Assembly: GCF_022539665.2 (NCBI RefSeq)
Contig: NC_081339.1
Coordinates: 620,001-684,000 of the forward strand
Direction of reading: 5' to 3'
DNA: 64,000 bases
Source of the DNA: Daphnia carinata
Lineage: Eukaryota; Arthropoda; Branchiopoda; Diplostraca; Daphniidae
In this document: positions 1-64,000 of the stretch, in pieces
How the letters are laid out: each line of letters starts with the position of its first letter
Position numbering within the stretch: position 1 is the stretch's first letter
Notes under the pieces: model-generated
What the model was told of the DNA's origin: nothing
Seen by the model: only the letters and a program-made list of their open reading frames with translations
Databases searched by the model: none
Position numbers and translations under genes: made by a program

Positions 1-20
1 AAGTATATACGGAGACATCG

Positions 21-902
21 ATGATGTCAGAAGCCAGAGGATGGAAGGACCCCATGGCGGAACCACAAAGGTCGTTCGAACAAGTTCCAAACCTTTCGGT
101 GGTCTATCCGGATCAACAAGCGGATCTTTTAAAACCAATGCGTGAAGTCATTCAAGAAACTTGTGAAAAATTGTTTAAGCAAGGCAGTCAAGACCAAGCG
201 AAACCAAAAGGGCCGTTCAGACCCAAAGGACGCACAACAAGCGGTAAGCCACAGTGCTTTTGCTGTAAAAAAGCAGGGCACATTGCCCGAAACTGTTTCA
301 GAAACCCTGAATCTGAGCAGTATAGAGGCCCAGCAAAGGACGCTGGAGCAGGCACAACTTCAAAAGAAAATCCATCTGTAAACTCAGTGGTTCAAGAGTC
401 GGTGATGCGAGAAGAAAACGAGGGCGGTTCAGAAGACTATATTCCAAATTTAAACCTTGCAAGATTGATTAAAGAAAAAGTGAAGTGCGGCAAAGAAACT
501 GCAATTGCGTTGATTGATACAGGAGCTGCAGTTACAGTGATTTCCCCTGAATTGTTGAAAAAGACAGGATTCGTGGAAAAGCCCCGCAATGGCCCGAAGA
601 TTCGTCTTGTAAACGGCCATACTCTGTCCCCACAGAGTACAGCTGACATTGTAATAACCCACAAGGGCAAAACTATCAAAGGAAACGCGATAGTCATGCC
701 AATGTCAGGTTTTGAACTACTTCTGGGAAATGATTTCCTACAGCAATTTCGAGCAATCCACATAGACTACGAATCACAAGAATTGTCGTTTACGACAGGG
801 AAGTCACCACTTGCAGAAATTTTGCTTATTCAAGCAGAAGAAATCAAGGATAGCCGGCTGGTCACAAGAGATCGTCAAGAGATACTAGCCATCACCAAGT
901 GA
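21..902 (+). CDS. gag C-terminus and aspartic protease of gypsy element G1
   Basis: This is a 293-residue open frame. A CCHC zinc knuckle of the form CxxCxxxGHxxxxC lies near residues 78-92 and marks the nucleocapsid, which packages element RNA. It is followed by a retropepsin: the catalytic triplet D-T-G in the context ALIDTGAAVTVIS is near residue 166, and the flap/C-terminal ELLLGNDFL motif follows. Protease would cleave the Gag-Pol polyprotein in the virus-like particle. The frame ends soon after the protease where reverse transcriptase should begin, and RNase H connection sequence appears only about 30 bases later, so the RT fingers and palm are deleted. The ATG at 21 may not be the true start, since gag is cut by the window edge. 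Confidence 0.85.
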   Translation: MMSEARGWKDPMAEPQRSFEQVPNLSVVYPDQQADLLKPMREVIQETCEKLFKQGSQDQAKPKGPFRPKGRTTSGKPQCFCCKKAGHIARNCFRNPESEQYRGPAKDAGAGTTSKENPSVNSVVQESVMREENEGGSEDYIPNLNLARLIKEKVKCGKETAIALIDTGAAVTVISPELLKKTGFVEKPRNGPKIRLVNGHTLSPQSTADIVITHKGKTIKGNAIVMPMSGFELLLGNDFLQQFRAIHIDYESQELSFTTGKSPLAEILLIQAEEIKDSRLVTRDRQEILAITK

Positions 903-933
903 AGGCCATTCTACAGCAAACAAAGTAAAACGA

Positions 934-2417
934 GTGCAAAGTTTTTTGGGCTTATGTTCGTACTACCGACGTCATATCCAAGGTTTTGCTTCAATCGCTC
1001 GCCCACTCACATCACTCACGAAAAAAGAAATTTCGTTTGTGTGGGGAGAAGACCAGGCTAACAGTTTCAATGCCCTGAAAAAAGCGCTCACCTCATCTCC
1101 AGTTTTGGCCCATCCCAACTACGACTTGCCAATGGAAATTTTTCCTGGCGCCTGCGGATACGGGATAGGAGGAATACTAGCCCAGTGCATAGAAGAAGCA
1201 GAACGTCCCATAGCATACGCCAGCCGCTTACTAACTAAATCGGAGTGAAGTGTTCGAAAGTGAACTATTCGATAACTGAAAAAGAGTGTCTTGCATTAGT
1301 GTGGTGTCTCTCCAAGTTCACATGTTTTGTGTGGGGCTGCAAAGTGAAAGTCGTCACAGATCATCAAGCTCTATGTTGGTTGATGAGCAAAAAAGACCTA
1401 GCAGGTCGTTTAGCACGTTGCAGCTTATCGCTACAAGAATACGATATCACGATCGTATATCGCAGTGGAAAAACGCCTGACAACGCAGATTGTCTTTCAA
1501 GAAATCCATTACCAAAGACGGAGGAGCAAGAAGACGACCGCTGTGTTGTCATAGGAGCACTAACTGATGACTCAACACTCTCCGAAGAAGAAAACGAGTC
1601 CCTAGCAGACAAGCAAAAAATCTGCAGTAATTGGAATCAGCTAATTCAAAAAATCCAAAGTGGAAAAGCAAGAGTGAAAAATTTTGTGATGAACAATGGA
1701 AAAGTCTACAAAGAAACTATAAAGAATGGAAAAAGTTACAGAAGATTGTGCGTACCTGTTGACTATCGTGAAAGAATCCTATACGCCTATCATGACGACA
1801 TCGTCTCCGGTCACCTTGGAATCAGTCGCACTCTACGAAAAATTTGTGATCGTTTCTACTGGCCGAAGATGACACTGGACATAGTGCGTCATGTGCAGAG
1901 TTGCGTACACTGTCAGAGCAGAAAAGGAGTTCCAGATAAATCTCCAGGACTTCTACAATGCATCAAAGTGGAAAGACCGTTTCAAAGAGTAGGAATGGGC
2001 CTTCTAGGGCCATTTCCACTGCGGATGAAATCATTCCATGAAGCTGTGTCGGGTCCTGGCATCACCGAAGAAACCTCAGAGAAAGAAGATGAAAATCATC
2101 AAGAAGAAGAAACGCAAGAGATACCTGCTTCAAGTGATCCACAACCTCAGGCTGATCCAGAAGAAACACTAGTTGAACAGAGCAGCGAATCACAGGACAT
2201 CGAAGAAAATGATGTGGCCACGTCCACTCCGGAAGTAGTCACGCCAACGTCAACTAGAAGACCCACTCGTAGCAGACGACCTCCAGCCAGATATTTAACT
2301 CTATTGGTACCGTTCCTCATTTTCCTGATTGGGCCGCTGCCAACCAACTCACTGATCCTGAGAGAACATACAATATTCAAACAGCAAACTGTTGTGGCGT
2401 TCAGTGAATCATCGTGA
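934..2417 (+). pseudogene. gypsy G1 pol remnant: RT connection, RNase H, integrase zinc finger; cores deleted
   Basis: The first frame (934-1248) opens in the RT connection (FLGLCSYYRRHI) and enters RNase H. A frameshift near 1245 passes to a second frame with TDHQALCWLM and the typical end of RNase H. The integrase HHCC zinc-binding module is visible around 1785-1920 (H...H and CVHCQ). The frame reaches the beginning of the catalytic core (GLLGPFP), where the first catalytic Asp position reads Gly. It then jumps straight to an acidic tail rich in E, Q and S, so the DDE core is deleted. The tail runs in frame into a hydrophobic segment that looks like the envelope signal peptide. Both essential enzymes are therefore non-functional, while the downstream env is largely kept. 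Confidence 0.85.
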
Positions 2418-4057
2418 ACCATCGTAACAGATCTTGACTTGGGAGTAGCTGATACAGCGACTGCATGCCTAAAGCAAAAGATACTTCAACAACAGGAAGT
2501 GGCAGAAAAGTGGAAGAATACAGGCTTACGATCACAACAGATAGCAGCCAGAAAAATCACCAGCCGAACGCAGACAATCCTGAAAGAAATGGAAACTGTA
2601 GCAGACCGATTGGCAAACATAAAAAAAGCTTCAAATCCTGACCAAAGAAACCGTCGAAGTCTTGTTGACGGTGGAGGATCAATCCTGAAATGGCTGTTCA
2701 ACAATAGTGAATGAATCACTTTGGGAGTCCAGAACAAACGCAAAACTCATCAGAGAGCTGCAGGGCCAGTATTCCATACTAAACAACGATAACACACCTC
2801 ATGGAGACGGAGGGGAAAATAGGACAACTAATACTAAATCACTTCGAGTATTACATCCAACTGGATGAAACACTTGAAGCAATGAATCAAATCTTGCTGT
2901 GGCTACAACAATTTGCCGATAGTCTCGATGTCGGCTTCAGTCTGTTAGCCAACGGGCATTTTGCGCCACAAATTGTCTCTCCAGCAAGATTCAATAAAGT
3001 TATTAGAACAATAAACGAGCAATTACCAAGAGGATGGTTTATTTCCAGCGATGAGCTTTGGGTCGCCTACCGAGAATCAACGGTAACCGTGGCGGCAATG
3101 GAAAACTCGTTTCGTCTCTTCATACATGTTCCTATCTTCGATCACGCTCAGCAGTACAAGCTCTTCGAAATTATCAACCTCCCGACAGCTACAGACAATG
3201 GAACGCATGGTGTCTTGTTTGGAAATCTACCAGAATACCTTGCTGTATCTGCTGATCTCGAAACGTATCTAGAACTATCCAAAGGTGATGTTAAAGATTG
3301 CAGCAAAATAGGAAGACCACTGTGTAAATTCCATACCGGCATCAGCAAGAGAACAGCCCGAAAATCTTGCGCAATGGCTGTCTTTTTAAATGATTCGGCC
3401 CGAATCAATTCACAATGCAAAAAGAAGTTCACAGATTGGCACGGACCTGAAGTAGTCTACATGGGATCCAATCAATGGGTCTACTCAGCCACGAAACTGC
3501 ATGAGATTGTGTTTTCGTGTCCAGCAGGAGAGCAGCCACCTTTGAGAACAACAACATTACCAGCTGTAGGAATGTTTGAAATACCTTTGGGATGCACCGC
3601 TCGAACAGAAGAATGGGTATTCCCAGCCAGCATGGAAGGAAGCATAACGGCGCCAAAACTACAAACAGTTGTTCTACCATCAGTGAAAATTTTTGCACAA
3701 GATGTCCAAGAAGCCGATGGCAAAAAGCACACGTTTGTCGAGCTTCCACGAGAAAATAGTTCGTCTGTAGACATTATCAGTCAGCTGCTCCATCGCAACG
3801 CACAAGCAACGTTGTCATCTGAAATGACTGGAGAACAAATCCATAACTTAATCATGGAAAAAGAAAAAGAAAAAGAGTTTTACCTTACTCGTTATCCTTA
3901 CGAGTTAGTGGCTTTCAACATTATATTGATGTGCGGAATAGTGTGCTTGGTGATTAAATTCTACACACTTCATAAGCGTCTTATCACTCATGAGAGGTGC
4001 GACATCGCTCCACCCGGAGACCCCGGGAGGAATGAAATGGAATCGAAAAATCTCTAG
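2296..4057 (+). pseudogene. env: F-type envelope glycoprotein of gypsy G1 (broken in three frames)
   Basis: This is a membrane fusion protein of the F type known from errantivirus-like elements. The hydrophobic signal peptide lies at about 2296-2360, in frame with the pol tail. The next open segment (2439-2714) has a helical region and ends with a basic RNRR site, the pattern expected for furin cleavage, followed by a glycine-rich hydrophobic stretch as expected of a fusion peptide. A further frame (2801-4057, 418 residues) carries the ectodomain with many paired cysteines. It ends with one transmembrane helix (about 3905-3955) and a short basic cytoplasmic tail. Stops or frameshifts at about 2417 and 2714 separate the parts. 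I am sure of the env identity. Any function is doubtful because of the breaks. Confidence 0.82.
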
Positions 4058-4158
4058 AAAGGAAAAATTGTTAGTGATGCTAGTGAGTGACAAAAACAGA
4101 GAAACAACTGCTTAGGGAAAGAAGTGAAAAGTTTATTGTTGTCAGACAAAAAATACAA

Positions 4159-4611
4159 TCACTCTTCACGATCATTATCGAAATCTAAAAGATCGTCGTC
4201 TTCAGTGTTGTTTTCCTCAGCCGCGGCGTTTAAAACTTCAAGGCGAACAAGCCGGGCATCTTTCCTGGCTTGCATTTCCTCTTGTATGATTTCCCTGTAG
4301 AAATCAGAGCGGCGAGGTGTAGGATGATAAATGTCCTGCCCGGACTTCAACCACCAAAGAAAACGCGCGTGAAAGTGGGGAAAGTGATTCCTTTACCTTG
4401 CATAACCAGGATACGTGCTAAAACAAAGAAAACATCAGTATGAAATGAAATATAATAAATTTTGGAAAGATTACTACCTGTAGTAATAGTCGTGTAACCA
4501 CGGAGGAGAGACGGTTAAGTGATGACCAAGAAGAACATTGTCTTCGTATACTCGTTTGAACACGACCAAAAACTCCGCACGATAATAAGTGATAAGCGAC
4601 CAAAACGGATA
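4159..4611 (-). CDS. antisense two-exon ORF downstream of env in G1 (unknown protein)
   Basis: The function is unknown. Read on the minus strand, an open frame runs 4611-4478, then a canonical intron (4477-4418, GTAGTA to TTTTAG, 60 nt), then exon 4417-4159 ending in TGA. The phases match (2 nt plus 1 nt). No Met is seen in the first exon, so a further 5' exon may exist. The second exon begins with a PGYAR motif, has one in-frame TAA a codon later, then continues with ARFLWWLKSG and DIYHPTP. It ends in a helical region and an acidic tail (DDDLLDFDNDREE). The same exon occurs antisense in G2 (26805-26970), with an acceptor at the identical place and a Tyr codon where G1 has the stop. The element's sense frames here are not conserved in the same way. 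The coding claim is inference from this two-copy comparison. Confidence 0.55.
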
Positions 4612-4887
4612 CTATAACCGGGAAAGTTACCACCACAGTAACACACAAGAGCGCATTCAGCAAAGGGGAGATTTTAAAGCATAAACTCGAACGTAAACAT
4701 TCTCGTGGCAAAGCAAGAAACGAACTGAAGACGGAAGACAGCAGTTGAATTTCTCATGCATCCTAACGTTGATTATCTTTTATCACATCCACAAATGAAT
4801 TGCTAATTATAGTCGTTTTTCTTACGCTTCCATTGTTCCTTAGTTCTAGCAAATTTCTTTTTTGATAAAAGCACATTGACCACACTT

Positions 4888-5092
4888 CATCGTATGGCTA
4901 ACTTCTACTGTAGTTGTCCCTTTACCTCTCTAAAGCGACCGCTCTTTATCGTATGCTTGACTTTTACTATAGTAGTCCCTTTACCTCTCTAAAGCGACCG
5001 CGCTTTATCGTACGCTTGACTTTTTCTATAGTCCTTCCTTTACCTTAATAAAGCGACCTCGCTCTTTCGTATGCTTTCTCATTACTATAGCT
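4888..5092. repeat. 59-bp tandem repeat, about 3.5 copies
   Basis: The unit contains a CGTATG-like start, a CTATAGT-like middle and CTCTAAAGCGACC. Unit starts fall at 4891, 4950, 5009 and 5068, exactly 59 bp apart. The copies differ by point changes. The array lies between env and the 3' LTR of G1, a region that in env-bearing gypsy elements is non-coding and may hold enhancer or insulator-like repeats. That role here is only a guess. Confidence 0.85.
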
Positions 5093-5202
5093 TTTGATGA
5101 ATCTTGGAAAATCACGGGTTTCCCCAATATTTTGTTATACCCTTGATTCCCTTTTAATGATTATTAGTACAGTCGGGTCGCCTGTCTTGAAGAAGGGGGA
5201 CC

Positions 5203-5572
5203 TGTCGCGAGGGAAAAATAGTGACGTGGTTGTCATTTCTGAAAAGACGTGACAACCAACGATCAAATTGCGCACAACGCAGCTTCTCTTGAAAAGATGC
5301 TGCAACACGCAGATAATTTGATAAAAGATAGTTATCCCTAGAATTTATGTAACCCTAGAGATGGGGCGTATATTCCTCACGAGGGTATAAAAGCCCCTAC
5401 ATTTTTAGCTCTAAGTTCAGTTCTTGAGTTCTTAAGCTCTCTTCAAGTTTTCCTACAGTTCTCTTCACGTTCAAGTTAAGTAAAAGTGTAGTTATTCTTT
5501 ATTTCTGCTATGTCTTGTATTTCTTCTTAAAATTCAATACAATTCATTAACAAAGTAAAGTCCAGTGTGACA
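5203..5572 (+). repeat. 3' LTR of gypsy G1
   Basis: A purine-rich tract (AGAAGGGGGA, 5191-5200) comes directly before a segment that starts TGTCGCG and ends GTGACA, the TG...CA ends typical of LTRs. A TATA box (TATAAAAG, 5386-5393) sits in the middle. A short T/C-rich initiator-like region follows. The partner 5' LTR is outside the window, so the ends are inferred from sequence signals and not from comparison of two copies. Confidence 0.7.
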
Positions 5573-7335
5573 ATATGATACCGATATTTGCTACCTACCA
5601 GTGAAAATAATAACCAAATGCGGATTTCCCACGCAATGTAACAAAAGATTTGAAAACCTTCATGATGTTAGCCAATGGTTTAGTAACCAGAATTGGGGCA
5701 AAGTTATTTTTTGTAAGCAATTCTCGGTTTCTTGTTGCACCCCAACTGCTTAATCCGTTTATATTGCCATCTTTCTCGATGTCTTCTTTTGCTATCCTTT
5801 GGAAATTCCTCTTCATTACTTTTTTTAGTAATTAAAAATTCCGAAAGATTCATATGCTGGGCTTAAACTTCTGCCTTATATGCATGCTTCAGTCGCTCTA
5901 ACAACTGCCCCGTAGAAATTTAAAGCACTGATAAATAATGAACTACATTGTTATATAATCGATGATTTTGCAAAACCAATATATCGCATTGATTTTGGGA
6001 TACACCACTCGGCATATCTACATCGTGCATTATGTGCAGAACAGCCTATTGGGAAGCACGATATGCCGATAACGAACAGTGTTAATGTTTGATCCTGAAT
6101 GTAGGACTTTTTTTTACATTTCAGGAAATATCGTATCGGTTTACATAAAAATATTAATAAAATTCTGCAATACATTGGTATTGTGATGTTAAATACAAAT
6201 ATTGATAATCGATATCCCTAGCATAGAGTATACCTGGATTAATAACGGGAATATCCTTTGCATGGAGGAGCTTGAGCTTCGCATGATGGAGTTGCGGCTG
6301 GTCGATTCCAAATTGCCAGCACGCCCCGGTAATTGGCACGGTTAATAACGTCAATCTAGTGCAACGTAGTCTCCGCGGTACGTCGCAACCATCTAGGCCC
6401 TGCAAAGCACACGCCCCCAGCATTCTGATTGTAGTGTTGTGTAACGAAGCTGAACACATTGTTCCTTTAATTTCTTTCGCTTTGCTTCCGTAGTAACGTG
6501 CAAGTCTGGACATGGGAGTTGCAACATGTATGTGCAACTCGGCTGACCTAGATGAATTCCTGCAAGCTGATTCACGCAGACGGTATCTCACCAATATCAC
6601 GCCATATTGAACGCGTAGTAGTCGACTAAAGGCATCTCTCTTTCGCTTTATTAGTAGTATTGTGCCTTACTTGATGTTTTATTAACTAAATCAGTTTCGT
6701 TAAAACTCGTTCACACTTAGAGTTATTCACGGCATTCGATTGCCTAGTCTTACTTATTTGAACTCTTGTTTGGGTATCGCTCGTGCGGAAGTTGAGTTAT
6801 CACGCTCACCCCGTGTCGTTTTTCTTCTCGTTCTCGATACGTGTGATCACGGTAAGGCCCAATTATAATTGTTCGAAAAATTCGAAAGCTTCTTCTTCTT
6901 CTTTGTTCTCTTGTATTTTTAATTCTTATTCTTGTGTTTTAGCCTATAGTTATACATACATCATTGTGGGTAAAACGTCGACGAGTTCTTTTCATTTCAT
7001 TCTTGTCTTAAATCGGTAAAATCATCCTCCCCACGGGGAGAATGCTTTACAGTTGGCAATTGTCTAGTTCTGTAACATACAAATTATCTACGCCCATTTC
7101 TAGGTAACGATACGATTATCGATAAGGTATCTAATGATCCTCATCTTCCAGTTAAAAATTACAATGCGCAAGTGATACAATGCCTATAATTTAGATACAT
7201 ACATTATAGGCGCGGGTAACAATGATTTTAAAAATGAGATTTAAAATGGATTTTGGGTTCTAGTTACTATGGCAATACTAACCAGATTAAAAAAAAAAGC
7301 GACAAATAAAATTTTTTTTTCGGAAAGGGACTGGT
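5573..7335. other. unassigned AT-rich DNA
   Basis: No recognisable gene. A 148-codon minus frame at 6154-6600 is open but shows no motif I know, and base composition alone could explain it. A T/C-rich stretch near 6890-6915 and a run of A and T near 7290-7320 are simple sequence. An older, eroded repeat is possible. Confidence 0.5.
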
Positions 7336-7381
7336 AGAAATAGGACTGCCTTTTAACATATTTAAGGACAGTCCTATTTCT
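7336..7381. repeat. short hairpin repeat, related copy near 55040
   Basis: Perfect 13-nt arms AGAAATAGGACTG (7336-7348) and its reverse complement (7369-7381) flank a 20-nt AT-rich loop. A diverged copy, with the same spacing and flanking sequence resembling GGCCTTAG, lies at about 55040-55120. This looks like a small palindromic MITE or a foldback end. Confidence 0.6.
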
Positions 7382-7602
7382 CCACGGCCTTAGCCCTATT
7401 TCTCCCTAGAGGAAGTTCTATTCCTTTTCCGTTATTCGAGTAGGAACGATAAGCCCCCAAACCGGTAGGCAATAAATTGCATAATAGCGTCAGCTGTTTT
7501 CTAAATGTTCCGTTAAATTGAAGAATTTCAAATTTTTGAGCTTTGACCTGACCCCACTCTTGCACAATCATTTCGTGTCCAATATCACCCATGCCATTTG
7601 TA

Positions 7603-8603
7603 CAGTATGTTGCACAAAAATGTGTCAGGTAAGGCCCAAGGTTTTTAAAATATATATATAGATATTTTCTTTGGCTGTGTTGGCGCTAGGGGGCATATAC
7701 AGCTTACCTTGACGGCTACATTTTCTGCAAGCAACACATCCCCGGATTACTGCACGGCGTAGCAGACGGTTTTATTTGTTATTTCTAAACGTCAACTGTC
7801 ACAAATATAGTAAGTGTTAAGTGTATTTTGTAATGATTATGTTGGATATCAATACACTTTCAGAGGTAAATCTGCTTAACTTTTAAATTTATATTTTATT
7901 TCATTTTCTGTTTTTCTATTAGGGATAAATTAAGGTGTTAACACTTGTTAACGACACCACTAATAATGTCTCTGGCTTTTGGTAACTCCCTAACAGGCTG
8001 CAAGTAAAAATAAATTCAAGCTTTCTCCAAGGTATTAAATGTATATTATATGTTTTCATAATTTAATTCCAATTTGTACAGGGTATGGCTTTACCACAAG
8101 ATATATTGGAATACGGAAAGGTTCCATCGGAGGGGATCTCTGATGTAACATTATCTATACTTTGACAGCAATGAACAGAACCGGATGCCTACATTACATC
8201 TCAAACACATGCAAAGGTATTTTACTTTACTAAATATGAAGAATAATAGTATCTTGTAAAAGGAAATCATACCCGGTATCATTAAATTCCAAATGTGGAA
8301 ATACAACGGAGGCTTATTAACAGTTCATTTCTGTTTGTTTAATTGTGAACTTCATTGACGTGTATTACTTATTGTCTAACAAAATGCTTTAAAACATCAA
8401 ACCTATTGTTTTAATGTTACCTTATATTTCTTTATATCTAAGCTTAAAATAGTAGTCCAGAATCAAATTTTTTCTTTTATTTTCAGTTATTGGGAAAACA
8501 AAATAAAACAAACAAAAGGTCGAGCTTCTTGACCGAAGTCGTTTTAAATAAAATAAACATAATAAGCAGCAAAACAATAAGAAAACAAATTCAGTTTCTT
8601 GGA
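7603..8603 (+). repeat. left terminal inverted repeat of the Tc1-like element
   Basis: Pairs with the reverse complement of 10716-11595. Outer 60 bp are nearly identical. An AT microsatellite at about 7650-7665 and an extra segment near 8410-8505 make this arm longer. The inner end falls at about the stop codon of the minus-strand transposase remnant. Confidence 0.9.
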
Positions 8604-9240
8604 AAAGAATTTAAGAGTTCTTTCCAATATGCGTCGCTGTTGTTTTTGGTTTCCCAAAAACGTTCGATGGTGGCCCATAAATCTTCTTTGTTTCCTGGTT
8701 GTTGCGGATAAAAAGAAATGGTTTTTTCTAGATCCAACCAGATCTTTCTAAATGGCTAAAAATCTCCGGAGTCTTGCGGCCATGGCTGAGCCGTAACTTT
8801 TTCTTTTCCATTGGTCCACTCCTGTAGAGCGTCCGTGATGATTCTTGATTTTCCGTTCCTGGATGTAATAGTGGAAATTTTCAACTCATCAAGTAGTTCA
8901 GGACTAAATTCGTCGCTGAACACTTCGATTATTTTTCCAGGAAAATTGTCTACGCGACAAATGGACCCTATTCCGCCAGTCGATGAAAACCAAACCCACA
9001 CATGAAGGGAATGCTTGTTTTTTTTACCTTACATGTGGAATTATAAAAAAATACATGACCGGCTTGATGAATACTAAAATAAAATGAAAATTGTTAAAAG
9101 AATTTTTACTTTTCCAAAAATTAAACACTAAAATTAAAAGACTTACCTGAATGTAGCAGCATCAGTAAAAATCACGTTATTCCATTTATGCCCATTAAGT
9201 TGGGCTTCAGGATCATTGGCTTTGCGGGTAATACACTTGG
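8591..9240 (-). pseudogene. degraded second Tc1-like transposase, divergently oriented
   Basis: On the minus strand, sequence at 9240-9147 reads HKWNNVIFTDAATF, matching the first catalytic block (WTKVIFSDEKTF in the plus-strand gene). It stops at a splice donor (GTAAGT). After an intron the frame resumes with VWVWFSSTGG (from about 9004), equivalent to VWAWFSSDGA in the other gene, and runs through PWPQ. An in-frame stop near 8755 follows, then a C-terminal region with WATIERFW and YWKELLNS that ends at 8591 beside the inner TIR border. The helix-turn-helix part and roughly 30 residues after the intron are missing, and the second catalytic Asp block (QDxxxxH) is not recognisable. The protein is clearly divergent from the plus-strand one, so this is not a simple inverted duplication of the same gene. 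Confidence 0.75.
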
Positions 9241-9472
9241 AAAAAATGATGCCATAGTAGGAGCAAAAATCGTCGCCCACGCTTCGAAGAAAAAAGAGGA
9301 AAAATGAATGACGATACAGTGACTTTTGTACGCGTTAAAATCATGTGGGGAAAGGGTAAGAAAAAGTCACCTAGGCTGAACTGGACAGGAAGTCTGTAGC
9401 CATACATATAGGTATTTATCCTTGACCTAGGTCGAAGTGCGTCAGCTGAAAAAAAGTATACCTTTTAACACT

Positions 9473-10625
9473 ATGTTTTTACGTGAGACAGGCAAACATT
9501 TAAGTCCCCAAGATAAAGGCGCAATAGTTGCGCTTTTTAATAAAAATACTACCATCCCTGAAATTGCGGATACAATTCAGTGCCACCCTAATACAGTTAA
9601 AAAGTGGATTCGTCGATACCAAGAAACTTTTGACGTTAACCGTAAAATAGGATCCGGAGCACCCCGTAAGACGACGCCAGCACAAGATTCTATGCTGTTG
9701 CAAGCCTTCAAGTCAAAACCAATAACAACCCTGCAGGAACTCAAAGGTAAGAAAAAAATAAAAATTTTAATGTTATATTTTATTAAAGCTAGATCATATA
9801 TAGATATTTGCGAGTTGCCCATTCATCGAGCAACGATTTCTCGAAGAGTAAAAGGGCACGGGATTCACGGCAGAATTGCTGCCAAAAAAAAATTCCTTAC
9901 AGAAGCCCCAAAAAATGCAAGATTAGCATTCGCAACGGAATTCGCCAATAAAGATGTAGATTGATGGACAAAAGTTATATTTAGCGATGAAAAAACTTTT
10001 GGGTAAACAATTTATTATTTTAATTTTTCTTTATTTTGATTTCATTATTTTATGTTCATTTAACAGTTCCCACGAGTGTGGTCGTTCCTTCGTTTATCGC
10101 ACGAATGGAACGAGGTTCAACCCTAGTCACACTCAGATAATTAAACGAAGTGGGAGGCAATCAATTCCAGTTTGGGCCTGGTTTTCGTCCGATGGCGCCG
10201 GGAAAATGCATCGCATCAACGGCCGTCTAACGGCTGAGAAATACATCGGAATATTGGAGAACGAACTACTACCATCTGCATGGGCTAGGTTTGGAACAGA
10301 TGAGCTCATTCCATTTGTTCAGGATCATTCCCCCATCCACACGAGTTTCCTCGTTCGGGACTGGTTTGAAGATGAAGGTGTCTCCTTTCAGCTTCTTCCG
10401 TGGCCACCAAAAGGAGCAGATTTGAACCCCATTGAAAATTTGTGGAGTGAAATGGTGCGTGAAATGGATTCTCATCACGTAGAAAATCCCAACGAACTTT
10501 GTAGTGCTGTAAACAATACCTGGAGCCATCTTAGTCAACGGCCATCCTACTGGCAAACTCTCGCAAAGTCCATGAGTTCCCGTCTAGAACTAGTCATAGC
10601 TGTGGATGGCGACTGGACTAAGTAA
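9473..10625 (+). pseudogene. Tc1/mariner (IS630 superfamily) DD36E-type transposase, one nonsense codon
   Basis: The start is the ATG at 9473. Residues 1-60 form a helix-turn-helix (IADTIQCHPNTVKKWIRRYQ) followed by a GSGAPRKT linker, the DNA-binding part. Two short introns are predicted: 9747-9803 (57 nt, a multiple of three, so the frame stays open even if retained) and 10003-10066 (64 nt, GTAAAC to TTAACAG). The catalytic residues are D in VIFSDEKTF, D in VQDHSPIH and E in NPIENLW, with 36 residues between the second D and the E. A TGA at 9962-9964, just before the first catalytic block, is the only clear break. DD36E transposases are a recognised Tc1/mariner group. The enzyme would cut and paste the element by binding its TIRs. 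Alternative: TGA readthrough, which I consider unlikely. Confidence 0.88.
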
Positions 10626-10715
10626 TAGATTATAATGTTTTTTGAAAGAATAATAAAAACGACTTTTTGAAACAAACTGATTTATCTACATTAATTGCAG
10701 TACACAAGGTAGGAA

Positions 10716-11595
10716 ACTGATTCGTTATTTTTATTGTTTTGCTGCTTATTATGTTTATTTCATTTAAAATTACTTCGGTCAAGAAGCTCGACCTTTTGTT
10801 TGTTTTAAAACATTTTATTAAAACAATAAGTAATACACGTCAATGAAGTTCACAATTAAACAAACAGAAATGAACTGTTAATAAGCCTCCGTTGTATTTC
10901 CACATTTGGAATTTAATGATACCGGGTATGATTTCCTTTTACAAGATACTATTATTCTTCATATTTAGTAAAGTAAAATACCTTTGCATGTGTTTGAGAT
11001 GTAATGTAGGCATCGGGTTCTGTTCATTGCTGTCAAAGTATAGATAATGTTACATCAGAGATCCCTTCCGATGGAACCTTTCCGTATTCCAATATATCTT
11101 GTGGTAAAGCCATACCCTGTACAAATTGGAATTAAATTATAAAAACATATAATATACATTTAATACCTTGGAGAAAGCTTGAATTTATTTTTACTTGCAG
11201 CCTGTTAGGGAGTTACCAAAAGCCAGAGACATTATTAGTGGTGTCGTTAACAAGTGTTAACACCTTAATTTATCCCTAATAGAAAACCAGAAAATGAAAT
11301 AAAATATAAATTTAAAAGTTAAGCAGATTTACCTCTGAAAGTGTATTGATATCCAACATAATCATTACAAAATACACTTAACACTTACTATATTTGTGAC
11401 AGTTGACGTTTAGAAATAACAAATAAAACCGTCTGCTACGCCGTGCAGTAATCCGCGGATGTGTTGCTTGCAGAAAATATAGCCGTCAAGGTAAGCTGTA
11501 TATGCCCCCCTAGCACCAAAACAGCAAAAAAAATATCTATCTATATATTTTAAAAACCTTGGGCCTTACCTGACACATTTTTGTGCAACATACTG
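10716..11595 (-). repeat. right terminal inverted repeat of the Tc1-like element
   Basis: Reverse complement of the left arm, including the segment containing GGTCGAGCTTCTTGACC near 10780-10800. The outer end CATACTG abuts the TA target site at 11596-11597. Confidence 0.9.
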
Positions 11596-11597
11596 TA

Positions 11598-12042
11598 CAA
11601 CTTTGACCGCAAAAGAATTTTTTGCGATGTGTTTATAGTTGAATTGGTAAAATTATTTTGCCTTTGAAATATTATTAGGAAATCTCTAGTCTACTCATTT
11701 CCAATATCAATAAACGTATAGTTAGAAAATAATGCAGGAAAAAATCACCGATATAGAACAATAAAAAACGCAGACTTTTTGTCATTTTTATAGTTTGTTA
11801 AATAACTCAATAAATAACTTAGACACGAGACTCAAATTTTTACGCAATTTATAACAGCCTATTTTGAACAAAATGTATAAATATTAAATTTTTTAATAAT
11901 TACTTATTTTCCTCGTCACTGTATAAATTGGTATAGTGTCCAAAATGGGTCCTGTCTCTCCTGTTTACTTCAATACCCAACACATTAACAAAGGAACAAT
12001 AAATAATGGACAAATGAATTAAACAAAAAATGATATATATTT
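11598..12042. other. AT-rich DNA between the Tc1-like element and the hAT relic
   Basis: No coding signal seen. It may contain the 3' terminal region of the hAT element, but I could not identify a hAT inverted repeat or 8-bp target duplication. Confidence 0.4.
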
Positions 12043-13560
12043 CTATGCATTTTTGTTAAGAAATACAACCATCTTGACATTATTTGGGTTTAAGTGGTTT
12101 CTACTCACCAATCTGAGTTCCAAAGCACTAGAAAACAGTTCTTCAAATGGCACAGATGTAGCAGGAATACGTTAAAATTAAATCGCAACTTTGGAAAGAG
12201 GAAGCGGTGCACCTCGATTTTTTTTCATTCTTCCAAAATTTCAAGGAGTTACCAGCGCGGGCAGTAGAAGAAAATCGTTGTGTTGTGTTTTGTCATTGTC
12301 CTTTCTAGTTGACGCTTAGTACAGTTATGGCGTTATGATCGTTCCCAATCGAGTTTTTCGTTGGTTTTGAACTAGTTGCTAAAGGTGTTTCAACAGTAGG
12401 CGTACAAGTACAATCAATTAGACCTTCGTCTGCCTCTCAGCTTCATTTGAAACTTCTTTTGGAAAGTGGAAGGTCAGCTTCTTGAATCTATAAAAAAATT
12501 ACGGTGATAGATGACAGTTACTGTTAAAAACTTTTACCTTGGTTTAACCATTCTACCTTGGATTCAAACAGTTAGCAATAAGATGAGATGTTGAATATTC
12601 CAGTTTAATGCTGAAACGGGTGTTGAACCCACTTAAAAGATCTTCGTTGAACTGTGTAAGAGGTGAGATGTAGATGTCTGCCTTTCTTCGATTCAAGAAA
12701 TGCATTACTAATCGAATCGAAAGAAATATCTTCGAAACCGACAGGTGATACTAGGTTGAAAGGTCAACGGTCACTTTGTCAAATGGCTGCAATTTTTCCA
12801 TAACTGAGACAAGAGTTTCCCACTCATATTTCTGTAAGTCCTGATCTGAACGATCAATGGCAAGGGATGAAAGAGAATCTTGTACATACTCCTTAAACTC
12901 GACTAAACTGGCAACAGTTTTCAACGTCGAGTTTCAGCCAGTGACCACGTTTTCAGCCAAAACCTTATCCGTTCGGTTTCCGCATAAGAATTCCAACTTA
13001 GACTTGTTTTCACCATTTTTATGAAAGAAAGCCACGATTGCTGTTGACCGTTATAAAATTGAAGCAAGCTCGTGATTTATTTCAATAGAGCCTTTGACTA
13101 CAAGACTTAACAAAATAAAACGTTATTTACTAGAGAATAACGAAAGAACTTTCAAATGAGCCTTACTTTGTCAATAATTTGGCAATCGACAGCCTTATTT
13201 TTTTTATCGGGGATTAAGTTCCTCGAAGTGTAGCATTCTTGGAGGTGTTAAATTGGCAAAACGCGAGAAACCATTGTCATCGAGGAATTGATGAAATGAA
13301 CTGTGACATTAACGTATTGGCGATTGTTCCGGCACGTCTAGGCATCCGTAGTGAGCGAAACTCACTCTACCAAAGATATGTTTTGGATAAGCTTGTCGGC
13401 GGCTTCCATGCACATTTTTGGAAGGTAATTGTGAGTGATGGTGCTACGTGACGGTAGACTTACTCGTGGATCAATGGCCAAAACGAAAGCAATTTTTATA
13501 ACCATATCAAAAAATCCACTATCATGCTTTATTAATTTTAATTTTAATCACGTTAAAACG
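12043..13560 (-). pseudogene. hAT-superfamily (BED/ZBED type) transposase relic
   Basis: Reading the minus strand from about 13530, SGFFDMVIKIAF and IDPRVSLPSR match the start of the hAT catalytic domain. VSLTTDA*TCRNN follows, where the family has a Trp at the stop. Next comes VVTG*NSTLKTV near 12930, where the family has RWNST, and YEWETLVSVMEKLQPF. A predicted intron (about 12541-12487, GTAAAA to TTATAG) follows. The C-terminal hATC dimerisation domain is clear at 12043-12170: RIPATSVPFEELFSSA and NPNNVKMVVFLNKN, ending in TAG. At two places a conserved Trp codon has become TGA, and there are frameshifts near 12200. An open frame at 13548-13874 may be the N-terminal part but I do not recognise a BED finger there. 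The gene is dead. Confidence 0.85.
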
Positions 13561-13874
13561 GACATCATCAACGGTAGAACATGTTCAAAGAGCATCAACG
13601 GATTGGCATGGTATTTTTCACCGCACAATGACATATCGATCATTACCCACACAGCACACTGCTGTGTGCTGCTGCTGTCTTTTAGGTGACCATTTTCAGT
13701 GCTCACTGGACCACTAGGACAACCATAAGCTGCGCCGAACTTCTTAAATGCCATGTTTTGGCTGCCTTTTACACATTTAGATGACCGACAGATACTATGT
13801 GCGAGTCCATGTGCGTCTTTTACCAGTCGTCTATAAACGAATTTCTGCGTTGAATACGACACTTTTTGGAACAC

Positions 13875-14423
13875 TTTGCTTTACTACGCTTAATAATATA
13901 ATTCAAAAAATGAATACATAATATAAGCAAGGTCATTTTTGATTCACTTTTTTATTATGGCCTATATATAGCATATACATTTTATAACAAGTAATCACAG
14001 TTTCTTCTTCTTCTTCTTCAGTGTCATTCTTGCGCGAGGTCGAATGTCTCAGCCCATTCTTGATTTTGGCCTCGCTGGTGTCCACCGTTAGTGATATTTT
14101 GTGTTGGCTACGAATTGACTCTAATAAAAAAGTACGTACATTACGGAGAAAGCTATCGCTACTATATGCGAAAATAATAATTGTTTTATTTCCTACCAAC
14201 AAAAGCAGCACATAAGTGCATGTTTTTGAACGAGCGTTTTTTTTGTTCAATTCTTAAGAACAATAATGAGTAGTCAACTCATTTTTCATTACTCTAGTGA
14301 ATGTTTTTCCAACCGTGTTTTTAATGGGCTACCTCCAATTCCCTTGAAGTATTAGATCTAAAAAAACCGAAAAATATAAAGTTTCTAAAATCCAACTTTC
14401 AAATACTTACAAATTTTGCAGGT
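13875..14423. other. unassigned DNA
   Basis: Contains a (TTC)n microsatellite at about 14001-14018. A minus frame at 13933-14250 is open but has no recognisable motif, and its Glu run is the microsatellite read in reverse. Confidence 0.4.
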
Positions 14424-14960
14424 TAAACGTCATCATCCAGGGTGTGTTCTAGTTTTGCCATTTGCTCTGAATTTTTTAGCTGGTGGCCAAAATGACGCAT
14501 GGCTTCTACTGCTTCGGACTCTGGAGGACTAGTCTGATTGAGTAAGACATAAAGTAGCTGCCCCTGCTCACGCTGTGTGGCTCTGATGATTTCTTGGTTA
14601 CTGAGCACGAAGTCTAGTTTTCCCATTAGCGGTGATAAAAATTGTGGTTCTGCTGTCTAAAATTGCTTTATTTACATTATTTTATTTGCGATGAATGCTA
14701 TCTTACCTGATGGAGAAGTTGGACTGGGGCTTTGATAAAACCTTGACTTCTCCGTATCTATCTCGTCTTCTACTTCAGTATTTTCCACTAGGTTCGATTC
14801 AAAAGGAGACATTACAGGACGAGGGATTTCGACGACACTATAATCACAGTATCATTTGATATGGACAAATCAGTTTTTAAATTACCATCACCCGCCGCTT
14901 CACTGACATTTCGTCTGTTTCGTGCCTGCCACACGAAATTAGATCGCTGTCGCACGACAT
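14424..14960 (-). pseudogene. unrecognised two-exon coding relic
   Basis: On the minus strand a coding-like stretch (RSNFVWQARNRRNVSEAAGD, then an Asp/Ile-rich part, then IPRPVMSPFESNLVEN and an acidic segment) runs from about 14960 to 14709. A 1-nt frameshift lies near 14840. A GTAAGA donor follows, a short intron ends at an acceptor ACAG, and the frame resumes with FLSPLMGKLDFVLSNQ. The second exon ends at 14424 with an acidic TLDDDV. Layout and composition recall the small DNA-binding (MADF/BESS-like) second gene of Harbinger transposons, but I see no diagnostic motif. It could equally be a host gene fragment. Confidence 0.35.
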
Positions 14961-15957
14961 TTCATTGAAATTTACAATATGAATTTAATTACCAATTTAG
15001 TTGCAAATTGTAGAGTTTGAACACTCTAACTTCAAGACGCAGGAAAACAATAAAGTCACACGCAAGCGGGCAAAGAAAACACTGAACTGTATCACACTAA
15101 GTGGCGAGCGTTTTCTTCCACTGCAAAGCCACCACGGCCTTTTAAAAAATTGTTTGTATCGGAAAACGTTGCCAGGCTTTTGAATTACATATATGCCAAA
15201 ACTTGCAACATAGGATTTGCCCAAATTTGGGACTAAACACGTCAAGGACGGATAGTCATCTAATTACCCGTCCTGGTTGCCCTAGTGGGACGAATTTTGG
15301 ATGACTTCAGGCTTACAATTGTTGGGTGGATACGGTGCCTTTCGAGATGCATCATCATGCTCGATGTGTTCCCATTAAGTGGCATTTAAGTTGGACACTG
15401 AAAACATTGACAGATTTTGCCACCTAAAGATCCTTCTTTTTCAAAATAAGTAATACAGGACTACGAGTTTGTCTAGTATTTTAGACATCTGATATGAGCA
15501 GTTGAAATAAATCATTAAATTCTGAATAACGTACGATAAGGTTAATTATTAAAATTAAAAAATGTGTAATTAACTTACCTTGATGAACGTGGTAGGAAGA
15601 GGTGATTCACAATTTGAAACTGAAAAGGTACTAATTGTGTGCTTTGTTTCACCCACGACGCCATCTACGACCCATACTGCCAAAGAATCAACTAATTAGA
15701 CAGAACATCACTGAACGGTTGTATTTTAAGCGAACTTTCACATGTTGTGAGGTTTGATACCACAAAAAAAATTTCCAGGCACCATAAATGAAGTAACTTA
15801 CAACAATATTAGGGCTTATTTGGCAAGCTGTATCGAAACTCATCCACAAAGTTGACTATTGTACTGAGTGTTTGACAAGTGTTTCATTAAAACTACAGAG
15901 TTGTGGATATAATGAAGTTTTTGTGATTCAGAGTGTCCGAATTCGTATCCTACAACT
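14961..15957. other. unassigned DNA 5' of element G2
   Basis: No gene or repeat recognised. The last four bases of the flank plus C15961 (AATC) form the target duplication of G2. Confidence 0.4.
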
Positions 15958-15961
15958 AATC

Positions 15962-16165
15962 TGTAACAAGCCCAAAGGCTAACCAAAAGGAGCCACACCT
16001 CTTATATCCCTCAAGCGTTTCACAAGTGAAAGTGAACGTATCTCCTCCCACTTTACCTTCAACATTTGTGTTCTGTAGTAGTATAAATACTGCATATTTT
16101 GTAGCTTGTAATTCGGAGTTGTTTCGGCAACTCACTGCAAATACACGGGATTTGGAAACTTTACA
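15962..16165 (+). repeat. 5' LTR of G2
   Basis: 204 bp, starting TGTAACAAGCC and ending CTTTACA. TATAAA lies at 16082-16087. It differs from the 3' LTR by a 3-base insertion near 16098 and a few substitutions, so insertion is not very old. Confidence 0.93.
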
Positions 16166-16185
16166 ATTGGAGGTCCCAACGAGAC
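16166..16185 (+). other. primer binding site candidate of G2
   Basis: Directly after the 5' LTR, TTGGAGGTCCCAACGAGAC begins with TGG, as expected for pairing with a tRNA CCA end. I cannot name the tRNA with certainty. Confidence 0.55.
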
Positions 16186-16448
16186 TAACACTTGTTGTCC
16201 AGTACAAAGTTTCTTACTCGTAACATATTTCAGTGATTGTGCTCTACATTTCCCCGACGAGTCTCCAACAGCTCTACCAGGCCAAGGAACACCATCAAAA
16301 GGTAAGCGAATGCCGCTTGATCATATCGTACCAGAGACTACTCGTAAAGAGAATACATTGTACCCAAACGTTGTCGACGAATTATCCCCATCTTTGTACC
16401 CCGTACTCCCTAAAATCCCAACCAGATCCGAGAAAAATTTTTGGACCA

Positions 16449-17288
16449 ATGAAAAACTCTTGTGGACTTGAATTTGAACAAGAGTCAGAACAAAACAAAA
16501 CCTATCAGACCATTACGACAAAAGCACATATACAACAAATAGAATCTAAGAAACAAGAAGTTAGCAAAGAGACAGACAACGCATTGCAATTATATTCATA
16601 TTCATTGTTAGAACAAACGTTGCAAGCATCAAGTGGTATAACAGCAGAAACTATTACAAACACCACAAAGACATTTAAAAATCACGTAGAATCCCTCGGT
16701 GGCAACACTGAAAACCTTGACAATATATTGCAACAGATTAGCATTGTTCATGGTAAAGAAAAAGAATTCCTATTCGGTACAATCAGAGTCCTCCAAAAAG
16801 AAGTAATACTTGCGCAGATAGCTGAGAAGAAATATTCATCTGACTTAAACTACGAGTTACAAAGCATACGAAAACAGCTAGATAGCAACAAGAAAAGGGC
16901 AAAAAGTTCCAAATACACCCTAAGTAGTTCCCTTGAGCAACTCCAAGAAAGTAACGAAGCACTCAAAAACGCCCTTGAAAAGTCTGCCAATCGAATCAGC
17001 GAATTAGAAACCAGCCTTGAAACTGCCACAGCAACAGAGAACCAATTGCAAAACCTTTTACGAAAAAAGGACGAAAACAATATAGCTGTTGAGAGAGAAG
17101 GGCAAGAAATAATTAGCAAACTTGAAGGTGAAAGAAAACAACTGGTTACGAGGTTAGAAGACGCCGAACAACGGATAAAAGCAGCTTTAGAAGCAAACAA
17201 ACAACTTCAGACAGAAACAAAAGAAATAAAAGAGATCCTAGAAAAAACCTTAGCAGAAAAAGCAGGTTTACGAAGAAGTCTGATATAG
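16449..17288 (+). CDS. coiled-coil N-terminal Gag ORF of G2
   Basis: 279 residues from the ATG at 16449. The open frame extends upstream without another good start. From about residue 75 to the end the sequence is almost continuous heptad-like coiled coil, rich in L, K, E and Q with few prolines. No enzyme motif is present. Its place between the primer binding site and the capsid part identifies it as the N-terminal portion of Gag, likely an oligomerisation region. It ends in TAG, then a stretch of similar composition continues in shifted frames to 17650 before the capsid frame opens, so Gag is probably broken by frameshifts here. Confidence 0.7.
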   Translation: MKNSCGLEFEQESEQNKTYQTITTKAHIQQIESKKQEVSKETDNALQLYSYSLLEQTLQASSGITAETITNTTKTFKNHVESLGGNTENLDNILQQISIVHGKEKEFLFGTIRVLQKEVILAQIAEKKYSSDLNYELQSIRKQLDSNKKRAKSSKYTLSSSLEQLQESNEALKNALEKSANRISELETSLETATATENQLQNLLRKKDENNIAVEREGQEIISKLEGERKQLVTRLEDAEQRIKAALEANKQLQTETKEIKEILEKTLAEKAGLRRSLI

Positions 17289-17657
17289 TACTACAAAGAA
17301 TAAAAATCACGAAACGGAATTACAAAAGACCAACATACAGGCAGGAAACCGAGAAGAAAAAATTTGGTATCTGGAGAATAGAATAAAAGAATATAGAAAG
17401 CAACAGGTAACATTCGTCGAAACCGAAGACTTAGACGCCTCCAACGAACCAAGAGAAATAACGAAATAATAAATAACGAGATAAACGACCTAACGTCAAT
17501 AACAGAAGGAGACAAATCCCTTCACTTCGAGCTAGAATCAGAACAAGTCGAAAAGTTACAACAACTTAACGACGACCTAAAAAAACAAATCGAGATCCAA
17601 AACGATAACCTCCTTCAACTAAAACAAAAGTATCAGACTCTCAAAAAAAAAGTCAAA

Positions 17658-18068
17658 ATGGGACTTTCACACAAAGAAACTTTGAGAATTGACCGCGACA
17701 CAACGGATAGCGATAGCATCGATACATCCACAACCCAACCGATTGTGAAAGCATTAGGAGAATTATTTTCGAGAGAAGACAAAAAGTCAATTCCAATTTT
17801 CAAAGGGAAAAGTACTGATAAATTAATAACAGAATGGCTAAAGGACGCAGAACATCTAGCACGCAACAACGACTGGGATGACAACCAAATAATAAGATTC
17901 TTCTCCGACAGACTAAAAAGTGATGCCCTAGAATGGCATGGAAACTACGTAGAAGAGCAAGGTGATGAGTTAAGTTATGACGAGTGGAAAACCGCCATCA
18001 TTAAAACAAAATTCGGGAACTGGAAAATACTAATAAGAATCGTGGATTGTCACAGGATACCGATATAA
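17658..18068 (+). CDS. capsid part of G2 Gag
   Basis: The segment IPIFKGKSTDKLITEWLKDA, followed by NNDWDDNQIIRFFSDRLK and ALEWHGNY, is the standard retrotransposon Gag capsid pattern (Ty3 Gag_2/Retrotrans_gag type), which forms the virus-like particle shell. The frame is lost at 18068, and the conserved downstream end of the capsid (usually about 40 residues more) is not readable, indicating a deletion or frameshift. Confidence 0.75.
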   Translation: MGLSHKETLRIDRDTTDSDSIDTSTTQPIVKALGELFSREDKKSIPIFKGKSTDKLITEWLKDAEHLARNNDWDDNQIIRFFSDRLKSDALEWHGNYVEEQGDELSYDEWKTAIIKTKFGNWKILIRIVDCHRIPI

Positions 18069-18567
18069 CCATAGCAGCAGCAGATCGATACGAACCAAGA
18101 TCTCCACGATCGAGTGATCGATACTCCAGATCACAAAATCCGCGAGTTCGATTCAACGAGAGACCTAATAGCAGAGGTCCCAGTAGTGACCGAAACTTCA
18201 ATCGTAGCAGAGAGAACAGCCCATACCGCAACAACTATACTTCACCACGAAGAGAAGGTACCTCTTCGGGGTATAGGCAACCCAATTACCCTTCCTATCA
18301 ACAAACGCAGAGACCCCCGTACAGAAACGGACAAATACATTACAATCAACCAAACTTTCAACCACCAACAATCAACAAGTGTATCATCAAAACCCGGGTT
18401 ATCCTCAACAATACCCACAGCAACGACAAAACCAACCAAACACCCCCGACACCCTTGGGAATAAGATTATTATCTGTTACAAGTGCAATAAAAGAGGACA
18501 CATTGCACGAGAATGTTGGACAGATATGGCACGTATCAACAATCCGAACCGCCGTCCAATGCAGTAA
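18069..18567 (+). pseudogene. nucleocapsid part of G2 Gag with CCHC knuckle
   Basis: An Arg/Ser/Asn/Pro/Gln-rich basic region (18090-18400) changes frame and leads to a single CCHC zinc knuckle (CYKCNKRGHIAREC, about 18475-18516). This is the RNA-packaging end of Gag. Frame changes between the basic part and the knuckle suggest decay. Confidence 0.75.
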
Positions 18568-19124
18568 ACACGATATCCTTACCAAATAATTCCTCAACAG
18601 ACAATTTAGAATTAGCGATACCCAAACTAATTCGTATACCCGTTAGAATTTTTGGAAAAGAAATTAACGCTTTAGTAGATACAGGAGCCGCAGCCAGTTT
18701 AATTTCAGACAGCATATTTTTTAAACTAAAGAAGAGGGAAGAACTTAAAGAAATTAAAAACACCCCCTCGCCAATATTCAGAACGGTTTCAGGAGAAATA
18801 CTAAAATCAATGGGAAAATTTGAATTTTCAATTATCATTAACGACAATCACGATATTAATCATCATTTCTTTATCATGAAAAACTTAAGTGAAACCTGTG
18901 TCCTGGGTTTAGACTTCTTATCAAGGAACAATGTAAAAATTAATACTAGAAACACACAGATAAATTACGACCATTTTGGGGTGGAACACAACTATAGCTT
19001 AACGTTTGGCAAAGTAGGCATTCACATTCCACTCCTCCCCAACCAATCACCAGAAAAAGACGATAACAATGACCTTACTGAAGCAGATTATCGCAGCTTA
19101 GAATCTTTCCCAATCAGACAATAA
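18513..19124 (+). CDS. aspartic protease of G2
   Basis: The open frame overlaps the end of the nucleocapsid frame, as expected for a gag-pro frameshift. The retropepsin motif ALVDTGAAASLIS lies near residues 52-64, and the second conserved block CVLGLDFLSRNN near residue 130. Catalytic D-T-G is intact. It would process Gag and Pol. The frame ends at 19124, directly before the RT frame, so the original joining of PR and RT is interrupted. Confidence 0.85.
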   Translation: MLDRYGTYQQSEPPSNAVNTISLPNNSSTDNLELAIPKLIRIPVRIFGKEINALVDTGAAASLISDSIFFKLKKREELKEIKNTPSPIFRTVSGEILKSMGKFEFSIIINDNHDINHHFFIMKNLSETCVLGLDFLSRNNVKINTRNTQINYDHFGVEHNYSLTFGKVGIHIPLLPNQSPEKDDNNDLTEADYRSLESFPIRQ

Positions 19125-19125
19125 A

Positions 19126-20665
19126 ATGGAATCCAAACGAATTAAACAAAGCCGCGAAGGCGAAACAACCAACATCTCTGAAGAGATACGCATTAAAATA
19201 GAAATTTTATTGAAAAAACACGAAGCTCTATTTGCAGAAAAAGAATCAGATTTGGGTTTAGCAGCAGATGTAAAACATTCCATTAACATAGGATATAACG
19301 CCCCAATTACTCAACGACTGCGCAGAACTCCAGAAGCATTAAAACTTATTGTAAAGACAAAAATCGAAGTAATGTTGAGTAACAAAATTATTAGAGAAAG
19401 TCACAGCCCATTTGCAGCAGCCATTTAATGGTACCCAAAAAAGACGGAGAAATGCGTATGTGTATTGATTATAGGGCACTAAACAAAATAACCGTAAAAG
19501 ACAAATATCTATTACCAAGAATTGATGACACCATTGAAGCATTGAGTGGATCAGTTTACTTCTCAACATTGGCTTGAGCGGCTACTGGCAGATCGATATA
19601 GAGGAAAGCGACCAACACAAAACCGCTTTCATCTGTGAACTTGGACAATACGAATTTAATAGAATGCCATTTGGATTAACAAATGCGCCAAGCACTTTTC
19701 AACGTGCAATGAATAACATCTTGAAATCAGTATTGTTCAGGTTCGCATTGGTTTATCTGGATGACATCATAGTGTTCAGTAATAATATTGCTGAACATGT
19801 GACACATCTAGAAACAGTGTTTAAGCTTCTCAAAAGTACAGGACTAAAGTTAAAAAGGAAGAAATGCGAATTTTTCAAGGAAGAATTAGATTATTTAGGA
19901 TACATTGTTTCGAGAAAAGGAATAACACCGAGTACGCAAAAATTAGAAGCAATCATCGAATACCCCGCTCCCAAAAACGTGAAGAAATTGAGCTCATTTT
20001 TAGGTCTGGCTAGCTATTATAGAAAATTCATTCGGGCTTTTGCTGATAAAGCCCACCCACTAACAGCGCTAACGAAAAAATCAGCCGAGTGGAAATGGGG
20101 AGAGGAACAAAAGGACGCTTTTGACTGCATCAAGAACAGTCTCATAACTAGACCTATCCTTGGGTATCCAGATTCCACGCGCGAATTTATCATCTACACA
20201 GATGCTTCAGGATATGGAATAGGAGCAGTCTTGGCTCACATGCAGACTCTACCTCAATCAGCGGATTCAGCGGAGTCCGACGTACAGGAACCCCGTGAAT
20301 CAGACGGCGTGGAAGTCGTCATCGCGTATAGCTCTAAACATCTGAACGATCGTGAGGCCAAGTGGTCAACCAAAGAGAAAGAGGCTTACGCAATCATCCA
20401 CGCAATTGACGTATTTAGGACATATCTATACGGACGTAGATTTACCGTATTTACCGACCATAGACCTTTAGAATGGTTAATGAGCAAGACAGAACCCACA
20501 GGAAGATTAGCTAGATGGGCCCTCAAACTACAAGAATTCGACATCGTCATTGGATACCGGACTGGGAAATCGCACCAAAATGACACCCTAAGCCGTATTC
20601 CCATAGTGCCACTAGCAAGAGTAGAAACAAGGGCAAAGGAAAGAAATTGTCATAAAAGAGCATGA
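19126..20665 (+). pseudogene. reverse transcriptase and RNase H of G2
   Basis: The RT N-terminus (HSINIGYNAPITQRLRR) is in frame up to a TAA at 19426-19428. Fingers and palm motif A-side sequence ([16 protein letters not shown]) continue in another frame to about 19570. A further change restores the frame at 19574, with SGYWQI, the catalytic YLDD in LVYLDDIIVFS (about 19760), the connection and RNase H (TDASGYGIGAVL, and TDHRPLEWLM near 20455). The frame ends after ARWALKLQEFD and TLSRIP. Two breaks make it inactive. RT copies element RNA to DNA and RNase H removes the RNA strand. Confidence 0.9.
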
Positions 20666-20708
20666 TAGAGATCGAAAAGAAATTGAAAGATTAAAAATCA
20701 AACTACAA

Positions 20709-22170
20709 ATGGAAAGTTTTAGGAAACTGGAGAGAGAAAGCGAAAGTAGTCAGACAGAAAGCGAAAGTTTCGAAAGGGAAAATCATAAAACGGAAAACAA
20801 AGGTTTTGAAAGAGAAATTGGAAGTGACAGTAAAAGGTCTTGGCGAGAAGACAAATGGCTAGAAGGGCAGCAAGCAGATAAATATTGCCAAAAACTAATG
20901 ATAAAGATACAAGAAGATCAGAAAAGTAACAGATCTAGAAGCAACTTTATAATCAACGAGAAAGGTTTATTAACAGATAGGCAAGGAAAGTTAGTAGTCC
21001 CAAGGGAGTCAGTCAGAAGGATCTTACAAGCAATTCATGACCACATGTTAGCAGGACATTTAGGGATAGAAAAAACAATAGCCAGACTACGAGAGCAATA
21101 CTTCATTGCACACATGCGACAAAACGTAACCGAATACATAAAAAATTGCTTAAAATGTGCAAAACGCAAGGCTATGGGAGGAAGTAAAGCACCATTGCAA
21201 CATATGCCCCCAACTGAAAGGGTGTGGGAAAGACTTGCGATGGATATTGTGGGTCCAGTTCCAATAACGAAAAGGGACATAGGTACATTTTAGTCCTATC
21301 AGATTACGCCAGTCGTTTCGTTTTTTCAGTGCCGACGAAAGATCAGACTGCCCAAACAATTGCTACAATCTTGGTTTATGATATTTACACAAAATATGGA
21401 TCCCCCGAAGTAGTCCTAACAGACCAAGGGACTAACTTCCTGTCGTACGTAATCCAAGAAATTTGCAAAATGTTCAAGATCAAACAAATAAGAACAACGG
21501 CATACCACCCCCAAACGGACGGATTAGTAGAACGATTTAACAGAACCCTGTGTGACATGTTAGCTTGCTACGTGGGAAGTGAACCTGGAAATTGGGAAAA
21601 ATATCTCCCGTTCGTCACATTTGCTTACAACACAGCAAAGCAATCAACCCTACAACAAACCCCATTTTTCCTATTCTTTGGAAGACACCCGTGATCCCAA
21701 ACGACATCAAAATAGACAGACGATACGAGACATACGAAGACACCAGTGTAATGTACTCACATCAATGGAAGAAGGCTCAGCAACTAGCGAAGGAACACCT
21801 ATTTCGGGCGCACACAAGACAAAAAAGATATTACGACGAAGGAACAAAAGCAATTAAATACAACATTGGTGACTTTGTGCTACTAAAAGCCCCACCAACT
21901 GCCGGAAAATTCATCAACAGGTGGAATGGACCATTCAAAATTACCCAAAATTACTCAGATCTCACTTACGAGATTCAAAACGCCGACAATGAAAAACTAA
22001 AATCAATAGTACACGTCAACCGCCTAAAATTGTACGTCCCAGGAAATCAAGGAACAGACGGAACATCATGTGAGTTCAACCAACCGAGTAATGAGGCAGT
22101 ACGAAGAGGCCCAGGAAGGCCAAGAAATCACATCAGTAACAACGAAAGAAAGCCTCCCCCTAAAATGTAA
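20709..22170 (+). pseudogene. integrase of G2
   Basis: The HHCC zinc finger lies at about 21030-21165 (H...H, CLKCAKRK). The catalytic core shows D in LAMDIVGPVP, a frameshift near 21285, D in LTDQGTNF and E in DGLVERFN. Another break follows at 21694 (a TGA after FFGRHP), and the C-terminal part is read in a third frame (21694-22170). That part has a GPY/F-like module (INRWNGPFKI) and a Gly/Pro/Arg-rich tail (GPGRPRNH). All three catalytic residues survive but the frame does not. It would insert the cDNA into chromosomes. Confidence 0.9.
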
Positions 22171-23465
22171 ATATATCGAGCGACAGAAGAAGAGTTTCGC
22201 AAAATCACCACACCAAATATTCCCGGTCCTATGCCAAATCATCCTGCGTCTACTAGAATGACGAATCCACGATACTACTTACGGCAACGTAATAAGTATT
22301 AAGATTCTAAAAAACCTTCAAATTTTTATTTCACAGATGGAACTGGTAATAATATTCATCCACTTACTAACCATCATTCCATCAACGTATCCCATCTGTT
22401 CAACCGTATGCGACTGTAACAACGTAAAGACGAGAGGAATTTTAGATATAGAAGCACCATATTACTGCAACAACAAGGAAACAGATACAGCACACTTACC
22501 CAGAATACCCACACTGTACACGTTAAAAACAACGCAGAAACCAGCAGCTTCTTGGAAAGGCTGGACATGCAAATAATGGATAAAAACGAAGAAAATAACA
22601 GGATCATTTTGGATTGGATCTTTCGACACAATATACGCACAAGAAACTAAACTAATAACCCCACTGGAATGCTGGAAAATGGTGAACGACAAGAAGTGTG
22701 GCGATAACAACATGCAGACCGGACAAGCAGGACTGAGTTTTACAGCCACCCCAACAGGTGAAGGGCAATGGTATGCCATAAAACAATACCACACCCTTAA
22801 CTGTGTAGCAAAACAAATCACTCTACGGCAGGAAAAACAGGACGACCCAATTGAAAGCCCGTTTGGACCTTTAAATACCACCCAGCAGGAAGGACACTTC
22901 ATCCAAAATCAAAACACAATAGTATGGGAGATAGGACAACAAATAACTCATACTCCCAAACGTTGATTTAAAGAAGCGGATATCTGGAACTTCCAAGAAT
23001 GCCGGAACACGAAAACACCAGCCGTCTCTATGACACGAACCGACAAATCGAGACATCATTCCTTAACAAACCAGATCGGGACATTACTCCACTAGGCTAC
23101 AAAGTTGTCGGTATACCACTAACATACCTAATTTTTCCAACGGAAACTACAAGGAAACTCTATGAGATGTTTAAAACAACTATAAATACATGCCTGCAGA
23201 ATACTCACCTAGATACACCAGTGTGCAAGGATTATAGAGAACTTCCACAATCAAAGCGGAAACGATCGATTCAACAAGAAGTTACGTTCTTGTTAAACAC
23301 ACCTCTCGAAGATTCAGATATCGGTAAACGTCTATACAGCATCTCGTACGCCTGGGGACCATAAAAATGAGACGTCAACAACCAATCAAAAAAGACGAAA
23401 AAGGACAGTACATAATTTATAACGCCACAATACATATAATCTAGAAACCCGGAGAGAGCAACCCG

Positions 23466-24450
23466 ATGAAAGCTCACTTTCGTTTTAAAAACGATGACCC
23501 ACTTCCATTGGGGTCAGAATTTGAATACACCGTTGACCAAACAATACGAATGCAAAACAGTGATATTTGCATCACCGAAGGAGAAAGAAATCGACTGGTT
23601 GCAGCCACTTGTTCCAAATATTCTACACGGTGGATATTAGACCAGCAAAATTACCGATTAATCGCACAGGAATAACATCTTTGCATAACGCTTGGATCAT
23701 CCCAAAACATCATTCTAACAAAATGTAGGGATGATGAAAATGGTGCAACACAACAATGGATTTTTGAAACTGTGTATACTAATCCTGAAATCCAAGAATA
23801 CTCCCGGATACAACGTTAGCGGAAATGCAAGAGATACAACAAAAACAGCGAAGAGCGATCATAACAACGATTAATTCGCCGATATTCGGAGGAATTTTAA
23901 AAACTAATCACGGCAGCGGAAATATAATCTGGGACATGATTGCCTGGGGATTGTTGAAAAATGGGAAAGCACCGAGTGAAAAGTGTCTGACTCATCACGG
24001 AATAAACAAACAGATGACACTAGAAGAATGTGACGCGGATTGGACCAAATGTCAAGAACAACTAAGAACACTGGTAACCAGTAATGACCCATTGGTGCGA
24101 TCACAAACTACAGTTGCTAACTGCAGCAGAACAACAGAACGAGGACAAGCTTTCGAATATACCTCTGATTTCACCATCAGACCGTTCAACACGAACAACT
24201 GTGTAGAAGCCAACACAACAATGCTCGTCCTCCAGGAATGCGCCAACACAAGCTCAGTCTGGGGCACATACGAACACACAGGACAACTCATGGCAACAGA
24301 TAGAACTGGATTATACTCACCTTCATCAGATAGGAAGTGTCTAACACAAAGAGTAGGACGTGTGAGCCTGGGGCATTGTCACAGCTCCAGTAAAAAACAA
24401 CACTTTAGCTTTGAATATCGCAACCCACATCAAATAAGGACACTTTCAGC
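23466..24450 (+). other. ricin-B-like (beta-trefoil) repeats within G2 env
   Basis: A cysteine-hydrophobic pattern repeats five times: DICITEG...VAATC (about 23566), LCITLG...ILTKC (23679), KCLTHH...TLEEC (23976), NCVEAN...VLQEC (24200) and KCLTQR...SLGHC (24331). Several are followed by a W or aromatic position, including TQQWIFE, close to the Q-x-W signature of R-type lectins. Two larger blocks share FEYTxDxTIR just before the cysteine. Ricin-type beta-trefoil domains bind sugars. A glycan-binding role in the envelope is inference. A TAA at 23673-23675 and a change at about 23820 break the reading. Confidence 0.6.
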
Positions 24451-24651
24451 GGCAGCCATTATAGCGCTACATACTCAACAGCCATTCGACGGGAAAGCAC
24501 TCCCATCTATACCGCCACTAATGCAAAGGGAGATCAACAACCAATCAGAAAAGAACAAAACTTTGGCCACTCCCCTGCCACGCCCACAACCGAAAATTCC
24601 ACAACAACGACAAGCACTACGACGACTACAAAGCCCACAATAAAAACAACC

Positions 24652-25977
24652 TTGGGAACAACGACAAAAACAGCGGTAAAAACCACGACAACAATTAAGC
24701 CAGCTACAAGCACAGCAGCCAACAAACCGACAATAACACATAAAATAACAGCGAAACCAAGTATAACAACAACATCAACAAAACCATCCACAACTACAAA
24801 ATCAATAATCACGTCAACAAGCACTAAACCTACCACTACTACTAGGCCTACGACAACTATTAAAATATCTTCAACTTCAACAACCACTACAACCACGAAA
24901 CCTACGTCAAGAACAACAACGGCTACTACGACAAGCTCCACAACAGCAACAACAACCACGCACCAACCAAGCACAACTACGCAAAGTACGACGACAGTAA
25001 AAGAGAGTCCAATGACCCCACAATCGTCAACACCGACAGTCAGAATGACCCCATTAACTACAACAGAAACAACGCCTACGACAGAAGAAAATCAAATTCG
25101 GGCCATCGAGGAGAACAACTTTCCAACTTTACCGTCAGCAAAGTCCCTGTTAATGGATCAGAAAACTGAAGAGTCATTAATTAATGATAATGTGGAAAGC
25201 GGTCTACCTAAAAACATCGAAGAATTCAACGACAAGATTAAATACGAAATAAGTAAGATGCACGACCAATATAAAATCAGCGTTGAAACAGAACACGAGA
25301 ACAAACTCGCAAAAGAAATTCGAGATGTTTATTGTCAACTATCGGCAATCAAAAGAACACAGGCCGTTATCTTAGCTCAAACCAGCGGAATTTTAGCAGC
25401 AGCAGCAATAGGTTTACCTATCTGTACGAGATTACAAGGCTTTGGTCAAGCAATGACACTTCAACAATGCGAAGCCAAAAGAATTTTTATATCAGCAAAT
25501 GGAACAAAATGTGGATTCCAACCGTTCTTTACTTACGAAGGAAAGAATTGTACGATCGGAACAGATGGATGGTCAATTCACCCATATTCCGATTGTTTCT
25601 GGAAAACACCGTTAGTAAATTTAAAGGGAAACCCACACACCTGGGAACACAACTCTACAACAAGAGATTGGATACGCCAGAAACCTAGCATTCACATGCC
25701 TAATCTAGACCTCATCTCAGAATTTGAAGAACTCCACCTTAATGACTTCGACTTCTCGCTGAAAAGTCATCCAGCACACGAGACAATGGAGATGGAACAA
25801 CTAAATATCCTGAATGACCTAGTAGGCAGAATGCAAGAGGGAAATTCCAATTCTGTTGGAGATATTGTGATGTCAGAACAACAAGATAATCAGATAGATC
25901 ATATGTTCTCATGGTTAGACAAATTGAAAATAATAGGTCTTTCAGCAATTGGATTCGTGCTATTTCTCGTATGCTAA
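24652..25977 (+). CDS. mucin-like stalk, helical stem and TM segment of G2 env
   Basis: 441 open codons. Residues 1-145 are about half Thr, with Lys, Pro and Ser, an O-glycosylation (mucin) type composition. The remainder has long helices (HENKLAKEIRDVYCQL), a glycine/alanine stretch (SGILAAAAIGLPIC), several Cys, an N-x-S/T site in EHNST, and a hydrophobic C-terminus (KIIGLSAIGFVLFLVC) that is the membrane anchor. The frame stops right after the anchor, and the tail continues in another frame. Open length and ordered domains suggest this part decayed least. Confidence 0.7.
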   Translation: MGTTTKTAVKTTTTIKPATSTAANKPTITHKITAKPSITTTSTKPSTTTKSIITSTSTKPTTTTRPTTTIKISSTSTTTTTTKPTSRTTTATTTSSTTATTTTHQPSTTTQSTTTVKESPMTPQSSTPTVRMTPLTTTETTPTTEENQIRAIEENNFPTLPSAKSLLMDQKTEESLINDNVESGLPKNIEEFNDKIKYEISKMHDQYKISVETEHENKLAKEIRDVYCQLSAIKRTQAVILAQTSGILAAAAIGLPICTRLQGFGQAMTLQQCEAKRIFISANGTKCGFQPFFTYEGKNCTIGTDGWSIHPYSDCFWKTPLVNLKGNPHTWEHNSTTRDWIRQKPSIHMPNLDLISEFEELHLNDFDFSLKSHPAHETMEMEQLNILNDLVGRMQEGNSNSVGDIVMSEQQDNQIDHMFSWLDKLKIIGLSAIGFVLFLVC

Positions 25978-26575
25978 CGGATTTTCATCATTTGTAACCC
26001 TATCTCAAAGATTAAAGATCATATCCGCAGAAACCAGAAGCTTACAAGAAATTACGACGATAGCATAGAGGAAGAACACGAACTCGCATTAATGCTACCA
26101 GCACGAGAAACAAATTACCATTCAGACATAGCAATCGAACAACCGTTCATAAGAACGTCCGCCCCAGCCCAACTGACAACAGAAAGACAAGGTCAAATGC
26201 GCTCTCCACGGCCAAGCGCACCAAATTCATTAATCTACCCATCTATCGAAGAAACTGACACACCCAAACGGTGTACAGGAAAACACACCACGTGCACTTA
26301 TGTCGTCGGGTATGGCATGGTCTGGGAAGACCTATGTCGTTGCATGCCAGAAAGAGACAGCAGTAATTCAGCCAAAAAGTGAAAATCCCCAAGGTCATTG
26401 AAATTAAAAGTGGCCACAAAACATAGCCCTTGACAACTTAGTTAATTACATAATAAATTAACAGCCCCCAGTAATAACGCACTTACCAGAATTTAAAAGC
26501 TTCAACAAATAAGTTTATTATCATTTTTTTCCTTATCATTATCCCCTACCTGAAACTTTATAGTAAAAACAAAGA

Positions 26576-26705
26576 ACCAAACTCAAATAACAATTTTGTA
26601 TCCCAACTAACACATTATCCACAAAAATCAAAAGCAAAAATAGAAATGAAAGCATTAAAACTTTAGACAAACTCAAATAACATTTTTATCCCCGACTAAC
26701 ACAAC
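26576..26705. repeat. two imperfect direct repeats, ~91-bp spacing
   Basis: Segments beginning CAAACTCAAATAACA at about 26578 and 26669 each continue about 35 bp with few mismatches (TATCCCAACTAACACA versus TATCCCCGACTAACACA). They lie downstream of env in G2, the same relative place as the 59-bp array of G1. Confidence 0.6.
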
Positions 26706-26804
26706 TACAAAACTAACAAAATCAAAAATCAAAACAAAATCATCAGGAGCATCAGTATCCATATAATTATGCTCAAAATCAAAATGTTTTTAAAAAATTT
26801 TTGT

Positions 26805-26970
26805 AGCGACATCTCTTCATCGTGCTCGCGCTGGAGAACCTCCTTCACCAACCAGGAGGAAACCAACCGGAGTAGGATGGAAAATATCAATCCCCGACTC
26901 CAACCACCAGAGAAAGCGAGCGAATCTCAATGGGTAGCGGACGCGATATCGCGCATACCCAGGATGGTTC
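26805..26970 (-). pseudogene. antisense exon in G2, homologous to that of G1
   Basis: On the minus strand a splice acceptor (TTATTCAG, AG at 26972-26971) is followed five bases later by ATCCTGGGTATGC. In G1, AG is followed five bases later by ATCCTGGTTATGC. The frame reads PGYARYR, then ARFLWWLESG and DIFHPTP to 26868. A single frameshift then passes to VKEVLQREHDEEMSLQK, matching the helical part of G1 (YREIIQEEMQARKDARL). No clear first exon was found upstream. Function unknown. The G2 copy is broken by the frameshift, whereas the G1 copy is broken by one TAA. Confidence 0.55.
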
Positions 26971-27704
26971 CTGAATAAGAGATCGGATTATTATTATTAT
27001 TATCTTTAAAAAAAACCAAAAAAAAAAACATACAAGTAATAGTAGTCATTAATCCATGGACGTTCGTTTTTAAAATGCACAAAATACGCAACAGAAAAGA
27101 AAAATTGCAACGAACTGAGAAAATATTGCCGATCCTTGGGACGAAACCGCTGGAAGTGACTCTTAGGAGTGGGATATAGCTCTTTTTCAAAGCTAGACAA
27201 CGTGGTTTCAACTTGTCGCCGATACCGCGAACAGTAGTTAAAATCGAAATTTGACATCACAAACCACGAGCAGAACAACAAATCAGGCAGTGTTACATAC
27301 CAGAGAATGACAGAAACTAACTCACAAAGAAAAATAAAAACGCAAGAACCCCTATAAGAAAATGACAATGACTAAAAAGGAATAAAGAAAGTTAAAAAAC
27401 AAACAGGATATTCGTCGATTCGCCCTGCGATAAATCCAAATGTCAGCGCACCACAAGACGTAGAAACAATTTCGCCCAAAAAGGGTTTGAAACAGAAAAT
27501 GGAACATAATTAAATGCAAAGACAAACCTGTTATCGAATTAGGAAGAGAGAAACAAGAACTTATGAAAAACAACATGAAGATCTTTGAATAAGCAAGATT
27601 TTGCAAAATGCGTAAACTAAACTCTTCCCAGTGTGTCAACGGCATAACTCCAACAAAGTTTCGCAAAGCCAAGTGTGATCTAAAAACCAAAAATTCATCT
27701 CAAA

Positions 27705-28151
27705 ATGGCCTATAACAACACCACTCAGGATAACAAAATGGAAGTAACCATCATCCATCAGGAGACGAAGAGGGTATACAGGCTAATCACTATTAGCGAT
27801 ACGGAAGGTGAGGATGAGCAGCAAGACCACAGGAAAGTGCGAAAAATGTGGATAAGAACAAAGAAATAGTGCGATATATAGGAATGGAGCGGAGAAGTAG
27901 AAACAGAGAAGATCAACTTTTTCAGAACTGAAGAAAAACTGAATGACAGCAGTGAATCGAGTGAAGATGAGAACGAAGGATTAACGGCGTATTGTGGAAT
28001 AGCACCCGATTGCGAAAGTGTCTACAGTGTTGATTTTATATTAGGAAATGATAGTGACACTTATCTCCAGTGTGAACCTTCCCAAAAACGGAATAAGCCA
28101 GACGACCAACAAAGGGAAACAGAGGCATGTAAAAATTGTCGGATATTGTAA
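27705..28151 (+). pseudogene. acidic accessory ORF of G2 (frameshifted)
   Basis: The ATG at 27705 opens 54 codons (MAYNNTTQDNKMEVTIIH...) ending at 27869. The protein sense continues in another frame from about 27885 to a TAA at 28149-28151. It is rich in D, E and S (NDSSESSEDENEGL) with a Cys pair near the end (ACKNCRIL). No known domain. It lies between the env and ankyrin regions, so it is a likely extra gene of the element, now with a frameshift and a TAG. Confidence 0.4.
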
Positions 28152-28158
28152 AATTTGT

Positions 28159-28208
28159 CCGCTGATATGGATGCCATCGTTTGAAAACGATGGCATCCAT
28201 ATCAGCGG
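28159..28208. repeat. perfect palindrome, 24-nt arms, 2-nt loop
   Basis: Arm 1 (28159-28182) starts CCGCTGATATGG and arm 2 (28185-28208) is its exact reverse complement, separated by GA. It sits at the beginning of the ankyrin-region ORF. Such a fresh, perfect palindrome suggests a template-switch event or a cruciform-forming site. Confidence 0.9.
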
Positions 28209-29093
28209 AGCGAGCAGAAAAAATCCAACTACGAAGACAAGCCATGATAGACTTAGAAAGCAGAAAACTTTCATTAACAATGATGGAAGCTCCAATGCAG
28301 GTAGTAAGAAGGTGCATCCAAAACAAATACAAAACTCAAGGGTTGGGAAACTGGGTAGGGTTGGCCAAGACAGAAGATGGCCACATTCCTCAATGAAAGA
28401 TTCGAAGAGGAACAGACATTACTCCACACCAGCGTACGAAGATGTAGGTACGACATCACCGATCTTCTACTATCCTTCGGAGCAGACCCAGAGATACTCT
28501 ACCACGGCAAAACAATTGGTCATATCGCAGCGGCCGAAAATGATCTACTGTTACTGAGGATCCTAAAACATTACAACTGCGAATTTACAGCTCGCAATTA
28601 CAACGGAGGAACTCCCTTAATGTTGGCAATCTCACACAAAAACCAAGAATGTGCAAAGTTAATATGGACACCAACTAACATCAACATTGCATCACCTGAC
28701 GGCAGAACCGTTCTCCATTATTTAGCCATGTATGGCCTAGAAGACCTGGCCACCCAAATTTGCGCAAAGAGAATCATCAATATCAACCAACAAGACGATT
28801 CAGGCGAAACCACCTTACACGTAGCAAGCGGATTCAACCGAATCGACATGATCGAGATTTTACTGCTACACGGAGCAGACGCAGGGATAAAAGACTCCCA
28901 TGGACACACAGCTGGATCAGAAACATGCAGCACAAGAGCGCAAACCATATTCCAAAAATGGGAACTAAAACATAACAGTAGTCTCCTGACTAAAATTAAA
29001 AGAAAAGAACACCAACAATACAGCCGCGAGGAAAATGAACAAGCCATAATCAACATAGCCGAAATACCAGGCAGAAAAGAAAAGCAAGAATAA
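28181..29093 (+). pseudogene. ankyrin-repeat ORF of G2, between env and 3' LTR
   Basis: A first frame (28181-28396) encodes a helical N-terminal part and ends in TGA. A second frame starts at an ATG at 28377, overlapping by 20 nt, and runs 238 residues. About five ankyrin repeats are visible: TLLHTSVRRCRYDITDLLLS, TIGHIAAAEN, TPLMLAISHKN, TVLHYLAMYG and TTLHVASGFNRIDMIEILLL followed by HGADAGIKD. The C-terminus is basic and charged. Ankyrin repeats bind proteins. No ankyrin gene is a normal part of gypsy elements, so capture of a host or viral gene is a fair inference. The overlap could be a frameshift mutation or two separate ORFs. Confidence 0.8.
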
Positions 29094-29268
29094 AAGAAGA
29101 AAAGAAAAAAGACAATACACCAAGAATCTTTTTAAAATCACATTCAACGCTTTTTCTTAAATTTAGGTGAAGGAACAAGTTTTATTATTCAACCATAGCA
29201 ACAACTGTAGTCGGTCACGGAAAATGCAAATTGGAGGACTAATTCTTATTATCGAAGAGGGGAAGGAA

Positions 29269-29469
29269 TGTAACAAGCCCAAAGGCTAACCAAAAGGAGC
29301 CACACCTCTTATATCCCTCAAGCGTTTCACAAGTGAAAGTGAACGTATCTCGTCCCACTTTACCTTCAACATTTGTGTTCTGTAGTAGTATAAATACTGC
29401 ATATGTAGCTTGTAATTCGGAGCTGTTTCGGCAACTCACTGCAAATACACGGGATTTGGAAACTTTAAA
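29269..29469 (+). repeat. 3' LTR and polypurine tract of G2
   Basis: 201 bp, starting TGTAACAAGCC. It is preceded by a polypurine tract (CGAAGAGGGGAAGGAA, 29253-29268). It ends in CTTTAAA where the 5' LTR has CTTTACA, so the terminal CA is mutated. AATC follows as target duplication. Confidence 0.92.
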
Positions 29470-29473
29470 AATC

Positions 29474-29914
29474 TATAGTTTTATCTTGAAAAGGAGCATT
29501 AAAATGTATTTTTTACGCGATTTCAGTGACTTTGATTTCGCAATCACATAGTAGGCCTATAACATAAAAAATTAACGAAATTCAAATTTTAAATTCGAGA
29601 AGGATAATGACAGCAATAGGAGAGGTTTTAGAAACTCAATGTAAGAATAAAAGTGATATTAATAGATAAATAGCATTTTATTTAACATAGTCAGATGATG
29701 CAGATGCCGGATCAATTAGATTTGAGTTTGAAATTTGTATCGATATTCGGCAGCAAACGTTGGATTCGTTACATGGCACAAAATAATGCAGAGTTAGCGT
29801 TGCGGATCAATGCATCGCTCATCATGCGAGTACTGTGGTTTGAATCCGCCTTGGAGAACTTAAGTACGAGAATGTTAATACATATTCTTAAATACTTACA
29901 GTAAATGTTTATTT
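29474..29914. other. unassigned DNA 3' of G2
   Basis: Continues the flank broken by G2. A 69-codon plus frame at 29695-29904 has no known motif. Confidence 0.4.
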
Positions 29915-30300
29915 GAAATAATTCCTCCAGGATCATGTAAACCAAGCGTTAAGTACGTGGTAGGTGGCAATTGAGGCAGTGTATGCCCACCAGCGTGCAT
30001 TCTGCGTTTCTCCTCAACAAGGAGATTGACAACTTCACTTGAGACCTCGTCAACGTCCACGAGCACTTTTGATGCGGGAGGCAGACCTTAGTGAATTAAT
30101 AATTAGAGTTTCTCTTACGATTAGCCCGTGAAATGGTAATTGGCTTTAAATTATCCACATCTATTGCCCAGACGTAAGTACCAAACGATGTTGTGCCCAA
30201 ACATACCCCCTTCCTTCTCTGCTTCCTCAAGAGCCCATGAGACGGCTGAAGGAACAACGGGATGTAAAGGGCAAATGACGGAATACGGAGAGTTAATCAG
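29915..30300 (-). pseudogene. unrecognised coding-like relic
   Basis: On the minus strand two stretches look like protein. About 30300-30125 reads LHPVVPSAVSWALEEAEKEG, then a frame change to FGTTSFGTYVWAIDVDNL. It ends at a possible donor (GTAAGA). About 30090-29915 reads LPPASKVLVDVDEVSSEVV and then GGHTLPQLPPTTY. The gap between them is too short for a usual intron, so a deletion or pseudogene is likely. I do not recognise the family. Confidence 0.3.
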
Positions 30301-31720
30301 GATCGTGTAAAGTTCCTGTTCTCCCACGGGTATTGTTCTTTAGCTTGTTTTCCTGCCGCCGGAACCGTACACAGGCCGATTCTATTAATGGACCTGCAAT
30401 CTACCCTTTCCCCAAAAGCCGACAACGTGGACTGGGCAACGAGCCAGTCTGAACAGTGTTTTTCTGTGCATGATAATCGTGGCCCTCGATAGTTAGCCAC
30501 AATTCTATATTGTAATTTTATTGTAAACCCTGCGCTTAGGCCTAAGCCCAGACAACACGCCTGGTTTTTTTTTCGGGGTAAAAACCGTCCTCGCGAAAAC
30601 ATAATATACGACCGGAAAAAACAGCTTTGTTTAGGCCCAAACTAGATGTTCGTCACTAAGACGTGCGTCCAAAGCGCACTAACAGAAACCGTTTTCATCG
30701 GTTCCAAACTAGTCATATTTCACGACCTTACGCGGCTCGAAACGCTGCAAAAAACACGGCTTTCTTTGGGCTGAAATTAAAATCTTAAACCAAAATACAC
30801 ATGGTCTAAGCTGATCGTTAAGTGTTTTTCCTCGTTTTTTTCGAGCTCGAATTCAATTCCACTATTTACCAAAATACCTAATATGTTTAAGCTAGAAAAA
30901 AGGAAGGCAGGAAAATATATATTATTTAGCATAAGAAATGCCCAAAACAAGCATTAGTTGTAAAGCGACTCAAAAATTTACAAATCATACTTTGTTTTAA
31001 GTCTTAAATTTAAAAAAAACATATAGCATAATCGGTTTAATTACTTTTGAGGGAGCTAAGGTTTACCTTAATTTCGACTACATCTTGAGGTTTTTAAATT
31101 CATGCTTGTGATTGTTGTTGAAAAAACGAAAAAGATAAAGTATTTTTCTCCGTTTTTATTGCATTGCTTGGAAATATTAATTTTAACATATGTAGAATGG
31201 TCCAGTGGATAGTTTTTGGAGGTGGTGTTCTTTTGGGAATAAACTTATATGCTTGGGAAGTGCAACTAAAATAAGTAAAAATAAAGGAAGGAATTCAGAA
31301 TACGCTAAAGGAGAGATAGATTTTAAAAAGGGTTTCCTAATCTACTGGGTAAGGGGTATCTACGTAGAGAGGTGGGCTTACCTCGTCTTTGGAGTTTTGT
31401 GCATCGTGGTGGAAGTGGGCACATACCATTTCTATAGATCCCTGCGCTGCTACTGATCGCACTCTAAATTTAAATGCACCCTAGAAAAGCCTGTCTATAC
31501 CAAGTATCGAGCGGATTCATCGTCCCTAGGATACCATGATCCAAGGGACCAGACTACCACGAGAAGATCCTACCAAGCGAAAAATATTTTTAAATCTTTC
31601 GTTGGTAGGCATTCTCCATACTCCCTGGCTGGTCATAGCAGACTACGACGTCAACCATAACCCGGGAACCATATAGTTTAAATTCAACCCCCACTTCGTC
31701 GGCAACTCGTATCTTACTCC
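30301..31720. other. unassigned AT-rich DNA
   Basis: No supported gene. Open frames at 30297-30602 (minus) and 31205-31456 (plus) lack motifs. A poly-T/poly-A pattern is common here. Confidence 0.4.
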
Positions 31721-31877
31721 TGATTGCAAAACGACGAATGCCACCGAAGTGGAAGGATGTCGAGACGAGCCCGGTGAAGGTATCTCTCGATAGTCCAACC
31801 CTGCTTATGATTGCAAAACGACGAATGCCACCGAAGTGGAAGGATGTCGAGACGAGCCCTGTGAAGGTATCTCTAGT
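31721..31877. repeat. direct duplication, 87-bp period
   Basis: Two about 70-bp copies start TGATTGCAAAACGACGAATG at 31721 and 31808 and differ by one or two bases. Near-identity means a recent local duplication. Confidence 0.88.
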
Positions 31878-31959
31878 CGCAAAAGGAGAGGGGCGTACGG
31901 CAGGATACCAGGCTAGCCATGTCTTTTGACAAAATTTCTAAGTAAAGGCTGCAGGTAAC

Positions 31960-33170
31960 AAATCCCTGGTGGCTCTTGTCAGTCAGCAGGTTCCTGGTTT
32001 AGCGGGCCTTGTTACTTTCCGATAACCACGGACTGCCTTAACCGGGCTTACGGAGACGTCATCGACGACAATTCTTAAATTCTCGTCGCGGGATACATCA
32101 ATCCGCACTCCCAGTCGTTTGGTACAATGACGGGCTAAAAACTTAGGCTCTGCCTCCACGTACCTCAGTCTGTAAAGCTCCCCATCCACGGATCCTGACA
32201 GATATTCCCCAACCGGTAACGCACCTGGAAGCTCCGTTCAGAACTCTCGCCGAATGGTGCGGTGGAGCTGCTCTCGGCAAATGTACCTTACTGTAGGATC
32301 TCTACAATTGACAAGCTGAGGCGGCATGTTCCTAGGCCCCCAACCCGCCGATCGGCATAGAAAAAAAGAGATCGTTGCATGGTTAGGCAAATTGCATATC
32401 AAGCCTAGGAATTTCCTGCACTTAGTGTCCAGTTGGGTAAGGGAATCTTTCAGGACCCGACCTGAAGGGAGGTGATGGAAAAGAAACGGAAGAAGGTGAC
32501 TACGGAAAAGATGGGAGGCAGTGTTACAGTTTCTTTTATTACACATACAATTGCACAGAGAAATTGCAACAAAGACATTCAAAATACACACAACATATAC
32601 TATTTACACACACTCGCGAAGGTAAACCAGCAGTAATGCAGAGCTCCTTCTAAAAGACTTACGCTAGGGTGGCCAGCTTACGGCAGAGCCCCCTCTTAGC
32701 GTCCTATCGGAGAGAGAGCAACACCAAAGAGTGCAACAGTTGCAACAGCGGCAATCTTTTCGAGACATAAGGTCAGTGGAGGTCGGAACCACAATATACC
32801 GCCGATCGGTGTACGAAGATGTGTCTCAACATCGAATTGGTTGACTACCAATTCGACACTGAGCGTCAGACAGCTTGCCTTTGTCAAAGACCAGGCAAGC
32901 ATACTTTCCTGCATTAAATTGCAGTCCTAAGGTGTTTGCAATGAGGTACAAAACGTCTAAAATATTTTGGAGTTCGTCAGGAGAATTTGTGACCACAGCA
33001 ATGTCGTCAGCATATGCCGGGGTTTTGACGAGCGAACCAAATAATAAACGATGGGCTTTACGTCCTAAAGAGGGGAGCATGGAGCTAAGAAGGGGGCTTG
33101 GAGCTAAGAGGGGGGCTTGGAAGCCAGATTAAAATAGGGCACTGAGAGCGTCACTCTGACGAACACCTGC
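31960..33170 (-). pseudogene. non-LTR (LINE) retrotransposon reverse transcriptase, C-terminal half
   Basis: Read on the minus strand: ISPIAGVRQSDALSALF (about 33170-33120; LINE RT motif of the form P-x-x-GVxQxDxLS, with a stop after LF), then the catalytic block TPAYADDIAVVTNSPDE (about 33020-32970), GLQFNAGKYACL, then, after frame changes, a thumb region with LTQLDTKCRKFLGLICNLPN (about 32440-32380). A further open part (32189-31983) follows. The thumb pattern recalls R2/NeSL-like LINEs, whose RT is followed by an endonuclease, but I see no endonuclease motif. The 5' part is missing, as usual for truncated LINEs. Confidence 0.75.
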
Positions 33171-33254
33171 TATCGGGGAAATGCGGACGGATCTATGCAA
33201 TACGTAAAAGCACTTTTATTGTAACAGACATTCTTTTACCTATTCCCATAGATG

Positions 33255-34920
33255 CCACGTAGTTATGTTAGGCTGAGAAGAACTGAAATGCCCACAGAAG
33301 ACGCTTTGAAGCAAGCAGTATTTGCTGTCTATTCAGCAGCAAACAATTAGAGCTGCTGCTAAAAGGTTCAACTTATCCAATTGAACTGTTGGCTAATATT
33401 GCGGAAGATAAACCTTGCTATCTGTAAATTTGCCTAATAAGTATATCAAGAGGCACCATAGCCAAATCTTTACAGAGCGGCAAGAAGAAGAACTCGCATA
33501 TTTGAAAGCATGCTGCATGCTATATCATGGTCTGGCTCCCAAAGAGACTCGCCAGTTGGCTCTTTGGCAGTATGCAGTTGCTTGCATGTAAGATATCCTC
33601 CGAACTGGATATCCAAAAATGAAGCATCGAAAGATTGGTTTACTGATTTCTTAAAAAGAAACGAAACATTGTCCATCAGAATTGCAGAGGTCACTAGCCA
33701 GGCAAGAGCGACAAGTTTCAATCGTATCGTTGTCAATCAATTATATGACAACCTATTGGCTGTCCTCATGAAATACAAGTTTTTTCCCAGTCAAAGTTGG
33801 AACTGTGACGAAACTAAGGTGCCGACTGTACTACAGCCTCCTAACATATTAGCTACAAAGGGCTTAAAGCTGGTAAGAAATCATACTATATGTAGGAGTA
33901 TCAAACAACTAACGTCTATCTTCTAATCTTCTATTTGTTAAGGTTGCTTAAACGGTATGTGACGAACGTGGTGTTAATGTTACAATGTTGTGTTTTGTCA
34001 ATGCCATTGAAGGTAGTGTTCCACCAGTTTTCGAGTTTCCCAGGAAAAAGATGAATCGAGATTTAATTACAGAAGGCCCACCTGGATGTGTTGGACTTGT
34101 TCATGAATCAGGATGGATGACCGGTGAAAATTTCTATACCTTCATGAAGCATTTTGAAGACATTGTTAAATCTTCGAAGGAAAATCCTGTACTGCCCATT
34201 TTTGACAATCATTTTAGCCTTATCGACTATCATGTAAGTGCATTTTCCCAAAGGCACCGGGATTGTTTTGCTTACTTCTCCTCCACATTGTTCGCATGGA
34301 CTACAACGTCTTGACGTGGCTGTTCGATTTCAGTCTGGACTGAAAAACTCTCATAATCAATGGCTCCAGTCTCACCCAGGACAGCTTATTAGCATAAAAG
34401 AAGTTGCTTCTCTGTGCAGAATTCCTTACAATCCAAAAAATTATTCCTGGAAACATTGGGGTTGGATTTGAAAAAACAGACATCTTCCCGTTCAACAAAT
34501 ACATCATTCCACAAGACCGATATGCTCCAGCAAGTGAACTGACCGACCAGTTAAATCTTAACCAATTTGACATTGGCTTCTTAACTAAATATTTACAAGT
34601 CTTTTGCATAATATCAGGCTCAAGTGACATTAGATAATTGTGTCCACATGCAAGGTACATTGACACCGAGTGCTAATATTCTACTACAAGTTGACAATTC
34701 TATATTTCCAGAATTACGATTAATTGAAGATTTTGTTGCTGTTACACTAGGTAAGCTTTAGTGGTATGAAATTGATTTTTCCTTAACTATAGTATTTTAA
34801 ATTTCTTCCAGCACCTCAAGAACAAGAGACATCAGATAACATTCAAGACATTCAAGTTCCTGCTACAGACAAGACAATCAGCGTAATAGACATAAGGCCA
34901 CTTCCAAAAGTCAGTCAGAC
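33255..34920 (+). pseudogene. pogo/Tigger-like transposase, 5' part, split by the BEL element
   Basis: MPRSYVRLRR at 33255 opens the gene. A helix-turn-helix follows after a frameshift (TIRAAAKRFNLS). The CENP-B-type binding part has WFTDFLKRNETLSIR. The DDE_1 domain shows the first Asp in WNCDETKVPT, then VPPVFEFPRKKM, the second Asp in IFDNHFS, and after a frameshift TSPPHCSHGLQRLDVAV with the third Asp. Further frames give KTDIFPFNK. A 61-nt intron (34751-34811) joins VTL to APQEQETSDN, and the exon is cut at 34920 by the BEL insertion within PLPKVSQ. The rest continues at 43153. The transposase cuts and pastes its own element. Several frameshifts and stops make it dead. Confidence 0.85.
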
Positions 34921-35332
34921 TGTTGCTTATCTCACGTGAGAATAGCAATAGCTTTAGGTTGAGTCAGCTCTTGGCCCTAACTACCCTGCTTGTATTAAAA
35001 TAAAACGGACGAAGTGTGCGACACTTTATTAGAGAAACCAAGGAGGGCACTTCGTTATACAATAGGGACTCAAATACTGTAATGAGGGACAGAGAGACTC
35101 ACAGGTGAGTACGAAACTTAACAGCCCTGAAAAGACTGTTGGACCGTTTAAGACAACTTAAAGGTTACTTTGAAAAGGGTGAAAACGTACTACCGGCAGT
35201 CGAACTGCGTATGCTTCCAAGAAAACAAAACGAAAAGGAAAGGAAAAACAAAGGAAGGTCGACCGCAACGGGTAGCCCTCTACCGGGTCTTACCCCCACC
35301 GGGTCTTACCCCCACCGATCAAATCGGTGACA
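34921..35332 (-). repeat. 3' LTR of the BEL/Pao element
   Basis: 412 bp. It carries a second copy of a 16-bp unit (GGGTCTTACCCCCACC, about 35285-35316) that is single in the other LTR. Confidence 0.94.
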
Positions 35333-35441
35333 GCGGGCCCTTGTTTGGCGTTTCGACAAACAACACTTTAAAGAGAGAAACATGAAAACAAAAATGGAAA
35401 ATTTCGACGATAGGGAAAGAGGAGGTCGACGGAAAGCCACG

Positions 35442-36029
35442 TTATTGGTTGCTTTGACGAGTGACGAAGTTTGCTTTGCAAAGCAGCTGATGGTGGGATG
35501 GACTATTGCAGTGGAAGCAATGTCGCATGTGGGTGCAACTGGCCCCAACATGCTTCTGCTCCCCGACGAAATCCCCTCTTTTCCAGCACCAGAAGCACAG
35601 CGAGCGACGTGTGATCAATTTTGCCCGTTCAGTGGCCGTCATCTTGCTTACGAAGATCTCGCATCGATCGATGTTGTGAGGCGGTGCGGGTCCTGGGTGG
35701 TCAACAAAGCACGGCACCGACGGGGTGAACCGCGTGGCAGTGACTGTTGGTGGCGAGAGAGTGGGCGTTGATGGCGGCAATTCTTGCCACGGGGGATAGC
35801 GTGGTGATCCAATTTTCGTGAGCTCTTCACAGAGCAACTTGATCTTCGAGTTTCGAGTGGAAACTATTTCACTTATGGTTTTTTGCACTGTACTAGAGTT
35901 TAAAGGTCGAAAAGTCAACAGATTCCAAGCCTCTTTTTCTTCGTCACCAAGGCTGTGAATCGCGACCTTGAGTTGATCTAATAGTTCTCGTTGTCGATTG
36001 TCGATGTCGGTAATGTCGACTATCTTCAT
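35442..36029 (-). CDS. extra zinc-finger ORF downstream of BEL pol
   Basis: 195 codons from ATG 36029 to a stop at 35442, in the same direction as pol and located between pol and the 3' LTR. The N-terminal half is helical (NRQRELLDQLKVAIHSLGDE), the middle is Pro/Thr/Ser-rich, and the C-terminal part has Cys and His clusters (CFWCWKRGD, HCFHCNSPSHHQLLC) resembling BEL Gag nucleocapsid fingers. BEL elements normally stop after integrase, or carry env. A second Gag-like zinc-finger protein is unusual. It is intact where pol is not. It could bind element RNA. An alternative is a fragment of another element's gag joined here. Confidence 0.65.
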   Translation of the reverse strand: MKIVDITDIDNRQRELLDQLKVAIHSLGDEEKEAWNLLTFRPLNSSTVQKTISEIVSTRNSKIKLLCEELTKIGSPRYPPWQELPPSTPTLSPPTVTATRFTPSVPCFVDHPGPAPPHNIDRCEIFVSKMTATERAKLITRRSLCFWCWKRGDFVGEQKHVGASCTHMRHCFHCNSPSHHQLLCKANFVTRQSNQ

Positions 36030-36203
36030 TTTGTTTTCACACTGGTATGATTTCGATGGGAAGAAACACTGGCACTTAGTTTGTCACAATTAGTTCGGCA
36101 CAGGTTCGACACTACGAAATTTTGGGACACTTGAGAGGTCGACTTGCACTGATGACTGAGAATTTCACAATGAAGCAGACGACGCTCGAAAGAATAATTT
36201 TAA

Positions 36204-38708
36204 TTACCCTTTGGCAATTACAAAAGTGTCTACTAGAGGGCGATTCTTGACACCGTCAATTTGATTGTCAACTGCGGTAATTGGATGGATTTTTTCCTCC
36301 TTTTCACATTTAAGCGACTTTGGCAGTGAGGGCGTCTGACTGGTTTCAGGTGTAATTCCATTTTGCGTTAACAGCAAGCATAGTCTGGTCACAGGACGCG
36401 TTAAAGTATTTTTTGCGCCGGAAATTTTTACTTTAGCTACACGTACTACATTGTCGGACGTGCTAGGTAAAATTTCGACTACTTTCCCCAATGGCCACTG
36501 CCCCCTAGGGTTTAGTGGATCGAAAACAAGTACAATATCGTTCACTTCGATGTTTTTGTGACTCGTGGTCCATTTTTTCCTTTCGGCGAGGTAAGGTAAG
36601 CATTCAGTGATCCATCTTTTCCAATAGTGGTTGACAATAAGTTGACTATGTAGAAATTGGTTTCTGGAGATGTCTACGTTATCAAGATCGACGTATGCCA
36701 GTGGGATGTACGGCATTGGTCTGGCATGTAGGAAATGGTTCGGAGTGAGAGGGTCTGGATCTTCGGGGTTTATGCTGAGATGAGTTAGCGGTCGTGCGTT
36801 GAGTAATGCCCCGATTTCAGCTACAACAGTGTTTAAGACTTGCTCACTGACGACACTATTTCCGAGGGTTACTTTCATGGCTCTTTTGCACGATTGCACG
36901 AGCCTTTCCCAAGCTCCTCCAAAATGAGGTCCATTCGGCGGGGAGAAACGCCACTCGATGTGTCGACACGTAAACTGTGATTCCAGGTAGTCTTTGCTGT
37001 TGTTTAATTCTTCGACTGCCTCTTTCAACTCCCTTTCTCCAGCTACAAAATTTGTGCCGTTGTCACTATATACAACGACTGGCTTTCCCCGTATGCTGGA
37101 GAATCGAGAGAAGGCCATTAAAAATGCCTCTGCACTGAGGCTAGCAGTTACTTCTAGATGTACTGCTCGGGTTGTAAGGCACGTAAAAAGGCAAATCCAT
37201 CTTTTTTCGTGCCGTCGCCCTCTCCCTCCTACTTTGACCGTCAATGGACCAAAATAGTCGACTCCTGTATGGGCGAATGGAGGCAGGAAAGGCGTTATGC
37301 GGTGGATGGGTAGCTGGGCCATGAGGGGTGCGACTGGCTGTACATCTCTCCTCTTGCAGGGAATGCACTTGTTGAGTATAGACTTGATTACTCTTCGTCC
37401 AGAGGTTATCCAATACATCGCTCGAAGTTCGCACAATAAGCGGTCGGCCTTCATGTGGTAGTTTCGAACGTGAGCATCCCAAACTATAAGGCTTGTGATG
37501 CGTTCCTCTGGAGGTAAAATGGCTGGGTGTCTTGTGACATCAACGTCAACGTCAACAGGTGCGTGCCCAATTCGCCCGCCCACACGCATCAGGTGTTGTT
37601 CGTCGATGAATGGTCGAAACTGCTTGAGTTTTGACCGGTTTGGCAGTTTTTCCCCCTTTTTTAAGAACAACACATCTTCGGGGTATGCCACTTCTTGTGC
37701 ACGCCGAATGCACATTGCCAGAGCTGTTTCAGTTTCGACCGGCGTTAGCTCTCCTGAAGTTAACTTCACCTTTTTTACTTCGGCACAACAGTTTACAATA
37801 AACCGCACACACCACGCCAGCACTCGTTCCAGGCGCACTTTGTTCGAATAGTATTCTACGCACTGGTCGATCGCGTTATTACTCGGCTCCGTTTTCACTG
37901 TGTAGACGTGGATGGCTTCGGGATCTTGATGGTCGTTGCGCTCGATCTGATCCCACTTTGGCCAGGATGAGGGTTCCAACAACAGAAAGGCTGGCCCTTC
38001 GTGAAACTGCTGCAATTCCTTGAGGTTGTCGGGATCCAATCCTCTGCTGCAAACGTCTGCTGGATTCATAACTCCTGGAACATGGCGCCATTGTCGACAG
38101 TCGGTGTTCATTAGGATCTTTCCGATTCTGTTGCCCACAAACACTTCGTATTTGACATTGGCAGAATGGATCCATCTAAGAACTGTTTGAGAGTCGACGT
38201 GAAACGTGATTTGGCTCAGATCCAGGTTCATCTCACGGCAGATTATTAGGGCCAGGTGTAAAGCTTCGACGGCTCCTTGAAGTTCGAGCCGAGGGATCGA
38301 CAGCTGTTTTAACGGCGCGACGTGCGTTTTGGCCATGATGAAAGATACGCCAACCCTCTCGCTTGCGTAAGTTGTTCGCACATATGCGACTGCTCCAAAA
38401 CCTAGTTGACTGGCGTCGGCAAAGATGTGAACTTGCTGGGTTGTTGGGCGCTCTTCCTTTACTAAGCATCGCGGAATTGTGATGCGTGCTAGATTCGGCA
38501 AGCTTTGACACCATTTTTGAAATTGGCATTTCAAAGGTTCGGGCAGCTCTTCATCCCAATCTAGTTTGGCTCGCCATACCTCTTGAATCAACATCTTCAT
38601 GGTGAACACTATTGGGGCAACGAATCCAAGCGGATCGTATACTGTAGCCACCACACTTACGAGATTTCTTTTCGTAGGTGTAGCGTGCGACTGGACCCTT
38701 TCTCCCAC
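36204..38708 (-). CDS. BEL/Pao pol C-terminal part: RNase H and integrase
   Basis: 834 open codons. It begins with the RT/RNase H linker (TVYDPLGFVAPI). RNase H motifs are VHIFADASQLGFGAV near residue 93, PRLELQGA and FHVDSQTVLRWI. The integrase has HHCC near residues 420-460 (H...H, CIPCKRR), catalytic D in GVDYFGPL (about 483), D in VVYSDNGTNF (about 545) and E in FGGAWERLVQS (about 595). It ends with the BEL-type C-terminal domain (GQWPLGKVVEI). All catalytic residues are intact. The frame is offset from the upstream gag-RT frame by a deletion near 38720, so it can no longer be made as part of the polyprotein. Confidence 0.93.
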   Translation of the reverse strand: MGERVQSHATPTKRNLVSVVATVYDPLGFVAPIVFTMKMLIQEVWRAKLDWDEELPEPLKCQFQKWCQSLPNLARITIPRCLVKEERPTTQQVHIFADASQLGFGAVAYVRTTYASERVGVSFIMAKTHVAPLKQLSIPRLELQGAVEALHLALIICREMNLDLSQITFHVDSQTVLRWIHSANVKYEVFVGNRIGKILMNTDCRQWRHVPGVMNPADVCSRGLDPDNLKELQQFHEGPAFLLLEPSSWPKWDQIERNDHQDPEAIHVYTVKTEPSNNAIDQCVEYYSNKVRLERVLAWCVRFIVNCCAEVKKVKLTSGELTPVETETALAMCIRRAQEVAYPEDVLFLKKGEKLPNRSKLKQFRPFIDEQHLMRVGGRIGHAPVDVDVDVTRHPAILPPEERITSLIVWDAHVRNYHMKADRLLCELRAMYWITSGRRVIKSILNKCIPCKRRDVQPVAPLMAQLPIHRITPFLPPFAHTGVDYFGPLTVKVGGRGRRHEKRWICLFTCLTTRAVHLEVTASLSAEAFLMAFSRFSSIRGKPVVVYSDNGTNFVAGERELKEAVEELNNSKDYLESQFTCRHIEWRFSPPNGPHFGGAWERLVQSCKRAMKVTLGNSVVSEQVLNTVVAEIGALLNARPLTHLSINPEDPDPLTPNHFLHARPMPYIPLAYVDLDNVDISRNQFLHSQLIVNHYWKRWITECLPYLAERKKWTTSHKNIEVNDIVLVFDPLNPRGQWPLGKVVEILPSTSDNVVRVAKVKISGAKNTLTRPVTRLCLLLTQNGITPETSQTPSLPKSLKCEKEEKIHPITAVDNQIDGVKNRPLVDTFVIAKG

Positions 38709-38730
38709 TTTGAACGTGAACGAGTCGATT

Positions 38731-41700
38731 TCATTTTGTGAGATTAAAACCCCCCAGCTGCAACAGTTCTTTTAGCTGGCGGGCCCGTTTGATTGCCTCG
38801 TCTTCTGACTCGAACGAATCCAGATAGTTGTCGACGTAAAAGCTTGTTTTTACGCTGGCTGCTGCGTCTGGGAATTTCGTTCTGTTGTCTTCGGCTGTTT
38901 TGTTTAGGGCAAACAAACAGGTTGATGGCGACGAGACAGCTCCAAAGACATGGACTGTCATCCTGTAGGTGAGCGGTGGTGACGTACTGTTCGGCGACCG
39001 GTACAAAAATCGGAAGGCATCTTGGTCCTCGTCTGGAACTAAGACCTGGTGATACATCTTCTCGATGTCACTGCTGATGGGAATTTGGTGTTTGCGAAAG
39101 CGCAAGATGATTCCCAGCAGGTTTATGAGGTAGTTTGGACCACGAAGAAGGTTTTTGTTCAAGGAAGTGCCTTCACACTCTGCCGAACCGTCGAAGACCA
39201 CTCTTGTTTTTGTCGTCGAACTCGTCAAACTCTGAACACCATGATGAGGCATGTAATTTGTCTTTGGTGTTCTCTCTTTTGCTTCTTCAATAGACAAGAG
39301 GCGAGCATGGCCAAGGTTGATGTACTCTTGAATGACATCGTCGTAACGTTTGGCGTAGCTGGGGTCTCTTTTGAAGCGACGTTCAATTTGAAAAAGGCGG
39401 CTAAGCGCCATACTTCGGTTATCCGGCAATTCCGGATTATCGACCTTCCACATTAGACCAATTTGATGGTGATTTCTGATGTATCTGGAGGTCCTCTTCA
39501 GAATCTCTTCTCCCCTTCGATCTTCTGCTGACAGGAGTGTAGGAGGCTGTACAGAGTCTTTCGACTCCAGCCTCCAAAACCGCTCGACAAGTTCGGAAAG
39601 GTTCCTGTCTTCTTCTCTCGATGTGATGTGAGCTACATAATGGCTTGGTTGCTCCTGTTCGCTTTGCGGGCCCACTTTGCCTCCCAGACACCATCCAAAT
39701 GGCGTCTTGAAAGCTACCGGTCCGGTCGATCCATCCATCGGTTTTCGTGACTCGCTATGGTCGTGAGCGTCTGCTACATCGAGGCCAATTAGGATCGTAA
39801 CTTGGTCGGATTGGACTTCTGGGAGCTTCAGGCCTTGCAGGTGAGGGAATGCCTTTGCTTGTACATCCGAAAAGGTCGGGTTTTGAGCGACTTGTAGATT
39901 TTCTACTGCATACGCCCTTCTTGCCTGGAACGAAGTCGACCCGTCTCGCGAACTGATGACGAAGTCCACGATGTGAGCATTGATTGGAGTAACTCCTCCG
40001 TCGTAAGATGTCACGTTGATCTTCGTTGTTGGCCCTGCCAAACCTAGTTGAGTTCTGGCTACATCACTTCGGATTAAGGTGGAGTCGCTTCCGCTGTCTA
40101 AGAATCCGAAGGTATCGAAGACTCTTTCTCCGTGTTGTAGACGGACAGGAACGATTTTAAAAAGCACTCGACGTGGTGTGTCCAGTCCAGTGCGTGATAC
40201 TGCGCCAAGGAAGGCTTCATCGACTTTGTCGTCGAAAGTCACTCGACGCGATGGTTTCGATTCTGGCGTGGTTTTGTGGTCACTGGAGGTGCTTGTTTTG
40301 GTTCTTGTCGAAAACTCGGAACCGTGAAGCAACGTCGAGTGCCCTGGATACTTGCATCCTTCGACCGTGCATTGAATCGATTTGAATCTGCAAGTTCGGC
40401 TGGTATGCCTTCCGGTAAGGCATCGGAGACACCAGCCTGCTTTAAAGACTGTCTCCGCTCTTTGCGTTGGAGACATCTGCTTGAATGCGTTACACTCCTC
40501 GATTTTGTGTATCGCCCCTCTGCAAACAAAGGACGTTGAGTTGCCTCTTGTTTGGCTGAACGAGGTTGTATTGGGTGGGCTCACCCGCAAACCTCCTCCT
40601 TTTGTTTGCGGGAAATTTGTTTCAGCCGTCGAGGTGGTGACGTGGTTGATGGTAGAGACATAGGGAGTTGGATATCCTTTCCCATTTCTCTTGGGCGCGA
40701 CTGGTGGTGGTGGAAGTGCTGAAGGGCCAGCCATTAACTTTGCAAAATCAGAACCCTTCGACTGGAGGGTTAACCAGTCATTCAGATCGACAATTGAAGG
40801 TACAGCGGGATGCATCTTCATCACCTTTCCTCCCCATCTTTCCCTCAAGGTCTTCGGCAGTTTGGTGACAACATGCATGAGGTTGCCCAGCGATTCTAAT
40901 TCGCTCGCGAGTCCAGAGGTTGACAGAGCAGAGACCGCACCGTGAAGCTTGTTGGAGAATGTCTTCAAGATGGCGCTGTCGTTTGGCTGCACAGACGGAA
41001 GTCGAAGGAGATTGTTTAGATGTGTTTGAGCCATGATAGTGGTATGGCCATATTCTTGATCGAGTCGATGCCAGACCACTTCGTACTTGCTTGGGTCGTG
41101 CACACAATCAGATACCGAGTTGAGAACATGCGTAGCAAGCAGCTCCTGTAGATGCGCTAGTCGAATTCCATTGTCGCTGCATCGGTTGTGATACAGCGTC
41201 ATAAACTTCGACTTGAACATTTGGTAGTTTAGCGGGTTCCCGTCAAACTTGGTGATTGTGAGAGGTGGAAGTGCTGACATTTTCAGAGAATTAACAAGTT
41301 GGCAGATGAGACTAGAATCAGATTTTGGGTCCCCCTGTGGCTGTTGCTGGCAGCTAAACGATGGATCGTTAGACATATCGATAGTTGCCCCTATGCTGTC
41401 CATCTGCTCGCCCGTTGTCGCGGCCTTTCTGCATTGTTCCAAGAAGTTGACTGCTCGTGGTGGTGAGGATGGGGTAATGCCTTGCGGCCATCCTAAAGCT
41501 TCGCGGCGTTGAGACAACATGCCTTGCATAGACGTGTCTAGGCGAACTTGGGATGAGACATTTTCACCCTCGGGGCATTGTCTAGACATTTTTGCACACG
41601 TCTGTTGTACAAGGCATTTTAACCTTTCGAGTTCTTTGGACTGCGATTCACTGTTTTTCTGAATAGCTTCTAGTTTCTCTTCAACTTTCTTTGAACTGGA

Positions 41701-42576
41701 CTCGTTTTCTTCCACCATTTGGCCCATCGCAGACTTGAGTCGAATGTCCATCTTCTTTTCGGCAGTTGCTAAAGATTTTTCATTTACCTCGTGGATCGAT
41801 TGTAGAATTTTCTCGATCGCGTGTAACGACTCACTTTGCCGTTTGGCTTGCAGAGATGACTTCTTGATGTCATTTACAATGTCTGATAAAAGCTCCCCAT
41901 GTCGGTTTAGGACATCTTGAGTCTGGCGAGCTTGGGTTTCGAGCTGTTGGATCCTTACAGATACAGTCGAAGTTTCTTTTAAACTTGCTTTCGCCACTGT
42001 TGAATTGATAATGACTGACGATGCAAGTGATGATGATGCAATCGACCGCGATGCTAGATGTTGGTCGATTTCTGACAGTACACTTTGGTGGTCTGTCGTG
42101 AACTGCACTTCCCAGCGTTCACACTCGGCTCGGCGTTTACCAGGCAGATTGGTAACTGTCTCCACGTATTTCTCGTGGAGTTCCATGGTGCTATCGAACA
42201 GTCGTACGAGTTCGATGCGCCAGATGCCCAATTGGCCCTTGCTGAGACGAATGCCTTGACGATGTTGGCGGATACAGTCGTGGATCCTGGTCGACAGCGT
42301 GGTATGCTCCCTCTTCCATAGACCTCGTGATTGAGTGAGATTGGGAATTGATGGGTCGTGACTCAAATTTCCACCATGGTGATTGGGCCCCGCCTCGGCG
42401 ATTTGTAAGGCCATTTCAGCTTCTTCCTTGGTGGGTCTTGAGATGACTCCTATACTTCCTCCATCATGAACCGGCCCCGACTCAGCGGTTTTTATGGCCG
42501 TTGTAGGTTCCCTTTTGGTAGGATCTTCGATGATTCCTTGGGTCTCACTCATCTTGCAATTGAAGTAAGGTAACAC
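38731..42576 (-). CDS. BEL/Pao gag, protease and reverse transcriptase (truncated at RT end)
   Basis: 1281 codons from the ATG at 42576. Gag shows a coiled coil at residues about 180-330, a capsid-like region (LPPLTITKFDGNPLNYQMFK), and zinc fingers near residues 670-740 (CLRCLTGRHTSRTC, then C-x4-C...H...H). Protease carries DSG in FGFLDSGSDSTLIRS, near residue 822. RT has VVFDGSAECEG, DIEKMYHQV and the catalytic box YVDN, where most BEL elements have YVDD, near residue 1246. It ends abruptly after GGFNLTK. The next block of the family (about 40 residues ending in a GVHW-like motif) is deleted, shifting the frame. So this is a defective but young copy. Confidence 0.93.
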   Translation of the reverse strand: MLPYFNCKMSETQGIIEDPTKREPTTAIKTAESGPVHDGGSIGVISRPTKEEAEMALQIAEAGPNHHGGNLSHDPSIPNLTQSRGLWKREHTTLSTRIHDCIRQHRQGIRLSKGQLGIWRIELVRLFDSTMELHEKYVETVTNLPGKRRAECERWEVQFTTDHQSVLSEIDQHLASRSIASSSLASSVIINSTVAKASLKETSTVSVRIQQLETQARQTQDVLNRHGELLSDIVNDIKKSSLQAKRQSESLHAIEKILQSIHEVNEKSLATAEKKMDIRLKSAMGQMVEENESSSKKVEEKLEAIQKNSESQSKELERLKCLVQQTCAKMSRQCPEGENVSSQVRLDTSMQGMLSQRREALGWPQGITPSSPPRAVNFLEQCRKAATTGEQMDSIGATIDMSNDPSFSCQQQPQGDPKSDSSLICQLVNSLKMSALPPLTITKFDGNPLNYQMFKSKFMTLYHNRCSDNGIRLAHLQELLATHVLNSVSDCVHDPSKYEVVWHRLDQEYGHTTIMAQTHLNNLLRLPSVQPNDSAILKTFSNKLHGAVSALSTSGLASELESLGNLMHVVTKLPKTLRERWGGKVMKMHPAVPSIVDLNDWLTLQSKGSDFAKLMAGPSALPPPPVAPKRNGKGYPTPYVSTINHVTTSTAETNFPQTKGGGLRVSPPNTTSFSQTRGNSTSFVCRGAIHKIEECNAFKQMSPTQRAETVFKAGWCLRCLTGRHTSRTCRFKSIQCTVEGCKYPGHSTLLHGSEFSTRTKTSTSSDHKTTPESKPSRRVTFDDKVDEAFLGAVSRTGLDTPRRVLFKIVPVRLQHGERVFDTFGFLDSGSDSTLIRSDVARTQLGLAGPTTKINVTSYDGGVTPINAHIVDFVISSRDGSTSFQARRAYAVENLQVAQNPTFSDVQAKAFPHLQGLKLPEVQSDQVTILIGLDVADAHDHSESRKPMDGSTGPVAFKTPFGWCLGGKVGPQSEQEQPSHYVAHITSREEDRNLSELVERFWRLESKDSVQPPTLLSAEDRRGEEILKRTSRYIRNHHQIGLMWKVDNPELPDNRSMALSRLFQIERRFKRDPSYAKRYDDVIQEYINLGHARLLSIEEAKERTPKTNYMPHHGVQSLTSSTTKTRVVFDGSAECEGTSLNKNLLRGPNYLINLLGIILRFRKHQIPISSDIEKMYHQVLVPDEDQDAFRFLYRSPNSTSPPLTYRMTVHVFGAVSSPSTCLFALNKTAEDNRTKFPDAAASVKTSFYVDNYLDSFESEDEAIKRARQLKELLQLGGFNLTK

Positions 42577-42731
42577 AAATGCTTAACAGACGCAGGATGT
42601 AGACGATATCAACGGATACAATTCGAACGGTTGGTCGACCAGCGTGGTTACGGAACGTGAACAACACGAGGTCGCTAAAGTACAAGGTTGGACAGCTGGA
42701 AATGGAGATTTACACTATTCGATTTCCAGAG

Positions 42732-42749
42732 TCCCGGGTTTCGGCACCA
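42732..42749 (-). other. primer binding site of the BEL element
   Basis: Minus-strand TGGTGCCGAAACCCGGGA starts two bases after the 5' LTR. It begins with TGG, as for a tRNA 3' CCA primer. I do not assign the tRNA. Confidence 0.75.
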
Positions 42750-42751
42750 TT

Positions 42752-43147
42752 TGTTGCTTATCTCACGTGAGAATAGCAATAGCTTTAGGTTGAGTCAGCT
42801 CTTGGCCCTAACTACCCTGCTTGTATTAAAATAAAACGGACGAAGTGTGCGACACTTTATTAGAGAAACCAAGGAGGGCACTTCGTTATACAATAGGGAC
42901 TCAAATACTGTAATGAGGGACAGAGAGACTCACAGGTGAGTACGAAACTTAACAGCCCTGAAAAGACTGTTGGACCGTTTAAGACAACTTAAAGGTTACT
43001 TTGAAAAGGGTGAAAACGTACTACCGACAGTCGAACTGCGCATGCTTCCAAGAAAACAAAACGAAAAGGAAAGGAAAAAAAAAGGAAGGTCGACCGCAAC
43101 GGGTAGCCCTCTACCGGGTCTTACCCCCACCGATCAAATCGGTGACA
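42752..43147 (-). repeat. 5' LTR of the BEL/Pao element
   Basis: 396 bp. Ends as in the partner LTR. CAGAC at 43148-43152 is the target duplication. Confidence 0.94.
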
Positions 43148-43152
43148 CAGAC

Positions 43153-43420
43153 TACTCCAACAATTCGTTGTAGTCAAAAGCAATACAACCGAATTGGTCG
43201 TACCCGTGTGTTAACTGATACACCGGAGACGAATGCTATTTTACATCATCAACGACACTTGGAAAAGATTGAGAAGACTGGGCGCCGATTACAACCATCA
43301 AAACCAGCAGAGAGGAGTACACCTCCGAGTTATTGCGGTTGTCCCATCTGGTACGTGTCCAGTTTGGGCCCGCTTTCCCCAAGAGACGCGAGTTCGTTCC
43401 TCATCCCTGCCATTTGAAAG
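43153..43420 (+). pseudogene. pogo/Tigger-like transposase, 3' exon remainder
   Basis: Directly after the BEL target duplication the frame reads TPTIRCSQKQYNRIGRTR and then VLTDTPETNAI, the basic and Thr-Pro C-terminus usual for Tigger/pogo transposases. It is in phase with the exon left at 34920 when one copy of CAGAC is counted. The frame stays open to about 43417. Confidence 0.75.
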
Positions 43421-43498
43421 GCTGTTTCGTTGTACGATGAATGTTATAGTTGCATTAATCCCTGATTTCTTAAACAACTCTTTTCATTTAACAGCAGT

Positions 43499-43661
43499 AT
43501 TTATCATCATCATATCGCAGTATTTACTGACATGTAAGAGAATAAACCAGTACAACAATCCATTCACAGTAAGAACTCTTACATTATTTATCATCATAAC
43601 ATCGCAGTATTTACCGACAAGTAAAAGAATAAACCAATACAACAATCCATTCCCAGTAAGA
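43499..43661. repeat. two ~78-bp direct repeats, ~87-bp period
   Basis: Copies begin ATTTATCATCAT at about 43499 and 43586 and share TCGCAGTATTTAC, GAGAATAAACC-like and CAACAATCCATTC blocks with a few substitutions. Origin unknown. Confidence 0.75.
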
Positions 43662-44339
43662 ACTTTTTCATGAAAAATTGAAGTCAGTTGGGTTCCAGGA
43701 AAATGCATTATTCAATGTACGAATCTATTTTACCAGATTACAAGCTGGATATGCAAAACGCATACTGCAAGATAATCACCAAGTTTGGCTAAAGGTACGC
43801 GCTTGAGTTATCTCAAATTACTTAATTGCGTCTGTTAATTTTTGAATAGACCCTTGTGCCCTCTACATTCATTGCGTTATTAGTCTAATGGCATCCTAAA
43901 CCTGGAAGTAGTTTGATATCCAATATTTTTATCGTTCCCTCATTGCATATGACGGAGCAGCAAAAAATTCTTAAGGTATGCTGTTCCACCGCTAAAATTC
44001 AACAACTGCGCTCTAAGGTTACTGAATGCACTAAGGTTACTGCACACCACACGCACATGCTATGCCCGAACCATTGCTCCAACCCAACCAATCGTATACT
44101 TACCCTCTATACTTACCATTGGGATTCCTTCTCTCTCTACCCTTCTCACGAAGGAATTTTTTTTTCAATCAAGTGATCCTTAATCAAATCCATCAGCAGT
44201 GAATCATCGGAAAACAAAAATATTGTTCCCAATTTAACAAACGACCTCGAAATGGGAAATTTAATTTCAGAGCCATTAGGTTCGAGGTTTTCTTTATGAC
44301 CTAGACCGCGTTACCGAATTCCGCATGTTTCTCGTATGC
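43662..44339. other. unassigned DNA
   Basis: No coding or repeat signal that I can support. Confidence 0.4.
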
Positions 44340-45079
44340 TTCTATCGCTTTATTAACGTGAGAGTGAAACCGAAGGTCGTATACAGCGATAACGGAACTA
44401 ACTTTGTCGCCGCCGAGCAAGAGCTTCGACAGGCCCTAGAAGAACTTGTCACTCGATATGAAGAAATTCAGGCGGTAATGGTCTGTCAACAAATTGAATG
44501 GCATTTTTCTCCGCCACACGAGTCTTATTTGGTGTTGTCTGGGAAAGAATCGTACAATCTTGTAAACTCTTCGTAGAAGTGGCAGCTCTTTTAAACGCAA
44601 GGCCGTTGGCACACCTCAGTATGGATACAGAAGACCCGGATTCTCTAACGCCAAATCACTTCTTATACGGTGGAGTTCGGCCGTACCTGTCCCTTCAGCT
44701 GCCAGACGTGGAAAATGTGGACGTTACTACAAAACAGTTCTTACAAAGTCAAGCCATCCTCCAACGTTTCTGAAATAGTTGGCTATGTGAATAAGTTCCC
44801 CACCGGACAGAATAAAAAAAATGGCAGGAAACTAAACCTAACGACCCCGTGGGAGATTTGGTACTTGTTATGAAGCCAAACACTTTACGTGAACAGTGGC
44901 CGTTGGGCAAAGTGCTTGAAGTTATTCCCAGCCCTACTTACAAGGTTGTTCGCTTTGTGAGAGCAAAACTTAGTACCCTCCCGAGACCATGTATTCGTCT
45001 GGTGGCTAAACTATCTGTTATGATTACGGCCAAAGTTCAAGAAGCTTATGCAAAAGAAGAGAAAAGGGGTCTTCAGTAG
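44340..45079 (+). pseudogene. BEL/Pao integrase fragment, plus strand
   Basis: Starts inside the integrase core with the second catalytic Asp block (PKVVYSDNGTNFVAAE). It changes frame to VVWERIVQSCK (the Glu block), then LLNARPLAHLS, LTPNHFLYGG, another change, and GEWPLGKV-like REQWPLGKVLEVIPSPTYK with the end of the C-terminal domain at 45079. It resembles, but is clearly different from, the integrase at 36204-38708. Only the last third of pol remains, with several frameshifts. Confidence 0.85.
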
Positions 45080-45405
45080 CGTAAACATTTAAATCCAGTT
45101 TTGTAAAATTATGTAAATATTGCATATATATGTTGTACTCGAGCGACAACCAAAAGGCTCAAATCGTAAAAACCAAATTGTAAATGTAACAAGTGCAATT
45201 ATGTAATGTTAAACCCAGTGTAAGCAACATTGAGAGTTGAATTTGAAGCCTAGTGGAGGGTTCACGAAGTTCAACGCGACCTATATTCGAGTTCAATATA
45301 GGGCAAAGAGCAAAGTTAGGTCGCTTGCTGTTTAGCACTACGTAACGCAGGAAACCGTTTAGCCTACCCGGTTAGCACGACATGCAGTTCACCTAACTTT
45401 GTACC
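45080..45405. other. 3' region of the BEL fragment, possible LTR remnant
   Basis: AT-rich DNA followed by an inverted pair (AGGTCGC / GCGACCT with ATATTCGAGTTCAATATAGG, 45280-45330). It may contain an old LTR but no ends are clear. Confidence 0.3.
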
Positions 45406-45864
45406 GTGAACAGGTCTCCAATAGACTCCTACGTCAACGTAAGTGAAATGGCCGATAACCCCCCTCCATCTGCCGCATTCGTAAAGGAAAAATTAAAAGT
45501 GAGCCGTGAACGTGAAGAGGAGTGTGCCGCCAACATTAAGGAGACCATGGGGAAGATAGTACGAGCGAAAAAAGAAGCAATTGACAAGGTCTACACGTGT
45601 AAAAGGGCTATCGTCCGTCTCGACGAAGAGCTAGAAAAGATGTCGCAAGACCTTGTGAACGTTCACGTTCACTTTCATACCGAGCGAGAAACCGTGATAA
45701 TTGGTTACATCGGGTTTCTCTCTTACGCGAAGCTCGGGAAACAGCGACCAACGCTCAGATGCCCAAATCACCACCCCAGATCGTCCTATGTACGTGGTCC
45801 CACTACGTACCCCAATCCTCACGTGTTTCTTGAAAACACACATCGAGGGAGCGGCTTCGTGTAA
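45406..45864 (+). CDS. hypothetical coiled-coil ORF
   Basis: 152 codons. A possible start is the Met in MADNPPPSAAF at about 45448. A Lys/Glu/Arg-rich coiled coil (VKEKLKVSREREEECAANIK to LDEELEKMSQDLVNV) fills its first half. The second half loses coding character, and a different frame (45701-45982) is open there, so a frameshift near 45690 is likely. Context just after a retroelement fragment suggests a Gag-like protein of another element, but no motif proves it. Confidence 0.35.
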   Translation: MNRSPIDSYVNVSEMADNPPPSAAFVKEKLKVSREREEECAANIKETMGKIVRAKKEAIDKVYTCKRAIVRLDEELEKMSQDLVNVHVHFHTERETVIIGYIGFLSYAKLGKQRPTLRCPNHHPRSSYVRGPTTYPNPHVFLENTHRGSGFV

Positions 45865-48416
45865 ACGCAAAAAAGCAGACTGCGCAGAATTTATGCTGCT
45901 AACCAACCAAGATCGGCTGGTGCGACAGATGTTTCGGGTGTTTCGTGCCGTTGGCTGTTGCAGGACACACCGGGGTCGCTGACTGCACCCACCCTCGCCG
46001 TTGCACGCTGTTTAACTTCCAGGACCATCATCAAATCCTTTGTTGACCCAAAAAGGCTTACAAAGAGATGCTCCCGAGTTATTAACTACGTTACCTCACC
46101 TAGGTAAATGAAAGTTTACCCCTTTCTTTTGCCCTTGTTTTTAGTTACAAATTTGAGGGTTTTTTTTATTGCTTTTTGGTTTGTTAGTCTTTTTCTTTTA
46201 TTTCCTACACCTGTAAAAAGGGTGGGTCCCGCTGTCACCTACGGTGCTGCCCTCGCGGGCAGGGCTGTAGGGGGCAAGGACCTTCAAGGACTTTTATAGG
46301 AAATGTTTTTCGCTTTTTTTTTTAGTAGGGAGTTACCGTGTCCTTTATGTTAAAAATGGTAATTGGGTTTCAGTTCTCGGGGGGTAGGTGAGTCGTGTTT
46401 CAATATTGTGTTAAGTTGGCATTAAGTAGACGCCAGCAGCAGTTGTCAATTGTCTTTCAGTATGGTCTTAATTGTCGTCAGGAGTGAAGTTTCTCTTTTG
46501 TAATTGAGTTTAGATACTCAAAATCTAGCCAAATTTCCCTTTTGTTTCATCTACTTTTCGACCAAAAAATAAAGTTGTCATCGTCATATCTCAATCACTC
46601 CTTTCACTTATTTCTCATCAACCTCATCAAACTCTCTTTGTCTGTTACACTCCCCAAACGAGAAGTCTGGAACAGTAATCATTTCTCTGTCATTCAAAAA
46701 AAAATTGGGGAGACAGAACCACAAAACTTAGACATACTAGAATAGTTTTTTCACCCAAGGGGATTGGTAAATTGCCAAGTACGCTACCAGGTTTGGGTCT
46801 GCTGTAACTTCTTACTTGTTGAAGGCAAAGGAATGGCATATAATGATGCAAAGCTCCCCAAAGACTTTTACTAAATAAAGTGCCAACTCATTATCAGACT
46901 TTCAACAGGTCGTTAGGTTCTTTCACACTCTTTCACACCACAAAAGGACTACAACTCGTGTAACCGAGCCACGCTGCCATCACGTGATCAATGTACGACT
47001 GTGAGCTAAGTTTTTCCATCCCAATAGCCACACATACAATCCCTATAAAAAACGAGACTTACCAGTCTCGTCAGGGATTAACATATCAGATCTACCTTAT
47101 GAAGTAAAAAGCGACTGGAGATACGAACCAGCTAAGTATTACGTCTGCTTATTGCGAATGAAACTCAGATTTCATGCGGCAATTATCTGGCAGAAATACG
47201 CAATTTTAATGGCTTCCAGACTAATTTTGTAAGACGATATTAATATTGGTTCTAAAAGATTTTCTTGGACTCTTTTTAAACGTTCAGTTTTGTGGTGCTT
47301 AATTATAGTACGATGGTACCGTTTAAATACGGCATATGAAATGTAAAGGAAATGCGTACATATTCCTTATGTAGTTATAATTTAGTATAAAAACAAATAT
47401 CTGTACCAATTTCCTTTCGTTTGTACCCAAACTTAATTGTTTTAATAAAAGTTATACTAAACAGGAAATACAAAATGATATTTGTAATGTGTATAGTGTT
47501 AAAAGTGTGGCAAAAACGGCTCCTTTTACTTCATTTATTGATGGTCTAGCACAAGCACTAGGACATACACACTTGAAATGGCTGAGTTTAGGACGGCACT
47601 TTAGAAAAAGCAATCGCAGCGTGGTTTGCTTCGTTTGAGAGTTGAGAAGAGACTGCCTAGCGTAGGGGCGAAACATGGTTGGAAAACGACCCTAGCCCGT
47701 CCACGCCATCTTTTGGCTGGGTGGTGAGTATTTCTGCTGCGAGCACTAGATGTCGTGACGACAGCTACAAAAGTTAAACTAAGTGAAAACATGTATTTCG
47801 AATGAACTCATTTTGTATTGAAAGAACGCGATGTGGTTATACGTGATGTGATGATCTATTACGAGCTGTGTCGAGTAGCGGCGAGGTAAATAAATGAAGC
47901 GAGTGTGCGATGGCATGTGTGACTTACATTTTACTATACGGGCTGCACGCCCGTGGGGGTGAGATGTTCTAAAACAACTATCGTCGATATTGGCCGCTGG
48001 GTGGCTTCGGTGGATTAGTACTAAACGGAGTCATTACACGTAAGTCGTGGTTAAAACACCTAGACGAGACGTTTGCTGGTCTCGTCTTTTATGGATGTTG
48101 CGAATGTCATACGGGACGTGAAAGCGTGGCTCTCTCAAGGTATATCACGTAACGATGGCGTGATGTTGGGGTCACTGCAGCGAGACATGGAGAATGCGAC
48201 GGACCGCGTCTGTTTGGCGTCGGCGAAGGTCTCATTAGATGGAATCCTGATATTATCAAGTAACCTCATTAATCAAACGGCTTTTGTCTGACGCTTAGGC
48301 TAATTACATGTTACAATAAAGATGTTGCCACCTTCGTAAAATGCTTAGCCAAAAGGGTTAAAAAAAGAAAACCAGTCATAATTTTCAAAATGTTCTTATG
48401 CTGCAGTCTTTTAACC
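45865..48416. other. unassigned DNA
   Basis: No supported gene. A palindromic GCCCTCGCGGGCAGGGC lies near 46250. A 72-codon frame at 48073-48291 (MDVANVIRDVKAWL...) looks protein-like but unknown. Poly-T runs occur at 46130-46200 and 46310. Confidence 0.4.
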
Positions 48417-48794
48417 TTATTGAGTGTATCTTAAATGTTTGAAGGGCTTCACCAGAATGAGTAATATGAGTTTGCAAATTTGAGTAGACAGTTTTATCAT
48501 TTTTTTACTTGAGACAGTCTGGAAATTTTTGGGAGTACCATTTTTTTCAGCTTCTGCTTTTTCTTCAGCAATTTTCTTGAAAATAGTTGATTTGGAATCC
48601 TCGCTCGTTATTTGATTTTCTTGACCATCATCTGCCAGTTTTTTCCTTGCCACTTGTAGTAACTCGACAAAATGGGATGTCTCAATTGGCGCATGTTGCT
48701 TTTTCTTTTCTTTCCATGTTTTCCAAGACCAAGATGCCATATCTTTCTTTCCACGGTGTAGATCTTTTCCTCTTTCACCAGTTTTCCATTGCAT
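48417..48794 (-). CDS. hypothetical charged ORF
   Basis: 125 codons, very rich in Lys and Glu (KKIAEEKAEAEKNG) with several Trp near the N-terminus. No known domain. Hydrophobic stretch LILLILV near the C-terminus. May be a degraded gene or chance, since the AT-rich composition favours open frames. Confidence 0.25.
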   Translation of the reverse strand: MQWKTGERGKDLHRGKKDMASWSWKTWKEKKKQHAPIETSHFVELLQVARKKLADDGQENQITSEDSKSTIFKKIAEEKAEAEKNGTPKNFQTVSSKKMIKLSTQICKLILLILVKPFKHLRYTQ

Positions 48795-49133
48795 TTTCCC
48801 GCAAAGTTATTTTGATACGACCTTTGAAAATGATGAAATAACGAAGCCATTTTTGGCTTGGTTTCCTACTTATAGCTCATTCATATTTAATATATATATT
48901 ACTATTATATATGTAGTTTTCTACAATGTCGGACAATGCAAGATCGAAACAAAACCCTCTAAATTAAGTTGAGAGGTGAGGTTCTCACGCGGAATGTGTG
49001 ATTTCTGTTACAATAACACTATTGTGATAGTTACACATTAACACATTAGAAAATGTGTTATGTTTGTCAGGATTTCTATTTTCATTGCTTGAAACCGAAC
49101 CAAAAATTTTCTGAACTAAATTTTTCAAGTGTG

Positions 49134-49433
49134 TTATTCAATTAGCAATTTCACCACATACATTGCAAATTGTAAATACTTGTAAACTAATATATACTCA
49201 TAAAGGGAAAAATTCCACTGAGATAATGAAAGTTGTTTCTTACAGCAACATTGTTCATTGCTGTTGTTGGAAGACGGCAAAGCATTAGTTGAAACATAAG
49301 TGCTACACTCAATAGGTGGATACGAGCATTTTGTATTTTTACTATTTCCAAGGTCATCAAATGCATTATGACAATTGCCAATTGGATTGTAATAATTAAC
49401 CGACCCACACGGCACGAGGGGCTCCACAGTACC
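49134..49433 (-). pseudogene. cysteine-rich ORF interrupted by the copia element
   Basis: On the minus strand, VEPLVPCGSVNYYNPIGNC is followed by KCSYPPIEC and EQCCCKK: eight cysteines in about 55 residues, like a secreted or extracellular domain. The frame ends at 49134. Across the copia insertion, removing one GTACC copy, the same frame continues upstream at 54715-54770 (EEESRKFCRG). The family is not recognised. A host gene or another mobile element is possible. Confidence 0.4.
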
Positions 49434-49795
49434 TGTTAAAATATACAAGGATAGTGTAAGCGAGGCTTCTGTACATTTCATATACAGGATATATAATGAT
49501 ACCAGCTTGTGTAGAATATTGCTTGTCGATAATAATTTCATACAGGTTATAGTTACCGAATAAGTAGTGGACGATTTATGAGTAACTGATTACAAGTGTA
49601 TGGATGTAACCACGAGAAAAAGACAAAAATACTTAGCAGTTGTCAAAGAGACGTCGTTACAGTATGGCTGTGAAAAAGAGAGAGAGACGTTTCTAAACAG
49701 CGATCAAAAAGGGATAACAGAGATGGTTCACTAAGTCTTCTCAACCAGCGCCGCCTGGAGATCGTTACATATAATATGTTTGCCAATTCTCAACA
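49434..49795 (-). repeat. 3' LTR of copia and polypurine tract
   Basis: 362 bp, TG...CA on both strands. On the minus strand it is preceded by GAGAGGAAG (49796-49806), the polypurine tract. Confidence 0.94.
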
Positions 49796-49806
49796 CTTCC
49801 TCTCAA

Positions 49807-50020
49807 ACATAATATATATAATAGAGAAAAAGAAACAAAGCAGGGAGGAAACTCATGGGCAAAGGTACGCGGCAGTCAATCAAAGCATCCAAAAGAAAAA
49901 TTAAATTGAAAAATAAATACATAATAAATATATGTAATATGTTGACTTCTATTCTTGAAACATAGGGTGATACTTCCTTGACTGATGAATATCCTTGAGC
50001 TAGAAGAATTTCAAAATGAA
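49807..50020. other. copia 3' untranslated stretch
   Basis: AT-rich DNA between RNase H and the 3' LTR. No ORF. Confidence 0.6.
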
Positions 50021-50523
50021 TTACTTTAAATTAGATGGAACAGATACAACTCCAATTAACTCCCGCAGTTCAGAGAAACGAGGATTCGGCAGGACTTTGG
50101 TGAGGGGATCCGCAAGCTGGTCTTTGGTAGAGATGTACGAGACATCGACGTCACCGGCTTCTTGGCGTTCTCGAATGAAATAATATCTCACATCTATGTG
50201 TTTGGTCCTTTGGTGAAATACGGGGTTTTTGACGAGTTGGATTGCGGATTGATTGTCGCACATTAAGGGAATGGTTTTGTCCCACTCCGGTATTACGTCT
50301 TCCATTAAACGTTTGAGCCAGACAGCTTCCTTAGTTGCTTCACTTGCTGCGACAAACTCTGCTTCTGTAGAGGACAACGCCACACATTGCTGACGTCGAC
50401 TGGTCCAAGCGACTGGACCTCCATGGAGTAGAAAAATAAAACCTGTGGTCGACCGACGGGTAGTGGTATCGCCGGCAAAATCCGAGTCGGTATATCCTTT
50501 AAGTTGATCATTGTTTGGGCCAA
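50021..50523 (-). pseudogene. copia RNase H
   Basis: Two overlapping frames together give the copia RNase H. A frame at 50523-50305 has the N-terminal Thr/Arg-rich part. The second frame (50383-50021) has ALSSTEAEFVAASEA, CDNQSAIQLVKNP and HIDVRYYFIRE, the standard copia motifs including catalytic E and D. A frame change near 50380 and a stop near 50539 interrupt it. Confidence 0.85.
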
Positions 50524-50590
50524 ACCGAATTCCGTATTATTGTGTGCCTTTAAGGTACGCTAATATTCTTCGAACTGCATTCCAATGATG

Positions 50591-51145
50591 TTATTGAGGT
50601 CTTTCAGCAAATTGTGCCACCTGGCCAACGGCGAATGCTATGTCTGGACGGGAAGTAATCGTTAGATACAGCAAACTTCCAATCGCTTCTCTATATGGCA
50701 CATGATCTAGAGTTTCTTCTTCTGAATTGTGGATTAGCCGACATCCGGGTTGAGCTGGAGTACCTTTAGGATGGCAATCTGTCATGTGAAAACGTCTGAT
50801 AATTTTTTTGGTGTAGTCTGATTGGGAAATGTACAGAGTTTTGTTTTGTCGATTTCGAGTAATGGACAGGCCAACGAAGTGATTGGCCAGAGTGCATCGC
50901 ATTTCGAATGTCTTACCTAAATATTCAATTATGTCATGTACTAAGTTTCCTTTGTTACTGATGACTAAACAATCATCTACCCAGATTACTACAAGCACGA
51001 GATCAGTTTTGTTCTTGCGAACGTAGAGACAAGGATCTGCATTGCTGGGTTGCAGTCCAAATTGTTTGAGAAAACTGTCAAAATGACGGTTCCAAACTCT
51101 TGAAGCCTGTTTAAGTCCATACAGACATTTCAGGAGGCGACACAT
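50591..51145 (-). pseudogene. copia reverse transcriptase, C-terminal part
   Basis: Begins with LYGLKQASRVWNRHF and contains the catalytic box in VVIWVDDCLVI (about 50990-50960) and the end of the RT thumb (YLTITSRPDIAFAV). It overlaps the upstream frame by 35 nt and a frameshift at about 51130 separates them. Confidence 0.9.
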
Positions 51146-53270
51146 GATATTCCTTGCCTGCGACAGTATATCCTTCCGGTTGTTGTAGGTATATTTCTTC
51201 GCTTATCTCCCCGTAGAGAAGCGCGGTCTTGGCGTCCAATTGCGACATATTTAAATCAAGGGCTGCAACAAGGGAAAAAATTACACGAAGAGTGTCCTGT
51301 TTGACAACTGGTGAGAAAGTTTCTTCGAAATCAATCCCAGGTCGTTGTGAGAAGCCTTTTGCTACCAATCTTGCTTCATAGCGAGGAGGTGAACCATGGG
51401 TTGCTGGCTTTACTTTAAATACCCATCGTGATTTGATTGATGTGCGATTAGGTGGCAGTGGCGAGAGATACCAGGTCTTGTTGGACATTAGGGAGTCGTA
51501 TTCTTCTTGAATCGCGGCTTTCCACAGATGTGCGTCAGAAGATTCCATGGCTTCAGAAAAGCTTGTTGGTTCAAAGACATCTGCTTGTTGAGTGTCAATC
51601 GATTGGTAGGATTTCCATTGGCGCTTTGGCTCACGGATGCGTAAAGGATAGGGCGAGGAACGAGTTGGTTTAGATGGATCCATCGGCATGCTGGACACTG
51701 ATTGTGACACGGCTATAGTGTTGGAGAGCACAGGATCTTCTGTTCGAGTTGAAGAGTTTTCTAGATCTGAGGATGGATTTTCAATGGGATCCTGATTCTC
51801 GTGTGAAGATTCCGTTTGGGTCTGTGTCTTGTCTGCAATCTGAGGCATCCCGTGGATTGTGTCGACCGGTTGATGTTCTGGTTTCAGAATTGAAGTGAAC
51901 GGCTCGGGGATAGTTTGATCTGGACGATCAAGTTCTGCATTGGATGGAAAATCAGAAAACATATTGCACGTTTCGTCAAAAATTACGTCCCGACTAATTT
52001 TTATTTTTCTTCCAACCGGGTCCCAAAAACGGTAGGCCTTTTGAGTTAGTGGATAACCAACAAAGTAGCACATTGAGCTCTTTGAGTCCAGTTTACTCCT
52101 TTCGGTTTTGGGTACATGAATAAAGGCAGTTGATCCAAAAATTCGTAAATGTGAAATATTGGGTTTCTTACCATACCAAGATTGATAAGGTGTGACTAGG
52201 GATGTGCTACTGGTGACACGGTTGAGCGCATAGACAGCGCAAGAAATGGTTTCCCCCCAGAGTTCCATTGGTAGGTGTTTAGCGTGTAAAAGCGAGCGTC
52301 CAGCCTCAACGATGGTTCGATTAGCCCTTTCCGAAACTCCATTTTGCTCCGGTGAATGGGGTGCGGATGTTTCAATTTTGATGGCATTGTCTGAGAGCCA
52401 AGCCCTGAAGGAGTTGCTTGTGAACTCACCACCATTGTCCGCTCTAAGTGTGTGGATTAGATGACCAGTCTCGTTGCGACGTACACTGACATAGTTTTTA
52501 AAAGATTCAGCGACTTCCGACTTCTGTTTTAGAAAATAGACTGCGCGCCATCCACTGTAGTCGTCCGTGAAAAGTACAAAATATTTTGAACCCCCCGTTG
52601 TGTCAATGTGCATGGGGCCGCACACATCAGAATGGATTAGCTGTCCGATTTCGTTTGCTCTGGTTCGCCCAGTCGGAAAAGGGGAGCGATGCATTTTTCC
52701 GGACATGCATCCTAGGCATGGTTGTTTTGGAATGACAGTGTTGGATGAAAGTTGAAGCCCGTTCACAAGTTGATTGAAAGCCATCTTAAGAATGGTTTTG
52801 TAATTGACGTGTGCCAATCGTTGGTGCCAAATCATGATTGAAGTTGGTGATGGTACTGCAAAACATGCTGAATCGTTAGACGACTGCAAATTTGAGAGTT
52901 TTGGGATGATTGCAAGGTGATATAAGCTCTTTCCAATTCGTTCACCTACCATGACAGTTACTTCATTCTTTGCAAAAGTTACCCTAGTTTCAATGAAGTG
53001 AACAGATAACCCAACATCAGTTACCGCAGCAATGGATACCAGATTTGTACCTAGGCCTGGTACATAAAGGACTTTTTGAATCGTGACTTCTCGTTGAATC
53101 CCCCCTGCTGTAACAACGAATTCGATGCTTCCATGTCCACGTACTAACAGACGAGCAGAGCCGATTCCATTTACACTCCATTTCTCAGATGAAATTTGTG
53201 TGAACCTGCTAAAGAATGAACGTTGATCAGTCATATGCTGTGTAGCACCTGAGTCTGCGAACCAATCCAT
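51111..53270 (-). CDS. copia protease, integrase and RT N-terminal part
   Basis: 719 codons. The protease active site DSGA is at residues 6-10 (WFADSGATQHM). The integrase zinc finger follows (HQRLAHVNYKT ... CLGCMSGKM). The catalytic core shows D in IHSDVCGPMHI, D in LRADNGGEFTS and E in NGVSERANRT. A Ser/Thr/Pro-rich linker leads to RT (TWYLSPLPPNRTSIKSRWVF, ARLVAKGFSQRPGIDF and the first catalytic Asp in LDAKTALLYG). The frame is in phase with the gag zinc-knuckle frame, separated from it by one TGA at 53430-53432. It ends at a frameshift about 35 nt after the start of the next RT frame. Confidence 0.93.
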   Translation of the reverse strand: MDWFADSGATQHMTDQRSFFSRFTQISSEKWSVNGIGSARLLVRGHGSIEFVVTAGGIQREVTIQKVLYVPGLGTNLVSIAAVTDVGLSVHFIETRVTFAKNEVTVMVGERIGKSLYHLAIIPKLSNLQSSNDSACFAVPSPTSIMIWHQRLAHVNYKTILKMAFNQLVNGLQLSSNTVIPKQPCLGCMSGKMHRSPFPTGRTRANEIGQLIHSDVCGPMHIDTTGGSKYFVLFTDDYSGWRAVYFLKQKSEVAESFKNYVSVRRNETGHLIHTLRADNGGEFTSNSFRAWLSDNAIKIETSAPHSPEQNGVSERANRTIVEAGRSLLHAKHLPMELWGETISCAVYALNRVTSSTSLVTPYQSWYGKKPNISHLRIFGSTAFIHVPKTERSKLDSKSSMCYFVGYPLTQKAYRFWDPVGRKIKISRDVIFDETCNMFSDFPSNAELDRPDQTIPEPFTSILKPEHQPVDTIHGMPQIADKTQTQTESSHENQDPIENPSSDLENSSTRTEDPVLSNTIAVSQSVSSMPMDPSKPTRSSPYPLRIREPKRQWKSYQSIDTQQADVFEPTSFSEAMESSDAHLWKAAIQEEYDSLMSNKTWYLSPLPPNRTSIKSRWVFKVKPATHGSPPRYEARLVAKGFSQRPGIDFEETFSPVVKQDTLRVIFSLVAALDLNMSQLDAKTALLYGEISEEIYLQQPEGYTVAGKEYHVSPPEMSVWT

Positions 53271-53429
53271 AGAGCATCTCCCAATGAAGCATGAGGACGA
53301 GACATAGGCATCATCTTGAAGTATATGCTCGGATTTCTTACTGACTTCATTTACTTCAGTCGTGACTGCTGGGATGGCATTGAAATTGATTCTAGTCCTT
53401 TTTGCATCTTCTTCGTCTCGAATTCTTTT

Positions 53430-54314
53430 TCAACACACCTCAATGGTGTGTCCAGCAACATTACAACGAAAGTATTTGCAGAATCTGTATGGTTGTTGTT
53501 TATTGCTGAAACGGTTGCCACGTCTTGTACCTCGACTTGCATGATCACGACCGCATGATGAGGAACTTGTGGCGTTATTGTGCGATGGATATTGATGGGC
53601 AAAAAAGGCCGCGTCTTGAGGGTCAGGTTGACCTGTATTCCACCGTTTAGCCATCTCTTCTTCTTTGAGTAAACGCGAGGTTAGCAGGGCCATTGTTCTG
53701 TCTGCAAATGGGACGCTGTCCCATGCCGTAACGAAGCTTCTGTGGCTGGGCGGTAAGGTGCAGATTATCTTAGTCATTATGAAATGACATCAACAGGTGC
53801 CCCAATGTCTGTAAGTTGTGTGGCCATCGTCTCTATTTCCGTGATATGAGTGATGATATCTTGATCAGGCTTGTAGCGATACCCAAAGAATCTCGTTTGT
53901 AAAGCATAACGATTCTCTACAGCGTTTCGGAGATATTGGGCTGTCAGACGTACCCACATTTGGTTGGCGGTAGTGCAGTTGATTAGAGACCTTTGTTGTT
54001 GACTCTCAATCGTTGAGATGATATAGCCACGGGCAAGTGTGTCTTTGGTGTGCCATGCTGCAATGGCCTCAGCATTGGTGATGCTTCCTTCGACAACATT
54101 CTGTGAAGGGATTGGTGACATTAAAATTAACTGTTGGACTATACAGTTGTAAGTTAATGTTACAACAATATACCTCTACGGGAATAGTTTCATCACCAGT
54201 TACAATTTTAACCAGCTCGTGCTGCTGCAGTAGGATCCAAAATCCAAGTTTCCATAGTGGAAAATTCTGCCCGTTAAATTTAGCAATATGATTGACATCT
54301 CGCATTGAATTCAT
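53430..54314 (-). pseudogene. copia gag with a predicted 73-nt intron and one frameshift
   Basis: The start is the Met in MNSMRDVNHIAKFNG (54314). The family motif PLWKLGFWILLQQHEL follows. At 54173 a donor (GTATAT) opens a 73-nt intron ending in TTCACAG at 54101. Joining keeps the frame (ETIPVE then NVVEGSITNAEA), whereas reading through would shift it. Capsid motifs follow (ANQMWVRLTAQYL, NRYALQTRFF). A 1-nt frameshift at about 53777 separates TQLTDIGAPVD from IICTLPPSHRSFVTAWDS. The C-terminus has a variant zinc knuckle (CKYFRCNVAGHTIEVC) directly followed by TGA. Confidence 0.8.
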
Positions 54315-54334
54315 CTTGTAATTGACTGGTTTAA

Positions 54335-54352
54335 GGTACTGGGCCCATAACC
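54335..54352 (-). other. copia primer binding site, initiator-tRNA(Met) half-molecule type
   Basis: Minus-strand GGTTATGGGCCCAGTACC directly follows the 5' LTR. It is complementary to the anticodon arm of initiator tRNA-Met (CTGGGCCCATAACC, with CAT anticodon), as known for Drosophila copia, which primes from a cleaved half tRNA. Confidence 0.8.
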
Positions 54353-54714
54353 TGTTAAAATATACAAGGATAGTGTAAGCGAGGCTTCTGTACATTTCAT
54401 ATACAGGATATATAAGGATACCAGCTTGTGTAGAATATTGCTTGTCGATAATAATTTCATACAGGTTATAGTTACCGAATAAGTAGTGGACGATTTATGA
54501 GTAACTGATTACAAGTGTATGGATGTAACCACGAGAAAAAGACAAAAATACTTAGCAGTTGTCAAAGAGACGTCGTTACAGTATGGCTGTGAAAAAGAGA
54601 GAGAGACGTTTCTAAACAGCGATCAAAAAGGGATAACAGAGATGGTTCACTAAGTCTTCTCAACCAGCGCCACCTGGAGATCGTTACATATAATATGTTT
54701 GCCAATTCTCAACA
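54353..54714 (-). repeat. 5' LTR of copia
   Basis: 362 bp. Differs from the other LTR at a T/G near 54414 and G/A near 54672 (copy positions). GTACC follows as target duplication. Confidence 0.94.
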
Positions 54715-55126
54715 GTACCTCTGCAGAACTTTCTACTTTCCTCCTCAGTCTTCTCCATAAGCGTCCCAAAATCCTCTTAGAACCTTCTTTATGGTCGCCT
54801 GGTAGCTGCCTGACAGGCTCTTCAGTCCCTCTTACATCATACTCAGCTAGTACCTAGAACTTCCCATGATGAAAAAAATTGTGTGACACATGCCTTCGTT
54901 ATACCCAGCGGCTTTATATAAGCCTTATAGCATTTAAATATAATTAAAACATAAAATGAATATTAAACGACACAAAATATTGGATATCGTATATGCAGTT
55001 TCAAAAACTGTATATTTTATTGGGATTGTCGTTGAATTAGGACTGAACCGAAATAGGACTGGGAGAAATATGACTGACTTTTAAAGTATTTTAAATCTGT
55101 CCTATTTTTCCAAGGCATTAGTCATT
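54715..55126. other. copia flank and diverged hairpin repeat
   Basis: 54715-54860 has minus-strand coding character in two frames (RILGRLWRRLRRKV, or the Cys-rich ORF start). 55040-55120 is the diverged copy of the hairpin repeat at 7336. Confidence 0.45.
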
Positions 55127-55866
55127 GTGGAATTTTATCCACCGTCGGAGACTGCCGACTCAGTATCTTTTGCTAGGGGAGGTTCTAAGAGGCCTGGCTC
55201 TTGTAGGGCCCAGCGTATATATATATGCGGTGTCTCGGGCGAGAGCGGCCACGTGAGAAAAATGGTTGGTCCCTTATGGGGGACGCGACGATTGACAATG
55301 CGGGCTTCTGGCCGGAACACATAGCGGCGTCAAAAGGGCCCGGACCTATAAACAAGAAAACTAATTAGTGATGGATGGGAAAGTGAACTTACTCTTTTGT
55401 ATAGTGAGGGAGAGAGTCCGGTGAGGCGTGTGTGACTACGGTGACAGACGGCGGCGACGACAGCGGCGGTTGGCGAGCGGCGGCGAGCGCGAACACGGCG
55501 AAGGGTGAGGGCAACGGCACGGCAGACAAACGAGAAGAAATATTTTTCAGAGAGAGCTTACCGAAATGAAGTGGAGACGAACTCGGTGTAAAAATGTGTG
55601 TGTATTGCTGACACATCAAATAATCAAGATAACATAAATTTCAACGCTGGCTCAGAGGTCGCCGCTGATCTTCTTTTATTCTGGCCGCGGGATGACCCCT
55701 TCCTACGACACTGCAACTTCTCGTACCCCGGCGCTTGGGATGATTCCTTACGGCTATCATCCCTTCTTCTCCCGTTGGTTTTTGGTGTCCAGTGCGGTCA
55801 GCTATCGCTAGAGACCGCTCTTCATATATATGTAGGGATAGGCAACATATTACAATATCATATGCA
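55127..55866 (-). repeat. possible 3' LTR of Pao element A
   Basis: On the minus strand a purine-rich tract (GAAGCAGGGGGC, about 55883-55872) comes just after the integrase frame and is followed by TGCATATG. That is the expected place and form of an LTR start. The other end (TG on plus near 55127) is only a guess. No partner LTR in the window. Confidence 0.35.
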
Positions 55867-55933
55867 GGAGCCCCCTGCTTCATATTGAACGGTAGGCGGC
55901 ACCGATGCGTCTTCCTCCCGCGAGGTCTAAATC

Positions 55934-57073
55934 TTATGCCGTCAAACGGTCGGTTTGTTCTCCCACTCCGACCGGAGTGGCCTTGGGCCCGCTTGCTGGA
56001 GTTCTGTCTTCGGTCACCGAGGCTTCTTCGAGATCCTGCCCCGGCTTCTCTATTCCTGTTTGGGGATCGGGCGTCAGAGTTTCTGACACTCCCCCCGTTG
56101 GGCTACCGTCCAACTCCGTGCCCGATAAGTCCGTCACATAATCCTTATAAAAGTCCTCCCACCACTGTGCCATTAGCCGTCTTCGCTTGCTTTCACGCCG
56201 GGTAATGGCCGTTCGGTCCGCGAAGTCCCGTTCTTCTTCGTCTGCGGGATACTTTTGATTTTGTCGGCACCCCGATATTAGCTGTTTCGGGGTCAACGGT
56301 TCGTTGTCGTCCGCCGATACATACGTCAACGGTCTCGAGTTGACGGTATCTTCGATTTCTGCCAAAACTGTGTGGAAGATATCATGTTCGAGACATTCAT
56401 CTCCGAAGGTCTTGTACAGCAGTTTCTTCACTGTCTGTACCATTCTCTCCCAAAAGCCTCCCTACCACGGAGCTAGGCTTGGAGAGAACCGCCACCTTAA
56501 GACCCACGAGCGTATTGTATACCTTCTCGCTTCGATACGAGGCTCTCAGGTATATTGCTGCTTGGGTGAAAGTACATGCGTTATCGGAATACATAACCTT
56601 TGGTATTCCTCGTCTGGCAAAGAATCTTCTCAATGCATTAATAAACGTCGTAGTGGCCTGTCCCGTCGTGACCTCTAGATGTAGTGCCTGACTTACAGTG
56701 CAGGTGAAAAGACAGATATAACCCTTCTCAATCGGGATATCCAGAAGTTTTTCCTTAGTTCCCTCATCGTTGTGTTAGTTCTTGTTAGATTGAGTCTCTC
56801 GTGCGTTTGTTCGATGAGTCGCCTGGTTAAGTAGTGGTCATCAGGAAGCAGTATCAACGCGGTCTTACTATTGTAGGCCAGCCAGTTATGGTGCCGGCCG
56901 ACACATCGAAGTAGCTGGTGCCGGTCATCCCAAGTTATCCCTAGTTTTCGAAATTTTTCGTGCTTCTTTTTCTTGCCTCCTTTCACTGCTTCGATCACCT
57001 CGGGGAAGGCGTCTTTATGTGCTTCTCGCCACAGATCTAACTCGGCAAGCACAACTTCATCCACTGATAGCAT
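55934..57073 (-). pseudogene. Pao element A integrase
   Basis: The minus-strand frame from 57073 has the integrase N-terminus (HKDAFPEVIEAV, LRCVGRHHNWLAYN) and the two zinc-binding His (LIEQTHERLNLT). The Cys pair and first catalytic Asp block are absent: the sequence passes from KNFWI to the YICLFTCTVSQALHLEV core in another frame, so a deletion is likely. The second Asp block is VMYSDNACTF (about 56590), and the Glu block is eroded. The last frame (56443-55934) shows NSRPLTYVSADDNEPLTP and a WWEDFYKDY end. Confidence 0.85.
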
Positions 57074-57082
57074 GTTAAAAAC

Positions 57083-58272
57083 TCACCCAAGGGCTACGCA
57101 GGCTACCGGCGTGTCCGGACTTGCCTCGCCCTTAAAGCGGTTTCCTGCCCTTCTGACGGTTGCCCATACTCGTATGATGGTCTGGAGTTTTCTATGCCCC
57201 TCATACCATTGTTTCTCCGCGGCCACTGTTCCGACTGTGATTTCCGTCGCCTTTTCATCTTTTCTTATCTCTAATACTCCTGATGGCTCAGGCTGACTTG
57301 GCCCTGACGGCCACCGGGCCTGGTCTCCCAGCCACCATTCCCGGATTTTATTCAGCTGGTCGACCCCCGCTCCTCTAGAAGCGATATCGGCCGGGTTCTG
57401 CGAGCCCGGGCAATGCCTTATTGACACCACGTGCATCCTTTTCCGGATCTCGGTGACTCGGTTGTGGACAAACTGCTTCCACCGCCCCGACTCCCCTTTG
57501 ATCCAACAATAAGCGATGGCGGAGTCGGTCCATAATGTCTTCTCCAACGGTTTTCCAAGTGATTTCTCGACGTAATCCCCTAGCCGAGCGGCCAGCAAGT
57601 TTCTCAGCAGCTCTAGCCGAGGGGTCGACACCGATTTCTTCCGGTCGGGCGCGACCCTGGTTTTGCTGCGTTAGCAGCCGTATCTTGTCCCCGCTCTGCA
57701 GGTAAGCCGCGGCGTTGTATGCGTCGTCGCTGGCGTCGCAGAACAGATGCAACAGTCTCGTTCAGACCCGTCCACCGTTCTACCCTAGTATCCGCAAGGT
57801 TGGAGAGTCCTTTTAAAAAGGCGTCCCAGTGCGGGATCACCTTTACCGGGACCGATTCGTCCCACCCGGTTTTCTCAATCCAGATCCGCTGCATGATTAT
57901 TTTGGCTACAACGGTCACCGGTGAAATTAACCCCAACGGGTCGAAGACCTTCAGGGCTAGACTGAACAATTTTCGCTTAGAGGGCCTATCTGTCAGTTTC
58001 GTCGCTTCTTCCAATAATGGTTCCTGGTGAAACCGGAACGTATCAGTTCCCGGCTCCCAGACGACCCCTAGAGCCTTAACTATATCCTGGGGGTTCTGAC
58101 CCACTGCTACCTCGTCGTTTCTTAACTGTATCGCTGGTAGATTGTCTCTTAGCTGTGGGCAATTGGTTGTCCATTTCCGCAGCTCCATTTTTGCCGTGGC
58201 GAACAACTCTTGTGCCTGTAGTATAAGCAGCCGGGCTCGGGAGACCGTGTCCGCCCCCCCCCCCCCAACCAA
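57083..58272 (-). pseudogene. Pao element A: RT thumb and RNase H
   Basis: ALGVVWEPGTDTF, then KRKLFSLALKVFDPLGLISP, are the RT/RNase H linker. RNase H follows with MHLFCDASDDAYNAAAY (from 57752), STPRLELLRNLLAARL and LWTDSAIAYCWI. Frames overlap and shift near 57690. Motifs are close to consensus, so the decay is moderate. Confidence 0.88.
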
Positions 58273-58790
58273 TCGTCGACGTATAGTTGTTCTCGAAGCT
58301 GGGTCACTAACTCTGGGCAGACCTGTCTGCTATCCTCCAGGCATTTAAAGATGACCGCCCTCAGAATGAACGGGCTACTTAAGAGCCCGAACGGGACTTG
58401 CCTCCACCGGTACTAATTGTACCGGCTCCTCGTCGGGGTTTTGTACCCATATGAATCGGACAATCTGCCCGTGCTCTTCCTGTATCCCAATCTGCAGGAA
58501 GGCTTGAGTAATATCGGCCATCCAAGCGACTCTGTACCGCCTGAATCTCAATAGGACGGCCAAAAGTTCCAGATTGAGATTGGGCCCAGTCTCCAGCAGG
58601 TCATTAAGGCTGGGTCTGCCTTGTTTATGTGCCGACCCATCGAAGGCCAGTCTGATCTTTGTTGATGCCGCATCCTGTTTTATTACCGGCCGATGGAGGA
58701 GGTACGTGCAAACGCCCTGGTACCCCTCATCGGCTTCCTCGATATATTCTTTCTCCAAATATTGTTGAAAGATCTCATGATAGGCCCTTC
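58255..58790 (-). pseudogene. Pao element A reverse transcriptase palm
   Basis: Minus-strand IRLAFDGSAHKQGRPSLND, AWMADITQAFLQIGI and, after frame change, QLYVDDWLG, the catalytic box. A run of 13 C on the plus strand (58254-58266) lies just behind YVDDWLGG and disrupts the frame. The RT N-terminus, protease and gag of A are absent, because at about 58790 the sequence joins element B in opposite orientation. Confidence 0.85.
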
Positions 58791-58794
58791 TGTC

Positions 58795-59400
58795 AATGGA
58801 AGGAGTGCGGTCGGAGCGGTTGCAATCGGCGTCACCACAATCTCCTACATCATGACGAGAAACTAGCTGCAGCTAAGGCAGAATCAGCAAGATGTTCCAA
58901 ATACGAACTTCAGGAAGAAGTTGCGATGGGGGTGATGAATGTACGAGTCCAAAATTCCTGAGGCGAGTATGTGTGGGCCAATCTGTTCATCGATGAAGGA
59001 AGTAACACATCCCTTCCAAGAAGCGACTTCATTCGGAGTTTAGGAATCGATGGAGAGGATCAGAGATTAGAGATGAAAGGAATCGGTGTAGTCAGCCGCT
59101 TTTACAACACATCCAAAGAAGTAACCGTGACCGTTATGTTACTGACAGGAGGGGAGACCACCATTAAGGTCTCCACGATGCCGACGGTGACAGATCCCAG
59201 TACGTACGTCGATTGAAACAAACTGAAGACTCGTTGGAAACATCCCAAATCCCTACCGATCAAACCAGCAGAAGGGCAGGTGGACTTATTGATTGGATTT
59301 GATCATTACCACCTCATCGTTCCGACCGATTCTAGGGTTGGAGAAGAGGGAGAACCGCGTGCAGTAAAAACACCATTCGGATGGTACACTCGTGGAGTCA
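58795..59400 (+). pseudogene. Pao element B: gag zinc finger and protease
   Basis: Starts within a Gag zinc finger (ECGRSGCNRRHHNLLHHDE). The protease follows with FIDEGSNTSL (from about 58980), the Pao-type active site with D-E-G, and KTPFGWYTRGVIGSK near 59370. In-frame stops at 58959 and 59214 break it. The 5' part of gag and the LTR are missing. Confidence 0.8.
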
Positions 59401-60683
59401 TCGGAAGCAAGTAAAGAAGACCGCCGACTAGCCACACTGTTAGAGCCGTACTCAGCTATTCATTACGAGTCAACGCAGCATTGGAGAAGGAGCTTGGAGA
59501 GGGGAACTGAAACCTCAAGGCTGGTGATGATATCGGAAGACAAAAGGGGGGGGGGGAGATTGTCGAAGAGGCAACCAGGAAGCTGGGAATAGGATATGAG
59601 GTACCAAAAACATGGAAAGAATGGGTACCTTCACTGCCAGATAACAAGAAGCTGGCGCTTTACGGCTTACATGTTTTATTCAAACGGTTTGATCGAGATC
59701 CGGGACTTCTAGGTGGCGTACCAAATGGCTATCAAGCAATACATCGATGCGGTATACGTGAGCGAAGTGAAAGAAGAAGGTGACCCGATCAGCGCGCAAT
59801 ACTTCCTAGCCCACCATGGTATTTACAAGAAGTCGGCGTCGGAGAGGAAGCTTAGAATCGTGTTCGACTCAGCGGTCCAATTCCAAGGAAAGCGTTTGAA
59901 TGATGCGATACTGACCGGACCTACACTTTAGAATATGCTGCCATCAGTGCTGATAAAGTTCAGAGAAGCAGAAGTTGCGTTTACTGCGGATATCGAGGCG
60001 ATGTTTAGTAGAATTCGATTAAGGCCACAAGATGCCCGTTACCACCGTTTCCTGTGGCGAGGGGACGGATCGTCCGAAATCAAGACTATTCAAATTGATC
60101 GGCTGGCGTTTGATGACAGGTGCTCTACATTTATTGCAATCAACACGATACGAAGGGCGGCCATAGATTCCGGGGTCCGGTGAGAGGCGGCCGACGCGGT
60201 TCACAACAATCTGTACATGGACGATTACTTGGATTCAGCCAAGAATGTGGAGTTATCAGTTGAGCGGGCCATTGGCGTGGAAGAAATTCTGGCGGCGGAA
60301 GACTTCCATTTTAAGACGTGGCTTTCAAATTCTTCCGACTTTCTAATGGCGCTGGGTGTGGATCCGACGGAAGAAAAAGATGACCATCCACTACAGATCC
60401 TGGCGACTCTACCAAAATTCTAGGCGCATGTTGGAGACCTATACGAGACGTCGTGACGTTCGTCCTATCGGAATTGAGTGGCGTGGATTTCACCCGACCT
60501 GGATTGGCGAGAAAGGTTGCCGGACTGTACGACCCAGTAGGATTAGCTGCACCGACCATAATTAAAGCCAAGATTCGCCTGCGGCAGCTTGGAACGCGCG
60601 GCCTGAATTGGAGCGACGAAATTGATCCTGAGGATAAGGATTGGTGGAAAAAATGGATCACTTCATTGGCAGTAGTGAATGAG
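59401..60683 (+). pseudogene. Pao element B reverse transcriptase
   Basis: RT blocks in order: LALYGLHVLFKRFDRDP-like region near 59650-59710, RKLRIVFDSAVQFQGKRLND, AFTADIEAMFSRIRL (first Asp), then LYMDDYLDSA (catalytic box, about 60210), TRPGLARKVAGLYDPVGLA (linker). A run of 11 G at 59546-59556 and several TAG/TGA stops interrupt it. Confidence 0.88.
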
Positions 60684-60689
60684 TTATAG

Positions 60690-61200
60690 GTGCCGCACCG
60701 CTTTATCCCGGGTCAAGAAAAAATATTTCATTTGAAGATACACACTTTTGCGGATGCATCTCAGGAGGCGTTTGCGGCAGCGGTGTACTCCCGGAATCAG
60801 TATGCGGACAGAGCCAACTTGAATCTAGTCATGGAAAAGACAAAGCCAGCTCCGGAGAAAACTATCTCTATTCCGAAATTGGAGTTGCAAGCAGCCTTAT
60901 TAGGAGCCCAGCTAGCTGATTTCGTCTCCAAGTCTCTTCGAGAACCCATAAGGAACCGTAAATTCTGGACGGATTCTTCGTGTGTGCGGAATTGGATCCG
61001 GTCAAATGCAGCGTACTACAAACCTTTGGTGGATCATCGGATCGGTGAGATCCAAACCCTGACTAGGCCGGAGGAGTGAGATATGTACCCGAAAAATTGA
61101 ACTGTAGCGATGTGGGCACTCGTTCATCGCTCGAATTAGACCGCCAACTGGAGAAAAGGTATATACCATTGCTGAAAGCTTGTCAAGAGGAGTAATTCGT
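60690..61200 (+). pseudogene. Pao element B RNase H
   Basis: LKIHTFADASQEAFAAAVYS, ISIPKLELQAALLGAQLAD and KFWTDSSCVRNWI are RNase H motifs with catalytic D, E and D. The frame ends in TGA at 61079 after the Pro/Gly region, and sequence up to about 61200 is broken. Confidence 0.85.
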
Positions 61201-62350
61201 GGAGGAGCTGATGCGGTTGAAAAGACTACAGCCGTTGAAGAATGACTCCAAATTACTCTCTCTCCGTTCATGAGCCCAGATGGTCTTATTCGTTTAGGTG
61301 GTCGCATTGGAAAGGCAGCGTTGCCGTATGATAACCACCACCCAATCATACTGCCATCACAACATCCTTTGACGGAACCAATAATCGAGGCCTTCCATCG
61401 CAATTTCCATCACCTCGGCGTGGACTTCGTACTTGCACACATTAGATAACATGTATGGATAGTCGATGGTCGGGAAACTGTAAAACGAATGAAAAGAAAA
61501 TATCCGGAATGTCTGAAACACAAAGTCAAACCCGGAATTCAGCAGATGGCGGAGTTACCGGTGGAGATGCTTGATATGTTCGCCCGTCCTTTCACACATA
61601 CTGCCGTGTATTATTTCGGACCGATGTAGACGAGCAATTCCAGAAATGGCACTCTGAAGAGATGCGAGGAGCGAGGAAATGCGAGGAGCATTATTCACGT
61701 GCCTCACTACGTGAGCAGTGTTCCTCGATTTAGCAGACGATCTGACATCTGACAAGTTCTGTTTGTTCTACGGCGGTTTATTGGAATTTACAATCAGCCA
61801 AGGTCTATGCATTCGGACAATGGGACCGCCCTAATTTCGTTGGGGAGGAAAGGGGATTAAGGGAGCTGCTTACCAATATTCAACAACCGGGGGAGCTGAG
61901 TGACTTCATCAAGAATCGGCGAATACATTTGAGTTTCCAACCACTGAGAGATCCTCACTTCGGCGGTGCCCATGAAATTCTCGTGAAATCAGCAAAAAAA
62001 ACCCTCTACCGAGCTCTGGAGATTAAGAAGTCAAAACTTCGCCATCAACCGATAGTGTACTCCGCACTGTTTTATTTGAAGTAGCTGGCTTGCTAAATAA
62101 TCGCCCGCTCACCTACGTGAGCTCGGATCCAGTGGATATTAGACCGTTGACTTCAAACGATCTAATGAATCGATCTCCTGTCATTTACTCACCGACCGGC
62201 GAGTAAGCAGATACTCTACCTATGGAGAATTTCCGCTACGTGCAGAAATTGATGAAACTCTTCTGGGATCTGTTGCATAATTCTTACCTTCCTTTCCTGA
62301 TCGCCCCGAAAGAAGTGGAAAACAAAAACAAGGAATTTCCAGAAGTGGGA
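61201..62350 (+). pseudogene. Pao element B integrase
   Basis: Broken plus-strand frames give LIRLGGRIGKAALPYDNHHP, a zinc-binding region (HHLGVDF, CLKHK), HTAVYYFGPM (first block, Asp position altered to Tyr), then FGGAHEILVKSA (Glu block, degraded), NNRPLTYVSSDPVDIRPLT and finally FRYVQKLMKLFW to about 62350. There it joins element C in opposite orientation. No LTR follows. Confidence 0.8.
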
Positions 62351-62658
62351 CGTTTCGCTACCACCGTCACCTGTGATATTAGACCCAACGGTTCGAAAAC
62401 CTTCAACGCCAGACTGAATAGCTTCCTCTTCGTTGGCCTTTTGTTCATTTCCTCGGCTTCTTCTACTATTTTGGGGGGCTTTAATCTAAACGCATCCGTC
62501 TCCGGATCCCAAGTGACTCCCAACGCCTTTACTGTTTTTTCTGGCATGTCTCCCATCGTAACTTCCTTACTCTGGACCTTCAGCGCCTGTAACTGTTCTC
62601 TCAGTTCCGCAATGTTCGTCGTCCACTTTCTTATTCTCTCGTGGTTCTCAGTTATCAC
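62351..62658 (-). pseudogene. Pao element C: RT thumb fragment
   Basis: Minus-strand KWTTNIAELREQLQ, VKALGVTWDPETDAFRL and KRKLFSLALKVFEPLGLIS then QVTVVAK, cut at the junction with B. Similar to, but distinct from, the same region of A, so C and A are different copies. The RT palm between protease and this part is deleted. Confidence 0.85.
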
Positions 62659-63283
62659 CCATACGCTGTATGGTTTTTAGTAAGGCGCTCCCTACTTGGC
62701 TTGACCCAAACGTGTTCACTTTTAACTCCGCTTCTTCTTCGTCTTCTACGGTTATCCTTTTGATTAGACTCTGTCTGATGAACGTTTTCTCGCTCCCTGA
62801 GTTTATCAACCCTAGCACCTTTACTTTGTTTCTGTTTTTCCCTTGAAGGAACGCTGGGAACGTTGGCAGTCCGATCAATGTTGCCTGCGCGCAGTTCACA
62901 TTAGCGTCTATAGTCACCGATCTGTTTGCTGGTCTCTGTGGGGACGGAGATCTGCTTGCCCCGTATTTTCTCTGTCTCGACAGACATAGCGCGGGGCTAT
63001 GGTTTATGCTGCCGCAGTTTCTACAGGGCACTCTTGCTAACCAGTGTTCTGTGCGATGTGATATGCCTAGGCATTTCAAACACTGATTCTCCCGTTCGCA
63101 TATCGCTCTTCTTGCTTGCGGTGTATTCACCGTGGATCTATGATGGATGTGGCTCTGTTGATAGAAGCAACAGGGCGTCATCCATCTCCCTCTTTCCGGG
63201 TTTTCTACCCTGAAGTGCTGGGCATTCTGTGCCTGATTCGACGTGCTTTCCTCTCTCTCTCTAAGCCGGATTTCTCTATACAA
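62648..63283 (-). CDS. Pao element C: gag zinc fingers and protease
   Basis: 211 codons. Two zinc fingers are visible (CLKCLGISHRTEHW ... and CRNCGSINHSPALC). In the protease the active site reads GLINSGSEKTFI, with Asn where retropepsins have the catalytic Asp, so the enzyme would be inactive. The frame runs into the RT thumb fragment, bypassing the RT palm. Confidence 0.85.
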   Translation of the reverse strand: MYREIRLREREESTSNQAQNAQHFRVENPERGRWMTPCCFYQQSHIHHRSTVNTPQARRAICERENQCLKCLGISHRTEHWLARVPCRNCGSINHSPALCLSRQRKYGASRSPSPQRPANRSVTIDANVNCAQATLIGLPTFPAFLQGKNRNKVKVLGLINSGSEKTFIRQSLIKRITVEDEEEAELKVNTFGSSQVGSALLKTIQRMGDN

Positions 63284-64000
63284 CTCTTTGAGAATTGCCT
63301 CTTACGTAGGTTGGTCTCCGTATACCCGCCTTTCTTTCCACCATCGCGAGGTTAGTGTTTTTGGAAGTGCCTTCAACACATTCCCCGCTATGTATGCTCC
63401 ATATCTTGTCTTCCATGCTATGCTCCTCTGGCCCCTCTGACCATACGACTGTTTGCCTTGTCTTCCTTGTTGGGGCCGACATTTTCAAAAAGAGGGGTTT
63501 TGTTTTTCTTTTAACTTTTTATTTCCAATAACCGAGATATACAACAATTTATAACAGAGTAAACCAATATTTAAGTGGAGAACAGCGATTTTAAGATTTC
63601 GTCTTCGTCGGAAGACGATACGAGTGCTGTCCTTGTCAGTCGCTTCGACAGCTGTTTGCTCGGCCTTTCCTCTGGCGATATTTTTTTCCACTTCTTAGGC
63701 GTTTCTATGGTTGACTTTGCTTTCTTGGTCTGAGCGGGTTCCGTTGAGGGCCCGGTTCGAGGTGCTGTGAAGTCCTTAATCTCCTTAATCAGCGCCGTTT
63801 TGGTCGGCGCCGGCACGGGAACTTGGAGTGGGGCGGGCAATTCTTTAATGCCTCTTGTTCTCTCCAGTGCCTGCTACTGTCTTTGAAGTTCCTCCTTATC
63901 TCGTCGTAGTTAACTTGTTACTAGTAAAAACCGAGCGTGCGCCTCGGCTTCCTCTGCTGCTTTCTGGGCTGCTGCTATCACCGAAGAGTGTGATTCTCTG
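63276..64000 (-). pseudogene. Pao element C: gag N-terminal part
   Basis: Minus-strand frames (63840-63571, 63691-63485 and 63488-63276) show a Pro/Lys/Thr-rich basic and Ser/Asp-rich segment (TRTALVSSSDEDEILK), then a part resembling Pao capsid. Beyond 63840 the sequence looks like a helical Ala/Glu/Arg region but with a stop. The gene continues outside the window. Confidence 0.6.

What the first reader, a model, noticed from the sequence alone, without database searches (positions are those of the whole stretch)
4159..4611. Antisense, apparently spliced gene conserved downstream of env in two gypsy elements
Seen: minus strand of G1 has exon 4611-4478, intron 4477-4418 (GTAGTA...TTTTAG) and exon 4417-4159, in matching phase. 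G2 has the homologous exon (26970-26805), also antisense and also between env and the 3' LTR. In both, the splice acceptor AG lies exactly five bases before ATCCTGG. In the shared block (PGYAR ... ARFLWWL ... DI[YF]HPTP) at least five codon differences are silent in the antisense frame (Leu, Ser, Asp, Thr, Pro), and Tyr/Phe and Lys/Glu are mild changes. The sense frame over the same bases changes most residues. Each copy has one lesion (TAA in G1, frameshift in G2), as for a once-functional gene. The envelopes of G1 and G2 are unrelated, so the antisense gene is older than, or independent of, the env. Antisense genes (like HBZ of a deltaretrovirus) are known in retroviruses, but I know of none in gypsy elements.
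Basis: partly seen in the sequence, partly recalled or inferred. Interest (0 to 1): 0.87.

Follow-up and report, generated by a model that had tools for sequence, protein, structure and literature searches.

The report
Antisense accessory gene in Daphnia retroelements
Retrovirus-like elements in a water flea genome carry a small, apparently spliced protein gene written backwards behind their envelope gene, and some elements have swapped versions of it like a cassette, which hints at a regulatory or self-protection role.

Summary
The finding is real and larger than reported. The genome is very probably Daphnia carinata. Forty fetched copies of the G1-type element show a two-exon gene opposite to env: exon 1 from an ATG (window 4700, not 4611), a 58-67-nt intron, and exon 2 of about 255 nt. 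The GT donor is kept in 39 of 40 copies, the AG acceptor in 37 of 40. In the antisense frame median dN/dS is 0.29 (exon 1) and 0.18 (exon 2) over 21 copies. G2 has a homologous gene with the same splice phase, although the two envelopes show no similarity. Homologues, some modelled with the same exon junction, occur in D. magna and D. sinensis. In two independent cases the gene is replaced by a version about a quarter to a third different while LTR and env stay nearly identical, so it behaves as an exchangeable cassette. Best reading: an antisense accessory protein gene with its own internal promoter and poly(A) signal, probably a regulator of the element. Expression and function are inferred; no RNA data were available. 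Antisense ORFs are known in plant and fungal LTR elements and in deltaretroviruses; ten paper searches found none in an animal gypsy element.

The parts
4478..4700 (-). G1 antisense gene, exon 1 (from ATG at 4700; this copy is broken by an in-frame stop and a frameshift)
   Evidence: alignment of 40 copies; exon 1 is 224 or 221 nt in 27 of 40
4418..4477 (-). G1 intron, 60 nt, GTAGTA...TTTTAG
   Evidence: GT in 39 of 40 and AG in 37 of 40 copies; lengths 58-67 nt in the 36 with both; retention gives an in-frame stop in 25 of 27 testable copies
4159..4417 (-). G1 exon 2 (to TGA; in-frame stop near its start in this copy)
   Evidence: 29 of 30 tblastn places have no stop in the matched stretch of a 46-aa query; median dN/dS 0.18
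4132..4137 (-). AATAAA poly(A) signal of the antisense unit
   Evidence: sequence; AATAAA within 80 nt of the stop in 15 of the 27 copies examined (some near-duplicates), 0.65 expected from shuffles
4701..4840 (-). conserved stretch upstream of the antisense ATG, with TATAATTA at 4804-4811; candidate antisense promoter and 5' UTR
   Evidence: -60..-1 pairwise column identity 0.74 against 0.64 in exon 1 (the value for -120..-61 failed to compute); TATAATTA within 140 nt of the ATG in 34 of 40
4878..5076 (.). 59-bp tandem repeat, 3.4 units, upstream of the antisense gene; possible enhancer
   Evidence: Tandem Repeats Finder
2783..4057 (+). G1 env-like ORF (424 aa, no Pfam match)
   Evidence: homologous sequence next to the gene in 33 of 40 copies
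1239..2417 (+). G1 pol fragment (RNase H, integrase zinc domain)
   Evidence: Pfam RT_RNaseH, Integrase_H2C2
5203..5572 (+). G1 3' LTR (limits inferred by eye from the polypurine tract and TGTC...GACA ends; the 5' LTR was not examined)
   Evidence: sequence; homology to copies mostly ends near 5576
27034..27257 (-). G2 antisense gene, exon 1, 224 nt, open
   Evidence: 224 nt in 3 of 8 G2-type copies; pN/pS 0.39 over 7 copies
26971..27033 (-). G2 intron, 63 nt, GTATGT...ATTCAG, same phase as G1
26722..26970 (-). G2 exon 2 (this copy is out of frame after about 35 codons)
   Evidence: pN/pS 0.33 over 7 copies
28359..29093 (+). G2 sense ORF with ankyrin repeats between the antisense gene and the 3' LTR, divergent to the antisense gene
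   Evidence: Pfam Ank_2 7.5e-24; divergent layout in all 31 linked places of 54 tested
24415..25977 (+). G2 env-like ORF, no significant similarity to G1 env

Best explanation
It is a protein-coding accessory gene of env-bearing Ty3/gypsy elements of Daphnia, encoded antisense to gag-pol-env between env and the 3' LTR. Shown by sequence: two coding exons under purifying selection, a conserved short intron, a poly(A) signal soon after the stop in many copies, homologues in other Daphnia and in two element lineages with unrelated env, and replacement of the whole gene between elements. Inferred: it is transcribed from its own promoter in the conserved region upstream of its ATG, against the genomic RNA, spliced and terminated before env, giving an acidic protein of about 150-175 aa. 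Because the replicating RNA is the opposite strand, the intron cannot be spliced from it and so survives retrotransposition. The most likely role is regulation of the element (transcription, RNA export or host silencing), whatever env the element carries.
For: 47 matches and about 40 G1-type copies; 136 places with the exon-2 core in the own genome, 122 without a stop in it by my count of the table. NG86 on 21 of 40 copies, 210 pairs: antisense frame median dN/dS 0.29 and 0.18; the other frames 0.31-1.91, with 501-2185 stop cells against 60 and 99. Codon-position identity 0.66/0.72/0.54 and 0.75/0.82/0.59 over 28 distinct copies; donor 0.96, acceptor 0.85, intron interior 0.60. Intron length modulo 3 is 0, 1, 2 in 19, 15, 2 of 36 copies. 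ATG, both exons and splice sites intact in 17 of 40 copies. G2 lineage: same phase, pN/pS 0.39 and 0.33. D. magna and D. sinensis models P0002, P0004, P0007, P0015, P0019 with the same junction, and D. carinata model P0025 that joins exon 1 to exon 2 of the copy in L035. AATAAA in 15 of 27. Gene replacement.
Against: No RNA evidence was available; the gene models may be ab initio, and several other models (P0008, P0017, P0021, P0022, P0023) join the exons differently. The genomic setting of the D. magna and D. sinensis genes was not seen. AlphaFold models have very low confidence (mean pLDDT 46 and 42); Pfam and PDB gave nothing better than E = 0.1 for the exon alignments. 23 of 40 copies are not fully open, and in none of the 8 G2-type copies did I see both exons intact to the usual end. 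12 of 27 copies lack AATAAA near the stop. The mirror frame on the env strand has low ratios too (0.55 and 0.31; 0.42 and 0.48): expected from shared third positions, and in G1 its stops exclude it, but in G2 the stop counts do not separate the frames (23 and 39 in the antisense frame against 6-224 and 18-186). The promoter is only a conserved stretch.
Confidence: 0.8

Rival explanations
1. The product is a specificity factor under pressure to differ (for example exclusion between elements, or a counter to host defence), and gene replacement is favoured because it changes that specificity.
For: L021 against seven copies: LTR 0.3-3.1%, env 0.3-1.5%, gene 31-33% different; against L041 the divergence lies from about the ATG to shortly after the stop. 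L019 carries the gene of L018 (1.6% apart) in a backbone like L030. Mean pairwise distance of the gene 0.216 against about 0.07 for env and 0.15 for LTR (136 pairs).
Against: Template switching between co-packaged RNAs would also give mosaics without selection; only two events are clear; breakpoints elsewhere were not surveyed; median dN/dS is below 1.
Confidence: 0.25
2. The antisense RNA itself, not the protein, is the active product, pairing with genomic RNA to trigger or block silencing.
For: Antisense retroelement transcripts with RNA-level roles are discussed in PMC7264820 and PMC10186651 (passages read).
Against: Selection acts on codons and reading frame across a spliced junction, which an RNA-only role does not need.
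Confidence: 0.05
3. A host gene captured long ago by the elements.
For: It has an intron; its origin is unknown; a predicted D. carinata protein fuses neuroglian-like sequence to it (P0025).
Against: All 40 fetched copies show some match to the G1 stretch 4701-5600 beside the gene (the LTR itself in 36 of 40) and 33 of 40 have env on the other side; named homologues are uncharacterised Daphnia proteins apart from P0025. The 40 were found by similarity to the element, so a distant host copy could be missed.
Confidence: 0.1
4. A nested mobile unit of its own (for example a small DNA transposon cassette) that moves between elements.
For: A 9-nt inverted repeat (CAACTGCTG / CAGCAGTTG) flanks the gene, both arms within one mismatch in 28 of 40 copies.
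Against: In six copies tested 2 to 66 of 300 shuffles reach the same length; no target-site duplication noticed (by eye only); the repeat was not noticed in the G2 alignment (by eye).
Confidence: 0.04
5. A conserved DNA or RNA structural element without coding function.
For: Only the overall conservation.
Against: Codon-position pattern and frame-specific ratios in two lineages.
Confidence: 0.01

Closest known systems
Antisense additional ORFs between pol and 3' LTR of plant LTR elements (maize Grande gene23, rice RIRE2, Silene Retand) and fungal Boty
   Same: Position before the 3' LTR, antisense orientation, presence in most copies of a family; Grande gene23 has its own promoter; tandem repeats are frequent in that region of Retand (PMC7264820, PMC11963269, passages read)
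   Different: Those hosts are plants or fungi; here the host is an animal and the element also carries an env-like ORF; no match to TRP28 (PF04195) or any other Pfam family at a meaningful E-value; a conserved intron and gene replacement
HBZ and APH proteins of deltaretroviruses, HIV-1 ASP
   Same: Antisense genes of a provirus, some spliced, with a regulatory role shown or proposed (PMC10186651, passages read)
   Different: No bZIP or other recognised domain here; host and virus family differ; in the window's G1 copy the gene does not overlap env (4057 against 4159)
CERV of Cer1, a C. elegans LTR retrotransposon
   Same: An accessory regulator made from a spliced mRNA of an invertebrate LTR element (PMC10309623, abstract read)
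   Different: By the abstract CERV is needed for export of genomic RNA; its strand and place were not read and no sequence comparison was made
ORF3 types of bdelloid rotifer LTR elements
   Same: Extra ORFs in invertebrate LTR elements, shared between element types (PMC5408684, listing and passages seen)
   Different: The types named there (env, DEDDy, GDSL, CC, TM) differ; the passages seen describe no antisense gene

Membership tests
Ty3/gypsy (Metaviridae) element carrying the gene | RT-RNase H and integrase domains of that type in pol, flanking LTRs | tested here: met
   RT_RNaseH and Integrase_H2C2 (G1), RVT_1 and RT_RNaseH (G2) by Pfam; LTR match in 36 of 40 G1-type copies; terminal direct repeats of G2. 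No pol tree was made.
[quoted passage not shown]
Antisense additional ORF (aORF-3R) of Retand type | TRP28 domain | tested here: not met
   No Pfam family for 14 exon-2 members; for 13 exon-1 members only single matches at E 0.1 or worse; none for P0002 and P0019
HBZ-like antisense gene | Antisense transcript from a promoter in the 3' LTR | not testable with these tools
   no RNA data; in G2 a sense ankyrin ORF lies between gene and LTR, which favours an internal promoter
HBZ-like antisense gene | bZIP domain | tested here: not met
   no such Pfam match
Protein-coding gene | Purifying selection in one frame and conserved splice sites | tested here: met
Protein-coding gene | Spliced transcript and protein observed | not testable with these tools

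The most novel reading that the evidence does not exclude
Daphnia gypsy retroviruses carry an antisense, interchangeable cassette gene whose product defines a specificity (between elements or against host defence), so that an element changes type by swapping this one gene while keeping LTR and env, a modular logic like that of immunity or compatibility cassettes.
Probability: 0.22. Interest if true: 0.88.

Novelty: new variant of a known kind. Interest (0 to 1): 0.74.

Why it matters
As far as ten paper searches show, it would be the first antisense, spliced, selected protein gene in an animal Ty3/gypsy element, extending to invertebrate retrovirus-like elements a design known from deltaretroviruses and plant elements. 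The replacement of the gene on constant LTR/env backbones makes its role testable and asks what it recognises.

Tried and rejected
Tried without result: Pfam and PDB sequence searches for the exons; AlphaFold on Daphnia homologues with 11 and 20 sequences, confidence too low, so no fold search was made; IMG/VR scan, 42 pattern stretches, none confirmed; SL1 scan as a taxon test, uninformative because its controls rang nowhere. Rejected: exon 1 starting at an acceptor near 4612 (the copies show an ATG at 4700); a structural DNA element; a promoter inside the LTR as the only option, since G2 has a sense ankyrin ORF between gene and LTR. The 9-nt inverted repeat is kept as a weak observation only.

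Rows dropped before counts: one search used 21 of 40 copies, chosen by hand (near-duplicates and short or decayed copies left out, L043/L044 too); one search used 27 of 40 (13 skipped because exon 2 read outside 79-110 aa), near-duplicates kept; one search had 36, 25, 28, 32 and 29 of 40 copies for its five segments and 136 pairs with all five; one search used 7 of 8 copies per exon; one search used the first 54 of 137 ankyrin matches and the first 72 of 136 antisense matches. In one search the splice counts run over all 40 copies, although L046 has no exon 1 aligned there.

Full report
Organism. The window is G000:C9:620001-684000 of a 108-Mb genome; 150 places match the arthropod cuticle domain Chitin_bind_4 (150 of 425 candidates scored). 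A predicted Daphnia carinata protein (P0025) lies on a contig of 9,432,699 bases, exactly the length of contig C4 here, and its last part equals the end of exon 1 plus exon 2 of the antisense-gene copy in L035 on C4 (compared by eye). I take the genome to be Daphnia carinata, a water flea.

The observation. A search of the own genome with the G1 block gave 47 matches; a 46-aa exon-2 peptide gave 30 places, 29 without a stop in the matched stretch. I read 40 copies with flanks (L001 and L017-L055). Their alignment shows that exon 1 begins at an ATG (window 4700), is 224 or 221 nt long in 27 of 40 copies, ends at a GTAGTA or GTAAGT type donor, and that exon 2 codes for about 85 aa in most open copies (79 to 99 aa). 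The window's G1 copy is damaged: an in-frame stop and a frameshift in exon 1 and a stop in exon 2. Seventeen of 40 copies keep ATG, both exons and both splice sites (13 of 28 after removing copies at least 97% alike).

Coding evidence. NG86 over 21 copies (210 pairs): antisense frame median dN/dS 0.29 for exon 1 and 0.18 for exon 2; the five other frames of each exon lie between 0.31 and 1.91 and hold 501-2185 stop cells against 60 and 99. The lowest of the other ratios (0.55 and 0.31) belong to the env-strand frame that shares third positions with the gene, which I take to be geometry; that frame is full of stops (1576 and 2061). Pairwise identity by codon position over 28 distinct copies is 0.66/0.72/0.54 and 0.75/0.82/0.59; donor 0.96, acceptor 0.85, intron interior 0.60. 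Intron lengths modulo 3 are 0, 1 and 2 in 19, 15 and 2 of 36 copies, and reading through the intron meets a stop in 25 of 27 testable copies, so the frame makes sense only after splicing. AATAAA follows the stop within 80 nt in 15 of 27 copies against 0.65 expected; several of the other 12 have AATACA or AATAAT near the same place.

A second lineage. In G2 a homologous gene is present with an exon 1 of 224 nt in the window copy (3 of 8 copies), an intron of 63 nt in the same phase and exon 2 from 26970; seven copies per exon give pN/pS 0.39 and 0.33 in the antisense frame, 0.42 and 0.48 in the mirror frame and 1.12-1.85 in the others. Stop counts do not separate the frames in G2, and none of the eight copies looked intact in both exons, so the G2 evidence is weaker than that of G1. 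By eye the two proteins share FxRFxPxDR and PWxxDYYY in exon 1 and the PGYARYR...WWxES..DI[YF]HPTP core in exon 2. G1 and G2 env show no significant similarity, their pol fragments do. The exon-2 core of G2 finds 136 places in the genome at E 0.1 or better (three of them above 0.001), including G1-type copies; 122 have no stop in the core by my count.

Relatives. A profile of 14 exon-2 sequences found 13 proteins: 11 Daphnia magna, one D. sinensis, one unnamed. A profile of 11 of those found 45: D. magna, D. sinensis and D. carinata, plus unnamed metagenome proteins. P0002 (173 aa), P0004, P0007, P0015 and P0019 join the two exons at the junction predicted here; others (P0008, P0017, P0021, P0022, P0023) are joined differently. 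The named ones are called hypothetical or uncharacterised, apart from P0025, 'neuroglian-like'. A third search with an unnamed protein (P0040) returned 28 proteins, none with an organism name. Pfam and PDB gave nothing better than E = 0.1 for the exon alignments and no family for P0002, P0019, P0040 and P0014. AlphaFold gave helical models of very low confidence. Three homologues examined are acidic (pI 4.6-5.0) and aromatic-rich.

Gene replacement. All 40 copies show some match to the G1 stretch 4701-5600 upstream of the gene (only 83 nt in L049), the LTR itself in 36 of 40, and 33 of 40 show G1-type env downstream. The gene is more divergent than its neighbours: mean pairwise distance 0.216 against 0.149 (LTR), 0.138 (stretch between) and about 0.07 (env) over 136 pairs. 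Of 31 pairs with env at most 3% and LTR at most 3.5% apart, 7 have a gene more than 15% apart; all 7 involve L021, so this counts as one event. Along L021 against L041 identity is 96-100% over the LTR and 93-100% from 590 nt after the ATG on, but 50-78% in windows from about the ATG to +530; there is one further dip to 78% at -190 to -160. Second event: L019 and L018 have genes 1.6% apart (windows 93-100% from -180 to about +960), while L019 matches L030 at 95-100% in the LTR and from +780 on, but at 61-85% over the gene. L022 and L035 are a possible third (env 2.4%, gene 25%, but LTR 19%). Differences in rate cannot explain 0.3% beside 33%; replacement does. Template switching between co-packaged RNAs is the ordinary mechanism (recalled); whether selection favours it is open. 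The intron is present in the replaced copies, so the exchange went through genomic-strand RNA or DNA, not through spliced antisense mRNA (inference).

Transcription (inferred). Before the ATG lies a stretch more conserved than exon 1 (-60..-1), TATAATTA in 34 of 40 copies, and in the window a 59-bp tandem repeat. In G2 a sense ORF with ankyrin repeats lies between the gene and the 3' LTR. Of the 54 best ankyrin matches 31 lie within 3.5 kb of one of the 72 best antisense-core matches, all 31 in divergent layout and 0.7-1.6 kb apart; 23 were not linked. An internal, perhaps two-way, promoter is therefore more likely than one in the LTR. Since the replicating RNA carries the gene as its reverse complement, the intron is not spliced there and survives; this would explain an intron in a retroelement.

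Function. I commit to an accessory regulator of the element (about 0.55 within the gene reading), with a specificity or counter-defence factor as the main alternative (about 0.25). The grounds are its presence in elements with unrelated env, its maintenance by selection, and its exchangeability. None of this was tested at the bench.

Literature. Ten searches ran (one search failed). [quoted passage not shown] A word search of the main text of the D. pulex LTR survey finds no 'antisense' (PMC2996953); the passages seen of a paper on insect endogenous retroviruses use it for piRNAs and insertion orientation (PMC12992720). I found no report of an antisense protein gene in an animal gypsy element in these searches; most subscription papers are not covered.

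Changes made on re-reading the calls: exon-1 length given as 27 of 40; G2 exon-1 length as 3 of 8 and the weaker G2 stop counts told; models with other junctions named; unlinked ankyrin places told; identity ranges of the mosaics corrected.

Noticed in passing
window 28045-29093 (+): The G2 element carries a sense ORF with ankyrin repeats (Pfam Ank_2 7.5e-24) between the antisense gene and the 3' LTR; 137 matches at E 1e-20 or better in the own genome, some with open frames over 400 aa: probably an accessory gene of this lineage.
   Followed up: partly
L035 (G000:C4:357000-362000); P0025: A predicted D. carinata 'neuroglian-like' protein ends in part of exon 1 and all of exon 2 of the antisense gene: either a real exonisation of a provirus or a mis-joined model.
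   Followed up: no
L043, L044 (contigs C49, C37): G1-type LTR and antisense gene (exon 2 cut short) lie about 1.2 kb from a G2-type exon-2 match and near sequence 37% identical to part of G2 env: a recombinant or nested element.
   Followed up: no
window 4105-4112 and 4739-4747: A short inverted repeat (CAACTGCTG type) flanks the antisense gene in 28 of 40 copies with at most one mismatch per arm; only marginally beyond chance.
   Followed up: partly
window 4878-5076: 59-bp tandem repeat between antisense gene and LTR, with a near-palindromic core; could be an enhancer or insulator-like array.
   Followed up: no
window 7598-11600: Large inverted repeat, arms of 706 nt at 98% with 2.4 kb between them; not studied.
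   Followed up: no
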